Assembly (NCBI GenBank): GCA_027082955.1
Contig: JALWTA010000036.1
Span: 1 to 43,104 of the forward strand
Reading direction: 5' to 3'
From: Sulfurovum sp.
GTDB lineage: Bacteria; Campylobacterota; Campylobacteria; Campylobacterales; Sulfurovaceae
DNA length: 43,104 nt
Part shown: positions 1 through 43,104 of the stretch, in pieces
How the letters are laid out: each line of letters opens with the position of its first letter
Position numbering within the stretch: the stretch's first letter is position 1
The notes under the pieces: model-generated
The model's database searches: none
The model's input: the letters and a program-made list of their open reading frames with translations, nothing else
What the model was told of the DNA's origin: nothing
Program-made: the position numbers and the translations under genes

Positions 1-1976
1 TTGATCTTGTTTTTGAACTCACCCATGAAAGCTTTGAGTTTGTCGTAGTCGTTTTTGTCATCGAGCTTGGTTTGAAGCTGTTTTTTCTGCGCTTCGTTTC
101 TACTGAGCTTACTTTTGAGTGTGTTTATCTCACCCATAATCTTTTGCGTCTGCACCCTTTTGTCCGAGAGTTCCGACTGTATGGCACTTTTGGCTTTGAG
201 TACTTCATCGTACAGTTTCTCTTGACGCTGATGCTCTTTCGCATCATAGCTGTGCTCTACTATGGCTTTCTCTTGTTTTTTGATGCCCTCTTGGCTCTTG
301 ACAATGCTTGCCTCTATGCTTTTTAATTCACTTTCAAGTGCAGGTATCTGAGCAATGAGCGTTTTAAGTCCCAGCAACTCTTTGTACTTTGGCTCTAACT
401 TCTTTTTTTTAGCAAGTGCCTCACTGTGTGCCTTCTCATCATACTTTACATCTTTCAACACTTCAAGTGCCTGCTTGTTGCTCAAACCTTTTGCAGTAAT
501 GTTTTTGAACTCTTCCTCTTTTGTAGTCAGTGTTCTTTCATCCGCTTCAAGTACACGCAGGTCACCACTGAGCTTTTGCAAAAGCTGTTCTATCCTGGTT
601 TTAATCTCTTGCTCTTTGCCTTTGGCCTCTGCAACTCTTTTGAGCTCAGCCTCTCGCTTGGCGATCTCCTCTCGGTGCAGCTTCTCGATGGTGCCTTTGA
701 GGGACGCGATGACATTGTCGTATTCATCCAGCAGCGGGCGGGTGCAGGTGGGGCAGTTGGAGCCTTTGCCTATGGATTCTATCTTGGCTACCTGCTTGTT
801 GGTATGTTCTATCTGCCCGTTGTATTTGGCTATCTCCTGTTTGAGTCTTGTCTCTTCTGACTCTATCTTGGTAAGTCTATGTACAGAGGCTTGCAGCAGT
901 TCATTTTGTTTGGTCAGCTCTTCCAGGAGCTTGGGCTTGGCTTCGAGTTTTTTCTTGAGGGTGAGTATCTCTTTTTCATCTTGTTTGTACTGTGTACGAA
1001 GTGCTGCCTGTTCCCTCTCCAGTCCCTCTTTTTTCAAAAACAGCTCTTTTTGTTTCTGCAGCTCTCCTATGGTGACTTCAAGCGCCTTATACTCAGCGAT
1101 GAGAGGCTTCTCTTTTTCATACTGCATCGCTTTCTGCTGCAACTCCTTCAGCCTGCTTTGCCCTTTGAGCAGATTGGCTTTTTGGTTTTCCAGTCCTTTT
1201 TTGAGTAAAGCAAGCTCAGAGCCCAATTTTGTAAATTCATCTTTGCGCTTTTGAAGTGTTTTGAGTACCTTGTCCTGTGCTTCAAGCTCACTGCTCTTGA
1301 CTTTAAACTTTTTCTCTATCTCATCTACCTCTTTTTGAAGACTTTCCAACACTTTGGTCTGACGCGCTTTCTCTTCTTCAAACTGCTTGACATCCTCTTC
1401 AGAGAGCAGCACACCACTGACCGCTTCTATCTCGTTTTTCAAGACTCTGAGCTTCATTTTGATATCGGTCTCTATCTTGTCTATTTTCTCCAAGCCAAGA
1501 AGCTTGCGGATGATCTTCTTTCGTTCTTCATTTTTGAGTCCGCTCAGAGCAGTTAATTCCTTTTGTGAGGCAAAGACAGTGTGCATGAACGCTTCTTTGT
1601 TCATACCGATAAGCTTAATGACTTCTGATGTGACCCCTTTGGCAGACTCTGCGATGAGTCTGTCGTCGCCGTCGTAGAGATGGGCTTTGGCAGTGAGACT
1701 CTTGCCTCGCATCTCCCGTACTACCTTGTACTCCTTACCCTCTATCTCAAATACCAGCGTAACAATCACAGGTTCTTTCTCTCCTGCTTTGGCATTACGG
1801 ATGGTCTCCTTCTCTCCACGTACATCGCCATAAAGCGCAAAGGTAATAGCATCGAAGATAGTCGATTTACCAGAACCGTTACGACCGATGATACCCGTTA
1901 GTCCTTCTGCAAATTCAAGGGTATAGTCCTTGTACTTCTTGTAGTTTTGCATATGCAGGCTAGTGAGTATCATCAT
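1..1976 (-). CDS. sbcC: SbcC exonuclease ATPase subunit (partial, C-terminus outside window)
   Basis: This is the N-terminal ~658 residues of the SMC/Rad50-like ATPase that pairs with SbcD to cut DNA hairpins and blocked ends. The start is ATG at 1976 (or 1973), overlapping the end of sbcD, with GGAGG just upstream inside the sbcD reading frame. The Walker A motif GRNGSGKST lies near residues 34-42. A long, charged, heptad-rich coiled coil follows. It is broken at residues 408-411 by the zinc-hook motif CPTC (744-755), where two Rad50-type molecules join through a shared zinc ion, and the return coil then runs to the window edge. The signature motif and Walker B expected at the C-terminus lie outside. 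Overlap with sbcD implies translational coupling. A serine-rich open frame on the opposite strand is an artefact of the Lys/Glu-rich coil. Confidence 0.93.
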   Translation of the reverse strand, partial: MMILTSLHMQNYKKYKDYTLEFAEGLTGIIGRNGSGKSTIFDAITFALYGDVRGEKETIRNAKAGEKEPVIVTLVFEIEGKEYKVVREMRGKSLTAKAHLYDGDDRLIAESAKGVTSEVIKLIGMNKEAFMHTVFASQKELTALSGLKNEERKKIIRKLLGLEKIDKIETDIKMKLRVLKNEIEAVSGVLLSEEDVKQFEEEKARQTKVLESLQKEVDEIEKKFKVKSSELEAQDKVLKTLQKRKDEFTKLGSELALLKKGLENQKANLLKGQSRLKELQQKAMQYEKEKPLIAEYKALEVTIGELQKQKELFLKKEGLEREQAALRTQYKQDEKEILTLKKKLEAKPKLLEELTKQNELLQASVHRLTKIESEETRLKQEIAKYNGQIEHTNKQVAKIESIGKGSNCPTCTRPLLDEYDNVIASLKGTIEKLHREEIAKREAELKRVAEAKGKEQEIKTRIEQLLQKLSGDLRVLEADERTLTTKEEEFKNITAKGLSNKQALEVLKDVKYDEKAHSEALAKKKKLEPKYKELLGLKTLIAQIPALESELKSIEASIVKSQEGIKKQEKAIVEHSYDAKEHQRQEKLYDEVLKAKSAIQSELSDKRVQTQKIMGEINTLKSKLSRNEAQKKQLQTKLDDKNDYDKLKAFMGEFKNKI

Positions 1977-3081
1977 CACCCTCCTCATAGTGTGCAAAGA
2001 GTGCTTTGGCTTTCTCACTCAGACGCTTCTGCTCTGTCTCATCGGTCACAGACTCTTTGATGTGTGAAATGAAGTACGCCTCCAGAGAAATGGACTCTAT
2101 GTTCCCCTCTATCTTCTCGCCTTCAACTGCTTTAAACTCCCGCTTGACCTTGACATGCAGTGCTTCTTCAAAGAGTGCGTTGATGGCTTTGTTGGTGATG
2201 TCTATGGAACTCGATGCAGTTAAGTTGTAAAGTTTTACCTCTACCAAGGCATTTTGTATCTCTGAAAGATCAAGTGCAGCAAATTCTTCTTCATACTTTT
2301 CTGCGTCGATACTAAAACTGAGTGACTTACGCAAAGGGATAGTATGATGCGTTACAGTAACTGCATCGCCCAGCGCCAAAAGCACATACCCCTTGTCATC
2401 TCGTTTGTCCGCACTGCTGGTGCGTTCGGTAGAGCCGGCGTAGTAGACGTTGGGGTATTTGCCCACGGCGCCGAAACCGTGCCAGTGTCCCAGAGCCACA
2501 TAGTCCATCTTCTCAAAGATATCTTCACGCTCTTTGGGGTAGACCCATTCACCGAACTCGTGCATCAGATAATGCGCCCCGACCGAGCAGTGCATCATCA
2601 GGATATTCTTTTTGGCCGGATCGATAGCGGCTTCGATCTTGTCCATCTCCTCGGGGATGATCCGCTCGTCGTTGATGTGGGGCAAAGCGTGAAAAACAAT
2701 ATCATCGAAGACAATCGGCTCATAGCGCTGCTTGAAAACCGCATGAACATTGTCGAGCGTCTGAAGGGCTCCCAGAATGGGCGAAGAGGAGGAAGTACGC
2801 GGAGTGGAGTGGTTCCCGGCAATGATGACAAGGGGGATCGCCGCCGATTCCAGGCGCTTGAGCTGCGTCAGGGCGAAGGTGATGGCACGGTTGCTCGGAC
2901 TGGCACGGTGAAAGAGATCGCCCGTATGGATGACGTAATCGGGCTTCGTTTCAATGATCGCGTCGATAACATCGGTAAAGGCTTTGTAAAAGTCGGCCTC
3001 ACGCTGATTGATCCCCTCCTCGTTGGTGACATCGAGATCGCTGAAACCGAGATGGGTATCGGAAAAATGGATGATTTTCAC
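1960..3081 (-). CDS. sbcD: SbcD (Mre11-type) nuclease subunit
   Basis: This 373-residue calcineurin-fold nuclease is the partner of SbcC. The metal-binding motifs are visible in order: D8-x-H10 (FSDTHLG), GD at 54-55 (HTGDLF), GNH at 89-91, an HCSVGAH segment and ALGHWHGFG, which is the normal Mre11/SbcD set. The length is near the family norm. The start codon is GTG at 3081; the Shine-Dalgarno is weak. The next gene, sbcC, starts inside its last codons. Base composition is uneven. The part encoding roughly the first 220 residues (about 2400-3070) is GC-rich with GC-rich third positions, while the C-terminal part and sbcC look like the rest of the window. This could mark an intragenic recombination joint (see findings). 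Confidence 0.95.
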   Translation of the reverse strand: MKIIHFSDTHLGFSDLDVTNEEGINQREADFYKAFTDVIDAIIETKPDYVIHTGDLFHRASPSNRAITFALTQLKRLESAAIPLVIIAGNHSTPRTSSSSPILGALQTLDNVHAVFKQRYEPIVFDDIVFHALPHINDERIIPEEMDKIEAAIDPAKKNILMMHCSVGAHYLMHEFGEWVYPKEREDIFEKMDYVALGHWHGFGAVGKYPNVYYAGSTERTSSADKRDDKGYVLLALGDAVTVTHHTIPLRKSLSFSIDAEKYEEEFAALDLSEIQNALVEVKLYNLTASSSIDITNKAINALFEEALHVKVKREFKAVEGEKIEGNIESISLEAYFISHIKESVTDETEQKRLSEKAKALFAHYEEGDDDTH

Positions 3082-3190
3082 GTGTTTTATCCAGTAATTT
3101 TTATATATTCTATCGTAATAGTCTCAAAAAAAGTCAATATATTGTATGATAAATAGACATAAGAAGATAAAATCATTAAAAGGCTCTACT

Positions 3191-3676
3191 ATGCGTCTAT
3201 TCATCGCATCCCCCGTCATCCTTGACGACTATCAAGCTATAAAACAGGACTTCGAAGGCATCATAGAAGGCAAATGGGTAGAAGAGGAGAACCTGCATCT
3301 GACGTGGGTCTTTCTTGGGGAGTGTGAGGATGCAGAGGCGATCAAAGCACAGCTTGCCGCCATCACACCGTTGGAGACAGAAGTACCTGTTGCAGAGCTT
3401 GGCTATTTTGGCAGACCGCCGCGGGTCTTTTTTGCGAAAGCAGAGTCAAAACTCCTCTATGACAAAGCCGGAGCGTTCAAAACAGCGGGCTTTGACCTCT
3501 ACCGCTTCAAGCCGCACATCACCCTCTGCCGTATTAAACAGATCCATAACTACAGAGCATTCAAAGAAAAAATGAAGTCATATAGAGAAAAAAGAGTCGG
3601 TACTGTGTTGCCTGAGATATACCTCTACCACAGTACCATTACACAAGAGGGTCCACACTACAAACAGTTAGTCTAA
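3191..3676 (+). CDS. thpR: RNA 2',3'-cyclic phosphodiesterase (2'-5' RNA ligase family)
   Basis: This is a 161-residue member of the 2H phosphoesterase superfamily, which opens 2',3'-cyclic phosphates on RNA ends and can join 2'-5' linkages in vitro. Both catalytic signatures are present: HLTW at residues 36-39 and HITL at 109-112. The reading frame is open back to an ATG at 3146, but ATG 3191 is preferred because AAAGG sits a short distance upstream and the protein then begins MRLFIAS, as in the family. It converges on rlmB, and the two 3' ends overlap by 9 bp, so no terminator fits between them. The cellular substrate is not known for most homologues. Confidence 0.88.
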   Translation: MRLFIASPVILDDYQAIKQDFEGIIEGKWVEEENLHLTWVFLGECEDAEAIKAQLAAITPLETEVPVAELGYFGRPPRVFFAKAESKLLYDKAGAFKTAGFDLYRFKPHITLCRIKQIHNYRAFKEKMKSYREKRVGTVLPEIYLYHSTITQEGPHYKQLV

Positions 3677-4471
3677 AAAGGCAAGCAGCGAAGCAGTCAC
3701 CGCCACATTGAGCGACTCTACCCCTCTGTTCATAGGAATGGCGATGCTCTCATTACAGAGTGATTCAACCTTTTTGCTAACCCCTTCACTCTCATTCCCC
3801 AACACAAAGATCGTCTTATTACCGTAGTACTGTTCTTTGTAGTTTTTCTTTGCGTGCGAAGAGAGTGTATAAAGATCAGCTCCCTTCTCTTTGAAATGGT
3901 GCAGTGTTTTTGAAAGGTCGGAGGTTTTGATAATGGGCATTTTAAAGAGGGTGCCTACACTTGCCTTGATGACCAGAGGGCTAATCTGTGCAGCTCCCTT
4001 GGTCGGAAGGATGATCGCATCGATGTTGCCTGCCGCTGCAGAGCGGATGATCATGCCGAGATTTTGCGGATTGGTGATCCTGTCAAGCGCAAGTATGCGA
4101 TAACTGTCATATTTGGAGAGAAAATCCTCTTCATTTCCAAAATGCTCCAGCACAATGTCCAGCGCCACCCCCTGATCCTGTCTAGCATTTTTGGAGATGC
4201 GTGAGAGTGCCTGCTTGTCATGGTATGCCACCTCAATACCACGCTTTTTGGCGATGGCTTCCATCTGCTTTAAAACCGGTGCAGGTTTGTTGGACTTGGA
4301 GAAGTGGAGTTTGTGGACAGTTACAGAAGGATCTCCCAACGCTTCAAGCACCGCATTGCGTCCGTAGATCGTCAGGACTTTTTCAAAAAATTTTTTCTTC
4401 TCAAGATATTCGGTACTGTCGTGCTGAGAGCGTTTAGCGTTTAGCGCTGAGCGCTGAGGGAGTTTAGGCAT
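3668..4471 (-). CDS. rlmB: 23S rRNA 2'-O-methyltransferase, SpoU/TrmH family (RlmB-like)
   Basis: A 267-residue SPOUT methyltransferase with an N-terminal substrate-binding domain (IYGRNAVLEAL onward) and a C-terminal catalytic knot. The three SpoU motifs are visible: DRITNPQNLGMIIRSA, FVLGNESEGVSK and IPMNRGVESLNVAVTASL. RlmB methylates G2251 in the peptidyl-transferase loop in E. coli; the exact target here is an inference. The start ATG at 4471 lies inside the last codons of the upstream four-helix-bundle gene (8-bp overlap). Oddity: the first ~35 residues precede the usual start of the family, and residues 6-15 are encoded by a 7-bp tandem repeat (4429-4456). The N-terminus therefore looks captured from a repeat/cassette insertion. 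Confidence 0.88.
   Translation of the reverse strand: MPKLPQRSALNAKRSQHDSTEYLEKKKFFEKVLTIYGRNAVLEALGDPSVTVHKLHFSKSNKPAPVLKQMEAIAKKRGIEVAYHDKQALSRISKNARQDQGVALDIVLEHFGNEEDFLSKYDSYRILALDRITNPQNLGMIIRSAAAGNIDAIILPTKGAAQISPLVIKASVGTLFKMPIIKTSDLSKTLHHFKEKGADLYTLSSHAKKNYKEQYYGNKTIFVLGNESEGVSKKVESLCNESIAIPMNRGVESLNVAVTASLLAFLD
4429..4456. repeat. Heptamer tract, 4 x 7 bp, inside the rlmB 5' end
   Basis: On the plus strand it reads AGCGTTT twice, then AGCGCTG twice, 28 bp exactly. The first 16 bp are a perfect reverse complement of 4822-4837. It is translated on the minus strand as RlmB residues 6-15. Confidence 0.85.
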
Positions 4472-4802
4472 AGTTTCTCTTTAATCCAATAAGCATTCTT
4501 GCAACTTCATTAATCTCTTTAATCCACTGTAGCCCTACTTCTTTTTCTATATATCCAATCTCAATACCGATATAAATTTGCGTAATAAGCTCAGCGGTTG
4601 ATCCTCGTGCTATTTCAATAAAACGTACTTTTTCTTTGTTAGACTCTTTTTCGATACCCTCTGCAATGTTACTTGCAACCGAAAGTGAACTTCTCGTAAT
4701 CTGATCTTTAAAACCAAAGTCTTTACATTCAGCAAAGTATCGGTACACCTCTACACTTAGGCGGCAACTTCTTTTCCATACATCAAGCCGTTCACAACGC
4801 AT
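4464..4802 (-). CDS. Four-helix-bundle protein (S23 / rRNA intervening-sequence protein family)
   Basis: This 112-residue all-helical protein matches the family first found in intervening sequences of 23S rRNA genes, also related to the accessory Avd protein of diversity-generating retroelements. Family hallmarks seen are LDVWKRSCRLSVEVYR near the N-terminus, DQITRSSLSVASNIAEG in the middle and ARGSTAELITQ further on. The start ATG 4802 has AAGGGG upstream. The gene overlaps rlmB by 8 bp. It is bracketed by heptamer tracts whose inner 16 bp form perfect inverted repeats (4429-4444 and 4822-4837), making a ~409-bp unit that resembles a small mobile cassette. No rRNA or retroelement lies nearby. 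The molecular function of solitary members is unknown; nucleic-acid binding is a reasonable guess from the basic surface of characterised relatives. Confidence 0.85.
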   Translation of the reverse strand: MRCERLDVWKRSCRLSVEVYRYFAECKDFGFKDQITRSSLSVASNIAEGIEKESNKEKVRFIEIARGSTAELITQIYIGIEIGYIEKEVGLQWIKEINEVARMLIGLKRNYA

Positions 4803-4814
4803 AAGTAACCCCTT

Positions 4815-4870
4815 CTAATCACTAAACGCTAAACGCTTAATACTTCACTATTAACCCTTCACTCTTCACT
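4815..4870. repeat. Heptamer tract, 8 x 7 bp, between fabI and the four-helix gene
   Basis: Eight consecutive 7-bp units in one register: CTAATCA, CTAAACG twice, CTTAATA, CTTCACT, ATTAACC, CTTCACT twice (56 bp). Positions 4822-4837 are the right arm of the inverted repeat around the four-helix-bundle gene. The tract fills most of the fabI/four-helix gap. Confidence 0.85.
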
Positions 4871-4890
4871 TCGAAGTAGGCGTACAACGT

Positions 4891-5745
<855 letters not shown>

Positions 5746-5805
5746 CTATTTTATCATCATTGAGGTAAAATGTAGTACCATTCGCAAAAAAGATTATAAA
5801 GAGAA

Positions 5806-6303
5806 ATGATGCACGAAATACTTATTATCAATACCGGCGGTACCTTTAACAAACGCTACAATCCCATCAGTGGTGAGCTGGAGGTAGACAAGGAGGGACA
5901 GGCACTGAAAACGCTGGCAGAGAAATGGATGCACCCCTTTGAGGTACTTAACATCATAGGCAAAGACTCACTTGAGATGACGAGTCATGACCGGCTGGAA
6001 CTGCTTGCTACCATCCATCAAAGCAAGCAGCGCAAAATCATTGTCATTCATGGTACCGACACCATGGATGTCACTGCTGCCTACCTTGCCGATGCAGAGA
6101 TAGAAAAGCAGATTGTCCTCACAGGTGCCATGGTACCCTTCAGTATCGATCCGACAGAAGCGACTGCCAATTTTGCTTCTGCTTGTACTGCTCTTCAGTA
6201 CCTGGATGAAAACGGTATTTTCGTTGCCATGCATGGTCATATTGCCCCGTACGAGAAAATGAAAAAAGACCGAACCAAGGGGGTTTTTATACGTTTGGAC
6301 TAA
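5806..6303 (+). CDS. Single-domain asparaginase-like protein
   Basis: This 165-residue protein corresponds only to the N-terminal catalytic domain of bacterial L-asparaginases (~330 residues). TGGT at 10-13 carries the nucleophile threonine, and HGTDT at 82-86 carries the Thr-Asp pair. A lysine-rich stretch near the C-terminus (EKMKKDRTK) could supply the catalytic lysine. The C-terminal domain, which completes the active site of the neighbouring subunit in classical enzymes, is absent. It is not a frameshift product: the stop at 6303 is followed after 2 bp by the end of hemF on the other strand. The start is ATG 5806 with AAGAGA upstream. Amide hydrolysis is possible but unproven; the real substrate is unknown. 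Confidence 0.8.
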   Translation: MMHEILIINTGGTFNKRYNPISGELEVDKEGQALKTLAEKWMHPFEVLNIIGKDSLEMTSHDRLELLATIHQSKQRKIIVIHGTDTMDVTAAYLADAEIEKQIVLTGAMVPFSIDPTEATANFASACTALQYLDENGIFVAMHGHIAPYEKMKKDRTKGVFIRLD

Positions 6304-6305
6304 CC

Positions 6306-7349
6306 TTACGCCCTATCTCCGGTATGATTCTCTACCGTTGGAGGGATGATCTCCCCGCTTGCCTGCATACTCAGTGCTTCAGGGTGTGCTTTGTAGTGTT
6401 TTCTCACCGCTTCTGCCAAACGCTTTTTAACCGCCGTAGTGACCGGTACAATCTTGCCTTCAGGCAATGCGTCAATGAGTGAAAGCAGCAATCTGTCCTG
6501 AGGTTTGGGCATTTTTTCCAGCCAGCTGTAGAGCAGCGGACGGTTGACATGGGAAGGAAGTGAGCCCATAATGCCTACATCGTTCTGGTCATGCACAAGT
6601 AGTCCGGAGGTGGTACCGCGGTCAAGGGTGAGTACCTGAAAGAAGTAGAGGGTATGGTAATCCACCTGCTGTGCTTTCTCTTCTGCAGTAAAAGTACGGT
6701 AGTACTGAAGTGCCTGAAGCGTAATGCCGATATAGGCATCGATCACTGCTTCACCGAAACGTTTCGCAAAGGCAATGTCCTCGTCGAAACTGCCACTGTT
6801 ATAGCCTTCAAGATAAAAGTGGCTCACCCCGCGTGTACGTCCCAAAACAGGAATGTAAAAGTAGCGTTCCGCCTGTGCTACCCCTGATTCGTAATGCTCT
6901 CCTGTCACCCTTTCAAGCATCATGTCAAAATCGCGTTTGAAGACATCATTTTTCAAAGAGGGGTTGAGATCTGCCATCAGGCGCCAGTATCCGCTGCCCT
7001 CTTTCATCTGTGTCCATGAAATATGCATATGCATCGACGGCGCATGGGGATTGGCAGGGTGGATAATGGTTGAGATCGCTGTTGCAGAACCGAGCTTTTT
7101 GGCAGGATTGTCCTCATAGTGTACCTGTGAAATATTGACCGAACCTCTGTCAAAAACAGTCTCGTCACGTACTTCATAGCGTACTCCTCCGCCATGTTTA
7201 CCTTCATCTCTCAGCCATGCAACGGATTCACAAACCTTATCTTTACCCAACTCCGCACTGATATCATCAAGTTTTGAAACAAAATAGTGCTGTAGGTGTG
7301 TCACCAAATCGTATGCCCTTACCGCCTCTTGCTGTGATGCTCTTTGCAT
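6306..7349 (-). CDS. hemF: Oxygen-dependent coproporphyrinogen III oxidase
   Basis: HemF oxidatively decarboxylates coproporphyrinogen III to protoporphyrinogen IX using O2, a late step of haem synthesis in the cytoplasm. The 347-residue protein shows the conserved blocks GGGVRYEV, FDRGSVNIS, HPANPHAPSMHMHISW (the His-rich active-site stretch), FYLEGYNSGSFDED and LDRGTTSGLL. The start is ATG 7349 with AAAGGAG 6 bases upstream. Having HemF rather than, or besides, the radical-SAM enzyme HemN indicates an oxygen-tolerant or microaerophilic life. It converges with the asparaginase-like gene and stands alone as a transcription unit. Confidence 0.93.
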   Translation of the reverse strand: MQRASQQEAVRAYDLVTHLQHYFVSKLDDISAELGKDKVCESVAWLRDEGKHGGGVRYEVRDETVFDRGSVNISQVHYEDNPAKKLGSATAISTIIHPANPHAPSMHMHISWTQMKEGSGYWRLMADLNPSLKNDVFKRDFDMMLERVTGEHYESGVAQAERYFYIPVLGRTRGVSHFYLEGYNSGSFDEDIAFAKRFGEAVIDAYIGITLQALQYYRTFTAEEKAQQVDYHTLYFFQVLTLDRGTTSGLLVHDQNDVGIMGSLPSHVNRPLLYSWLEKMPKPQDRLLLSLIDALPEGKIVPVTTAVKKRLAEAVRKHYKAHPEALSMQASGEIIPPTVENHTGDRA

Positions 7350-7539
7350 AGTGCTCCTTTAGGATTAACATTATTGGTAATAGCCTACCTTATCTGAGAT
7401 GACAATCATTTTAAATGCAAACAAATCTTTGTCACTATTTACGATATACTAAGAAAATGAGAAGATTATCTACGGCTAATAATTCAATGATATACTTCCG
7501 TTATACTTTATGATATACCACTGATAAAGGGAAAAGCAG
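7350..7539. other. Divergent hemF / lipoprotein intergenic region
   Basis: These 190 AT-rich bases hold two outward-facing promoters by necessity. On the plus strand TATACT at 7502-7507 is a good -10 for the lipoprotein gene. I see no gene, repeat or terminator here. Confidence 0.5.
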
Positions 7540-7884
7540 ATGAAACAACATATTCTTCTATTGGCATCGGCAGTATTGCTTGTCGGGTGCAGCACCTCCG
7601 AGCCATCTCCTCAGGCAAGGGTCACACAGGTTACACCTGTTGTCTCAAAAGAAGCACGATTTCACGATACGATGCTAAAGATTGCACAAAGCACACAGTC
7701 CAATCCACGCTATCACAAAATGGGACTGACAAGAGATGCGGAGAAACAGTGGTTCAAAAACTTGATGTACCGTCTCTGGAACAGAGAGATCACTCGTGCA
7801 CAATTTATTCGTGAAGGAGTCAAGCGATACCCCTCACATAAATATGAGTTTACCTACATCGCCAATGCTTTCCAAAACTACTGA
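7540..7884 (+). CDS. Small lipoprotein of unknown function
   Basis: A 114-residue protein with a lipoprotein signal: MKQHILLLASAVLLVGC, with lipobox LVGC and Cys-17 as the acylated residue. The mature part is short and rich in charged and aromatic residues, with no recognisable domain; it ends in a hydrophilic helix-like segment. Ser-18 at +2 would suggest outer-membrane sorting under the E. coli Lol rule, which is an inference here. The start ATG 7540 is preceded by AAAGGG at 9-14 bases. The 3' end overlaps the end of queC by 7 bp on the opposite strand, so transcripts of the two genes converge. Confidence 0.75.
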   Translation: MKQHILLLASAVLLVGCSTSEPSPQARVTQVTPVVSKEARFHDTMLKIAQSTQSNPRYHKMGLTRDAEKQWFKNLMYRLWNREITRAQFIREGVKRYPSHKYEFTYIANAFQNY

Positions 7885-8543
7885 GCGTAAACAATGGGGT
7901 CTTTCTGCCCCGCTTCTTCAAACCCTCTAAGCCGTAAACGGCAGCTGTCACACACACCGCATGCAGCATCTTCCTCTTTGTAACAGCTCCATGTATGTTC
8001 CAGCCGCACACCAAGCTTCAGTGCTTCCTGTACAATCTGTGATTTTTTCATGTGCACCAGCGGCATACGTATGGCAAGCTGTGTCTCCTCTTTGGTTCCA
8101 AGGTTGATCGCCCTCTCCATCGCTTCAATATAGCTTTCACGACAGTCAGGGTAGCCTGAACTGTCCTCTTCAACCACCCCTATAAAGAGTGACTCGGCGC
8201 CATGTTTTTCCGCTATCGATGCTGCAATGGAGAGAAAGATGCCGTTTCGAAAGGGTACATAGGTCACAGGTACCCCCTCTTCCAGTCCGCCGGTTGGCAC
8301 TTCTATGCTTCTGTCCGTCAGTGCCGATGCACCAATCTGTTCAAAGAAAGGAAGATCGATCTCATAACGCTCCATGGCATTCAAATCGTCAGCGATCTTT
8401 CTGAAACAGGCAAGCTCTTTGTGTTCTGTACGCTGTCCGTAGTTAAAGTGTACAGCAATGATCTCGTACCCCTCCTGCTGTGCAATCGCAGCGCTGAGCG
8501 CACTGTCCATCCCTCCGGAAATGATACAAACGGCTTTTTTCAT
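7878..8543 (-). CDS. queC: 7-cyano-7-deazaguanine synthase
   Basis: QueC converts 7-carboxy-7-deazaguanine to preQ0 with ATP and ammonia, en route to queuosine in tRNA. The 221-residue protein has the PP-loop SGGMDS at residues 9-14 for ATP pyrophosphatase activity, the NYGQRTEHKE segment, and a C-terminal zinc site formed by C187, C195, C198 and C201 (SCYKEEDAACGVCDSC). The length is normal. The start is ATG 8543 with GGGGAAG upstream. It diverges from ybeY across 59 bp that carry -10 elements on both strands. No other queuosine genes (queD, queE, queF) are visible in the window. Confidence 0.95.
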   Translation of the reverse strand: MKKAVCIISGGMDSALSAAIAQQEGYEIIAVHFNYGQRTEHKELACFRKIADDLNAMERYEIDLPFFEQIGASALTDRSIEVPTGGLEEGVPVTYVPFRNGIFLSIAASIAEKHGAESLFIGVVEEDSSGYPDCRESYIEAMERAINLGTKEETQLAIRMPLVHMKKSQIVQEALKLGVRLEHTWSCYKEEDAACGVCDSCRLRLRGFEEAGQKDPIVYAQ

Positions 8544-8572
8544 ATATCTTCCCCTTTACGGTTATAGCATGC

Positions 8573-8596
8573 ATTTTACCAAGAATTGGGTAAAAT
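8573..8596. promoter_or_regulatory. Inverted repeat with -10 elements between queC and ybeY
   Basis: ATTTTACC (8573-8580) and GGTAAAAT (8589-8596) are perfect 8-bp arms around an 8-bp spacer. TAAAAT can serve as a -10 on either strand. On the plus strand it ends only 6 bases before the ybeY ATG, which would place the transcript start at or beside the AUG. Confidence 0.45.
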
Positions 8597-8602
8597 AGCC
8601 GC

Positions 8603-9034
8603 ATGTTAATCGATTTAGTAAATGAAACAGACCTTCTTGTAGATACTGATCTGCTGCAGAAAATTGCAGAAGACCTTACACAGCGCCAGATAGAACTCAT
8701 CATTACCGACAATGAGGGCATCAGAGCGCTCAATGCACACCACCGTCAAAAAGACAGTGCAACCGATGTACTGAGCTTTCCTCTTGGTGATACACCGCAT
8801 GCACCGCTTGGCGCCATTGTCATTTCCAAAGATTTTGTCATCCAAAAGGCACAAGAGCTTGGACACAGTCAGCAAGAGGAGCTTACCCTGCTCTTTATTC
8901 ACGGTCTGCTGCACCTTCTTGGGTTTGACCATGAAACTGACAACGGCGAGATGCGCCACAAAGAGGAGGTGATCATCGATGCATGGAAACTTCCAAAAAG
9001 TCTGATCGTACGTACAGAAGGAGATAATGCATGA
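8603..9034 (+). CDS. ybeY: Endoribonuclease YbeY (rRNA maturation factor)
   Basis: YbeY is a zinc metalloendoribonuclease for 16S rRNA 3'-end maturation and ribosome quality control. The 143-residue protein ends in the diagnostic metal site H100-x3-H104-x5-H110 (HGLLHLLGFDH). The upstream segment NAHHRQKDSATDVLSFPLGD matches the family motif. The start ATG 8603 has no Shine-Dalgarno, and a TAAAAT box ends at 8596, so the mRNA may be leaderless. The stop overlaps the ATG of the exchanger gene by 4 bp (ATGA), implying a two-gene unit. Confidence 0.93.
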   Translation: MLIDLVNETDLLVDTDLLQKIAEDLTQRQIELIITDNEGIRALNAHHRQKDSATDVLSFPLGDTPHAPLGAIVISKDFVIQKAQELGHSQQEELTLLFIHGLLHLLGFDHETDNGEMRHKEEVIIDAWKLPKSLIVRTEGDNA

Positions 9035-9963
9035 GTTTTCTGATCTTTGTCATCGCTATGGGCGTATTGATCTGGGGTGCAGATGTACTTATCCAAGAGA
9101 GCGAAAAGATAGCCTTGAAATTCAACATTCCCGAGTTTATCATCGGTGCCACATTGATCGCCTTGGGCACATCCCTTCCGGAAATGGCAGCCAGTATGGC
9201 AGCCAGTATCGGTGACAAACCCGAAATAGCCATTGCCAATGTCATTGGAAGCAACATTCTTAACATTACGCTGGTACTTGCCTCTGTCTTTCTCATTGCG
9301 CGCAATATCTCTCCAGACAGAGATTTCTTTGCCAAAGACAGCACATGGGCACTGATGCCGGTCTTTGTCTTTATTTTAATGGTGCTTGACGGAATGATCT
9401 CCCGCTTTGATGCATCTTTGCTTATGCTGCTGATGGGAGCTTACCTGCTTTTCCTGCTACAAGATGCCCAGAACATTCCAGAGGAGGATCTTGAAGAACT
9501 CGACATGGCACACTTTTCATGGCCTCGGACCATTGTCATGCTCACTGTTGGTCTGCTGTTGGTAATCGCTGGGGCACACTTCACGGTCGAGAGTGCATCG
9601 GATATTGCCAAAACGTTCGGTATCTCCGAGTGGGTCATAGGTATTATTATGGTCTCTTTGGGCACATCCCTTCCCGAACTGGTCGTCAGTATCACTGCCG
9701 CACTAAAAGGCAAGGTTGACATGGCTATAGGCAATATCATTGGATCGAATATGGCAAATACGACCGTTGTGCTGGGAGCAGCAGCATTCGTCAAACCAAT
9801 GCCTTTCATGCCATCACACTATCTTTTTGATATTACCACCATGATCATTGCTACCGTGTTGCTTGTCTTTATCACTGCCAATAAGCTCTATACAAAATCT
9901 GCCGGTATCAGTCTTATCATTATACTCGGGCTTTTCCTTCAGCACACCCTTCAAAGCCTATAA
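9031..9963 (+). CDS. Calcium/sodium antiporter (CaCA family, YrbG-like)
   Basis: A 310-residue inner-membrane exchanger with the two inverted repeats of the CaCA family. Each carries the ion-binding signature: GTSLPEMAASMAAS with downstream IANVIGSNILN in repeat 1, and GTSLPELVVSITAA with IGNIIGSNMAN in repeat 2. About ten hydrophobic helices are apparent, with an acidic cytoplasmic loop (EDLEELD) between the halves. The expected role is export of Ca2+ (or exchange of other cations) against Na+ or H+. It overlaps ybeY by ATGA. Its stop abuts the stop of mrdA on the opposite strand, leaving no room for a dedicated terminator. Confidence 0.88.
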   Translation: MSFLIFVIAMGVLIWGADVLIQESEKIALKFNIPEFIIGATLIALGTSLPEMAASMAASIGDKPEIAIANVIGSNILNITLVLASVFLIARNISPDRDFFAKDSTWALMPVFVFILMVLDGMISRFDASLLMLLMGAYLLFLLQDAQNIPEEDLEELDMAHFSWPRTIVMLTVGLLLVIAGAHFTVESASDIAKTFGISEWVIGIIMVSLGTSLPELVVSITAALKGKVDMAIGNIIGSNMANTTVVLGAAAFVKPMPFMPSHYLFDITTMIIATVLLVFITANKLYTKSAGISLIIILGLFLQHTLQSL

Positions 9964-11796
9964 TTACTTGGAGATGCTCGGTTTCATGACATGTTTATCC
10001 TCATTTGGCTGCGTAAAGTAGTGATGCGCATAAAGCCACTTGTAAATCTCAGCTGCGAGCGGTCCTGACGTACTTCCTCCATGCCCGCCATGTTCTACCA
10101 GTACCGTAACCACAAATTGCGGATTGTCATAAGGGGCATAGGTTGTGATCCATGCATGTGAGCGGTGATAATATTCCAATTGCGATTCTTTCAAACGGTG
10201 CACGGTAGATTGCGAGATGGATGTTACCTGGGATGTCCCTGTCTTTGCTGCCACAACCACAGGCAGATCATGCAGAGCCCTATATGCAGTGCCTTTGCGT
10301 GAATTGCAAACATCATACATGCCTTTTCGTACTTCAGAGATGGCAAAAGGGTTAAAGAGAATCTTCTGATGCTTCATGGCTACCGGTTTCCCGTCAATAC
10401 GCTTGGCAATTCTGGGTGTTACCAGATTCCCTGTTGCCACCAATGCTGTATATCGTGCAACCTGGAGTGGTGTCACTGCATCATACCCCTGTCCGATCGC
10501 CGCTATCACAGTCTCACCTTTGAACCACGGTTTTTTATAACGTCTCATTTTCCATGCTTTGTCGGGAATCACTCCATTATATTCCCGAGGAAGATCCACG
10601 CCGGTCTTTACACCAAGACCGAATGCATGCAGATATTTTGCCATTGCATCGATGCCGACTTGAAGGCTCTTTTTGTAAAAGAATACATCACAGCTCTCTC
10701 GGATCGCTTTTCGAATCGGTACGGTACCGTGCCCAAATTTTTTCCAACATCTGAATTTATGGGTACTTTTTCCAATGGTCATGTAGCCTTTACAATACTC
10801 CGAACGTTCCAGTATGCCCGGTACTGCCTTGTCAAACGCAAGAGCCATTCCCATTTTGATGGAAGAACCGGGAGGATAGGTACCGTGTGTGATTTTGTTG
10901 GTAAAGGGATGGTCAAGGTCTTCCTGAAGAACTTTCCAGTCCTTGGAACTGATACCGCCTACAAACAGGTTTGGATCATATGCAGGATAGCTTACCGCCG
11001 CCACAACTTCACCACTTGTACGCATGACGATCGCTACACCGGTCTCTTTCATCTTTGCAAAATATTCATAGATCATCTGCTGAAGCTCAATGTCTATATT
11101 TAACTGAAGATTCCTATTGTCTTTTGGCGGTACCCTTTTCAAGATATCAATTGCTTTATTGGTTGCAGTAACTTTATTGATGACATATCCAAGTTCACCT
11201 TCAAGAACTTTGTTATAGTATCTCTCCAAACCGCTTTTCCCGACTTTTCCAACAACATCGATCACTTTGTCTGATGCATTCTCTTTTTTGTTCGAACGTC
11301 CGGTATAACCGATTACATGTGCGACATACTTTCCATAGGGATAGTAACGTTTGGTCTCTGCTTCAATCTTGATCTCAGGGATAAGACTCAGCTTGGCATA
11401 GGCTTTCATCATATCCGCATAGGGAATAAAATCAACGACTTTGATAAATTTGTGGTTGTAGGGTGAACTGTGTTTACGGTACACTTTGTAGAGTACTGTC
11501 AGATTCAGATCTGGAAAATTCTCCGAAAGTGCTTCCCCTACTGCTCTGAGTCGTTTGCTTTTCTCTTTCAGATGCGGCATGACAGAAATAGAAAATCCTA
11601 TCTGGTTCATGGCAAGCAGCTTTCCGTGCACATCCGTGATCTCTCCGCGAACAGGTTTCAAAAACTCTTTGCGTTCAATGTTCTCTTTTGCCAGTTTTTC
11701 GTAATAGTAATTTGATTTGATACTGATATGGTACAGCCGTATGATCATCCCTGTCCACACCAATATAAAAATGATCAGAACAAACTGGTATCTCAC
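9964..11796 (-). CDS. mrdA: Penicillin-binding protein 2 (elongasome transpeptidase)
   Basis: The class B PBP that cross-links peptidoglycan in the rod-elongation complex. The 610-residue protein has one N-terminal membrane helix (about residues 4-22), a PBP dimerisation region with the R-G-E-I-x-D motif near residues 50-54, and a transpeptidase domain. The catalytic serine is S311 in SSIK, the second motif is S368-C-D, and K518-T-G is the third. The SCD form, rather than SxN, is typical of PBP2. The start is GTG 11796 in a GTGA overlap with the mreD-like gene. It is the last gene of the envelope operon. The second elongasome partner RodA is not in the window. Confidence 0.95.
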   Translation of the reverse strand: MRYQFVLIIFILVWTGMIIRLYHISIKSNYYYEKLAKENIERKEFLKPVRGEITDVHGKLLAMNQIGFSISVMPHLKEKSKRLRAVGEALSENFPDLNLTVLYKVYRKHSSPYNHKFIKVVDFIPYADMMKAYAKLSLIPEIKIEAETKRYYPYGKYVAHVIGYTGRSNKKENASDKVIDVVGKVGKSGLERYYNKVLEGELGYVINKVTATNKAIDILKRVPPKDNRNLQLNIDIELQQMIYEYFAKMKETGVAIVMRTSGEVVAAVSYPAYDPNLFVGGISSKDWKVLQEDLDHPFTNKITHGTYPPGSSIKMGMALAFDKAVPGILERSEYCKGYMTIGKSTHKFRCWKKFGHGTVPIRKAIRESCDVFFYKKSLQVGIDAMAKYLHAFGLGVKTGVDLPREYNGVIPDKAWKMRRYKKPWFKGETVIAAIGQGYDAVTPLQVARYTALVATGNLVTPRIAKRIDGKPVAMKHQKILFNPFAISEVRKGMYDVCNSRKGTAYRALHDLPVVVAAKTGTSQVTSISQSTVHRLKESQLEYYHRSHAWITTYAPYDNPQFVVTVLVEHGGHGGSTSGPLAAEIYKWLYAHHYFTQPNEDKHVMKPSISK

Positions 11797-12251
11797 AAAA
11801 TCACCGCCACAAGCAAATCCACCACAAGCGGATAAAGAAGGATATCATCAAGCACGATACTCTCGGTATTGAAGACAAAATCATAACCAAGCAGCAATCC
11901 AAGATAGACAATATCTACCATAAATACGGTCAAAAGAGGCACACAGAATCTGCACCGTCTAAGCTGAGAAAAATAGGGATAGAAGAAGAGATAAACGATC
12001 ATAATCGCAATACTTATGATAAAAAAAGGCAAGGAAAGATTGACATCCATATTGATCAAATAAAGCAGCGGAATGACAATAAAAGAGACCCTCTTTTGCT
12101 CTATGCCAAGAATAAGTATGTAGCCGGCTACTCCAATAAAGAGAGGTAAAAAGACATAGATAGAAATCATCATCGGGTAGAATACGGCAAATACCAATGC
12201 CAGCAGCCATAGCAGTGTTTTATGCATATACCGTCTTCCGGTGCGGTTCAT
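11793..12251 (-). CDS. MreD-like rod-shape membrane protein
   Basis: This 152-residue protein is very hydrophobic, with about five membrane helices separated by short loops, and no soluble domain. Sequence recognition alone is weak. The identification rests on size, topology and position directly before mrdA, where many bacteria place mreD. MreD is a membrane component of the MreBCD/RodA/PBP2 elongation machine. I chose ATG 12251 because it forms an ATGA overlap with the GNAT gene stop and has AAAGG 3 bases upstream; a longer frame opens at ATG 12263. The next gene, mrdA, starts in a GTGA overlap, so translation is coupled on both sides. It could also be an unrelated small membrane protein. 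Confidence 0.6.
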   Translation of the reverse strand: MNRTGRRYMHKTLLWLLALVFAVFYPMMISIYVFLPLFIGVAGYILILGIEQKRVSFIVIPLLYLINMDVNLSLPFFIISIAIMIVYLFFYPYFSQLRRCRFCVPLLTVFMVDIVYLGLLLGYDFVFNTESIVLDDILLYPLVVDLLVAVIL

Positions 12252-12721
12252 GACCTTTGCCATACCTTGTAAACCATTGCCACTTCATTACATACAGGAA
12301 AATGGATACACTTGATACAGTCAGCCCATATCTTGTGCTCAGGTATCACCTCTTTTTCAATCTGTTTGAAACCAAGTTTTTCAAAAAAAGCGGGCAGATA
12401 GGTCAACACAAGCACATCTTCTTCCACACCTAGTGTTCGAGCTTCTTCCAACGCAAACTCCACCATCTTTTTTCCAATGTGCCGTCCGCGGTAATCCTCA
12501 TCGACGATCAGACTTCTGATCTCCGCCAAGCGGGGTGAGTGAATATGCAGCGCAGTATAGCCCACAAGCTTCTCTTTCTCTTTTGCCAATACATAGGAGC
12601 GTATATTAGTAGCAACTTCATCTTCACTCCGGTTCAGGATCGTACCGTCTTTAACCTTGTCCGCTACCAGTGCCTGCATCTGTGGAATGTCCCGCAGTGT
12701 TGCTTTCTCAAGCCTGATCAA
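12248..12721 (-). CDS. GNAT N-acetyltransferase, similar to short ArgA-type enzymes
   Basis: This 157-residue protein has one GNAT domain. Motif A is visible as IRSLIVDEDYRGRHIGKKMVEFAL (acetyl-CoA loop RGRHIG), followed by VLTYLPAFFEKLGFKQIEKE. The tail IWADCIKCIHFPVCNEVAMVY has a Cys-x2-Cys-x5-Cys pattern that I associate with stand-alone N-acetylglutamate synthases, the first step of arginine synthesis. That assignment is probable rather than certain. The start codon is TTG 12721 in a TTGA overlap with engB, with GGGGAAGGA as Shine-Dalgarno. The gene sits inside an envelope operon to which its chemistry has no obvious link, like hisB upstream. Confidence 0.7.
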   Translation of the reverse strand: MIRLEKATLRDIPQMQALVADKVKDGTILNRSEDEVATNIRSYVLAKEKEKLVGYTALHIHSPRLAEIRSLIVDEDYRGRHIGKKMVEFALEEARTLGVEEDVLVLTYLPAFFEKLGFKQIEKEVIPEHKIWADCIKCIHFPVCNEVAMVYKVWQRS

Positions 12722-13347
12722 GATCCTTCCCCTTCCTCCGGTTTTCCTACACCGAAAATGGTAGAGAGTATCTCTCTGTGAACCCTGTCAAACCCGCTCT
12801 TTTTTAAATTGGAAACAGTGATTGCATCAGGAAATTCCCGTTTCAGTTTACTCCGTTCTTTCTGATTGAGTTTATCGATTTTTGTAAATACTGTCACATA
12901 CCGCTGGTCAGGTCGGAGAAATTCACCAATATAGGTTTCCACATCATCATCGATTTTTGCATGGGGATGTCTGGCATCACGCAGATGAATGAAGAGCCGT
13001 ATCGATGTGCGGTGCATAATAAACTCGACCAGATTTTTCTGCCATACCTCCTTGAGGGATTTGGATACTTTCGCATAACCAAATCCGGGCAGATCGACAA
13101 AACGGACAGGATAATCTTCACCCTGATAAAGATAACGTGCTTCAAAAAAGTTTATCAGCTGTGTCTTGCCCGGTGTTGCAGAACTTTTTGCAAGGTTCTT
13201 ACGTGCCGCCAAACCATTGAGAGTAGAGCTTTTCCCGACATTTGAACGTCCAAGAAATACCACTTCGCTCATATCTTCAGGCAATGAATCGGCAATGCTC
13301 TGCGCAGATTTGATAAACGATGCTTCCACGATGCGCGGATGGCTCAT
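12718..13347 (-). CDS. engB: Ribosome-biogenesis GTPase EngB/YsxC
   Basis: EngB is an essential GTPase needed for late assembly of the large ribosomal subunit. The 209-residue protein shows G1 GRSNVGKS at 33-40, the ATPGKTQLINFF switch I/G2 segment, DLPGFGYAKVS for G3, TKIDKL for G4 and an SNLKKSG segment at the G5 place. Length and motif spacing are normal. ATG 13347 overlaps the lptA stop by ATGA. Its stop is also overlapped by the next gene, showing tight coupling with envelope genes. Confidence 0.95.
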   Translation of the reverse strand: MSHPRIVEASFIKSAQSIADSLPEDMSEVVFLGRSNVGKSSTLNGLAARKNLAKSSATPGKTQLINFFEARYLYQGEDYPVRFVDLPGFGYAKVSKSLKEVWQKNLVEFIMHRTSIRLFIHLRDARHPHAKIDDDVETYIGEFLRPDQRYVTVFTKIDKLNQKERSKLKREFPDAITVSNLKKSGFDRVHREILSTIFGVGKPEEGEGS

Positions 13348-13808
13348 TTTTTCTTCTCCATGTCAAAGATGAATTTGACCGGCTTTTTCCTGTTTCCTTT
13401 GACATTGGCATTTCCCGTGATCATATCGAGCGTGATCTCATCACCGTCAACATGACGCTTGTTCATCAAATCATCGATCACTGCTTTTCCTGTCAAAAGG
13501 TATTTGGACTGTTTTGGAAAATAGGTCACTTTGTCTGCCTTTCCTTTATAGTGAGCATCTTTCTGAAATATCTCAAAGGTTACTTTTCCTCGCGCAACAT
13601 ACTTTTTCGTCTCATTGCGGTCATTAAAGTAGACAATAATCTCATTACCGTGAATCCAGTCTTTCAACTGTCGTACCTTGGCATTGCCTATAAAGTGTAT
13701 CTCTTTTTTCTTATCGATCGCTTTCATCTTGTTCGAAGTGATCTGCACTTTGTCCGCCCAGAGCGTCACAACTGCCAATACTGTCGCAATAAGTAGTTTT
13801 TTATACAA
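13344..13808 (-). CDS. lptA: LPS transport periplasmic protein LptA
   Basis: A 154-residue exported protein: signal peptide MYKKLLIATVLAVVTLWA, then an OstA/LptA beta-jellyroll (about residues 20-140) with the typical repeated strands IHFIGNAKV, VTFEIFQKDAHYKGKADKVTYFP and LLTGKAVIDDL. LptA polymers bridge the periplasm and carry LPS from LptC to LptD. It lies 5 bp downstream of lptC and overlaps engB by 4 bp. KdsC, which makes the KDO sugar of LPS, is encoded just upstream, so LPS synthesis and transport are grouped. LptB, LptF/G and LptD are not in the window. Confidence 0.88.
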   Translation of the reverse strand: MYKKLLIATVLAVVTLWADKVQITSNKMKAIDKKKEIHFIGNAKVRQLKDWIHGNEIIVYFNDRNETKKYVARGKVTFEIFQKDAHYKGKADKVTYFPKQSKYLLTGKAVIDDLMNKRHVDGDEITLDMITGNANVKGNRKKPVKFIFDMEKKK

Positions 13809-13813
13809 AATCT

Positions 13814-14377
13814 CTATCCTTTTTTCAATTTCAAACGTGCATCTTTGCAGGTAAACGTTGGTCTATCCTGCGGCTGGGTATAGATGACTGCATCTATTGC
13901 ATCACCATACGCGATTTTCTTTTGAAGATCATATTCAAAACGGCTTCCCATCATAACATTGCGTCTGATGCAGGCAGCAAAGCGTGACGTAACATACAAG
14001 ATATCTTTACGCTTGTCATATTTCGCATGCTCCGTAAAATAGTCATACCCGCGTTTTTGATGTACCGATACATTCCCGTCAAGAAAGATAATGTCACCGC
14101 GATAGGTGCCATGATCTGCCAGCAGCAGACGTATACTGTCATTGTGGTATCGCAGTTTCTCGACCTTAAGCACGCCTCCGGCTCGGATGCCATGTGTCGT
14201 AAAAGCCACGCCTTCACGCTTTTGCGTGGTCACTTCCGTAAATGTAGTATCGGTAAACTCAAGTTCTTTATCTGCCTGTACGGCTGTTGGTGCTTTGTCA
14301 CTGAGCTTTGTCGTCATCGTTACCGCTGTCGTAAGCCCTATCAGTATGACCAGCAGCCATTCTAGTTTCATTCCCAT
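13814..14377 (-). CDS. lptC: LPS export protein LptC
   Basis: A 187-residue protein with one N-terminal membrane anchor (MKLEWLLVILIGLTTAVTM) and a periplasmic LptC-type jellyroll. Recognisable features are FTDTTFTEVTTQKREGVAFTTHGI, GTYRGDIIFLDGNVSVH and a C-terminal LKLKKG. Identity rests on size, topology and position before lptA. LptC receives LPS from the LptBFG ABC transporter and passes it to LptA. The frame opens at ATG 14377, but ATG 14371 forms an ATGA overlap with the kdsC stop and is equally plausible; the choice changes only two residues. Confidence 0.82.
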   Translation of the reverse strand: MGMKLEWLLVILIGLTTAVTMTTKLSDKAPTAVQADKELEFTDTTFTEVTTQKREGVAFTTHGIRAGGVLKVEKLRYHNDSIRLLLADHGTYRGDIIFLDGNVSVHQKRGYDYFTEHAKYDKRKDILYVTSRFAACIRRNVMMGSRFEYDLQKKIAYGDAIDAVIYTQPQDRPTFTCKDARLKLKKG

Positions 14378-14865
14378 AACGCCATATACTGTGCTTCAAG
14401 TCCCTCTTTTTTGATGAGATACTCTATCATCTCACGCACTGCACCGTCACCGCCTTTTTTATTCAAAACCACATCTGCGATCTTGTCGACATAGCTGCTG
14501 GCATCTCTTGGGACAAATGAAATTGCCGCAGCCTTGAGCATCGCCATATCATTCAGATCATCCCCGATTGCCGCAACATGTTCCATACCAATATCCAGTT
14601 TTTCCAAAAGACGTTCAAGAACCGCTTTCTTGTCATCGACCCCCTGATAAAAATGTTCTATATGTAGTTCCTGTGCCCGTCTTGCAACGATTTTGGAGTT
14701 TCTCCCCGTAATAATTGCAACCTGTTTGCCGAGTTTTCTCCAGCTTGCAATTGCAAGACCGTCTTTGACATTGAAAGACTTGACTTCATCTCCGTTTTCA
14801 CTGTAGGTAATACGACTGTCTGTCATCGTACCGTCAACATCAAGTACAACCAGTTCTATGCTCAC
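14368..14865 (-). CDS. kdsC: 3-deoxy-D-manno-octulosonate 8-phosphate phosphatase
   Basis: KdsC removes the phosphate from KDO-8-phosphate before activation to CMP-KDO for the LPS inner core. The 165-residue HAD phosphatase has motif I DVDGT (nucleophile D9, acid/base D11), a motif II threonine in AIITGRNS, and GDDLNDMAML for motif IV. The small size without a cap domain is typical of the tetrameric KdsC group. The start codon is GTG 14865 in a GTGA overlap with hisB. It is followed directly by lptC and lptA. Confidence 0.92.
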   Translation of the reverse strand: MSIELVVLDVDGTMTDSRITYSENGDEVKSFNVKDGLAIASWRKLGKQVAIITGRNSKIVARRAQELHIEHFYQGVDDKKAVLERLLEKLDIGMEHVAAIGDDLNDMAMLKAAAISFVPRDASSYVDKIADVVLNKKGGDGAVREMIEYLIKKEGLEAQYMALWE

Positions 14866-15434
14866 AGGACCCCCTTGGTACTTGGAATACCTGCATTTTC
14901 ATTCACTGCCACCGCTCTTCTGAGAGATACGGCAAGCGCCTTGAATGCTGCTTCGATAATATGGTGTTTGTTCTTTCCTCTGTTATAAATAAGATGCAGG
15001 GTCAGCGGCAGATTGAACGCAAATGCCTTGAAAAACTCCTCTACCAATTCAACATCAAAAGTACCGACCTTTCCTCCGACAGGAAGTTCAAATACCAGAT
15101 ACCCTCTGTTGGAGAGGTCGATATCACATGTAACACTCGCCTCATCCATCACAACAGTTGCATTGCCAAAACGCTCTATCTGCCGTACCGGATAGACTGC
15201 TTGACGCAGTGCCTGACCTATCACGATCCCCACATCCTCAACCGTATGATGGTCATCGATATGGGTGTCTCCTTTACAATCAACTTCCAGATTCATATGT
15301 GCATGTTTTGCAAATGCTTCAAGCATGTGGTCAAAAAAACCCACACCTGTATCTATTTTCGCCTCTCCTCTGCCATACAGTTCCAGTTTGACAGTAATTT
15401 GTGTCTCTTTGGTCTCACGTGTTACTTCAATCAT
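14862..15434 (-). CDS. hisB: Imidazoleglycerol-phosphate dehydratase
   Basis: HisB performs the sixth step of histidine synthesis, dehydrating imidazole glycerol phosphate. The 190-residue, one-domain protein lacks the phosphatase domain of enterobacterial HisB. The Mn-binding motifs are visible: FFDHMLEAFAKHAHMN, DTHIDDHHTVEDVGI near residue 62-76, and the C-terminal HHIIEAAFKALAVSLR. The start is ATG 15434, 15 bp after rlpA. It is an isolated histidine gene inside an envelope operon; no other his genes lie in the window. Confidence 0.95.
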   Translation of the reverse strand: MIEVTRETKETQITVKLELYGRGEAKIDTGVGFFDHMLEAFAKHAHMNLEVDCKGDTHIDDHHTVEDVGIVIGQALRQAVYPVRQIERFGNATVVMDEASVTCDIDLSNRGYLVFELPVGGKVGTFDVELVEEFFKAFAFNLPLTLHLIYNRGKNKHHIIEAAFKALAVSLRRAVAVNENAGIPSTKGVL

Positions 15435-15449
15435 CTTTATCCTTCCACA

Positions 15450-16244
15450 TTAGTTGCGCACAATCGGACCGCTAAGCCCTTGACATCGTCTAAAGTCCCG
15501 TGCCGCTTCATACGACACAAATCCCATCAGCCAAACACGATAGAGCTTGCTTCCGGAAACATCATCAAAAGTTTTGATGCGTACACGGTAATTTTTTTGT
15601 CCGCGGAACATTGCTGCATACTTTTGCTGTGTACGCACCGCACCTTCATAGTGTCTAAATGCACCAAGCTGAATGCCGAAATTGCTCAGTTTCACACGCT
15701 GCTGGGTGTGGGTAGCTTTCTGCATTGCAATCTTCTCAACAGACTCGACTTTGCCTGCGAAGCCTACCACCTCTAGACGCACTTTTGCGATACCTGTTCT
15801 GTCCAAGCCAAGTTCTTTTCCGGCAGCATAACTGCAATCGATAATACGCCCTTTGACAAAAGGTCCTCTGTCATTGATCCGTACCACAGTGCTTCGTCCG
15901 TTCTGAAGATTGGTTACCCGCACCATCGTATCCATCGGCCAGGTTTTGTGCGCCGCTGTTTTTTTGTACATATTATACCGTTCACCGTTGCTGGTGAGTT
16001 TTCCATGAAAATGTGGACCATACCAACTGGATATTCCCTCCATCGTCTGACCAAGTTTAACATAGGTTGGACGATAGGTTCTGCCAAGCACCGTATAGCA
16101 TCGCATCGTTGATTTTTGCCGTGCTGCACTTGTAAAGGCTGTGCCATGATAGGTAGGTTGTTTTTGGGAGCATCCTCCCAGCAGCAACAAAAGCCCGCTG
16201 CATAGCAACAGCGTCGATACAATAGCATTCTCTTTTTTTCGCAT
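15450..16244 (-). CDS. rlpA: RlpA-type septal lytic transglycosylase (lipoprotein, DPBB + SPOR)
   Basis: A 264-residue lipoprotein with lipobox LLGGC. The double-psi beta-barrel runs from GISSWYGPHFHGKLTSNGE to CSYAAGKELGL. It includes the conserved AAHKTWPM, VRVTNLQNGRS and INDRGPF motifs with the catalytic Asp. A SPOR domain follows (IQLGAFRHYEGAV onward), which binds peptidoglycan stripped of stem peptides at division septa. In Pseudomonas, RlpA cleaves such glycan strands; activity here is inferred. ATG 16244 has AAGG 6 bases upstream. The 47-bp gap after mltD is the largest in the operon and contains a GATAAT-like box on the minus strand (16273-16278), a possible internal promoter. Confidence 0.92.
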   Translation of the reverse strand: MRKKENAIVSTLLLCSGLLLLLGGCSQKQPTYHGTAFTSAARQKSTMRCYTVLGRTYRPTYVKLGQTMEGISSWYGPHFHGKLTSNGERYNMYKKTAAHKTWPMDTMVRVTNLQNGRSTVVRINDRGPFVKGRIIDCSYAAGKELGLDRTGIAKVRLEVVGFAGKVESVEKIAMQKATHTQQRVKLSNFGIQLGAFRHYEGAVRTQQKYAAMFRGQKNYRVRIKTFDDVSGSKLYRVWLMGFVSYEAARDFRRCQGLSGPIVRN

Positions 16245-16291
16245 CAGAAACCTTGATCGAATTTAGGTAGATATTATCGCTATATTTCTCT

Positions 16292-17251
16292 TTATATCTG
16301 CTTGGGTTCTTTCGGGGTATAGGAATGCTCTTTGGCATGATCAAAATGGGATTTGTCCACAGGAACAAGCAGTATTTTACCAACTTCCAACAGTTGTGTA
16401 TCAAGATGATTACTTTGAAGAAGACATCCGGCAGTAATGCCATATTGACGGGCAATACTCTCCAGACTCTCGCCTATCTTCACCACGTGTGACAGGAAAT
16501 AGACATCGCGATGCTCTGGACAGACAGGAGCCGTAACACATGCTGGTTTGGGAAGCAGCGGCACACTTTCCTCCCCTGCATCAACCGTATCACTCTCCCC
16601 TATCATTGCCGCAAGAATGATTTTCCACAGATAGTGCCGCGTCTCTTCGGGCACATAATCAGCTTTGCCATCCATCAGTATAGCAAGGTCATCCGTACCG
16701 GCTTTTTCCAGTGCCTTTGCCATACACCCTTCTCCGCAATTGTACGCCATGATGGCAATATACCATTTACCGAACTTATGATAAAGATAACGCAAATGTT
16801 CAATCGCTGCACGGGTTGACTTTACTGGATCGCAACGTTCATCGTACGCTTGTGAAACATGGACATTGTACCGTTTTGCCGTTTTTTTCATAAACTGCCA
16901 CAGTCCGGCAGCACGCTTTGGGGAACGTGCATCCAAACGCAATCCGGACTCTACAAGCGCCATATAGAACAAAAGATCGGACATGTCCGCATCCATCAGG
17001 CTTCCACGAAGCAGCGAGGCTATATCGGGGGATTTTTGGATACTGTGACGATAAAAGTCTTCCATACTGCTTGCATGATGCTGTACATATGTCATAAAAT
17101 CCCGATCATACAGATATCCGCCGTCAATATCGAGATCGGACAACACATAGGCAGCCGAGGGGTAGCGTGCCGCGACTGGATTAGCCCAGAGAGGCTGGAA
17201 GAACAACAACACCCAACATAGAAACAGGAGCGTTTTTCGCATTACATTCAA
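16292..17251 (-). CDS. mltD: Membrane-bound/secreted lytic murein transglycosylase MltD type (SLT + LysM)
   Basis: A 319-residue exported enzyme that cleaves the MurNAc-GlcNAc bond, forming 1,6-anhydro ends. The signal peptide MRKTLLFLCWVLLFFQPLWA is followed by an SLT (GH23) domain with catalytic Glu in ALVESGL, the AAGLWQFM motif and AYNCGEG. One LysM repeat at the C-terminus (HVVKIGESLESIARQYGI) binds glycan. The longest frame starts at TTG 17251, overlapping tatD by 4 bp with GGA 3 bases upstream; ATG 17242 gives a cleaner signal peptide and may be used instead. It works beside RlpA in wall turnover. Confidence 0.9.
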   Translation of the reverse strand: MNVMRKTLLFLCWVLLFFQPLWANPVAARYPSAAYVLSDLDIDGGYLYDRDFMTYVQHHASSMEDFYRHSIQKSPDIASLLRGSLMDADMSDLLFYMALVESGLRLDARSPKRAAGLWQFMKKTAKRYNVHVSQAYDERCDPVKSTRAAIEHLRYLYHKFGKWYIAIMAYNCGEGCMAKALEKAGTDDLAILMDGKADYVPEETRHYLWKIILAAMIGESDTVDAGEESVPLLPKPACVTAPVCPEHRDVYFLSHVVKIGESLESIARQYGITAGCLLQSNHLDTQLLEVGKILLVPVDKSHFDHAKEHSYTPKEPKQI

Positions 17252-18018
17252 ATTCCAAAAAGACGTGCCGCATTCTTTGTACTGATTGCCTCTATCTCCG
17301 ATACTGAAAGCTCACTCAATGCTGCCATTTTTTCTGCAACGAGCGTACAGTAGGCAGGTTCGTTGCGCTCTCCTCTGTGAGGATGCGGGGTCAAATACGG
17401 TGCATCTGTTTCTATAAGCAGTTTCTCTTTTGGTATTTGGGGAAAGACGTTCACCAGTTTGCGTGCGTTCTTAAAGGTAAGGACACCGCCGATACCATAG
17501 TAAAAATGACGTTTTGCAAGCTTGAGCAGAGAAGCATCAGCATTGAAACAGTGCAAAACACCACCCCGTTCGCCAGCATACTGTTCAAGCAGTGCCAATG
17601 CATCTGCACTTGCCTCCCTAATATGAACAATCAGCGGTTTGTCCAGACTTTTTGCCCATACTATCTGATCAATAAAAACCTCAGCCTGTCGTTTCTTTTC
17701 TGCCTCTGCAGCTTGGGGATCTTCAGGCAGACGAAAATAATCAAGCCCGCACTCGCCAACAGCGACACATTTTGGATGATTTGCAAAAGGTTCAAGAACA
17801 TGACGGTCATATTTATGTGCATCGTAGGGATGTACTCCGACTGCAAAATAGACACCTTCGTGTGATTCCGCTATCTTAACCGCCTTTTGAAGCGTATCTG
17901 GGTCTGCACCGGGAATGATATATTTGTCCACACCTCTGCTTTTAGCATTTGAGAGTACCTTCTCAAGGTCATTATCATATCGGCTGTCATCCAAATGGCA
18001 ATGGGTATCGATAATCAC
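17248..18018 (-). CDS. tatD: TatD-family metal-dependent hydrolase/DNase
   Basis: A 256-residue TIM-barrel hydrolase, first gene of the envelope operon. The metal ligands are visible: DTHCHLDD (residues 4-11), GECGLDYF with the bridging Glu, VHIREAS, LHCFNAD and ETDAPYLTPHP. TatD enzymes act as 3'-5' exonucleases on DNA; some paralogues (YcfH/TatD2) remain without a defined substrate. The start is GTG 18018 with AAGGA 6 bases upstream. A TATAAT -10 box on the minus strand (18052-18057) lies inside a perfect 9-bp inverted repeat (18041-18065), which may regulate the operon. Confidence 0.92.
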   Translation of the reverse strand: MIIDTHCHLDDSRYDNDLEKVLSNAKSRGVDKYIIPGADPDTLQKAVKIAESHEGVYFAVGVHPYDAHKYDRHVLEPFANHPKCVAVGECGLDYFRLPEDPQAAEAEKKRQAEVFIDQIVWAKSLDKPLIVHIREASADALALLEQYAGERGGVLHCFNADASLLKLAKRHFYYGIGGVLTFKNARKLVNVFPQIPKEKLLIETDAPYLTPHPHRGERNEPAYCTLVAEKMAALSELSVSEIEAISTKNAARLFGI

Positions 18019-18040
18019 ATTTTATCCTTCAAAAGTGTTC

Positions 18041-18065
18041 ATTTTAGATGAATTATATCTAAAAT
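18041..18065 (-). promoter_or_regulatory. Operon promoter with palindrome over the -10 box
   Basis: ATTTTAGAT (18041-18049) and ATCTAAAAT (18057-18065) are perfect arms separated by 7 bp. The minus-strand TATAAT at 18052-18057 falls in the centre. This is the natural promoter of the eleven-gene tatD-to-mrdA operon, and the symmetry could be an operator. No regulator is identified. Confidence 0.55.
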
Positions 18066-18112
18066 ACAACATATTTTTGACCAAGAACAACTTTTTCTAA
18101 TATCAAGTAAGC

Positions 18113-18140
18113 TATAGTGATAGTAATAGTGTGAGGAGGT
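18113..18140 (+). promoter_or_regulatory. -10 box and strong ribosome-binding site of the Hpt gene
   Basis: TATAGT at 18113-18118 follows a T-rich stretch, typical of Campylobacterota promoters. AGGAGGT at 18134-18140 is a near-perfect Shine-Dalgarno 8 bases before ATG 18149. This rules out the upstream in-frame GTG 18131, which would place the Shine-Dalgarno inside the gene. Confidence 0.65.
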
Positions 18141-18148
18141 TTTTCAAT

Positions 18149-19141
18149 ATGTTCGCATTGGTCGTTGCTGCCCTTATTGTGCTCATTATCGCTGCCGTGA
18201 TCTTCGTAGAATACCAGAACAACAAGAGGTATAAGGAAGAGAGGCGGAGAGAAGCGGAAAAAAAGAAACGAAAACTCAGTCCAAAAGTCACCAAACGTAA
18301 AGCGCCCCCTACAAAACAGGAGACACCCAAAACAGTTTCTGCTCCCTCTACACCCCAAAAAGAATCCTCTACAAAACCCGTAGAGAAAAAGCCTGTATCT
18401 CCAAAACCTCTAGAAGAGAAACCTGTTACAGAAGCAACCAAAGCACCCCCAAAAGCCAAACTGGCACCGTCCAAAAGCACCCAAACCAAGAAGCAGAAGA
18501 GAACAGCACCTGCAAAAAAAGAGACGACAGAAAAGGTAGCAAGGGAAGCGAAACGAAAACCCGCTGACACATTAGAAGCAAAAAAAGTTACACCATCGTC
18601 CACATCTGCACAAACACCCAAACCGGCAAAGCCAACAACGCCTGCCAAGCAGCCTGAGACAAAAACTACACCGGCAGCAAAACGCCCTGCACCTGATGTT
18701 CAAACCCCTAAAGAGACACAAAAAGCAAACCCCTCCCCAAAAGAGGCTGTAAAGCCTCATGCACCCAAAGCAGCAACACAAACCAAGATCGAACTGCCCA
18801 AAGGCGAATACCCGGACTTCAACTATGAACGACTCATTGAAATGGGACTTTCCGAAGAAGAGGCACTTGCATTTATTCAGGAGCTTATCCCGCAGATCGG
18901 TGACCAGATACCACTCATAGACGAAGCGATGGAAATTCCAGACTTCCATAAAATGGAACGTCTGACGCACAGCATCAAGGGCTCATCGACAACCATCGGT
19001 ACCGGTGGGGTGTCAGATCTGCTGGTTGACTACAACACCTACCTCAAAACCGGCAAAGAGCTGCCTGTTGCCCAGGCCTACCAGAAATATCTCAAAATCT
19101 ATTTCGAAAAGCTCAAAAAGCAGTTCCCGCCAAAACAATAG
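18149..19141 (+). CDS. Membrane-anchored protein with Lys/Pro/Ala-rich stalk and C-terminal Hpt domain
   Basis: This 330-residue protein has three parts. Residues 2-22 form one membrane helix, followed at once by a dense basic stretch (KRYKEERRREAEKKKRK), which by the positive-inside rule keeps the C-terminus cytoplasmic. Residues ~45-215 are a low-complexity stalk of Lys, Pro, Ala and Thr. Residues ~225-325 are helical and contain H274 in LTHSIKGSS, the phospho-acceptor signature of histidine phosphotransfer (Hpt) domains, followed by TTIGTGGVSDLL. It should take part in a phosphorelay. No sensor kinase or response regulator lies in the window, so partners are unknown. Spacing and promoter indicate a single-gene unit. 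Confidence 0.75.
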   Translation: MFALVVAALIVLIIAAVIFVEYQNNKRYKEERRREAEKKKRKLSPKVTKRKAPPTKQETPKTVSAPSTPQKESSTKPVEKKPVSPKPLEEKPVTEATKAPPKAKLAPSKSTQTKKQKRTAPAKKETTEKVAREAKRKPADTLEAKKVTPSSTSAQTPKPAKPTTPAKQPETKTTPAAKRPAPDVQTPKETQKANPSPKEAVKPHAPKAATQTKIELPKGEYPDFNYERLIEMGLSEEEALAFIQELIPQIGDQIPLIDEAMEIPDFHKMERLTHSIKGSSTTIGTGGVSDLLVDYNTYLKTGKELPVAQAYQKYLKIYFEKLKKQFPPKQ

Positions 19142-19213
19142 TGCACACTCCCCACCCCTATCATATTCAGTTACACCTGATGTGATTGGATGTGTTATCT
19201 ACAAAGAGCTCTC

Positions 19214-19291
19214 TGGAGCCGAAAGCTTTAGCTTCGTCTCAACGTTTCATAATGACAAGAGTAAGTCGGTGCTAAAGCCTCCGGTTCCAGA
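19214..19291. repeat. Intergenic repeat element, copy A
   Basis: It shares a 17-bp exact block (19220-19236, CGAAAGCTTTAGCTTCG) and a second block (19272-19291, CTAAAG-CTCCG-TTCCA pattern) with 41672-41745. The blocks lie 35 bp apart here and 36 bp in copy B. It sits between two convergent genes (Hpt gene and recN) in a 184-bp gap with no other visible gene. Confidence 0.65.
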
Positions 19292-19325
19292 TATACCATT
19301 TATAACTTGGTGCCATGCAGCAACG

Positions 19326-20861
19326 TCACTTCTCATCTCTGAGCTTTTTTGCAAACGCAACTGCCTGTGCGTTAGGCTTCTCTCCTGCTACAATACGGGC
19401 GATCTCAGCAATACGCCCCTCCTCATCGAGCAGACGGACACGGCTTAGCCCATCCTCTTTCTCCACAACAATATGCTGCGAAGCTTTGGCAGCAAGATGG
19501 GGCTGATGTGAAATGGCAAAGACCTGATAGCCCTGTGCAAGTTTTGCGATCATGTCGGCTATGGCGATTGACTCATCCCCGCTGACATTCGCATCGATCT
19601 CATCAAGGATGAGCACCCCTTCGGTTTTACTGTTTTGGGGCATCCCCGCTGCCAAAAGCGCAAGGCGGACACGGTTGAATTCACCGCCGCTGAGCGTCTC
19701 CATACCGCTCTCTCCAAGAGTCACGTCGACCGCATCCGTTCCCTTTTCACCCATGGCTGTCTGGGTAAACTCAAATGAAAGCGGCAGCAGTTTGAGAGAG
19801 GAGAGATAGTCTTCACATGTCTTTGCAATGGCTTTGGCCTCCTGCTGACGTGCCTGTGAGAGCTTCATTGACAAGATGGTGAGTTCTTGAAATTCTATCT
19901 GCACATACTGCTCCAGAAGGCTTTTGTCCTGTTCAATGTGAGTATAGTTTTCCAGCTCCTTCTGTTTTTCCTCTTTGTACGCGAGGGCATCCTCGACAGA
20001 ACCGTAGCGGCGTTTGAGTTCGGAGAGTATCCCAAGCCTGTCAAGCACCGCTTCTACATCTACCTCTTCAAGTTCGCCTGCAAGTGTCTCACTCTCTTCA
20101 AAGTCCGCCCGAAGCTGGTTCATCGCTTCTGTAAAGACAGTTGCATCTTTGTCCAGCAGACGGTACACTTCTTCCACCCTGCTTTCATATCGGAAAATCT
20201 CCGAAGCTTCACCCAGTGCCTCTCTGAGTTTGTCAATGCGCGAAAGCTGCTGTTTGATGCGCAGCAGTTCCTCCTCTTCCCCCGGTTTGGGGTCGGCAGC
20301 TTCGATCTTCTCTATTTCGTAACGCAGAAATGCCACTTTCTCAGCCATCTCCTTCTCACTCTGGCGGATGGCTTCAAGCTGTGCAAGCTTCTGACGGTAG
20401 GTTGCGTAACGTTTTTGGTACTCTTTGCGTAATTTTTTAAAGTTCTTCTCTTTTGCTTCAAGCGCACGGTCAATCAGCCCTAACAGGGTTTCTGAGTCAA
20501 GCCCTCTCTGGTCACGTACCGAAAGGTAGCGTACATAAGGGGCAAAGAGATCAGCAAGCATCTTGCGTGAAATGCTCTGCCCGTCAATAAAGTAGCGCAG
20601 TTTCTCTTTTTTGAGACTCTTGATGCAGAGCTGTTCTTCCAGTTCGTACGCTTCGTGTGTCAGTTTTGCCGGCCTTTTAAGGTTGAGTTCACACAGCGCA
20701 GCCGCACTTTTGGCAGGATAACCAAAACTCGAAAGGATCGCCGAGATCAGTACCGATTTGCCCGCACCGCTTGGACCGGAAAAGACAACCAGTCCGGACT
20801 CAAGTGGCAGCTCCGCCTCCTTGAAAGTTACCAGATCCCGTACATAGAGCCGTTCTACCAA
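19326..20861 (-). CDS. recN: DNA repair protein RecN (SMC-like ATPase)
   Basis: RecN promotes double-strand break repair by tethering DNA ends. The 511 residues show Walker A GPSGAGKS at 29-36, a central coiled coil (about 140-330), the signature LSGGEFNRVRLAL and Walker B VLILDEIDANVSG, followed by the D-loop and the AISHQPHLAAKA histidine switch. It is slightly shorter than the usual ~550 residues because the coil is short, which I believe is normal in this phylum. The start codon is TTG 20861, with GGGGAG 7 bases upstream, overlapping the end of nadK by 7 bp. It is translated in a unit with nadK. Confidence 0.93.
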   Translation of the reverse strand: MVERLYVRDLVTFKEAELPLESGLVVFSGPSGAGKSVLISAILSSFGYPAKSAAALCELNLKRPAKLTHEAYELEEQLCIKSLKKEKLRYFIDGQSISRKMLADLFAPYVRYLSVRDQRGLDSETLLGLIDRALEAKEKNFKKLRKEYQKRYATYRQKLAQLEAIRQSEKEMAEKVAFLRYEIEKIEAADPKPGEEEELLRIKQQLSRIDKLREALGEASEIFRYESRVEEVYRLLDKDATVFTEAMNQLRADFEESETLAGELEEVDVEAVLDRLGILSELKRRYGSVEDALAYKEEKQKELENYTHIEQDKSLLEQYVQIEFQELTILSMKLSQARQQEAKAIAKTCEDYLSSLKLLPLSFEFTQTAMGEKGTDAVDVTLGESGMETLSGGEFNRVRLALLAAGMPQNSKTEGVLILDEIDANVSGDESIAIADMIAKLAQGYQVFAISHQPHLAAKASQHIVVEKEDGLSRVRLLDEEGRIAEIARIVAGEKPNAQAVAFAKKLRDEK

Positions 20862-21727
20862 TTACGATCTCCCCAGTGCAGTTTTTCACGCAACACAGAG
20901 AAGTAGTTGTGCTCTTTGCGGTGAATGAGTGTCGCACCGATCTTCGCACCGCCGATATAGAGCACATCCCCCTCCTCCAACTCGTAAACCTCCTGCCCGT
21001 CTATGGAAGCAATGGCACGGTACTTCTCGGCATCGAGTTCAATGCTGAAATCTGCCGGCACCACCAACGGACGCTGGTTGGCAAGCGAGTGTGCCAGAAC
21101 GGGGGTGATGATGAACGCCTGTGTCAGCGGATAGAGTATGGGACCGCCGGCAGAGAGGTTGTAGGCAGTCGATCCTGTGGGAGTAGAGATGATCAGTCCG
21201 TCTCCGGTGTAGGAGTTGAACCGCTCTCCGCCGATGGAAGCGTTGACCTTCACCATTTTGGAAGGCTCAGGAGAGGTGATGACCACATCGTTAAAGGCGA
21301 TAAAGCTGATCTTCGTACCGCTTTTTTTGCGAATATACCCTTCGATCATCATACGGTCGTCAATGCGGTACTCTCCGATAAGCAGACGATCCAAAAAGGT
21401 ATCAACATCCTCTATGGTAATATCTGCCAGAAATCCAAGATTCCCTGCATTGATGCCTACAACCGGCTTGTGGAACCCGTAACTGCGGCGCACCAGTGAC
21501 AACAGCGTACCGTCTCCGCCTAACGATACAAGAAAATCTGCCGCCTCACACATCTTCTCAAAGGGGGTTCCCTCCACACCGATCATACGTGCAGACTTCT
21601 CCCCGATCATCACTTCAATCCCTTTTTGCTCAAACTGCTTCCTGATACGCTCAAAAAGCGGTCTGATCTCGGGAGTATCGGGTTTTAAAATAAATCCGGC
21701 TCTCTTTACCTGCAGCAACTGTTTCAA
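20855..21727 (-). CDS. nadK: NAD kinase
   Basis: NadK phosphorylates NAD to NADP with ATP or polyphosphate, the sole source of NADP in most bacteria. The 290-residue protein has the GGDGT motif at 70-74 (catalytic D72), NAGNLGFLADI, and the NAD-binding TGDGLIISTPTGSTAYNLSAGGPI. The length is normal. The start codon is TTG 21727 with TGGAG about 8 bases upstream. The downstream gene recN starts within its last codons. It diverges from aspS across about 170 bp that contain two palindromes. Confidence 0.95.
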   Translation of the reverse strand: MKQLLQVKRAGFILKPDTPEIRPLFERIRKQFEQKGIEVMIGEKSARMIGVEGTPFEKMCEAADFLVSLGGDGTLLSLVRRSYGFHKPVVGINAGNLGFLADITIEDVDTFLDRLLIGEYRIDDRMMIEGYIRKKSGTKISFIAFNDVVITSPEPSKMVKVNASIGGERFNSYTGDGLIISTPTGSTAYNLSAGGPILYPLTQAFIITPVLAHSLANQRPLVVPADFSIELDAEKYRAIASIDGQEVYELEEGDVLYIGGAKIGATLIHRKEHNYFSVLREKLHWGDRNW

Positions 21728-21789
21728 TATGCCACTCCATTTTTTTGATGTATAAGCGTAACATAATGTAGCTTTGGAGGTTGAAAAAA

Positions 21790-21867
21790 TGACAAATTGT
21801 CAACTTTTTTCAGACGGCATCTCCAAAAACACCTTTTGGAGAATCCTAAACAACTTTTGGATATAAT
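21790..21867 (+). promoter_or_regulatory. aspS upstream region: palindrome, inverted repeat and -10 box
   Basis: TGACAA-A-TTGTCA at 21790-21802 is a perfect 13-bp palindrome. CTCCAAAA (21821-21828) and TTTTGGAG (21834-21841) are perfect 8-bp arms. TATAAT at 21862-21867 is a consensus -10, with transcription start expected near 21874. All lie between divergent nadK and aspS. An operator role is inference. Confidence 0.5.
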
Positions 21868-21898
21868 CGCGAAACTTATTTAACTACGAGGATTGCAC

Positions 21899-23650
21899 GT
21901 GAGAACACACTATTGTGCCGACATTAACGAAAACCATATCGGTGAAGAGGTCACCGTAGCCGGTTGGGTTTCCAGCCGCAGAGACCACGGAGGGGTGATC
22001 TTCATCGACCTGCGTGACAAAGACGAGGTTGTCCAGCTTGTCTGTGATCCTGCCGACAATGCCGAAGCCCACAAAACAGCAGAGGAGGTACGTGACCAGT
22101 TCGTCCTCATTGCAACGGGTAAAGTCAGAGCCAGAGGCGAAGGGCTCGAAAACCCCAACCTCAAAACAGGTAAGGTTGAAATCGTTGTTGACAACCTTGT
22201 TATCGAGAACCGCTCCAAGCCGATGCCTTTCGATCTGGATGATGAGAAGGTCAACGAAGAGATCCGTCTGAAGTACCGCTACCTCGAACTGCGAAGCCAA
22301 AAGTCCTACGATATCTTCAAGCTGCGCTCCAAAGCAACCATTGCAGCACGTAACAGCCTTGATGAGCTTGGTTTCCTTGAAGTAGAGACTCCTGTACTGA
22401 CCAAATCCACCCCTGAAGGTGCGCGTGACTACCTTGTACCAAGCCGTGTACATCCGGGTGAGTTCTACGCACTGCCACAGTCTCCACAGCTCTTTAAACA
22501 GCTCTTGATGGTCTCCGGTTTCGACCGCTACTTCCAGATCGCCAAGTGTTTCCGTGATGAGGACCTGCGTGCAGACAGACAGCCGGAGTTCACCCAGATA
22601 GATGTCGAGATGAGCTTCTGCACCGAAGATGATGTCATCGCTGTTGCAGAAAAGCTCATCAACGACATCTTCACCCAGTGCGGATTTGAGATCCCCAAAA
22701 CCTTCAAGCGTATGACCTACCACGAAGCGATGGAGAAGTACGGTTCGGACAAACCCGATCTGCGTTTCGATATGGCAATGGTCGATGTCATCGACATCTT
22801 CGAACGCTGCGACAACGAGATCTTCTCCAATATCGCCAAAGCACCAAAGCGCAACCGTATCAAGGCACTCAAAGTGCCAAACGGTGACAACATCTTCTCC
22901 AAACGCCAGATGAAAGGCTTTGAAGACTACGTCAGAAAGTTCGGTGCACAGGGGCTTGGCTACTTCCAGATGAAAGAGGACGGACTCAAAGGACCACTGA
23001 CAAAATTCTTCACCCAAGAGGACCTCAATGCAATCATCGAGCGCTGTGAACTTACAGTGGGTGACGTCGTCTTCTTCGGTGCCGGTGAGAAAAAAGTGGT
23101 ACTCGACTACATGGGTCGTTTCCGCCTTTACCTTGCAGAGATCATGGAGATCATCCCCGATGATGTCTTTGAGTTCCTCTGGGTTGTAGACTTCCCGATG
23201 TTCGAGGTTGAGGATGGTCGTGTCAAAGCGCTCCACCACCCATTCACCCAGCCAAAGTCGCTTGACTTTGACGACATTGAAGAGATCGAATCGATCGCCT
23301 ACGACATTGTCCTTAACGGTACGGAGCTTGGCGGTGGTTCCATCCGTATCCACAAAGAGGATATGCAAGCAGAGATCTTCAAACTCCTTGGTATCAGCGA
23401 AGAAGAGGCACAGGAAAAGTTCGGCTTCCTGCTTGACGCACTCAAGTTCGGTGCTCCGCCACACGGCGGCTTCGCATTGGGACTTGACAGACTCATCATG
23501 CTCATGACAGGTACAGAGAGCATCAGAGATGTCATTGCCTTCCCGAAAACCCAACGTGCACAGTGTCTGCTCACCCAGGCACCAAGCCCGGTAGACAACG
23601 AGCAGCTTAAAGAGCTGAGTCTACGCATCCGCCAAACACCGACGGCGTGA
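21899..23650 (+). CDS. aspS: Aspartyl-tRNA synthetase
   Basis: A class II aminoacyl-tRNA synthetase of 583 residues. The N-terminal OB fold begins [24 protein letters not shown]. Motif 2 is visible as [33 protein letters not shown], and motif 3 as [13 protein letters not shown]. The bacterial insertion (GAD) domain lies between. Many bacteria without AsnRS use a non-discriminating form that also charges tRNA-Asn for the GatCAB route; I cannot tell which type this is. I chose GTG 21899 over the upstream TTG 21893 because GAGG lies 7 bases before it and the protein then starts as in homologues. adk follows after 40 bp. Confidence 0.96.
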
Positions 23651-23653
23651 AAA

Positions 23654-23681
23654 AATTAAAAATTAAAAGTTAAAAGTTAAA
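23654..23681. repeat. Heptamer tract, 4 x 7 bp, between aspS and adk
   Basis: AATTAAA twice then AGTTAAA twice, 28 bp exactly. It begins 3 bp after the aspS stop and abuts the adk Shine-Dalgarno (AAAGGAA). It is the same period and length as the tracts at 4429 and 36711 but has a different unit. Confidence 0.75.
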
Positions 23682-23690
23682 GGAAATCCT

Positions 23691-24287
23691 ATGAAAAAAC
23701 TCTTCCTCATCATCGGCGCACCAGGCTCAGGAAAAACAACCGACGCAAGCATCATCGCTGAAAAACACAGCGACAAGATCGTCCACTACTCTACAGGAGA
23801 CATGCTTCGCGAAGAGGTGGCAAGCGGGTCAGATCTGGGCAAAGAGATCGACAGCTACATCTCAAAAGGTGCACTTGTACCACTCAACATCATTGTCGAC
23901 ACCATTGTCTCTGCCATCAACAATGCGCCAGTTGACAACATCCTCATCGACGGATACCCAAGAAGCGAAGAGCAGATGACAGCATTTGACGAGATCGTCT
24001 CCAAAGAAGAGAACATCGACCTTGCCTCTGTCATTGAAGTACGTGTCAGCGAAGCAGTAGCAAGAGAGCGCATTCTCGGTCGTCGTGCAGAAGCGGCACC
24101 GGGTGAGGAGCGCAGCGACGACAATGAAGAGGTTTTTGTCAGCCGTATGAAGATCTATACCGATCCGCTTCCGGCTATCCAGAAATTCTACGAAGAAAAG
24201 GGTCTATTGAAAATCATCGACGGTGAGCGTACACTCGAAGAGGTCGTTGCCGATATGGAGCAGTTTATCCTTTCTCGCATATCATAA
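23691..24287 (+). CDS. adk: Adenylate kinase
   Basis: This enzyme equilibrates AMP, ADP and ATP. The 198-residue protein starts MKKLFLIIGAPGSGKTTD with P-loop GAPGSGKT at 9-16. It also shows the AMP-binding YSTGDMLREEV, IDGYPRSEEQM in place of the common DGFPR, and a short LID region (RILGRRAEAAPGEERSDDNEE) lacking the four zinc cysteines. The short-LID form is usual in proteobacteria. ATG 23691 has AAAGGAA 6 bases upstream. It is cotranscribed with aspS in all likelihood, since only the heptamer tract lies between. Confidence 0.93.
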   Translation: MKKLFLIIGAPGSGKTTDASIIAEKHSDKIVHYSTGDMLREEVASGSDLGKEIDSYISKGALVPLNIIVDTIVSAINNAPVDNILIDGYPRSEEQMTAFDEIVSKEENIDLASVIEVRVSEAVARERILGRRAEAAPGEERSDDNEEVFVSRMKIYTDPLPAIQKFYEEKGLLKIIDGERTLEEVVADMEQFILSRIS

Positions 24288-24292
24288 TTTTT

Positions 24293-24323
24293 TCTCTTCC
24301 TCTTCTCTTATAAGAGGAAGAGA
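24293..24323 (+). terminator. Hairpin after adk
   Basis: A perfect 12-bp stem (24293-24304 with 24312-24323) and a 7-base loop, 5 bp after the adk stop. The stem is pyrimidine/purine-biased and no T-run follows directly, so termination strength is uncertain. Confidence 0.5.
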
Positions 24324-24444
24324 TACACTCTTCTACCTCTCATCTATCTATTATTGATAAAAACCATAGATTTTATTTATAATTTTTTTCCATTAAGCTT
24401 TTTCTGATAGAATTGTCCCCCAATTCATCACTGAAGGAGTGATC

Positions 24445-25191
24445 ATGAGTCTGCACAGTTTTCTCTGGGAATATGGAGAAAAAGTCCCCGGGTATGATGT
24501 TACTGTTATCAATGAAAAAGAAGCCAGAGCAGCCGCAGGCATTCTTTTTATGTTGGGAATGATCGTCATCTTTGTCGGTATCGGGTTTAACCACGTGATC
24601 GTTGCACGGGTCTATCTTGCCTTCCTTTTCCTCGATTTTACCGCACGTATGATCAGTCCTAAATATTCACCTTCACTGCTTTTGGGAAAACTGGTTGTCC
24701 AAAACCAAAAACCAGAATATGTCGGCGGTCTTCAGAAACGCTTCGCTTGGACGCTTGGGTGGCTCATTGCTATCCCCATGATGCAGTGGTTCGTACTGCA
24801 CTGGGACATTACCTTCTACAAAGTGCTTATCTGTATTCTCTGTTTAACGCTCATGTTCCTGGAAGCTGCATTTTCTGTCTGTGTAGGGTGCATGATCTAC
24901 AAAATAATCATTCGTGAAGATCCCCAGCACTGTCCGGGAGGAGCATGCGAGATACGTAAAAAAGAACCTATCCAAATGTTCAATCCGATACAAAAGGTTA
25001 TCACGGCATTGACGATCATCGGTCTTACTGTCGGAATCTATCTTTTTATTGCCAAAACCGATTCAAGAACCTTTTTTGGAGAGTTCCTGCATGAAATGGT
25101 ACTGACAAAGCAGCAGTTGAAACATGAAGAGGAACTCAAGTACCAGCAGGAAGCTGATGCAGAATTCAACAGTGATGATGACGATTTCTAA
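24445..25191 (+). CDS. DUF4395-type inner-membrane protein with a Cys-x2-Cys motif
   Basis: A 248-residue membrane protein of unknown function that I place in the DUF4395 family with moderate confidence. About five membrane helices are apparent, with an internal CVGCMIY motif whose two cysteines could be redox-active or bind metal, and a further Cys pair in QHCPGGACEIRKK on the following loop. The C-terminal tail is very acidic (EFNSDDDDF). GAAGGAG ends 5 bases before ATG 24445, so this start is preferred over the in-frame GTG 24439. TAGAAT at 24408-24413 is a possible -10. It stands alone between adk and the fadL-like gene. Family members are often found beside thioredoxin-like proteins, but none is visible here. 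Confidence 0.65.
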   Translation: MSLHSFLWEYGEKVPGYDVTVINEKEARAAAGILFMLGMIVIFVGIGFNHVIVARVYLAFLFLDFTARMISPKYSPSLLLGKLVVQNQKPEYVGGLQKRFAWTLGWLIAIPMMQWFVLHWDITFYKVLICILCLTLMFLEAAFSVCVGCMIYKIIIREDPQHCPGGACEIRKKEPIQMFNPIQKVITALTIIGLTVGIYLFIAKTDSRTFFGEFLHEMVLTKQQLKHEEELKYQQEADAEFNSDDDDF

Positions 25192-25369
25192 ATCTTGATC
25201 TTGCCGCATTGCGGCTGCGGCTACTCCTTGCTTCTCTTACTTACGCACTTTTTTTCTAGCTTCCTTGCAATCAGTTTACTGTTATCTGTATCCCAGTGAA
25301 GAAATGTTTTACTTTTTTTAATCATCTTTATAATCTTTTAACATAATATCTTAATATCTATAGAAATAC

Positions 25370-25398
25370 TTGACATTTAATTTTAATTTATCTATACT
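25370..25398 (+). promoter_or_regulatory. Consensus sigma-70 promoter of the fadL-like gene
   Basis: TTGACA (25370-25375), 17-bp spacer, TATACT (25393-25398). This is the strongest promoter in the window by consensus; the start codon is 29 bp after the -10. The rest of the 236-bp gap before the gene shows only AT-rich sequence and a weak GCCGC/GCGGC hairpin near 25203-25215. Confidence 0.8.
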
Positions 25399-25427
25399 AC
25401 TCTCACAAAAAAAAATCAAGGATACAA

Positions 25428-26729
25428 ATGAAAACAAGTACATTCAAAAAACTTGGAACCGGAATCGCTTTGTCACTCGTGACTTCTACTATGCTACATG
25501 CAACAAACGGAGATACACTCATCGCTGTCGGTACGAAAGCAAGAGCTATGGGTGGTACAGGTATCGCTGTAAGCCATGGTGCAGAATCAACCATCAGCAA
25601 CCCTGCAATGATCTCTACTGTTGAAGGGACAGAGATTTCATTTGGAGGTACACTCTTTATGCCTACCATTGAAACCGGTTTTGCCAATACTAAACTTGGT
25701 ATGCCGGCTACTTTGGCAAAAAGTGATGCTGACAGAAACGTAATTCCTGAGGTCTCTATTGCCCACAAAATCAATGAAAACTGGTACATCGGTGTAGGTA
25801 TGTGGGGAACAGCAGGTATGGGTACGGACTACTCAAAATCTGGTCAAGATAACTTTGGTAACAACGTTAATATGCATATGGTTACCAACCTGCAGCTTAT
25901 GCAGTTTGCTGTACCGGTTGCATACAAAGCAAGCGGATTTACTATAGCGGTTGCTCCGATTCTTCAGTATGGAAACCTCGACATCAACTATAACGGAACA
26001 CTTGCAAAAGGCAACACGATGCCTCCACAGTCTGTTCCTGTAGCTGCAGGTGCAGGACTGGCACAGGACTTTGGTTTTGGCTGGAGTGCTGGACTCTCTT
26101 ATGATTTCTCCAACGGTCTTACTCTCGGTGCTGTGTACAAGTCTTCCATTAAAATGGAATATACAAACCAGCTCTCTTCTGCCACTGCGCCATTTGTGGC
26201 TATGGGTATTTTCCCTGCACCAATGGGTGACACACTTGAGCAGCCAGCTGAGATCGGTGCAGGTTTCTCCTACACAACAGGTGCGCACACCTTTGCATTT
26301 GACTATAAAAGAATCAAATATGCAAGTGCTTCAGGCTATAAAGACTTTGGATGGGAGGACCAGAACGTATATGCACTTGGTTACCAGTATGCACAGGACA
26401 ACTGGGCACTCAGACTCGGATACAACCATGCGACAAGCACAGTTAAAGAGCTTCAGGGAGCTGGCACACCAATGTATGGTGTAACCTCTGCGATCAACTT
26501 CTTCAACCTGCTTGGATTCCCTGCAACATCTGAAAACCACTATACAATCGGTGGTACCTATGAGTTCACTAAGCAGTTCGCACTGGATCTCTCTTATGTA
26601 TACTCTCCAAAGACCACCAAAACATTTGACATTGGTGCATTCCAGGGATACAGCATGTTCAACCCAGATACAATCACTACTACCCACAAAGAGAATAGTG
26701 TCTCTTTCCAATTGACATACAAATTCTAA
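25428..26729 (+). CDS. FadL/TodX-family outer-membrane transport protein
   Basis: A 433-residue exported beta-barrel that takes up long-chain fatty acids or other hydrophobic compounds. A signal peptide (about residues 1-26) is followed by NGDTLIAVGTKARAMGGTGIAVSHGAESTISNPA, the conserved N-terminal hatch of OMPP1/FadL proteins. Alternating aromatic and hydrophilic strands follow, ending in SFQLTYKF with C-terminal Phe for BAM recognition. The start ATG 25428 has AAGGA upstream. A consensus promoter and a downstream hairpin make it a single-gene, probably highly expressed unit. The substrate cannot be read from sequence; the organism may not use fatty acids as such. Confidence 0.88.
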   Translation: MKTSTFKKLGTGIALSLVTSTMLHATNGDTLIAVGTKARAMGGTGIAVSHGAESTISNPAMISTVEGTEISFGGTLFMPTIETGFANTKLGMPATLAKSDADRNVIPEVSIAHKINENWYIGVGMWGTAGMGTDYSKSGQDNFGNNVNMHMVTNLQLMQFAVPVAYKASGFTIAVAPILQYGNLDINYNGTLAKGNTMPPQSVPVAAGAGLAQDFGFGWSAGLSYDFSNGLTLGAVYKSSIKMEYTNQLSSATAPFVAMGIFPAPMGDTLEQPAEIGAGFSYTTGAHTFAFDYKRIKYASASGYKDFGWEDQNVYALGYQYAQDNWALRLGYNHATSTVKELQGAGTPMYGVTSAINFFNLLGFPATSENHYTIGGTYEFTKQFALDLSYVYSPKTTKTFDIGAFQGYSMFNPDTITTTHKENSVSFQLTYKF

Positions 26730-26736
26730 GACCGAA

Positions 26737-26758
26737 ATCCTCCCATTTCCGGGAGGAT
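26737..26758 (+). terminator. Hairpin after the fadL-like gene
   Basis: ATCCTCCC (26737-26744) and GGGAGGAT (26751-26758) form a perfect 8-bp GC-rich stem with a 6-base loop, 7 bp after the stop. T-rich sequence starts only ~12 bp later, so it is an imperfect intrinsic terminator. Confidence 0.6.
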
Positions 26759-26878
26759 CCCCTCATCTGCTTTTTCTTCTTCACCTTTTTAAGCTTATTA
26801 TTATAAAATATAAAATATATTTATTAAATATAAGAAAATTATTCAATAAATATTACTTTGTTGCCATGGAGGTTCACA

Positions 26879-27709
26879 ATGAACAAAACGCTTTTTCTCT
26901 CTGCACTGCTGGCATCAACACTCTTTGCCAACACGATATCCGTAACCGGAACCGTTGTTTCCGATGACAAAAAATATATCGGTGCGCGCTATATGGGATA
27001 TGTCAAAGAGGTCTATGTCAACATAGGGGATAAAGTCAAACGTGAAGATACCCTCTTCAAGATGGATTCGGCAGAATTTGACATTCTTAAAGAGCAAGTC
27101 AATCTGGGGCTGGAACAGGCCGAGATTTTGACAGATGTCTACCGAAGCAAACTGGATGAAATCCGCCGTAACAGAGCACTGCTGCTTCGTCACAAAAACA
27201 ACAGTACTTTCAACTTTGACGATATGAATGAAAACCTCTCTATTACGGCCGAACACACTGAAGCGATGCTCAAAGCCATGAAGGCGATTGTGAAAAGTGC
27301 TGCGCAAAAGGCAAAAGAGGTCAGTCTTATCTCCCACTATCTTAAGGTCAAAGCGCCCAGTGACGGCATCATAGTACAGAAAAACCTGCATGTAGGTGAT
27401 ATGGTCATGCCGGGTTTCCCTGTCATGGTACTGGTCGATCTTGATCATCTTGAAATAGAGGCACAGATCTCTGAAGCCGACCTTCTCAAAGTCAATGAGG
27501 GTGATCTTGTACATTTTGAGATCCCCTCTATCCACTACAAAGGTCATGGAAAGATCAAATCTGTTGTGCCAAGTGCCAATCCAATGACACACACCTTCAC
27601 CATTCGCATCACTTTCGACAGAAACTTCAAAAAGATCTATCCTGGCATGTACACCAAAGTCACTATAGAATACGATCCTTCTACCATCAGCAATACGATC
27701 GAAGAGTAA
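26879..27709 (+). CDS. RND efflux periplasmic adaptor (membrane fusion protein)
   Basis: A 276-residue exported protein of the HlyD/AcrA type, linking an RND pump to an outer-membrane channel. The signal peptide is MNKTLFLSALLASTLFANT. The biotinyl-lipoyl half-motifs are seen as YMGYVKEVYVNIGDKVKREDTLFKMD and KAPSDGIIVQKNLHVGDMVMPGFPVMVLVDL, flanking a short alpha-hairpin (~residues 60-150). A beta-barrel and a membrane-proximal domain follow. It is shorter than AcrA (~370). GGAGGT 6 bases before ATG 26879 rejects the upstream TTG 26858. It converges with the split RND pump genes, separated by 3 bp, so adaptor and pump are on separate transcripts. No outer-membrane channel gene lies nearby. 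Confidence 0.88.
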   Translation: MNKTLFLSALLASTLFANTISVTGTVVSDDKKYIGARYMGYVKEVYVNIGDKVKREDTLFKMDSAEFDILKEQVNLGLEQAEILTDVYRSKLDEIRRNRALLLRHKNNSTFNFDDMNENLSITAEHTEAMLKAMKAIVKSAAQKAKEVSLISHYLKVKAPSDGIIVQKNLHVGDMVMPGFPVMVLVDLDHLEIEAQISEADLLKVNEGDLVHFEIPSIHYKGHGKIKSVVPSANPMTHTFTIRITFDRNFKKIYPGMYTKVTIEYDPSTISNTIEE

Positions 27710-27712
27710 GTA

Positions 27713-29533
27713 CTACGCTTTCTCTTCCGGATCGTCGCACCGCTTTTTGGGGAAGAGTATTGTTTTGAGGTTGTCGGTCAAGACACACCATACATCTTTC
27801 CCTTCTGTATCTTCCTCACCCTCTTCACTGCATATTCGTTCATCCTGCGGCATCATTGCCTTTGCATTGTCCATCAAAACAGGGATGAAGAAGAGTGCCA
27901 CAGCTGTTGCAGCCATAGAACCGAAGATCAAAGCGATACCCAGTCCGCCAAAGATCGGGTCAGTAGAAAGCAGCAGTGAACCGAGTATGATCGCCACAGC
28001 CGTCATCAAAATAGGTTTTGCACGCGTTGCTGTAGCCTTGGCGATCGCCTCTTTTTTCTCCATACCATTCTTAATTAATGCCCGTGAGAAATCAATGAGC
28101 AGCAGTGAACCGCGCGCACTGATCCCCATCAGCGAGATAAACCCAATCAACGATGTTGCCGTCAGGAAGAAATTGACATCGGTAATTGCCAATGAGATCT
28201 TGTCTGTGATCCAGTGTCCAATGATCACACCAATGATAGACAGAAAACTTCCCGCAAGTACAATACCGCTAAGCGCAAAGGATTTGTAGTAAACCACCAT
28301 CAGCAAAAACATCAAGATCAATGCAGCGATAAATGCACCCCCAAGATCACGGAAGGTATCAAGAGATACTTTCATCTCGCCATCCCAGCGTATCAGTACC
28401 TTTTCACCCGTTTTTTTATCGACAGCATGCAGGTCGAACATATAGGTGGACATACCCGGTGTTTTGGTGATATTGTATTCATCCTTCAGCACTGCAAGCA
28501 TCTTTTTTCTGGCATCAAGCAGCGGATAGACCTGCGAAACAAGATCACACTCAGCAGTGATCGTGACCATATTTTTCAGATCTTTTCTGAAGATCGTCGG
28601 TGAAGAAGGCACCTCTTTAATGTCTACCACCTCTACAAGCGGCACCATCATCCCTCTTCTGTTCATCAATCTAAGGTTGGAGAGTTTACTGTGCAGCGCC
28701 TCTTTGTTCTCCCCGTTGATCTTTCGTGAATTACCGTCCAAACGCACAAAGATCGGTATCTGATCCTGCTGGTTTTTGGTATTTTTCACTGCAACCGGCA
28801 TCCCTTTAAAGGCAAGGTAGACGATTTGATTCACCTGATCGACACTCAACCCGCTGCGAATGATCTTCTCTTTATTTGGAGAGAGCATATAGGTCTTGTA
28901 AATATCATCCATCATCACATCGACATCCACCAGTCCCTCTGTCTCTTTGAGGATCTGACTGACCCTTTGTGCCATATGGCGCAGCTGTTTGTCTGACTTG
29001 CTGTAGAGTTCCACAACAATGGTTGCCAGCGTCGGAGGGCCTGAAGGCATTTCAATGAACTTGATGTTCGTACCCGCCTTTAAAGGCTCGCAGCGTTTTT
29101 GAATGATAGGACGGATACGGTGCACCATCATAAAAGAGGATTCATCGCGGTGATGTTTATCAGTAAGGTTGACAACCACCTCTGCCTGATTTTGAAAACG
29201 CTTGAAGGCACTTCCCTTGACAAGCCCGGCATAATCCAGCGGTGCCCCCTGTCCGAGGAAAACCTCCATATCGGTTACACCTGCCTCTTTTTGCAATGTG
29301 GAGACAACACACTGGGCCACCTGTTTCGTTTCATCGATGGAGGCATTGGTAGCCGTATCGATGTAGATCGTAAAGGTATCCGCACTTTTACCCGGGAGCA
29401 TTTTGGCAAGTACCAGCTTTGTCGGTATCATTGCCACAGCACCCATCAGCGCCATGAGTGTGATCAGTATGACCAGCCGTTTTTTCTTTTTGCTTCGGAG
29501 GATACCGAGCAAAAACGCTTCAAATCTGCCCAT
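27713..29533 (-). CDS. RND transporter, C-terminal half-protein (TM7-12)
   Basis: This 606-residue protein corresponds to the second half of an AcrB/CusA-type pump. It has TM7 (about residues 19-40), a periplasmic porter domain (~50-385), and five further helices (TM8-12) from ~390 to ~560. In TM10, GISARGSLLLIDF places R474 where AcrB has Lys-940 of the proton relay. The C-terminal tail is acidic with cysteines (CSEEGEEDTEG). The ATG at 29533 shares one base with the stop of the first half (TAATG), and GGAGG lies just before it. Both halves have intact ends at the cytoplasmic loop, so this is a genuine two-gene pump rather than a frameshift. Substrate unknown. Confidence 0.88.
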   Translation of the reverse strand: MGRFEAFLLGILRSKKKKRLVILITLMALMGAVAMIPTKLVLAKMLPGKSADTFTIYIDTATNASIDETKQVAQCVVSTLQKEAGVTDMEVFLGQGAPLDYAGLVKGSAFKRFQNQAEVVVNLTDKHHRDESSFMMVHRIRPIIQKRCEPLKAGTNIKFIEMPSGPPTLATIVVELYSKSDKQLRHMAQRVSQILKETEGLVDVDVMMDDIYKTYMLSPNKEKIIRSGLSVDQVNQIVYLAFKGMPVAVKNTKNQQDQIPIFVRLDGNSRKINGENKEALHSKLSNLRLMNRRGMMVPLVEVVDIKEVPSSPTIFRKDLKNMVTITAECDLVSQVYPLLDARKKMLAVLKDEYNITKTPGMSTYMFDLHAVDKKTGEKVLIRWDGEMKVSLDTFRDLGGAFIAALILMFLLMVVYYKSFALSGIVLAGSFLSIIGVIIGHWITDKISLAITDVNFFLTATSLIGFISLMGISARGSLLLIDFSRALIKNGMEKKEAIAKATATRAKPILMTAVAIILGSLLLSTDPIFGGLGIALIFGSMAATAVALFFIPVLMDNAKAMMPQDERICSEEGEEDTEGKDVWCVLTDNLKTILFPKKRCDDPEEKA

Positions 29534-31245
29534 TATGCCTCCTCCTCTTTTTCTACATCATCATGATGTTTTTTATGTGCCAGAACCTCTTTTTTGATCT
29601 TTTTGAAATTGAGCCATTTTCGTGCCAGGAATGGCGCAAAAACATAGGCAACAAAGAGCGACACAGCAAGACCTACGGGTACATTGAGAGGAATCGGTTT
29701 CATAAACTGCCCCATCATCCCTCCCACAAACGCCATGGGTACCATTGTCAGGATGATGGCTATGGTGGCGATATTGGTCGAAGGTCCGATCTCATCGGTT
29801 GCCTGAATGACAATCTCATCGATCGTTTTCTTCTCAATATCAAGATGGAGCCGTCTGTGAATGTTCTCGATCACAATAATCGCATCATCAACAATCAGCC
29901 CTAGCGAAAGCAGAAAGGCAAACAACGTAATACGGTTGATGGTCTGTCCGGTCATCTGGGCAATGAACAGTGTTGTTGCCAGGATCATTGGAACGGCTAC
30001 CGTCACGACCATTGACTCCCGCCATCCAAGGAACGGAATCAGAATCAGCATAATGATAAAAATAGTGATCTCCAGATGGTGCACCAGCTCATTGACTGCC
30101 TCATTCGCACGGTCCCCGTAGTTACGCGTGATCACAAACCCGACACCTGCCTTGTTGAGCTTTTCTCTGGCTGCTTCTATCTTTTCGATCGCCTCTTTTG
30201 CAATATATACCGCATTGGTACCTTTCAGTTTCGATACGGTCATCGTGATCTGCGTATCTAAAGGCATGAACTCAGGAGCATTGCTTTGGTTTTCTTCGGA
30301 AACCTCAGCCTCTTTGATCTTTTCAGGTTCAGTATCCATCCCTTTGCGATAGCTGATCAGAGCACTTTGGTAGTTTTGGATATCGTAGCTGTACTCAACC
30401 TTGGCAATGTTTTTCAGGTAGATCGGAGAACCCATATATTGTGCAATGATCAGCTCTTTAAGATCATCGATGGTATCGATGGCATTTTCGACCCCAAAAA
30501 CGACAAGACGCTTATAGTTGTCTACCGTATCGATCATCGGGGCATTGGTCGAGATAGCTTTGATCGCTTTGGCAACCTGCCCCAGCGAGATGTGGTATGC
30601 AGAGAGTTTATGCAGATCGATCAGCACATTATACTGTGGATGTTTCACTCCTTTAAGAGTTGTTTTAGAGACATTATCAAGTGCATTGATCTCTGTCTGA
30701 AGCTCACGAATGGTCTTGTAAAGCTCCACCACATTCATTTTGGTACCCGGAAGACGGTAGAATGCCGCTGTAAGAATAGGGATGTCAATATCGATGTCAA
30801 ACGGTTTCACCAAAGGAGGCATAGTACCTTTGGGAAGGTGATCCATATTCTGCATAACCTTATCGTAGAGTTTGAGATTCGATGATTCCCTGTCCTCTCC
30901 AATGTAATACTGTACATTCACCATCCCGAAATTGTTCATGGCAGTACCGTAAACGTGCTCCACTCCTTTGATCTCACGTATTTTGCGCTCAAGCGGTTTG
31001 ATCACAACATTGAGGATCTCCTTGGGAGTCGCACCCGGAAGTGCCACAACGACCGCTCCGCCGCTGACCTCTATCTGCGGATCTTCCTCTCTTGGCATGG
31101 TATTGAGTGCGACAAATCCCAACAGCAAAATAGAAACAGCCAGTATAGGTGTAAGCGGGTTACCCAGAAACGCTTTGGACAAGTGCCCTGCAATATTTTT
31201 AATTTTGTAATCTTCCATGGCGTCCATTATAACGTCATTAAACAT
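29533..31245 (-). CDS. RND transporter, N-terminal half-protein (TM1-6)
   Basis: This 570-residue protein is the first half of an RND pump: TM1 (~residues 31-50), the porter domain (~55-385), and TM2-6 (~390-545). TM4 contains LGLIVDDAIIVIEN with D453 and D454, the proton-relay aspartates of RND pumps. The C-terminus is a charged, His/Glu-rich tail ending a few codons after TM6, exactly where a full-length pump continues through a cytoplasmic loop into TM7. The longest frame starts at ATG 31245 without a Shine-Dalgarno. ATG 31218 (MEDYKIKNIAG) has TGGA nearby and resembles known N-termini, so it may be the true start. It is coupled to the second half by TAATG. Confidence 0.88.
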   Translation of the reverse strand: MFNDVIMDAMEDYKIKNIAGHLSKAFLGNPLTPILAVSILLLGFVALNTMPREEDPQIEVSGGAVVVALPGATPKEILNVVIKPLERKIREIKGVEHVYGTAMNNFGMVNVQYYIGEDRESSNLKLYDKVMQNMDHLPKGTMPPLVKPFDIDIDIPILTAAFYRLPGTKMNVVELYKTIRELQTEINALDNVSKTTLKGVKHPQYNVLIDLHKLSAYHISLGQVAKAIKAISTNAPMIDTVDNYKRLVVFGVENAIDTIDDLKELIIAQYMGSPIYLKNIAKVEYSYDIQNYQSALISYRKGMDTEPEKIKEAEVSEENQSNAPEFMPLDTQITMTVSKLKGTNAVYIAKEAIEKIEAAREKLNKAGVGFVITRNYGDRANEAVNELVHHLEITIFIIMLILIPFLGWRESMVVTVAVPMILATTLFIAQMTGQTINRITLFAFLLSLGLIVDDAIIVIENIHRRLHLDIEKKTIDEIVIQATDEIGPSTNIATIAIILTMVPMAFVGGMMGQFMKPIPLNVPVGLAVSLFVAYVFAPFLARKWLNFKKIKKEVLAHKKHHDDVEKEEEA

Positions 31246-31322
31246 AAAAATAAGTTTTTAAACATCAAAATTAATGAATATTTTTATCAATGTGAATAAG
31301 TGTAAATTATTTAATGATTTAA

Positions 31323-31351
31323 TTGTATCCTAAATAAAACTATGAGATAAT
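31323..31351 (+). promoter_or_regulatory. Promoter upstream of the exported unknown protein
   Basis: TTGTAT (31323-31328), 17-bp spacer, GATAAT (31346-31351). The downstream ATG 31403 fits with a leader of about 45 bases carrying AAAGGA. Confidence 0.6.
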
Positions 31352-31402
31352 ACCTGCGTTTCGCCAATGGCGACAAAATCTATACATCTACAAAGGATAC
31401 AC

Positions 31403-32197
31403 ATGTCAAAACTGATCTCCAAGTTTATGCTTGTACTTTCGTTGACACTGCTTGCCTCTGCTGCTGTTCAGGCTAAAGAGACCGCTTATTTTACAGCACC
31501 GTATGCTGATGCAAAAACCGTTGCTTCAAAACTCAAAGGTACCGGATTTAATGTATTGGCAACCTATTCTCCTGCCAAAAAAGACTACCTGAAAGTGGTA
31601 GTTGTGACAAACAGTGCACTCAAAAGCGCTGCCAGCAAAAAACTGCGCGGTTTTGCAGCCATTCAAAAGGTGCTTGTCAACAGCAAGTCCAAGACAGTGC
31701 TCACGACCAACCCAACCTACTGGCTTAAAGCATTCCTCCAGAAAGACTACAATGCCGGTACTGCTTCTGCAACCACTAAAGCACTTACAAAAGCGCTCGG
31801 AAAGCTTTCAGCTACCAAAGATGCACTTGACGGCGGTGATCTTGCAGGGTACCACTTCATGATCGGTATGCCATACTATGAAGATATGCTTGATCTTAAA
31901 AAAGGCGCCAAAGAGGTTAAAGCAAAAAAACGTGTGTTTGCATTGAAACTGAACAACGGCAGCACTCTCTACGGGGTCAACATGGGAAAAGCGACTGAGT
32001 CATTCATCAGCACTATCGGTGAAGACAAAGCGTTGGTACTTCCTTATACAGTACTTATCGAAAACGGCAATGCCTATGCATTGAATGCAAAATATTATCT
32101 TGCACTCTCCTACCCGCTGCTGACAATGGGTGAGTTCATGAAGATCTCCAGTATTCCTGACAAGATCGAAAGAACACTTAAAAAAGCAGTGAAATAA
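31403..32197 (+). CDS. Exported protein of unknown function
   Basis: A 264-residue protein with a clear Sec signal (MSKLISKFMLVLSLTLLASAAVQA). I do not recognise the family with confidence. The mature part starts ETAYFTAPYADAKTVASKLKGTGFNVLATY and has a fold pattern of alternating strands and helices, seen again near LNNGSTLYGVNMG. That could reflect DUF302-like domains, but this is a guess. It is Lys/Ala-rich with a basic C-terminal helix and has no cysteines. AAAGGA ends 5 bases before ATG 31403, so the upstream ATG 31367 is rejected. Its own promoter and a strong terminator make it a single-gene unit, probably well expressed. Confidence 0.75.
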   Translation: MSKLISKFMLVLSLTLLASAAVQAKETAYFTAPYADAKTVASKLKGTGFNVLATYSPAKKDYLKVVVVTNSALKSAASKKLRGFAAIQKVLVNSKSKTVLTTNPTYWLKAFLQKDYNAGTASATTKALTKALGKLSATKDALDGGDLAGYHFMIGMPYYEDMLDLKKGAKEVKAKKRVFALKLNNGSTLYGVNMGKATESFISTIGEDKALVLPYTVLIENGNAYALNAKYYLALSYPLLTMGEFMKISSIPDKIERTLKKAVK

Positions 32198-32205
32198 TTG
32201 CTCTA

Positions 32206-32239
32206 CTGGTGCACTTTTAGATGTGCACCAGCTCTTTTT
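32206..32239 (+). terminator. Intrinsic terminator
   Basis: CTGGTGCAC (32206-32214) pairs perfectly with GTGCACCAG (32223-32231), 8-base loop, then CTCTTTTT. It is the best rho-independent terminator in the window and ends the preceding exported-protein gene. Confidence 0.88.
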
Positions 32240-32277
32240 GCCAAAGTGCGTTCCCAAAAACCTGCTTTGACAACTAT

Positions 32278-33195
32278 CTATACAGAAAGCATCTCTTCAA
32301 GTGTCACTTTGACATTTTCTCCAAGGGCTTCAGGTGCATATCCACCTTCTAAAAAAAAGACATACGGCACCCTTGCAGACTTTAAAATCGCACGTACTAT
32401 CTCTCTAATACCTTCTGTGGTCACATACAGTTGGGCAATAGGATCGCTCTCATGCAGATCATATCCTGCTGATACTAGCATAATATCTGGAGAAAATGCC
32501 TCCACATACCCGGGAAGATCGTTCCGATAAATATCCAGCAATTCTCTGTCACCACTGTCTGGCATGACAAGAAAGTTTCTCGTGTAGCCTCTCCCTGCAC
32601 CTTCGCCGATCTCACCTTCCATGCCTGTCCCCGGATAGGCAAATGCTTGATGGGATGAAAAATAGAACACACTGTCATCTTCCCAAAAAGTCTCCTGCGT
32701 ACCATTGCCGTGATGTACATCAAAATCGATGATCATCACTTTTCCAAAACCGCACTGTTGGGCATATTTTGCGGTAATGGCAATATTGTTAAAAAGGCAA
32801 AAACCCATCGATTTGGAGGGGGTAGCATGATGTCCTGGAGGTCTTACGGCACAAAACGCACGTTCAAACGCACCTTGTACAATACCGTCTATGGCACTGA
32901 TACCTGCACCTACCGCTTTTTTTGCTGCAAGGAAAGAGTCTGAAGAGCAGTGTGTATCTGCATCAATAGATGCCCCGGCACGGCTGCAAGCCATGACCTC
33001 TTCGATCTGCTTTTTATCATGTACACGTAAAAGTATCTCGTTCGAAACAGTCACGGCGGAGGGAGTAAGCATCTTTTCTTTTAACGGAAGAACAGCCCGA
33101 TCTATGGCAACAAGACGCTCTTTTGATTCCGGGTGCATCAATCCTGTATCATGCTTTAGGTAGATCGGATCGGTGATATAGGCGACCTTCTTCAT
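32278..33195 (-). CDS. Histone-deacetylase-family (AcuC/HDAC-like) amidohydrolase
   Basis: A 305-residue zinc amidohydrolase of the arginase/deacetylase fold. The active-site elements are visible: RPPGHHATPSKSMGFC (tandem His), IDFDVHHGNGTQETFW (zinc Asp and His), SAGYDLHESDP (second zinc Asp) and the late FFLEGGY. Bacterial members remove acetyl groups from polyamines, acetoin-pathway enzymes or other small molecules. The substrate here is unknown. The start ATG 33195 lies 26 bp downstream of the small coiled-coil gene on the same strand, so the two likely form an operon. Confidence 0.9.
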   Translation of the reverse strand: MKKVAYITDPIYLKHDTGLMHPESKERLVAIDRAVLPLKEKMLTPSAVTVSNEILLRVHDKKQIEEVMACSRAGASIDADTHCSSDSFLAAKKAVGAGISAIDGIVQGAFERAFCAVRPPGHHATPSKSMGFCLFNNIAITAKYAQQCGFGKVMIIDFDVHHGNGTQETFWEDDSVFYFSSHQAFAYPGTGMEGEIGEGAGRGYTRNFLVMPDSGDRELLDIYRNDLPGYVEAFSPDIMLVSAGYDLHESDPIAQLYVTTEGIREIVRAILKSARVPYVFFLEGGYAPEALGENVKVTLEEMLSV

Positions 33196-33221
33196 GCCTT
33201 GCTCCTTGTTTACACTGGAAC

Positions 33222-33515
33222 TTATGCCTTCAATCCCATGCTTATCTTCAAGCTATCCAGCTCCCGTCTTAAGCGTGCCACTTCATTTTCCAGCACACTT
33301 ATCCTCTCTTCCGTTCCAACATTGGGGGCATCTTTTTGTACTTTCGGAGCAGTTCGCACATCCTGTTCATGCTCATCAACCAGTACATAAGTCACCTCTT
33401 TACCGTTCTCTTCGACCGTTTCACTTGGCAGTTCTTTTGATTTTACCATTTTGACAACATTGAATAGACTCATTTTGTGTGTTGCTGCATATTTTTTAAG
33501 TGTCATGCGTTGCAC
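33222..33515 (-). CDS. Small protein with HTH-like N-terminus and C-terminal coiled coil
   Basis: A 97-residue cytoplasmic protein. Residues ~5-45 (LKKYAATHKMSLFNVVKMVKSKELPSETVEENGKEVTYV) resemble the helix-turn-helix plus wing of MerR/excisionase-type DNA-binding modules. A Pro/Lys/Asp-rich linker follows. Residues ~70-93 form a short leucine heptad coil (ISVLENEVARLRRELDSL), suggesting a dimer. I do not know its function. The start is GTG 33515, chosen because AGGAG lies 6 bases before it; ATG 33506 is the alternative. It precedes the deacetylase gene and could regulate it or simply be cotranscribed. Confidence 0.65.
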   Translation of the reverse strand: MQRMTLKKYAATHKMSLFNVVKMVKSKELPSETVEENGKEVTYVLVDEHEQDVRTAPKVQKDAPNVGTEERISVLENEVARLRRELDSLKISMGLKA

Positions 33516-33586
33516 AGTTAACTCCTGTAAAATGGTTGATATATCTCTGACAGATACATTATATCAATTCATTCATATTTCTCTGC

Positions 33587-33592
33587 TATAAT
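33587..33592 (+). promoter_or_regulatory. Extended -10 of the SYLF gene
   Basis: TATAAT preceded by TGC (TGCTATAAT), an extended -10, 30 bases before ATG 33623. No clear -35. Confidence 0.65.
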
Positions 33593-33622
33593 ACTAAAAT
33601 CAATATGATATTAAGGAATATA

Positions 33623-34174
33623 ATGATGAGAAAAAGATTGAAATCCTTTGCTGCGATAGCTGCCTTGACACTTCTTTTCAGCGCTTCACTTCATGCTGAA
33701 GCTGCCAAGGTGATTGATGCAAAAGCCGATGTTGCCATTGAAAAGTTCAAAAAACTGGTCAAGGGGGGAGATGTCTTCCTTCGAAAGGTCAAAGGCTACC
33801 TCGTATTTCCGGCAGTTTACAAAGGCGGATTTATCGTAGGAGGACAATACGGCGAAGGTGTTCTGCGTGTTAACGGCAAAACCGTTGGATACTACAGCAT
33901 CGCTTCCGCCTCTGTCGGTTTACAGATAGGAGCACAGAAAACCTCTTACATCTTCGCCTTTGCAGATCAGTTCGCACTTGATCAGTTCATGCACAGTAAC
34001 GGCTGGGAGGCAGGCGTAGACGGTTCTATTGCCGTAGCGAAATGGGGTCAGGGTGTCGATATCAGCTCTATCAGCTACGAAAAACCCATCTATGCCTTTG
34101 TTTTTAACAACAAAGGGCTCATGGCGAACATCAGTCTTGCAGGTACGAAATTTACCCGTATCATCCCGCAATAA
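33623..34174 (+). CDS. SYLF (YSC84-type) domain exported protein
   Basis: A 183-residue protein with signal peptide (MMRKRLKSFAAIAALTLLFSASLHAEA). The SYLF domain follows: FLRKVKGYLVFPAVYKGGFIVGGQYGEGVL, then SASVGLQIGAQKTSYIFAF and SYEKPIYAFVFNNKGLMANISLAGTKFTRI. SYLF domains bind phosphoinositides in eukaryotes; bacterial ones are periplasmic and of unclear role, possibly lipid-binding. The frame opens at ATG 33605, but AAGGA 5 bases before ATG 33623 fixes the start there (ATG 33626 also possible). It is a single-gene unit with an extended -10. Confidence 0.85.
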   Translation: MMRKRLKSFAAIAALTLLFSASLHAEAAKVIDAKADVAIEKFKKLVKGGDVFLRKVKGYLVFPAVYKGGFIVGGQYGEGVLRVNGKTVGYYSIASASVGLQIGAQKTSYIFAFADQFALDQFMHSNGWEAGVDGSIAVAKWGQGVDISSISYEKPIYAFVFNNKGLMANISLAGTKFTRIIPQ

Positions 34175-34217
34175 CAAGATGCTGCAGCTGCTTCCGCAGT
34201 GCAGTACATCCATACAT

Positions 34218-35717
34218 CTAAAAACTATATGAGAAGTTCATAAATACCAGCGCTTCATCCTTCACCTGATCAAACGATGCCGAACCACCGAAATAATCCA
34301 CAAAACCAAGCTCAGCACTAAATGCATCACTGATATCATCCACTACCCATCCGCGATGAAATCCTCCATGGTCCAGTCCCAATCCGAAACGGGTATGCAA
34401 ATAGTTGACATGCAGTGTATCATTGAAAAAGCTGGTACTGATACGGAATGCATGCTGATAGGTATTTTCTTCCAAATTCTCCTGCATAAGCCGCTGATCG
34501 TACGCTATAAAATGACGCACGGCAATGTCGTAACTGATCATAGTATCGGCAATCCCGGTATATTCCACACCGATAAGCCCGTCAATTCGCTGCATCTTCT
34601 TCTCCGGAGTATAGGTATATCGCAGGTCTCTCCAGTATGCTGCTTCTGTTTTAAAAAGCCATGAACCGCTGAGCAGGTTCAGTGCTGTACCGAACATGGT
34701 TGACTTGTCATGATGCAGCTGTGTCGGCGTTACAAACGGCTTGGCATTGATAATATATCCATGATCATCATAAATATGTGCTGCATAAAGGTTAATATCC
34801 CATCCATGGTACTCGGCACCTGCACTGACGGCATAGGTGACATCATGATAGGATGCCTGAGTTGGGGGGAATGGAATGACCTGCCCGGTTTGGGGTAGAT
34901 AAGGCAGTGGATTGAACGCTGACCCGTAAGGGGGATTTTTGGTAAAACGCTGTTCCAAGATGGCAATAGGGGTGATGCGCCAGTTTCCGATACTGTAGTC
35001 GAACCGAAGCATGCCAACAGGCAAACGGAGATCTTCAATATCAACAATCCCGGGACGACGAAAATCGAGAGGGTTAAGCACATCGGTAATACGTATGGTA
35101 TCGCTGCGTCCCCAAACAACGACTTGCCGCCCTGCTTTCAGACTGAGCGAGTCATTGATGTTCCACTCAACATAGGCATCGTAAAGCTCCGCTTCGCTTC
35201 GAAGGGACTGACGCTCCTGTACCGTGTAGTCTTGTGCGCGCACATCATAAATACCATCATAAAAACTACGGGCATTCAGCTTGACTTTGACACCATTGTC
35301 AAACCGGTGTTCATAGTCCAAAAAGAGCGTGGTCCGCAAAGAAGAGAGCATATTTTCCGGCTTCGTGCTGTTGTAGGCAAGCAGCAACTGTTGTGTCAGT
35401 TTGCCTGTCAATCCATCAGGCAGCCATCCCGGCATCTCTTCTTCACCTGCACCGGATGACTCTTCCGTACCGGAATCCGATATTGCCGCATCCTCTTCCA
35501 TACTTCCGGTCTGTTCAGCAGCCTCAGTCTCATCCGTATCATCAAAACCTGCCAACGCCTCATCATCTGCTTTCTGTGTTGTTGTTTTTTCAACGGTGGG
35601 TGTTGCCGTATCGTCAAATCCGTCAAGTGCATCATCAATACTTTCCGCATGCAGTTGTACAGCTGTCAACACAGAAAGTAGCGGCAGAGTAATATAACGC
35701 AGCCTAAAAACGTTCAT
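34218..35717 (-). CDS. DUF1302-like outer-membrane beta-barrel
   Basis: A 499-residue exported protein. The signal peptide MNVFRLRYITLPLLSVLTAVQLHA is followed by an acidic, disordered stretch (~25-100) with the motif ALxGFDDT twice (ALDGFDDTAT and ALAGFDDTDE). A large barrel begins at LTGKLTQQLLLAYN and ends in FMNFSYSF. The segment KAGRQVVVWGRSDTIRITDVLNPLDFR is characteristic of the DUF1302 family. ATG 35717 lies 4 bp after the stop of the LolA-like gene and gives the signal peptide; a frame extending to 35765 is rejected. The role inferred from the operon is the outer-membrane end of an MMPL-driven lipid or hydrophobe export route. Confidence 0.8.
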   Translation of the reverse strand: MNVFRLRYITLPLLSVLTAVQLHAESIDDALDGFDDTATPTVEKTTTQKADDEALAGFDDTDETEAAEQTGSMEEDAAISDSGTEESSGAGEEEMPGWLPDGLTGKLTQQLLLAYNSTKPENMLSSLRTTLFLDYEHRFDNGVKVKLNARSFYDGIYDVRAQDYTVQERQSLRSEAELYDAYVEWNINDSLSLKAGRQVVVWGRSDTIRITDVLNPLDFRRPGIVDIEDLRLPVGMLRFDYSIGNWRITPIAILEQRFTKNPPYGSAFNPLPYLPQTGQVIPFPPTQASYHDVTYAVSAGAEYHGWDINLYAAHIYDDHGYIINAKPFVTPTQLHHDKSTMFGTALNLLSGSWLFKTEAAYWRDLRYTYTPEKKMQRIDGLIGVEYTGIADTMISYDIAVRHFIAYDQRLMQENLEENTYQHAFRISTSFFNDTLHVNYLHTRFGLGLDHGGFHRGWVVDDISDAFSAELGFVDYFGGSASFDQVKDEALVFMNFSYSF

Positions 35718-35721
35718 AGAA

Positions 35722-36516
35722 TTAGAGTCCCTGTTCAAGACGTTTTGTCGTAAAGACATTGTCACTGATGGGCTGGTTGAGTTTGATATGGTTGAACTTC
35801 AGAATGGTTTTATGCACTGTTTTTCTTCCTTTTTTTGTGGTCATCGTGATCTCATCTGCGACCCAAATGCCGTTTTGCTGATGCAGTTTGGTCATATCCA
35901 TATATTTTTTCTTGTCATTTTTCATAAATCCTATGGAGCGTACCACCACATAGTTGTCTTTTCTTACAATGCCGATACTCTTGAGATAACCTGATTCTTT
36001 GATCACCTTCTTGGTACGCGGTATTGCCTGAATCACCCATGCATCGTGTCCGCGTACTTTGGTCTCTTTAAGGAGCGTAAAATCATAATCCTCCAGATCT
36101 CTGTCGGTCATGTCAAAATAGGAAAAGTCCGATCCCATAAAACTCGAACTCTTGTCCGTACTCGGTATGCGTTTTACTTTTTTGAGTGCAGGCAGGTAGA
36201 GCCACTGGTCATCATCTTTGTTCGGATCGTCATAGTCATAGGTTAGAAAGGCGGTGTTTTTGACATCTGCAGGTGAACGGAAGAACAAAATACGATACTC
36301 ATCCGGACCAAAATCCTTGCTGTAGGATTTCAGATCACGCAGACGTTTTTTACCATGTTTGTCGATAAGGATCATTTTCATGTCCTGCTGTACCGTTTTG
36401 CCGTCATCCCGTGCATCGACCTTCTCCATGATCGCACGTGCTTTGGGATCATCTGCATATACCGCTACACCCGTCAACATGAATACCGCTATCGTTGTCA
36501 AAATTGTTTTTTTCAT
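35722..36516 (-). CDS. LolA-like outer-membrane lipoprotein-sorting family protein
   Basis: A 264-residue periplasmic protein: signal peptide MKKTILTTIAVFMLTGVAVYA, then a half-barrel of the LolA/LppX superfamily. Typical blocks are DMKMILIDKHGKKRLRDLKSY, YRILFFRSPADVKNTAFLTYDY, QWLYLPALKKVKRIPSTDKSSSFMGSDFSYFDM and DYDFTLLKE. Such proteins bind lipid moieties in a hydrophobic cavity. GGAAGAG upstream of ATG 36516 sets the start; the longer frame from 36543 is rejected. It lies between an MMPL exporter and a DUF1302 porin, a trio that recurs in proteobacteria. By analogy it should carry a hydrophobic cargo across the periplasm; the cargo is unknown. Confidence 0.85.
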   Translation of the reverse strand: MKKTILTTIAVFMLTGVAVYADDPKARAIMEKVDARDDGKTVQQDMKMILIDKHGKKRLRDLKSYSKDFGPDEYRILFFRSPADVKNTAFLTYDYDDPNKDDDQWLYLPALKKVKRIPSTDKSSSFMGSDFSYFDMTDRDLEDYDFTLLKETKVRGHDAWVIQAIPRTKKVIKESGYLKSIGIVRKDNYVVVRSIGFMKNDKKKYMDMTKLHQQNGIWVADEITMTTKKGRKTVHKTILKFNHIKLNQPISDNVFTTKRLEQGL

Positions 36517-36614
36517 TATCTCTTCCTTTACTTGGTTTTGCATATCATAAAAGCTTTTCGCAAAAAAGCCAACCTCTTTTTATCAAATCTTATGGCTTTG
36601 CTCAGTTCCTATGC

Positions 36615-36669
36615 GTTCCCACGCGGAGCATGGGAACAAGAGCAAACGGTGTTGTCAGGGGACAACACC
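36615..36669. repeat. REP-like pair of hairpins
   Basis: Hairpin 1 has arms GTTCCCA (36615-36621) and TGGGAAC (36631-36637) around CGCGGAGCA, a motif familiar from intergenic repeats in many proteobacteria. Hairpin 2 has perfect 9-bp arms GGTGTTGTC (36648-36656) and GACAACACC (36661-36669) with loop AGGG. Both lie in the 205-bp gap inside the MMPL/LolA-like/DUF1302 operon and may attenuate or process the transcript. Confidence 0.7.
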
Positions 36670-36710
36670 CTACAGTAAATCAAAGCTTTCCAAAGGAAAG
36701 CATACCAAAA

Positions 36711-36738
36711 CTATTCACTATTCACTCTTCACTCTTAA
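36711..36738. repeat. Heptamer tract, 4 x 7 bp, across the MMPL stop codon
   Basis: CTATTCA twice, CTCTTCA, CTCTTAA: 28 bp exactly. It encodes the last residues of the MMPL protein and its stop (36722), so the repeat sets the C-terminus. Confidence 0.75.
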
Positions 36739-39133
36739 TCCCGTCAATCCACCCTCGTTTTGCCGCAACGATCATCAATGAAGGTGCCAAAAGAAGATCT
36801 GCCAGCAGCGCAAAGATGATCACAGTACCGGTCAACAGTCCAAAATTGTGCACCGATATCATCTGTGCCATCATATAGGCATAGAAGCCCAAAGAGAGTA
36901 CTACCGAAGTGATCACCATCGCTTTCCCTGTCGTAAAGAAAGTATGCCTGATCGCTTCAGCACTGTCTTTTGTCTTGGCATAATAACGCATGAAGTTATG
37001 CATAAAATGAATTGTATCATCTACCGCAAGCCCGATTGCAATACTGCCGATAAGCAGTGTAAACATATCCAGAGGGATACCAAAAAGAACCATGATAAGC
37101 AAACCGAGAATGATCGGTGTCAGATTGGGTACCATACTTAGAAGACCGATACGTACAGACCGCAGGATCAGCATCATCATCAGTGTGATCAGAGTAAATG
37201 CAGCAATATAGCTTTTGACTGCCGAGCGGATTGCCTGGCTGAATGTCGTTACCATCAGCGGTACCACACCGGTAACGGAAACATTGTCATCGGGGAATGT
37301 CTTTTTTACTTCCTGATTGATATAGGCAAGTACACCTGTAGCCTTGATCGAATCTACCCATGGTACTTTGATTGTGATACGTACTTTGGAGAACTGGCTG
37401 TCTACCACATCTTCGAGGTCATCACTGCCTGAATTTTCAAACAGCAACAGTTCCTGGGCAAGCAGATCCTTCCCTTTTGGTATGGTGTAGTAGCGCTCAT
37501 CATTGCTGTGCAGTGCACGGTTTGTCTCTTTGACGATCGTATTGAGAGAAACTGCCTTCCCGACAAAAACATACGGGTCTCTGTACTGTTCCAGTCTTGC
37601 TGTCAGACGGTCAAGCTTTTGCATACGGACAGGGTCGGTCCAGCCATTCTCTTTTCCGGTATCGATCACTGCTTCAATGGTCAATGATCCATGCATAATA
37701 CCGTCAATTTTCTCGGTGGAGAGTCGAACAGATTTGTCAGGTTTGAACCAGTGCAGCGGATTGTGCGAAAGTTCTATGGTCGAACCTGCCCATAGTGCCG
37801 CAGCAACCAACACTGCACTCAGTGCAATGATACTGCGGTAGTGTTTTACCGGTACTTCTGCTAATCGTGCCATCATGCGGTCAAGCTTTCCGGGTGCTTT
37901 GTTCTTTTTGGGTTTCAAACGGGTAATGACCAAAAGTGCTGGCAGCAGTGTCAGGGTTAAAAAAAGCGACACCATAACACCAAAAGAGGCGAATATCCCC
38001 AGATCACTGATAGGAGCGACCTCACTTCCGGCAAATGAACCGATACCGATGGCTGTCGTAACAGAGGTCATAGCAATGGCAAGTCCAGAATGTCCCAATG
38101 TGTGGGAAACTGCATCTTTTTTGTCACCCGTCTCATTGAAACGGTCAAAAAAGATAGAAAGCACGTGTACTGTCGCACCGACACTTACCGCCAAAAGCAG
38201 CGACGGTACAATCTGTGTCGGCAGCTTGAACGCTGTACCTGTCCACGCCATCAATCCGACAGTCGAAAGGAGTGCCAAAATAACAACGATCAGCGGATAG
38301 ACCACAGCCGAGATACGGCGGAACATCAAAAAGAGGAATACAATTACGATCAGAAGGGTAATACGTGTAAACTTCTGCATATCACTGCGCATCTGTGTTT
38401 TCAGTACATCCAGAACGACAGGAGAACCCGCTACATAGATCTCAAGACCTTTTTTTCGGTATTTTTTGACAATCTCATACACTTTTTTAACGATTTTGGC
38501 ATTCTCCTCATCAGTCAAAAATTTTTGAGGTACCGAGGGAGCCGCTGTACCACTGTCCCCTTCAAAGCCGGCATCGATATCACTCTCTGCGTTTTCACCT
38601 TCATGGGAAAAGGCATCGGTCTCGATAACAATGGTGGTCATCTTGCCGTCTTGGGAGATGAACAGGTCTTTATAGAAATGTGATGCCAATGCCCTTTTTT
38701 TAATGGCATCTACCTCTTGCTGTGTTTTCGGAAATGGCTCCAAAAGATCATCGGTCAATAACTGATCGCCCTTGCCGCGTGTGTTTCTCACATTATAGAG
38801 CGATGTGACATCATCGAGATAAGGCACGTTGTTTTCTATCTCTTCATGCAAATCTCTGAGCGTTTTTAAAAAATCAAGTGTAAATATGTTGTCACTTTTG
38901 ATCGCGATCGCAATCCGTTCATCCCTTCCAAACTGCTCTCTGAAACGGTTATAGCTTATGAGTATCGGATCATCTTTGTGAAAGAATCCTTCGTTGGAGG
39001 TATCGAATTTGATTTGCGGTACATGTGAAATCGGTATAATGACCAGCAAAAGTGCCAGTATGATTGTCTTTATTGGATGGTCGGCGATCCAGCTTCCCAT
39101 CTTTCTCATGCTATTCTCTAATTTTTGATGCAT
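36722..39133 (-). CDS. MMPL/RND-superfamily exporter
   Basis: An 803-residue inner-membrane transporter with two homologous halves, each with a large periplasmic loop and a block of membrane helices. TM1 is near residues 18-36, followed by a periplasmic domain to ~255. The second half carries GLAVDDTIHFMHNFM with an Asp pair like the proton relay of RND proteins; the first half has SVGATVHVLSIFF at that place, without acids. The size fits MMPL/HpnN-like exporters of lipids, hopanoids or other hydrophobes. ATG 39133 has GGGGAG 6 bases upstream. It is the first gene of a three-gene operon with the LolA-like and DUF1302 genes. Substrate unknown. Confidence 0.87.
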   Translation of the reverse strand: MHQKLENSMRKMGSWIADHPIKTIILALLLVIIPISHVPQIKFDTSNEGFFHKDDPILISYNRFREQFGRDERIAIAIKSDNIFTLDFLKTLRDLHEEIENNVPYLDDVTSLYNVRNTRGKGDQLLTDDLLEPFPKTQQEVDAIKKRALASHFYKDLFISQDGKMTTIVIETDAFSHEGENAESDIDAGFEGDSGTAAPSVPQKFLTDEENAKIVKKVYEIVKKYRKKGLEIYVAGSPVVLDVLKTQMRSDMQKFTRITLLIVIVFLFLMFRRISAVVYPLIVVILALLSTVGLMAWTGTAFKLPTQIVPSLLLAVSVGATVHVLSIFFDRFNETGDKKDAVSHTLGHSGLAIAMTSVTTAIGIGSFAGSEVAPISDLGIFASFGVMVSLFLTLTLLPALLVITRLKPKKNKAPGKLDRMMARLAEVPVKHYRSIIALSAVLVAAALWAGSTIELSHNPLHWFKPDKSVRLSTEKIDGIMHGSLTIEAVIDTGKENGWTDPVRMQKLDRLTARLEQYRDPYVFVGKAVSLNTIVKETNRALHSNDERYYTIPKGKDLLAQELLLFENSGSDDLEDVVDSQFSKVRITIKVPWVDSIKATGVLAYINQEVKKTFPDDNVSVTGVVPLMVTTFSQAIRSAVKSYIAAFTLITLMMMLILRSVRIGLLSMVPNLTPIILGLLIMVLFGIPLDMFTLLIGSIAIGLAVDDTIHFMHNFMRYYAKTKDSAEAIRHTFFTTGKAMVITSVVLSLGFYAYMMAQMISVHNFGLLTGTVIIFALLADLLLAPSLMIVAAKRGWIDGIKSEE

Positions 39134-39292
39134 AGGCTCTCCCCTTCTATTGTCACACTTCTACCAAACAACCGTATGCAGGCTACGCATAAAAGAGCAG
39201 AAACCTTCCGGTTATTGGGATAAAAGAGATAAAAGTATATCGTTTTTCATATTAGAGGTGTTCTTAGATATTCCGTTTCAATCTTCTAAGGA

Positions 39293-39298
39293 TATAAT
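39293..39298 (+). promoter_or_regulatory. -10 box of the diacylglycerol-kinase-like gene
   Basis: TATAAT at 39293-39298, 28 bases before ATG 39327. It lies inside the longer open frame that begins at 39150, so that longer version cannot be translated from this transcript. Confidence 0.65.
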
Positions 39299-39326
39299 AC
39301 ACTATCACAACAGCAGAAGGCAGCCC

Positions 39327-40010
39327 ATGAAATTGCTCTCAATCGGACAAAACATTAGCCATACAGGGCTTGATATCACTTCCATCGAGACCTCATCCCT
39401 GGCATCACATCATGACATCGAACAGTATGACTATGCGATCATCAATGGCGGTGACGGTACCATACGCCGTGTGCTTTTACAGCTGCACACCTTAAAAAAA
39501 CAGCCGGTATTCATCCTCAATCCTACAGGCTCGTTCAATGTTGTTGCCAAAATGCATCATGTACCTCCCATTTCACAGGTTCTGGATATGCTTGCAGACA
39601 ACAAAATACCCCAAACACAAAAGCACCATTTTTACAAAATCAATGAGCAGATATTCCTTTTTTCAGCAGGCAACATGGGGGATCTGCAACACATTTTTCT
39701 CTCAGAAACGCTGCGTTTCGGATACCTCAAACACGGTTTTCCAAAATATCTGCTTTCTGTTGTTTTTCTCCTGCCGCTCCATCTTGTTATGACACCCTTC
39801 ATGCTGGCAAGCAGTACACGCTTTTTTATCTTTACGCCGATGCGGTCCATCAAAAAACTCGGTAGTTTCTACGGGCAGGTACCCAAAGAACTGATGATCG
39901 ACCTTAAGAACGAATACAATATGATCGAACTTGACGGTGACATCGTCACCATGCACGGCAGACATCTGCATATCTCCTATGCAGGCAATATTCGCATCGT
40001 TACCGAGTAG
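39327..40010 (+). CDS. Diacylglycerol/lipid kinase catalytic-domain protein
   Basis: A 227-residue protein with the NAD-kinase-like lipid kinase fold. The nucleotide loop is NGGDGT at 40-45 and the second motif is LNPTGSFNVVAK, matching the GTxNDFAR block of DgkB/YegS kinases with substitutions. A C-terminal beta-sandwich ends LDGDIVTMHGRHLHISYAG. It is shorter than usual (~290-300), mainly at the N-terminus. The start ATG 39327 has AGAAGG 6 bases upstream and lies after the -10 box. The product would phosphorylate a lipid, but changes in the second motif leave activity uncertain. The GH20 gene follows after 6 bp, so the two are cotranscribed. Confidence 0.78.
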   Translation: MKLLSIGQNISHTGLDITSIETSSLASHHDIEQYDYAIINGGDGTIRRVLLQLHTLKKQPVFILNPTGSFNVVAKMHHVPPISQVLDMLADNKIPQTQKHHFYKINEQIFLFSAGNMGDLQHIFLSETLRFGYLKHGFPKYLLSVVFLLPLHLVMTPFMLASSTRFFIFTPMRSIKKLGSFYGQVPKELMIDLKNEYNMIELDGDIVTMHGRHLHISYAGNIRIVTE

Positions 40011-40016
40011 AGAAAG

Positions 40017-41636
40017 ATGACCCGATCGATCCTCCGCTTTCTATATCATCTCACACCTCTTCTTCTCTTCACTGCTTCTACACTCTATGCCGTACCTCCC
40101 ATACAGGGCATCATCCCAAAACCGTATACTTTCATCCCAAAATCCGGAACTTTCAAACTCGACAGACATACCCAAATCCTGTATGATACCCCTTTGTGCA
40201 GCAAGGCACGTATCTATCTTCAAAGCCATCTTGGCTACACACTGCCTTCGGGAACTCCTACACATACTTCAGGGCAGATACTGTTTCATTATGCACCACG
40301 TTCGGTGACTCAGTCCGAAGGGTACATACTCGATATTGACACCAAACAGATTCGCATAGAAGCAAGGGATGCAGCAGGATTTTTTTACGGCATCATCACA
40401 CTGATGCAGCTGACCGACCCGAATATCTGGGATAGTTCCAAAATCAATCCTTCACATAGCTGGTATATTCAGGCATGCCATATTGAAGACCACCCCTACT
40501 TTAAGTGGCGCGGTATGATGCTGGATGTCTCGCGAAACTTCTTCTGTGTTGCCTACATCAAAAAGTTTCTCGACCGTATGGCACAGTACAAACTCAACCG
40601 TTTTCACTGGCACCTGACCGATGATGAAGGGTGGCGTATCGAGATCAAGCACTACCCGAAACTGACTTCAATTGGTGCAGTACGCGGTCCGGGTACACAA
40701 CTGCCCTTCTCCTTTTTCCCTGCAATGCGCGGACGCAAAGACCGTGTACAGCGTGGTTTCTACAGCCAAAAAGAGATCAAAGAGATCGTTGCCTATGCAC
40801 ATGCCCGTGCCATTGAAGTCATACCGGAGATCGATATGCCTGGGCACGCCAAAGCAGCTCTGACCGCCTATGCGAACCTGCTCAGTGATCCACATGACCG
40901 TAGCAGCTACCGCTCTATACAGCATATACGAAACAATACGGTAAACCCTGCCATAGAGAGCACCTATACATTTCTTGACCATGTCATTGCCGAAGTAAGC
41001 CGTCTCTTCCCCTCTGCCTATATCCATCTTGGCGGAGATGAGATTCCCAAGGGGGCATGGCAAGGCTCTCCGGCAGTGCACAAACTCATGCAACAGCGTC
41101 ACTTAAAAAACCTGCAGCAGGTAAAGAACTATTTCTTCGAACGCGTCGATGCCATTTTGAAAAAGCACGGCAAAAAAATGCTTACCTGGCAGGAGGTGCT
41201 TCAAGGCAGCCCCATGCTGCACAATGAAGATATGGTCGTGGCATGGAAAAGTCCAAAGGCAGGCTACAGAGCCATTGAAAAACACCACAATACCATCATG
41301 GCTCCGGTACAGTACCTCTACTTCGACCAACAATACAAACGTGCCAAAGGCGAACCCGGACAGAAGTGGTCGACACCTGTTTCTTTAAAAAAGGTCTACA
41401 GTTTCCGTCCCAAACGCACATGCTGTCTAAAAGGGGTAGAGGCGTGTCTGTGGTCAGAGACACTGCTTGACGAACATATTGCAGACTACCTTGCATGGCC
41501 AAGAGCACTTGCTCTCTGCGAAATTGCATGGAGCGCTCCTGAACATCGCCAATGGCACAGTTTCAAAAAGAGAATGCAGCAATTTGCACTGCCCAGACTC
41601 AAAGCTCAACATGTACATTATAGGCCAGTAAAATAA
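40017..41636 (+). CDS. GH20 beta-N-acetylhexosaminidase
   Basis: A 539-residue exported glycosidase that removes terminal GlcNAc or GalNAc by substrate-assisted catalysis. The signal peptide MTRSILRFLYHLTPLLLFTASTLYA is followed by a GH20b N-terminal domain (~30-150) and the TIM barrel. Family motifs seen are WRGMMLDVSRNFF, RFHWHLTDDEGWRIEIK, EVIPEIDMPGHAKAAL and HLGGDE with the catalytic pair D341-E342. The C-terminal VEACLWSE contributes the final subsite Trp. ATG 40017 lies 6 bp after the kinase stop, with AGAAAG as Shine-Dalgarno. Next to NamZ, it probably trims GlcNAc from peptidoglycan or chitin fragments in the periplasm. Confidence 0.93.
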   Translation: MTRSILRFLYHLTPLLLFTASTLYAVPPIQGIIPKPYTFIPKSGTFKLDRHTQILYDTPLCSKARIYLQSHLGYTLPSGTPTHTSGQILFHYAPRSVTQSEGYILDIDTKQIRIEARDAAGFFYGIITLMQLTDPNIWDSSKINPSHSWYIQACHIEDHPYFKWRGMMLDVSRNFFCVAYIKKFLDRMAQYKLNRFHWHLTDDEGWRIEIKHYPKLTSIGAVRGPGTQLPFSFFPAMRGRKDRVQRGFYSQKEIKEIVAYAHARAIEVIPEIDMPGHAKAALTAYANLLSDPHDRSSYRSIQHIRNNTVNPAIESTYTFLDHVIAEVSRLFPSAYIHLGGDEIPKGAWQGSPAVHKLMQQRHLKNLQQVKNYFFERVDAILKKHGKKMLTWQEVLQGSPMLHNEDMVVAWKSPKAGYRAIEKHHNTIMAPVQYLYFDQQYKRAKGEPGQKWSTPVSLKKVYSFRPKRTCCLKGVEACLWSETLLDEHIADYLAWPRALALCEIAWSAPEHRQWHSFKKRMQQFALPRLKAQHVHYRPVK

Positions 41637-41671
41637 CGTTTATCAATTCTCAGTTCCCAAACTTTTGAAAA

Positions 41672-41745
41672 CGAAAGCTTTAGCTTCGCCCTGATGTTCA
41701 TGTGCAAAATCACATTTGACGGGACTAAAGTCTCCGATTCCAAGA
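41672..41745. repeat. Intergenic repeat element, copy B
   Basis: It shares CGAAAGCTTTAGCTTCG (41672-41688) with 19220-19236 and a second block (41725-41745) with 19272-19291. As in copy A, it sits between two convergent genes (GH20 and NamZ). Confidence 0.65.
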
Positions 41746-41748
41746 TGA

Positions 41749-41784
41749 GACCAATAACCAATACACCAGTTACCAATCACCACA
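41749..41784. repeat. Heptamer-like tract before the NamZ stop
   Basis: Five ACC-containing units: GACCAAT, AACCAAT, ACACCAGT (8 bp), TACCAAT, CACCACA. The period is 7 except for one 8-bp unit. It ends 2 bp before the namZ stop codon. Confidence 0.6.
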
Positions 41785-41786
41785 CA

Positions 41787-42959
41787 CTACGGATAAAGCA
41801 GATACTTCTCTCTGATCCTCTTAAATTTCTCCAAATCTGCTTTCCAGCTCTTACGTATCTGCCCCTCACTCCAGCCCGACTCAAGCTGTTTTCGCAGATG
41901 ATCGCTGCCGGCAAGTTTGTCAAAAAACGTTCCGCCGTGAAGAAAAAAATGCCGTTTATCACTGTAATGTGCATAGGCATCTTTCAAATAGTGCAGCAGC
42001 ACCCTTTTTTTGCTACGCAGTGAAGCCATATCCAGATGACGCAGATCGGCACCGTAACAGCATCTGTTTTGATATTTCGGATGTTTTGCTCCCGGCATCG
42101 CATGCGGAGTAAAACAGAACGTTTTTTTTCTATATCGCGGTGCTCCGTAACATTCAAAAGGGAAGAGAGTTCCCCGACCAAGAGAGAAGGCTGTACCCTC
42201 CATCAGTACCAAAGAGGGATAGAGTGCAACCGCTCTTGCATTGGGGAGATTTGGAGAGGGCTTAACGGGAAGGACATAAGGGCGGTCATGTCTGTACCCT
42301 CGAATCGGTATTACATACAGATCGGTTTTTACCCCGTTTTGAAGCCACCCTTCTGCGTTGATCATCAGAGTATACTCACCAATGGTCATACCATACACAA
42401 GTGGAACCGGATCAACGCCTACAAAAGAACGAAACTGGCGCTTTAGCACAGGACCATCCACATAATAGCCATTAGGATTGGGACGGTCAAGCACTATCAT
42501 CGGTATGCCTGCCTCTGCTGACGCCTCCATAACATAGTGCAGTGTCGACAGATAGGTATAACAGCGTACCCCGATATCCTGAATGTCAAACAGGATCACA
42601 TCGACATCTTTCAGGTCATTTAATGTCGGCTTTTTCCTCTTGCCATACAAGGAAATCACCGGCAGTTTTCTTTTGGCATCGTATCCGTTTTGAAGCGATG
42701 CTCCCGCATCGGCACGTCCGGCAAATCCATGCTCCGGAGCAAAAATCTTAACGACCTTGACACCATGTTCTTGTAGCAGATCGACAAGGTGCCGCTTTCC
42801 TACCATCGACGTGTGGTTGACAACAAGTGCTACACGTTTCTGTGAAAGCAGCGGCAGGTAAAGTGCCGTTCTTGCTGCTGCCGGCACAACCGCCTCTTCT
42901 GCCGTTGCCATAGAGAGCAGCAGGATGAAAATACTTATCCATAGGCAGATTTGCTTCAC
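41787..42959 (-). CDS. namZ: Exo-beta-N-acetylmuramidase NamZ (DUF1343, GH171)
   Basis: A 390-residue exported protein of the DUF1343 family, whose characterised member NamZ releases MurNAc from the non-reducing end of peptidoglycan. The signal peptide is MKQICLWISIFILLLSMATA. Conserved blocks include VALVVNHTSMVGKRHLVDLL, KIFAPEHGFAGRADAG, VDVILFDIQDIGVRCYTYLSTLHYVMEA, VLDRPNPNGYYVDGPVL, VYGMTIGEYTLMINAEGWL, SLVLMEGTAFSLGRGT and PFECYGAP. The length is normal. The start is GTG 42959 with AGGA about 8 bases upstream. The GH20 enzyme on the opposite strand may supply the complementary GlcNAc-releasing activity. Confidence 0.92.
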   Translation of the reverse strand: MKQICLWISIFILLLSMATAEEAVVPAAARTALYLPLLSQKRVALVVNHTSMVGKRHLVDLLQEHGVKVVKIFAPEHGFAGRADAGASLQNGYDAKRKLPVISLYGKRKKPTLNDLKDVDVILFDIQDIGVRCYTYLSTLHYVMEASAEAGIPMIVLDRPNPNGYYVDGPVLKRQFRSFVGVDPVPLVYGMTIGEYTLMINAEGWLQNGVKTDLYVIPIRGYRHDRPYVLPVKPSPNLPNARAVALYPSLVLMEGTAFSLGRGTLFPFECYGAPRYRKKTFCFTPHAMPGAKHPKYQNRCCYGADLRHLDMASLRSKKRVLLHYLKDAYAHYSDKRHFFLHGGTFFDKLAGSDHLRKQLESGWSEGQIRKSWKADLEKFKRIREKYLLYP

Positions 42960-42982
42960 ACACTTTTCCTTTTTTTACTATC

Positions 42983-43104
42983 TCAACTTTCGCACATAAA
43001 CCCAAGCTCTTTTTGCGTGTAGGCTCTGAGTAGCGCGATAATTTGAAGTATATCTTTATTCTCCTTGACAATATTTTCAATCTGAGCGATGTTTGTGAGT
43101 ATTT
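42983..43104 (-). CDS. C-terminal end of an unidentified protein (partial)
   Basis: The frame reads from the window edge to a TGA at 42983-42985, 23 bp before the NamZ start, giving ~39 residues: a helix-like run ending ALLRAYTQKELGFMCES. It is amphipathic with heptad-like Ile/Leu spacing (IAQIENIVKENKDILQIIALL). The family cannot be named from this fragment. Its position upstream on the same strand suggests cotranscription with namZ. Confidence 0.6.
   Translation of the reverse strand, partial: ILTNIAQIENIVKENKDILQIIALLRAYTQKELGFMCES

Follow-up and report, generated by a model that had tools for sequence, protein, structure and literature searches.

S23 genes between inverted heptamer tracts at the fabI–rlmB junction of a Sulfurovum genome and at other bacterial loci

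The closest described counterparts of the locus studied here are the intervening sequences (IVSs) of rRNA genes. In Coxiella burnetii the IVS ends in 28-bp inverted repeats and contains GACAGAT units, three to four of them depending on the strain, and the stems of rRNA IVSs are cut by RNase III (PMC4990558); IVP ORFs have also been found in 16S and 23S insertions of CPR bacteria (PMC11270868). A cassette between fabI and rlmB of Sulfurovum sp. similarly holds an S23/IVP ORF between inverted repeats, and in Coxiella the GACAGAT heptamers lie beside the ORF. However, the Sulfurovum cassette is located outside rRNA, and the known accounts of IVSs omit heptamer arms as a general feature.

Heptamer repeats of other kinds are on record. 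Those of Xanthomonas (GGGAATC) and Nostoc (GGGGAYT) are intergenic and mostly of four units, and in Xanthomonas they often form convergent inverted pairs near an upstream ORF (PMC4692102). They share these traits with the elements described here, and Xcc encodes an S23 protein, Xcc0516 (2gsc), but there is one unit per genome, the repeats are discussed as G-quadruplex elements, and that account draws no connection to S23 (PMC4692102). The TAACTGA direct repeats of Beggiatoaceae, of obscure origin and with a proposed mobile or regulatory role, are also intergenic heptamer tandem repeats, but have one fixed sequence and almost no inverted pairs, and have not been connected with S23 (PMC4679880). 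REP/BIME elements with RAYT (PMC2817692) are likewise short intergenic hairpin repeats, solo or in inverted pairs; unlike these, the S23-type elements have a heptamer tract instead of a GTAG foot, and RAYT is dispensable. A similarity between PF05635 and Avd has been pointed out (PMC10053308). A literature search, which covered few subscription papers and no preprints, gave no report tying S23 outside rRNA to heptamer arms, and nowhere in it were heptamer repeats tied to S23.

The cassette between fabI and rlmB

The window is the whole stretch of 43,104 nt that was analysed. An earlier note on this DNA had described perfect 16-bp inverted repeats, part of heptamer tracts, around a single S23/IVP-family gene, with no transposase between them, and had asked whether this was a minimal inserted cassette. 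The features of the region are as follows.

4427–4471, minus strand: new 5′ end of rlmB, about 15 codons from the element, with its ATG overlapping the S23 stop
4429–4444, minus strand: downstream 16-nt perfect inverted-repeat segment, AGCGTTTAGCGTTTAG
4429–4458, minus strand: downstream heptamer arm, of the reverse complement class of the upstream arm, corresponding to RlmB residues 5–15
4464–4802, minus strand: S23/IVP (four helix bundle) gene, 112 aa, identified by PF05635, TIGR02436 and AF2/Foldseek
4815–4870, minus strand: upstream heptamer arm, found by a tandem-tract scan (period 7)
4822–4837, minus strand: upstream 16-nt perfect inverted-repeat segment, CTAAACGCTAAACGCT
4871–4899, minus strand: boundary hairpin, made of the fabI end TCGAAGTA and an inverted copy TACTTCGA

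The description was confirmed in its main points: the two 16-nt segments are exact reverse complements, both lie within longer, degenerate heptamer tracts, and the S23 gene is the only gene between them, the cassette encoding no transposase or recombinase. The S23 product matches PF05635 (E = 4.5e-33, 114.1 bits against a curated cut-off of 33.8) and TIGR02436 (E = 2.8e-31, 107.9 bits against 24). Its AF2 model (pLDDT 96) matches Xcc0516 (2gsc) with TM up to 0.94, and also BT_0352 (2rld). Read on the minus strand, the upstream arm is AGTGAAG AGTGAAG GGTTAAT AGTGAAG TATTA AGCGTTT AGCGTTT AGTGATT AG.

Under a first-order Markov model, an average of 0.025 perfect pairs (at least 16 bp, start-to-start distance up to 600) is expected in the window. 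A second perfect pair, of 17 bp, is present at 5481–5497 and 5961–5977, between fabI and the next, opposite-strand gene, both coding; it is probably a coincidence despite the low expectation, and the 16-bp match is therefore not decisive on its own. What is decisive for the reality of the repeats is that the window scan found four period-7 tandem tracts, with periods 5, 6, 8 and 9 yielding none, together with the matched inverted heptamer flanks at 126 of 155 S23 loci (see below). The repeats at 4429–4444 and 4822–4837 are real and belong to a larger structure.

The S23 stop and the rlmB start overlap (ATGCCTAA), and RlmB is shorter in relatives with an empty site, where it starts with M-KDSPEYL or similar, equivalent to residue 16 onwards in the window. 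This agrees with the earlier proposal that the insertion replaced the native rlmB start, but the RlmB extension is about 15 residues by this comparison, instead of about 35. The arm is translated as part of RlmB, as had been noted, although not as residues 6–15: the exact arm covers residues 10–15 and the whole tract residues 5–15. Arms are translated into host protein ends in RlmB (MPKLPQRSALNAKRSQ), MurI (MKSSSIIHFPSSIQT) and TilS (MLTLLPPTSYLLPKK) at L002, L005, L006 and in relatives, and an arm also provides the new C-terminus of the gene preceding tilS.

The cassette is present at fabI–rlmB in G000, G002, G016 and G024, and is frameshifted in G036. It is missing in about ten other relatives, in which fabI ends 6–14 nt before rlmB, while G009 and G015 have lost the S23 gene and keep its 3′ end or an arm as the rlmB start. 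Six further S23 sites have empty counterparts in G003, G019, G029 or G015, with gaps mostly of 10–60 nt, giving seven S23 loci with empty sites in total. As judged from these genome comparisons, the cassette is an insertion, because relatives have empty sites; the contrary expectation, an arrangement conserved across distant genera with no empty sites, fails for the same reason. In the close clade the rlmB-site cassette is passed on vertically, and two species (G009, G015) have lost it. Most copies at orthologous sites are vertically inherited. At a site downstream of hemE, different species carry S23 genes of two subfamilies (39–40% identical), so either this site was occupied at least twice or one gene took the place of another. 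No transposition event was seen in the between-species comparisons, and no target duplication was defined from empty sites compared between diverged species.

The inverted copy in the boundary hairpin is missing at empty sites, and varies with fabI in G002, G009, G016, G024 and G036. The hairpins at fabI and ispG have the same make-up, with the host gene's end forming the outer half and an inverted copy, which empty sites lack, forming the inner half. A hairpin (stem score of at least 7) adjoins the tract in 40% of 48 elements, compared with 1.1% of 178 control positions.

Heptamer arms at S23 loci in the genome, its relatives and other phyla

The genome of the window (2.1 Mb in 48 contigs) has eight PF05635 genes, and each of the eight has a heptamer tract on its upstream side and the reverse complement of that tract on its downstream side. 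The heptamer differs at almost every site, examples of the units being AGCGTTT, AGGATTA, AGTGGGT, AGAGTGA, GATTGAT, GAAGTAG, GAATTAG and one degenerate tract. Thus, of the suggestion that other copies would be found in the same flanking arms, the part that holds is that seven further S23 genes have arms of the same kind; their sequence is site-specific and both sides are rewritten together, so the other copies do not share the arms of the window cassette, and these are not the fixed repeats of one transposon.

To score this match, the upstream flank of a locus was locally aligned with the downstream flank of that locus in reverse complement. The genomes used are in part metagenome assemblies, and arm scores vary with the thresholds chosen. 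For 78 intact S23 loci assembled from 60 genomes of relatives, the mean arm score was 17.6 at the own locus against 9.0 with flanks taken from other loci, 8.4 when flanks were compared in direct orientation and 8.0 after shuffling; 138 other ORFs gave 8.1, with a maximum of 12.5. The left/right match exceeded the control 95th percentile at 65 of the 78 loci. Identity at lag 7 (best 28-nt window) was 0.79 upstream and 0.83 downstream, and close to 0.5 at all remaining lags except 14. Constant terminal repeats across copies, as in transposons or MITEs, were not found, the arms matching at 17.6 within a locus and 9.0 between loci. To our knowledge, flanking repeats that are locus-specific, matched within the locus and jointly rewritten fit no known transposon class.

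The same pattern was seen in about ten other phyla (Bacteroidota, Acidobacteriota, Clostridia, SAR324, Verrucomicrobiota, Desulfobacterota-type, Nitrospirota, Planctomycetes, candidate phyla, Gammaproteobacteria and others). For these loci, which were chosen by conserved S23 motifs, the arm score was 17.1 compared with 8.5 in shifted controls; 61 of 77 loci exceeded the control 95th percentile, and lag-7 identity was 0.70 against 0.50. Matched arms are absent at about one fifth of the S23 loci examined. After phase alignment, the unit consensus is approximately NNNYTAG, with G at 92–98%, A at 73–82% and low information elsewhere, mirrored downstream. The AG anchor is looser in the relatives than in the loci of other phyla, and the remaining bases of the heptamer are locus-specific. 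Heptamer arrays of 15–22 or more units lie beside S23 in Geobacter, Faecalibacter and Thiodictyon (L205, L237, L259). S23 has the orientation of both neighbours at 64 of 70 and 49 of 57 loci, and ortholog pairs show purifying selection (dN/dS 0.03–0.29).

Species have different heptamers at orthologous sites, and left and right arms change together. At the tilS site, for example, one species or another carries GGAGGTA-, GGAAGTA-, GAGAAAT- or GAGCAGT-like units. When right arms were permuted among orthologs 5000 times, the null values averaged 892 and reached at most 1018, below the observed 1157 (p < 2e-4).

One S23 locus lies within rRNA. In G075, a related genome, S23 is present in three identical copies, and the locus (L318) matches 23S rRNA (Rfam RF02541) over its whole length; the ORF is flanked by CGGAATACAGATTACAGAATACAGATTACAGAGTTTAAAG and its near reverse complement, which are AGNNTAC heptamers on both sides. 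Short motifs gave no convincing case of S23 inside rRNA among 80 cross-phylum loci, apart from one stray motif (L213). With this 23S copy and the Coxiella IVS both having heptamers, S23-bearing rRNA IVSs look like the rRNA-located members of one class that includes the intergenic S23 cassettes. The window cassette has the S23 ORF between complementary termini and works like an IVS, yet it is not an rRNA IVS because it is sited between fabI and rlmB.

Gene-less heptamer elements

Heptamer tracts without an S23 gene are also found in the window.

23651–23681, plus strand: solo heptamer tract, four AAAATTA/AAAGTTA units, just before a start codon at about 23691
36678–36739, minus strand: gene-less element with AGAGTGA / ATAGTGA heptamers and the head GGTATGCTTTCCTTTGGAAAGCTTTGATT

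The headed repeat consists of about four heptamers, AGTTNT and a hairpin head (GGTATGC..GCTTTTATT), and the heptamer stretch preceding the head is most often 34 nt. Counted by pattern alone, the own genome has 16 gene-less headed copies, against none for the reversed control. Of 43 headed elements, about one third lie no more than 560 bp from an inverted partner that matches; an S23 gene lies between the partners in L004, L024 and L099, and most pairs are without one. An orthologous element (L114/L176/L179) has ATAGTGA, AGAGTGA or AAATTAA as its left heptamer across three species. A folE-like gene has a headed element upstream in five species (L161, L163, L170, L177, L120), the units of which shift in concert (AGAGTGA, ATAGTGA, AATAATG-like). 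GTAG-type REP elements (GTAGGGTGCGTNNTCACGCACC, GTAGGGTGTTGTCCCCTGACAACACC), which are a separate repeat family sometimes inside or beside heptamer elements, occur in the window at 36620–36675 (minus strand) and at L108, L115, L117 and L001.

Headed repeats occur in 12 of 37 genomes of the genus, and S23 in 11 of the 12 with heads compared with 10 of the 25 without (Fisher p = 0.004). Among 298 genomes, S23 is present in 18 of 23 that are heptamer-rich and 20 of 275 others (p = 2.5e-14, a value inflated by genome relatedness). Many heptamers and no S23 were found in G062, G266 and G308. The pattern has 49 hits in G062; the same-genus G269, with 38 hits, has only broken S23 fragments, as if S23 had been lost after the repeats spread.

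Origin of the arms

The observations suggest a single type of insertion element that is widespread and has gone largely unrecognised. The cassette is probably of the IVS type but outside rRNA, an S23 gene with no transposase of its own between inverted heptamer tracts. The gene would travel with an inverted tract on either side, each of about four AG-anchored heptamers, and would be placed co-directionally between host operon genes and transcribed with the operon; the same unit inserted in 23S rRNA would be the so-called S23-bearing rRNA IVS. The arms may be homogenised at the DNA level: slippage would act within a tract, and the inverted arms would be matched to each other through template switching or conversion. 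S23, an Avd-like protein, might bind the heptamer strand and help to spread the arms using host enzymes, in cis and, for gene-less copies, also in trans. Transcribed arms could pair like the RNase III stems of rRNA IVSs, making the insertion less harmful to the host operon. We infer from these patterns that the cassette is mobile and that S23 has a role in making or using the arms, although we know of no catalytic activity of S23. A wider reading can be offered tentatively, as possible but short of an even chance: a new class of minimal mobile element across phyla, in which S23 and host enzymes would make AG-anchored arms, with two near-constant anchor bases and five variable ones fixed per locus, and would add an inverted copy of the host flank upon insertion. 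S23-bearing rRNA IVSs, the intergenic S23 cassettes and the so far unexplained dispersed heptamers known from several bacteria would then be products of one activity.

If the arms were instead an RNA-processing stem under selection, an mRNA stem cut by RNase III or insulating the S23 message, then S23 could be a domesticated RNA-binding protein whose movement is rare or past. RNase III cuts rRNA IVSs in such stems (PMC4990558), S23 runs in the direction of its operon and evolves under purifying selection, and the boundary hairpins keep pairing even where the end of the host gene has changed. If a sense-RNA stem were selected, an excess of G-U-compatible mismatches would be expected, but no such excess was found, and the bias between left and right arms (transition mismatches, sense strand) is the opposite, with 52 of G-U type against 110 of A-C type in relatives and 69 against 99 in other phyla. 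A conserved sense-RNA stem is therefore not an obvious cause of arm matching. Folded as RNA, the whole cassette is no more stable than shuffled sequences (z = +1.0), unpartnered gene-less solo tracts are frequent, and the 7-nt unit with its AG anchor is left unaccounted for, so that this explanation is unlikely. The mismatches favour A on the left and G on the right (reverse complement), which fits G-T pairing on the antisense rather than the sense strand. For the matching of the arms we prefer conversion or template switching at the DNA level, although simple conversion does not account for the A-C excess and the direction of this bias is left unexplained.

Passive residence, with independent REP- or MITE-like heptamers moved by another enzyme (e.g., RAYT) and S23 tolerated or captured, would suit the headed gene-less elements, which outnumber S23 cassettes and are often paired, and many of these genomes have GTAG-type REPs and Y1 transposases. 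However, arms of this kind surround S23 in about ten phyla, so capture would need to be near-universal; no single recognisable sequence is common to the arms of different loci; and G020 and G034 (99–100% complete), both with S23 and heads, have no Y1_Tnp match. A GTAG/GGAG foot beside a palindrome, as in REP/BIME, was not found either, the arms and heads differing in sequence. We regard this explanation as improbable. A relative of the diversity-generating retroelements (DGRs), in which S23, as an Avd homologue, would partner a trans-acting reverse transcriptase and the arms would derive from cDNA, draws on the likeness of the S23 fold to Avd, which partners DGR reverse transcriptases, a likeness more distant than the matches above (4dwl, TM 0.74–0.78; 8ubb/8ube, 0.80–0.81, query-normalised), and on the similarity reported in PMC10053308; the match of the window S23 to Avd is by fold, with none by sequence profile. 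It is very improbable, as RVT_1 (PF00078) is matched in none of seven S23-rich genomes, the own one included (G000, G014, G016, G020, G024, G030 and G034, with 3–9 S23 genes each), and no template/variable repeat pair was seen. Being absent from several S23-rich, near-complete genomes, RAYT and reverse transcriptase are not required for S23 cassettes. A phase-variable inversion cassette, in which the arms flip S23 on and off, would explain a single gene between inverted repeats, but can hardly be upheld when the orientation of S23 is nearly fixed relative to both neighbours and the cassette encodes no recombinase.

An IVS-type insertion element with heptamer arms would join three loose ends, namely where S23-bearing rRNA IVSs come from, what the very widespread 'four helix bundle protein' family does, and how dispersed heptamers arose. 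Whether IVSs move, and whether S23 helps them to do so, is now directly testable in culturable bacteria.

Follow-up and report, generated by a model that had tools for sequence, protein, structure and literature searches.

The window (the whole stretch of DNA analysed, 43,104 nucleotides of contig JALWTA010000036.1 from Sulfurovum sp.) carries on its minus strand, in this order, an MMPL gene, a LolA-like gene (PF17131) and a DUF1302 gene. All three open reading frames were found at the coordinates listed below and each product matched its Pfam family above the gathering score, which bears out the original prediction that an exporter, a cavity protein and a barrel are encoded together and in order. 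The genes and features are:

36722..39133, minus strand: MMPL / HAE3-like RND inner-membrane transporter, 803 aa (PF03176, 3.1e-39)
38504..38635, minus strand: acidic variable insert in the first periplasmic loop, MMPL residues 167-210 (aligned over 57 MMPLs)
38555..38581, minus strand: degenerate GF copy DIDAGFEGD, MMPL residues 185-193 (F190 kept in at least 95% of the 57)
35722..36516, minus strand: LolA-like periplasmic protein, 264 aa, with signal peptide (PF17131, 2.2e-52; AlphaFold2 pLDDT 89)
35809..35841, minus strand: class-specific basic hairpin TTKKGRKTVHK, candidate docking surface (from residue conservation)
34218..35717, minus strand: DUF1302 outer-membrane beta-barrel, 499 aa (PF06980, 2.6e-25; AlphaFold2 barrel pLDDT ~95)
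35421..35645, minus strand: acidic tail of DUF1302 between signal peptide and barrel (residues 31-92 at pLDDT <50)
35607..35630, minus strand: motif copy 1, ALDGFDDT, read from the sequence (best matrix score in the DUF1302 protein, 26.5)
35535..35558, minus strand: motif copy 2, ALAGFDDT, read from the sequence
39150..40010, plus strand: diacylglycerol-kinase-like gene, divergent neighbour (PF00781, 1.3e-07)
33605..34174, plus strand: SYLF (Ysc84) lipoprotein-like gene, convergent neighbour (PF04366, 7.6e-12)

Judged from the sequence, the more likely start of the LolA-like gene (open frame 35722-36543) is the ATG at 36516, and that of the DUF1302 gene (open frame 34218-35765) is the ATG at 35717, directly after the LolA-like stop, over the upstream GTG at 35765. 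The MMPL protein scored 218.7 bits against the HAE3 profile TIGR00921, below the curated cut-off of 351.9 while above that of PF03176, and did not reach the cut-offs of HpnN (TIGR03480; 139.5 vs 751.85) or BstA (NF045600; 37.9 vs 1400). The LolA-like protein scored 177.8 bits against PF17131 (cut-off 30); the DUF1329 profile covered only its residues 72-160 (6.5e-11), yet above cut-off. Its predicted structure has the LolA fold, with solved matches 9tp6, 4z48 and 3bk5 at TM 0.8-0.9, the nearest being 9tp6, LolA3 of P. gingivalis (TM 0.84/0.92, 36% identity). DUF1302 scored 89.9 bits against PF06980 (cut-off 23.2; canonical members reach 605 bits), and its barrel gave general porin-type matches only in Foldseek (TM ~0.4-0.5) and tied Occ/OprD/AlgE/MOMP-type barrels at Z 20-22 in a second structural comparison. 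At this locus the neighbours of the LolA-like gene are MMPL and DUF1302, and neither LolCDE nor LolB was found there; lipoprotein sorting was rejected as the job of the trio, since the locus encodes no ABC transporter.

Loci of relatives were compared over the best 80 of 352. Within these 80 the trio occurs in Campylobacterota, Gammaproteobacteria, Nitrospirae, Nitrospinota, Myxococcota and Desulfobacterales with its gene order conserved, a spread even wider than the recurrence in other proteobacteria that had been predicted; counts across the loci are not independent, because many of the Campylobacterota loci are closely related. Among 114 sampled genomes of the gammaproteobacterial class, eight hold the same LolA-like class (at least 375 bits; next best 221), and all eight have an adjacent DUF1302 gene.

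The twice-repeated ALxGFDDT that had been noticed in the acidic N-terminal stretch of DUF1302 is present as two octapeptides in a tail that looks disordered in the AlphaFold2 model and carries a net charge of -24 over an 84-residue segment. Its core, [hydrophobic]xGF[D/E], was found in 71 of the 74 DUF1302 tails adjoining this LolA-like class among the best 80 of 352 relatives (one of 75, L106, was left out as cut by a contig end). These tails contain 27% Asp plus Glu, and 130 core copies were counted against 0.83 expected from composition-preserving shuffles, by which chance low-complexity repeats were rejected as the origin of the motif. Its conserved positions include a hydrophobic L/M at -2 and the F. 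The core was absent from 17 canonical DUF1302 proteins, 13 of them with a DUF1329 neighbour, and from 11 of a third class (counts omitting L207, L208, L237 and L238, which are fragments or other proteins, and L196, with a wrong focal ORF), so the motif is not a trait of all DUF1302 proteins. The original prediction had named a lack of co-conservation between motif and LolA-like gene as evidence against itself; the two go together (71/74 vs 0/17 and 0/11). Six gammaproteobacterial-class trios outside the training set (the eight genomes minus G071 and G073, present in training as L172 and L174) have GF[DE] in 6/6 DUF1302 proteins and a hydrophobic residue at -2 in 5/6. A motif scan of the genome of the window gave 24 DNA matches vs 14 in a reversed control; the in-frame matches besides the two DUF1302 copies, where they could be placed, look like proteins that we take to be cytoplasmic (FtsH-, PurA- and AspRS-like). 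The literature searched yielded no paper on DUF1302 together with MMPL and no report of the motif, and it is on this basis alone that we call it unreported.

The same motif recurs in the pump. Among 780 other proteins of the 80 loci the strict motif matched 12, of which 11 are MMPLs with the site at residues 186-194. In complete MMPLs (>750 aa, the set used for all insert and matrix counts) the insert of the first periplasmic loop contains GF[DE] in 35 of 57 vs 2.74 expected from shuffles, GF in 49/57 and [GADE]F[DEGSA] in all 57. When a matrix trained solely on the DUF1302 tails was run on 56 MMPLs from trios, its best site fell within residues 150-215 in 53 of them (median score 8.1, shuffled 0.4); the window's own MMPL reaches 4.6 at its best site, a score that lacks significance by itself (95% point of shuffles, 7.0). 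The best site fell in the insert region in 1/14 DUF1329-linked MMPLs, 1/13 MMPL1 proteins and 2/5 system-2 MMPLs (scores 5.4 and -0.8), and the motif was rejected as a trait of all MMPLs. In the untrained trios a strong site lies at 186-192 in four of the five MMPLs found, the MMPL of L322 lacking the motif and no MMPL being found in L318; the motif is also absent from a fused MMPL-LolA protein (L323, 1069 aa). At the sampled loci of other classes, neither partner carries it at the tail and pump-loop places. The trio class described here is marked by the GF motif in both the DUF1302 tail and the MMPL loop insert, next to this LolA-like class. The locus in the window fits it, with two strong copies in the tail and a degenerate one in the MMPL.

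That pump and barrel bear one acidic peptide suggests that the shuttle grips one handle at both membranes, and the earlier suggestion that the LolA-like partner docks on the peptide gains weight because the MMPL partner bears the same motif. A candidate docking site, proposed from conservation, is the basic hairpin at 35809-35841, in which T225, T226, K227, G229, K230 and K235 are kept in 91-96% of the class but in no more than 6% of the outgroup (16 LolA-like proteins). Attraction by charge is not universal, because the pI of the LolA-like protein exceeds 8 in only 49 of 73; DUF1329 proteins too are often basic, though without a motif partner.

The genes around the trio in relatives bear on its cargo. 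In some relatives it adjoins pqiABC and in others lipase, FadL and acyl-CoA ligase genes, with patatin and SYLF genes also seen (SYLF in up to three copies); these neighbours hint at an acyl-lipid cargo. Of the 80 best loci, 4 encode a lipase-like lipoprotein and FadL immediately upstream, two of them also an acyl-CoA ligase (five loci of the 80 were dropped from this survey, an antisense ORF having been taken for LolA: L103, L162, L163, L165 and L177). The pqi genes of relatives lie on the side of the diacylglycerol-kinase-like gene, which adjoins pqiA in L081, L083 and L084. Such linkage involves a minority of loci, and pqi genes are absent from the window; PqiB of this genome is a distant paralogue (27-29% identity) on another contig.

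The reading we prefer, with a probability of about 0.52, is a trans-envelope route for acyl lipids in which the inner- and outer-membrane partners present the LolA-like shuttle with a common docking peptide. The MMPL pump would load lipid onto the shuttle, from which the outer-membrane DUF1302 barrel would receive it. The docking peptide, approximately [DE]-x-[LM]-x-G-F-[DE][DE], would be read by the shuttle at both ends: a periplasmic loop of the pump has one copy, and the long flexible tail of the barrel has one to four. On this reading the LolA-like protein would be the motif reader, transport would run outward and the cargo would be an acyl lipid or fatty acid. If a single shuttle site read both peptides, docking would be mutually exclusive and the extra barrel copies would favour delivery. 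We propose tentatively, at somewhat short of even odds, a same-handle relay: donor pump and acceptor barrel, in two different membranes, sharing a short linear motif, a soluble lipid shuttle docking competitively through one site, and the number of motif copies helping to set the direction. The pump usually bears a single copy, the barrel between one and four. Sister systems built on DUF1329 or on another LolA-fold protein manage without a shared motif.

Efflux of toxic or foreign hydrophobes instead of the cell's own lipids is doubtful. It has a precedent in AmeABCD (DUF1302-DUF1329-HAE3), which confers monoterpene tolerance and reduces Nile Red accumulation (PMC6394551), but AmeABCD belongs to a sister class that uses a different LolA-fold protein and has a YCF48-like component in addition, and the pqiABC, FadL, lipase, acyl-CoA ligase, patatin and SYLF neighbours fit this reading poorly. 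One motif on two unrelated proteins suggests a common reader that need not be the LolA-like protein, and another periplasmic factor or, in an autoinhibitory latch, the folded domains of porter and barrel might bind it. This is unlikely, given that the motif is confined to loci holding one LolA-like class and absent from those in which DUF1329 or a more distant LolA takes the LolA-fold role; in the unlinked cases G072 and G074, too, the core is kept in the DUF1302 of genomes that hold the motif-trio LolA-like class. The AlphaFold2 model leaves the tail unfolded and therefore supports neither latch nor docking; a plug of the barrel was set aside on the same prediction, which weighs lightly. An inward route, or uptake and retrieval of lipids or fatty acids, is rather unlikely: RND/HAE3 pumps of known role, such as HpnN and MmpL3, move lipids outward, and the conserved TM-10 aspartates (D705 and D706, kept in 95% or more of the 57 homologues) fit proton-driven export, whereas the lipase-like lipoprotein, FadL and acyl-CoA ligase genes upstream, and the requirement of the P. 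putida DUF1302/DUF1329/RND genes for growth on Tween 20 (PMC10866462), would suit uptake. That the GF repeats are cation-binding sites or a plain low-complexity spacer is highly improbable: the tails are rich in Asp and Glu, but the excess over composition-preserving shuffles and the conserved L/M and F, neither of them a metal ligand, argue against it.

The acyl-lipid route with a shared docking peptide touches two open questions: how lipids cross a periplasm that no bridge spans, and what lets a soluble carrier distinguish its donor from its acceptor. A peptide common to pump and barrel is a directly testable answer. DUF1302 proteins, long without a function, become sortable into classes by shuttle partner, and for the motif class the cargo suggested is fatty acids or phospholipids.

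Lol and Lpt combine ABC-driven extraction from the inner membrane with a periplasmic carrier and an outer-membrane receptor. Together with HpnN they share the extraction-carrier-receptor logic of the trio, Lol and Lpt being ABC-driven, unlike the trio; BstABC follows the same logic with other carrier and receptor families (PMC10942540). P. gingivalis LolA3, from Bacteroidota, unlike the trio, has positive potential around its barrel opening and pairs weakly with LolB (PMC13103446); an "outer membrane lipoprotein-sorting protein" adjoins an MMPL gene in that species (PMC10434189), and its identity with LolA3 is not assumed here. In Thalassolituus oleivorans, TOL_3187/TOL_3188, raised on a long-chain alkane, combine MMPL and LolA-like domains beside a porin, fused in one protein, unlike the trio (PMC6304351). 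The closest precedents are DUF1329 systems. AmeABCD of Castellaniella defragrans likewise encodes together a DUF1302 barrel, a LolA-superfamily periplasmic protein and an RND pump, in its case of the HAE3 family, and export of apolar compounds has been proposed; it differs in having DUF1329 in the LolA role, where the trio has PF17131, and an extra COG4447 (YCF48-like) protein, AmeC (PMC6394551). None of the ten proteins scanned in the trio and its neighbourhood is a YCF48/COG4447 protein, and sampled systems of the AmeABCD class lack the motif in the barrel and, in 13/14, at the pump spot. In P. putida, the DUF1302, DUF1329 and RND proteins PP_0765, PP_0766, PP_2018 and PP_2019 have likewise been proposed to form a single transport system, in which AlphaFold places the LolA-fold protein in contact with both membrane partners; this system too is of the DUF1329 class, and the section describing it mentions no shared peptide (PMC10866462). 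The trio idea and its parts list are therefore not without precedent, and the original prediction, which knew of no agreed cargo, is to be qualified: for the DUF1329 sister systems a transport role, and for one of them a cargo, has been proposed in the literature (PMC6394551; PMC10866462). The three-part system is already in print for this sister class (AmeABCD; P. putida PP_0765/0766), and the trio described here is a variant of it.

The trio lies on the minus strand of the window, where its genes were identified by ORF calling and Pfam matching:

36722-39133, minus strand, MMPL/RND transporter
35722-36516 (likelier start), minus strand, LolA-like protein
34218-35717, minus strand, DUF1302 barrel

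By sequence inspection, the DUF1302 ATG is immediately 3' of the LolA-like stop, and 205 bp separate the MMPL gene from the LolA-like start. A perfect palindrome-like sequence, GTTCCCATGCTCCGCGTGGGAAC, occupies positions 36615-36637 of this intergenic region and is present as a single copy in the 2.1 Mb parent genome. The window is an entire contig. Profile searches of the whole genome returned one match to PF17131 (LolA-like), one to PF06980 (DUF1302) and 12 to PF03176, two of them inside the trio MMPL; the remaining PF03176 matches fell in frames either shorter (539-614 aa) or longer (1016-1046 aa) than the trio MMPL.

The LolA-like protein was modeled with AlphaFold2 at a pLDDT of 89, and its top solved match was P. 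gingivalis LolA3 (9tp6), followed by the DUF1329 protein 4z48 and by 3bk5; solved relatives were also matched by sequence search. The DUF1302 model combined a barrel (pLDDT ~95) with N-terminal residues 31-92 below 50. Sequence search for solved relatives of DUF1302 found none, and its fold resembled the Occ/OprD, AlgE and MOMP barrels, tied at Z of about 20-22.

Conservation of the trio was assessed in two samples. Among 60 related genomes, counting that of the window, PF06980 scored above cut-off in 14 and PF17131 in 28. All 14 PF06980-positive genomes had a PF17131 match, and the two genes adjoined on one contig in 12; in the exceptions, each gene was at a contig end (G032) or the two were on separate contigs (G046). 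For the second sample, genome contigs were searched with 16 LolA-like queries and the best 80 of 352 relatives were used; the closest named relatives, with a Sulfurovum MAG matching the LolA-like protein of the window at 84%, mark the window as Sulfurovum-like. A LolA-like ORF was called in 75 of these 80 loci, with DUF1302 following in 71/75 and MMPL preceding in 65/75. The four loci without a following DUF1302 comprised two contig ends and two loci (L173, L175) with DUF1302 elsewhere in the genome. Ten lacked a directly upstream MMPL: five have short upstream sequence (16 to 2,091 bases), two (L116, L166) have an MMPL farther upstream with other ORFs intervening, and three (L143, L170, L171) had no MMPL in the upstream sequence examined. 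The original prediction of a trans-envelope export route for hydrophobic cargo had these genes encoded in the order MMPL, LolA-like, DUF1302, and this order was borne out in the window and by the presence of both partners in 61/75 loci.

A repeated motif in the acidic tail ahead of the DUF1302 barrel had been proposed as a docking peptide, and its conservation in DUF1302 proteins with LolA-like neighbors was confirmed. [LMVIF]xGF[DE] was found in 71/74 excised tails as 130 copies (1-4 per tail), versus 0.83 expected from composition-preserving shuffles; the tails without it were those of L108, L151 and L156, the last two carrying DDGFEDE. GF[DE][DEN] was present within the first 220 residues of 73/75 trio-class DUF1302 proteins from the best 80 of 352 loci, the misses reading LEGFSE (L108) and LLEGFDT (L178), and in 16/17 outside Campylobacterota, as assigned by record title. 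The consensus is hydrophobic-[DE]-[DE]-x-[LM]-x-G-F-[DE]-[DE]-x-P, and in the window model short helices were placed, at low confidence, immediately ahead of both copies or where they begin.

Other DUF1302 classes were drawn from a gammaproteobacterial-class sample plus other genomes. GF[DE][DEN] was found in 0/17 canonical DUF1302 proteins from this set, 13 of which have DUF1329 visible next door (L181, L182, L211-L218, L220, L222, L224; L219, L221, L223 and L225 make up the rest), in 0/11 of a third class (L203-L206, L210, L231-L236) whose LolA partner is distant or not in view, and not in L209. A trio-class LolA-like protein was present in 8/114 gammaproteobacterial-class genomes (at least 375 bits, next best 221). 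DUF1302 directly adjoined it in 8/8, with GF[DE] in 8/8 of those tails and a hydrophobic residue two positions ahead of G in 7/8. Third-class tails (L203-L206, L210) have an acidic motif of another kind, approximately (A/I/E)xLPDDL/IPxxL..LL, and this motif could serve a different partner. A second system of shared order, LolA_like, ~390 aa barrel, ~755 aa MMPL, was seen in L061, L063, L064, L066 and L069; the N-termini of these barrels were without the GF motif, and in L064 the system adjoins a TetR-type regulator gene. In L071-L075, PF17131 LolA_like genes have FtsX/MacB-type permeases, an ABC ATPase and a ~380 aa protein as neighbors, forming a Lol-like ABC system distinct from the trio.

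When [LMVIF]xGF[DE][DEN] was searched in the other 780 proteins from the best 80 of 352 loci, 11 of 12 matches were in MMPL proteins at residues 186-194, where the first periplasmic loop has an acidic, variable-length insert. These inserts contained GF[DE] in 35/57 (2.74 expected; 12/13 outside Campylobacterota), GF in 49/57 and [GADE]F[DEGSA] in 57/57, and the Phe column was conserved in at least 95%. A nine-position matrix trained on barrel tails only scored highest within residues 150-215 in 53/56 trio MMPLs (median score 8.1; shuffled proteins 0.4), as against 1/14 DUF1329-adjacent MMPLs, 1/13 tandem MMPL1 proteins and 2/5 MMPLs of the second system. Since 11/56 trio scores do not exceed the top of 30 shuffled proteins (5.3), the case for the MMPL motif rests on position, not score alone. 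The window copy, DIDAGFEGD, is the best site of its protein and is weak (4.6; shuffled 95% point 7.0). Among six further gammaproteobacterial-class trios held out of matrix training, L317, L319, L320 and L321 had strong MMPL sites at 186-192 (scores 15.4-24.9), the L322 MMPL had none, and the search of L318 turned up no MMPL. The motif was in neither partner at equivalent positions in eight other trio-like loci, nor, for another LolA-MMPL-barrel class, in any of the ten loci compared, one of which has an MMPL-LolA fusion.

In relatives, the trio was found beside pqiA-pqiA-pqiB-pqiC plus a second MMPL (PqiA, PF04403; PqiB, three MlaD domains; PqiC, PF03886). Linkage was direct in L102, L104, L106, L124 and L150 (one MMPL, not two, was called in L102, L104 and L150) and indicated in L111 by PqiC at the contig edge; genomes G012 and G003 have pqi near the trio with inserted genes. 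Because PqiB occurred in 3/33 loci in which 7.5 kb or more precedes LolA, this linkage is confined to a minority. In L120, L141, L148 and L149, MMPL is preceded by FadL and a lipase-like lipoprotein, with an acyl-CoA ligase in two, and a patatin precedes MMPL in L103 (Pfam was used for L148 and L103, BLAST for the rest). SYLF genes were near the trio in 10 of the best 80 of 352 loci, and the window retains DAG-kinase-like and SYLF neighbors; pqi is absent from it. These neighbors point to fatty acids or phospholipids as candidate cargo and are compatible with either direction of transport.

Several other nearby genes were recorded. An AcrB/ACR_tran-type RND pump at 27713-31245 is in two ORFs (606 and 570 aa) meeting at 29533; the pump is split alike in L103 (582 and 606 aa), which makes a local frameshift improbable. 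At 40017-42959, a GH20 hexosaminidase gene adjoins a NamZ exo-muramidase gene (Pfam), likely a muropeptide-processing pair. A radical SAM/SPASM-type gene, mostly accompanied by a 340-400 aa protein, is directly downstream of DUF1302 in L049, L055, L056, L103 and L105. A 205-233 aa protein near an HTH_34 winged-helix protein, a candidate regulator pair, was seen in L105, L114, L132, L133, L154 and L155, mostly on the upstream side of the MMPL genes.

The occurrence of one motif on two proteins of different membranes suggests a common reader. Apart from MMPL and DUF1302, the LolA-like protein is the only component tied to the motif, and its class-specific conserved residues include R26, R35, R184, R192, K227, K230, K235, R258 and K261 (numbered from the residue after Met). 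For LolA3, the nearest solved LolA-like relative, a mainly positive potential around the opening and weak pairing with LolB are described (PMC13103446). From the shared motif, the tie to the LolA-like protein, its basic residues and the positive LolA3 opening, we infer a putative mechanism in which the shuttle would dock the same peptide at both ends, on the pump loop and on the barrel tail. The original finding is real, its support is stronger than was visible from the sequence alone, and one new feature is added to it. Systems of this kind have been published before, and the trio is one variant: in the DUF1329 sister class, a LolA-fold protein is predicted to contact the RND pump as well as the barrel (PMC10866462). 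Such predictions fit the same topology as the trio, with other contacts.
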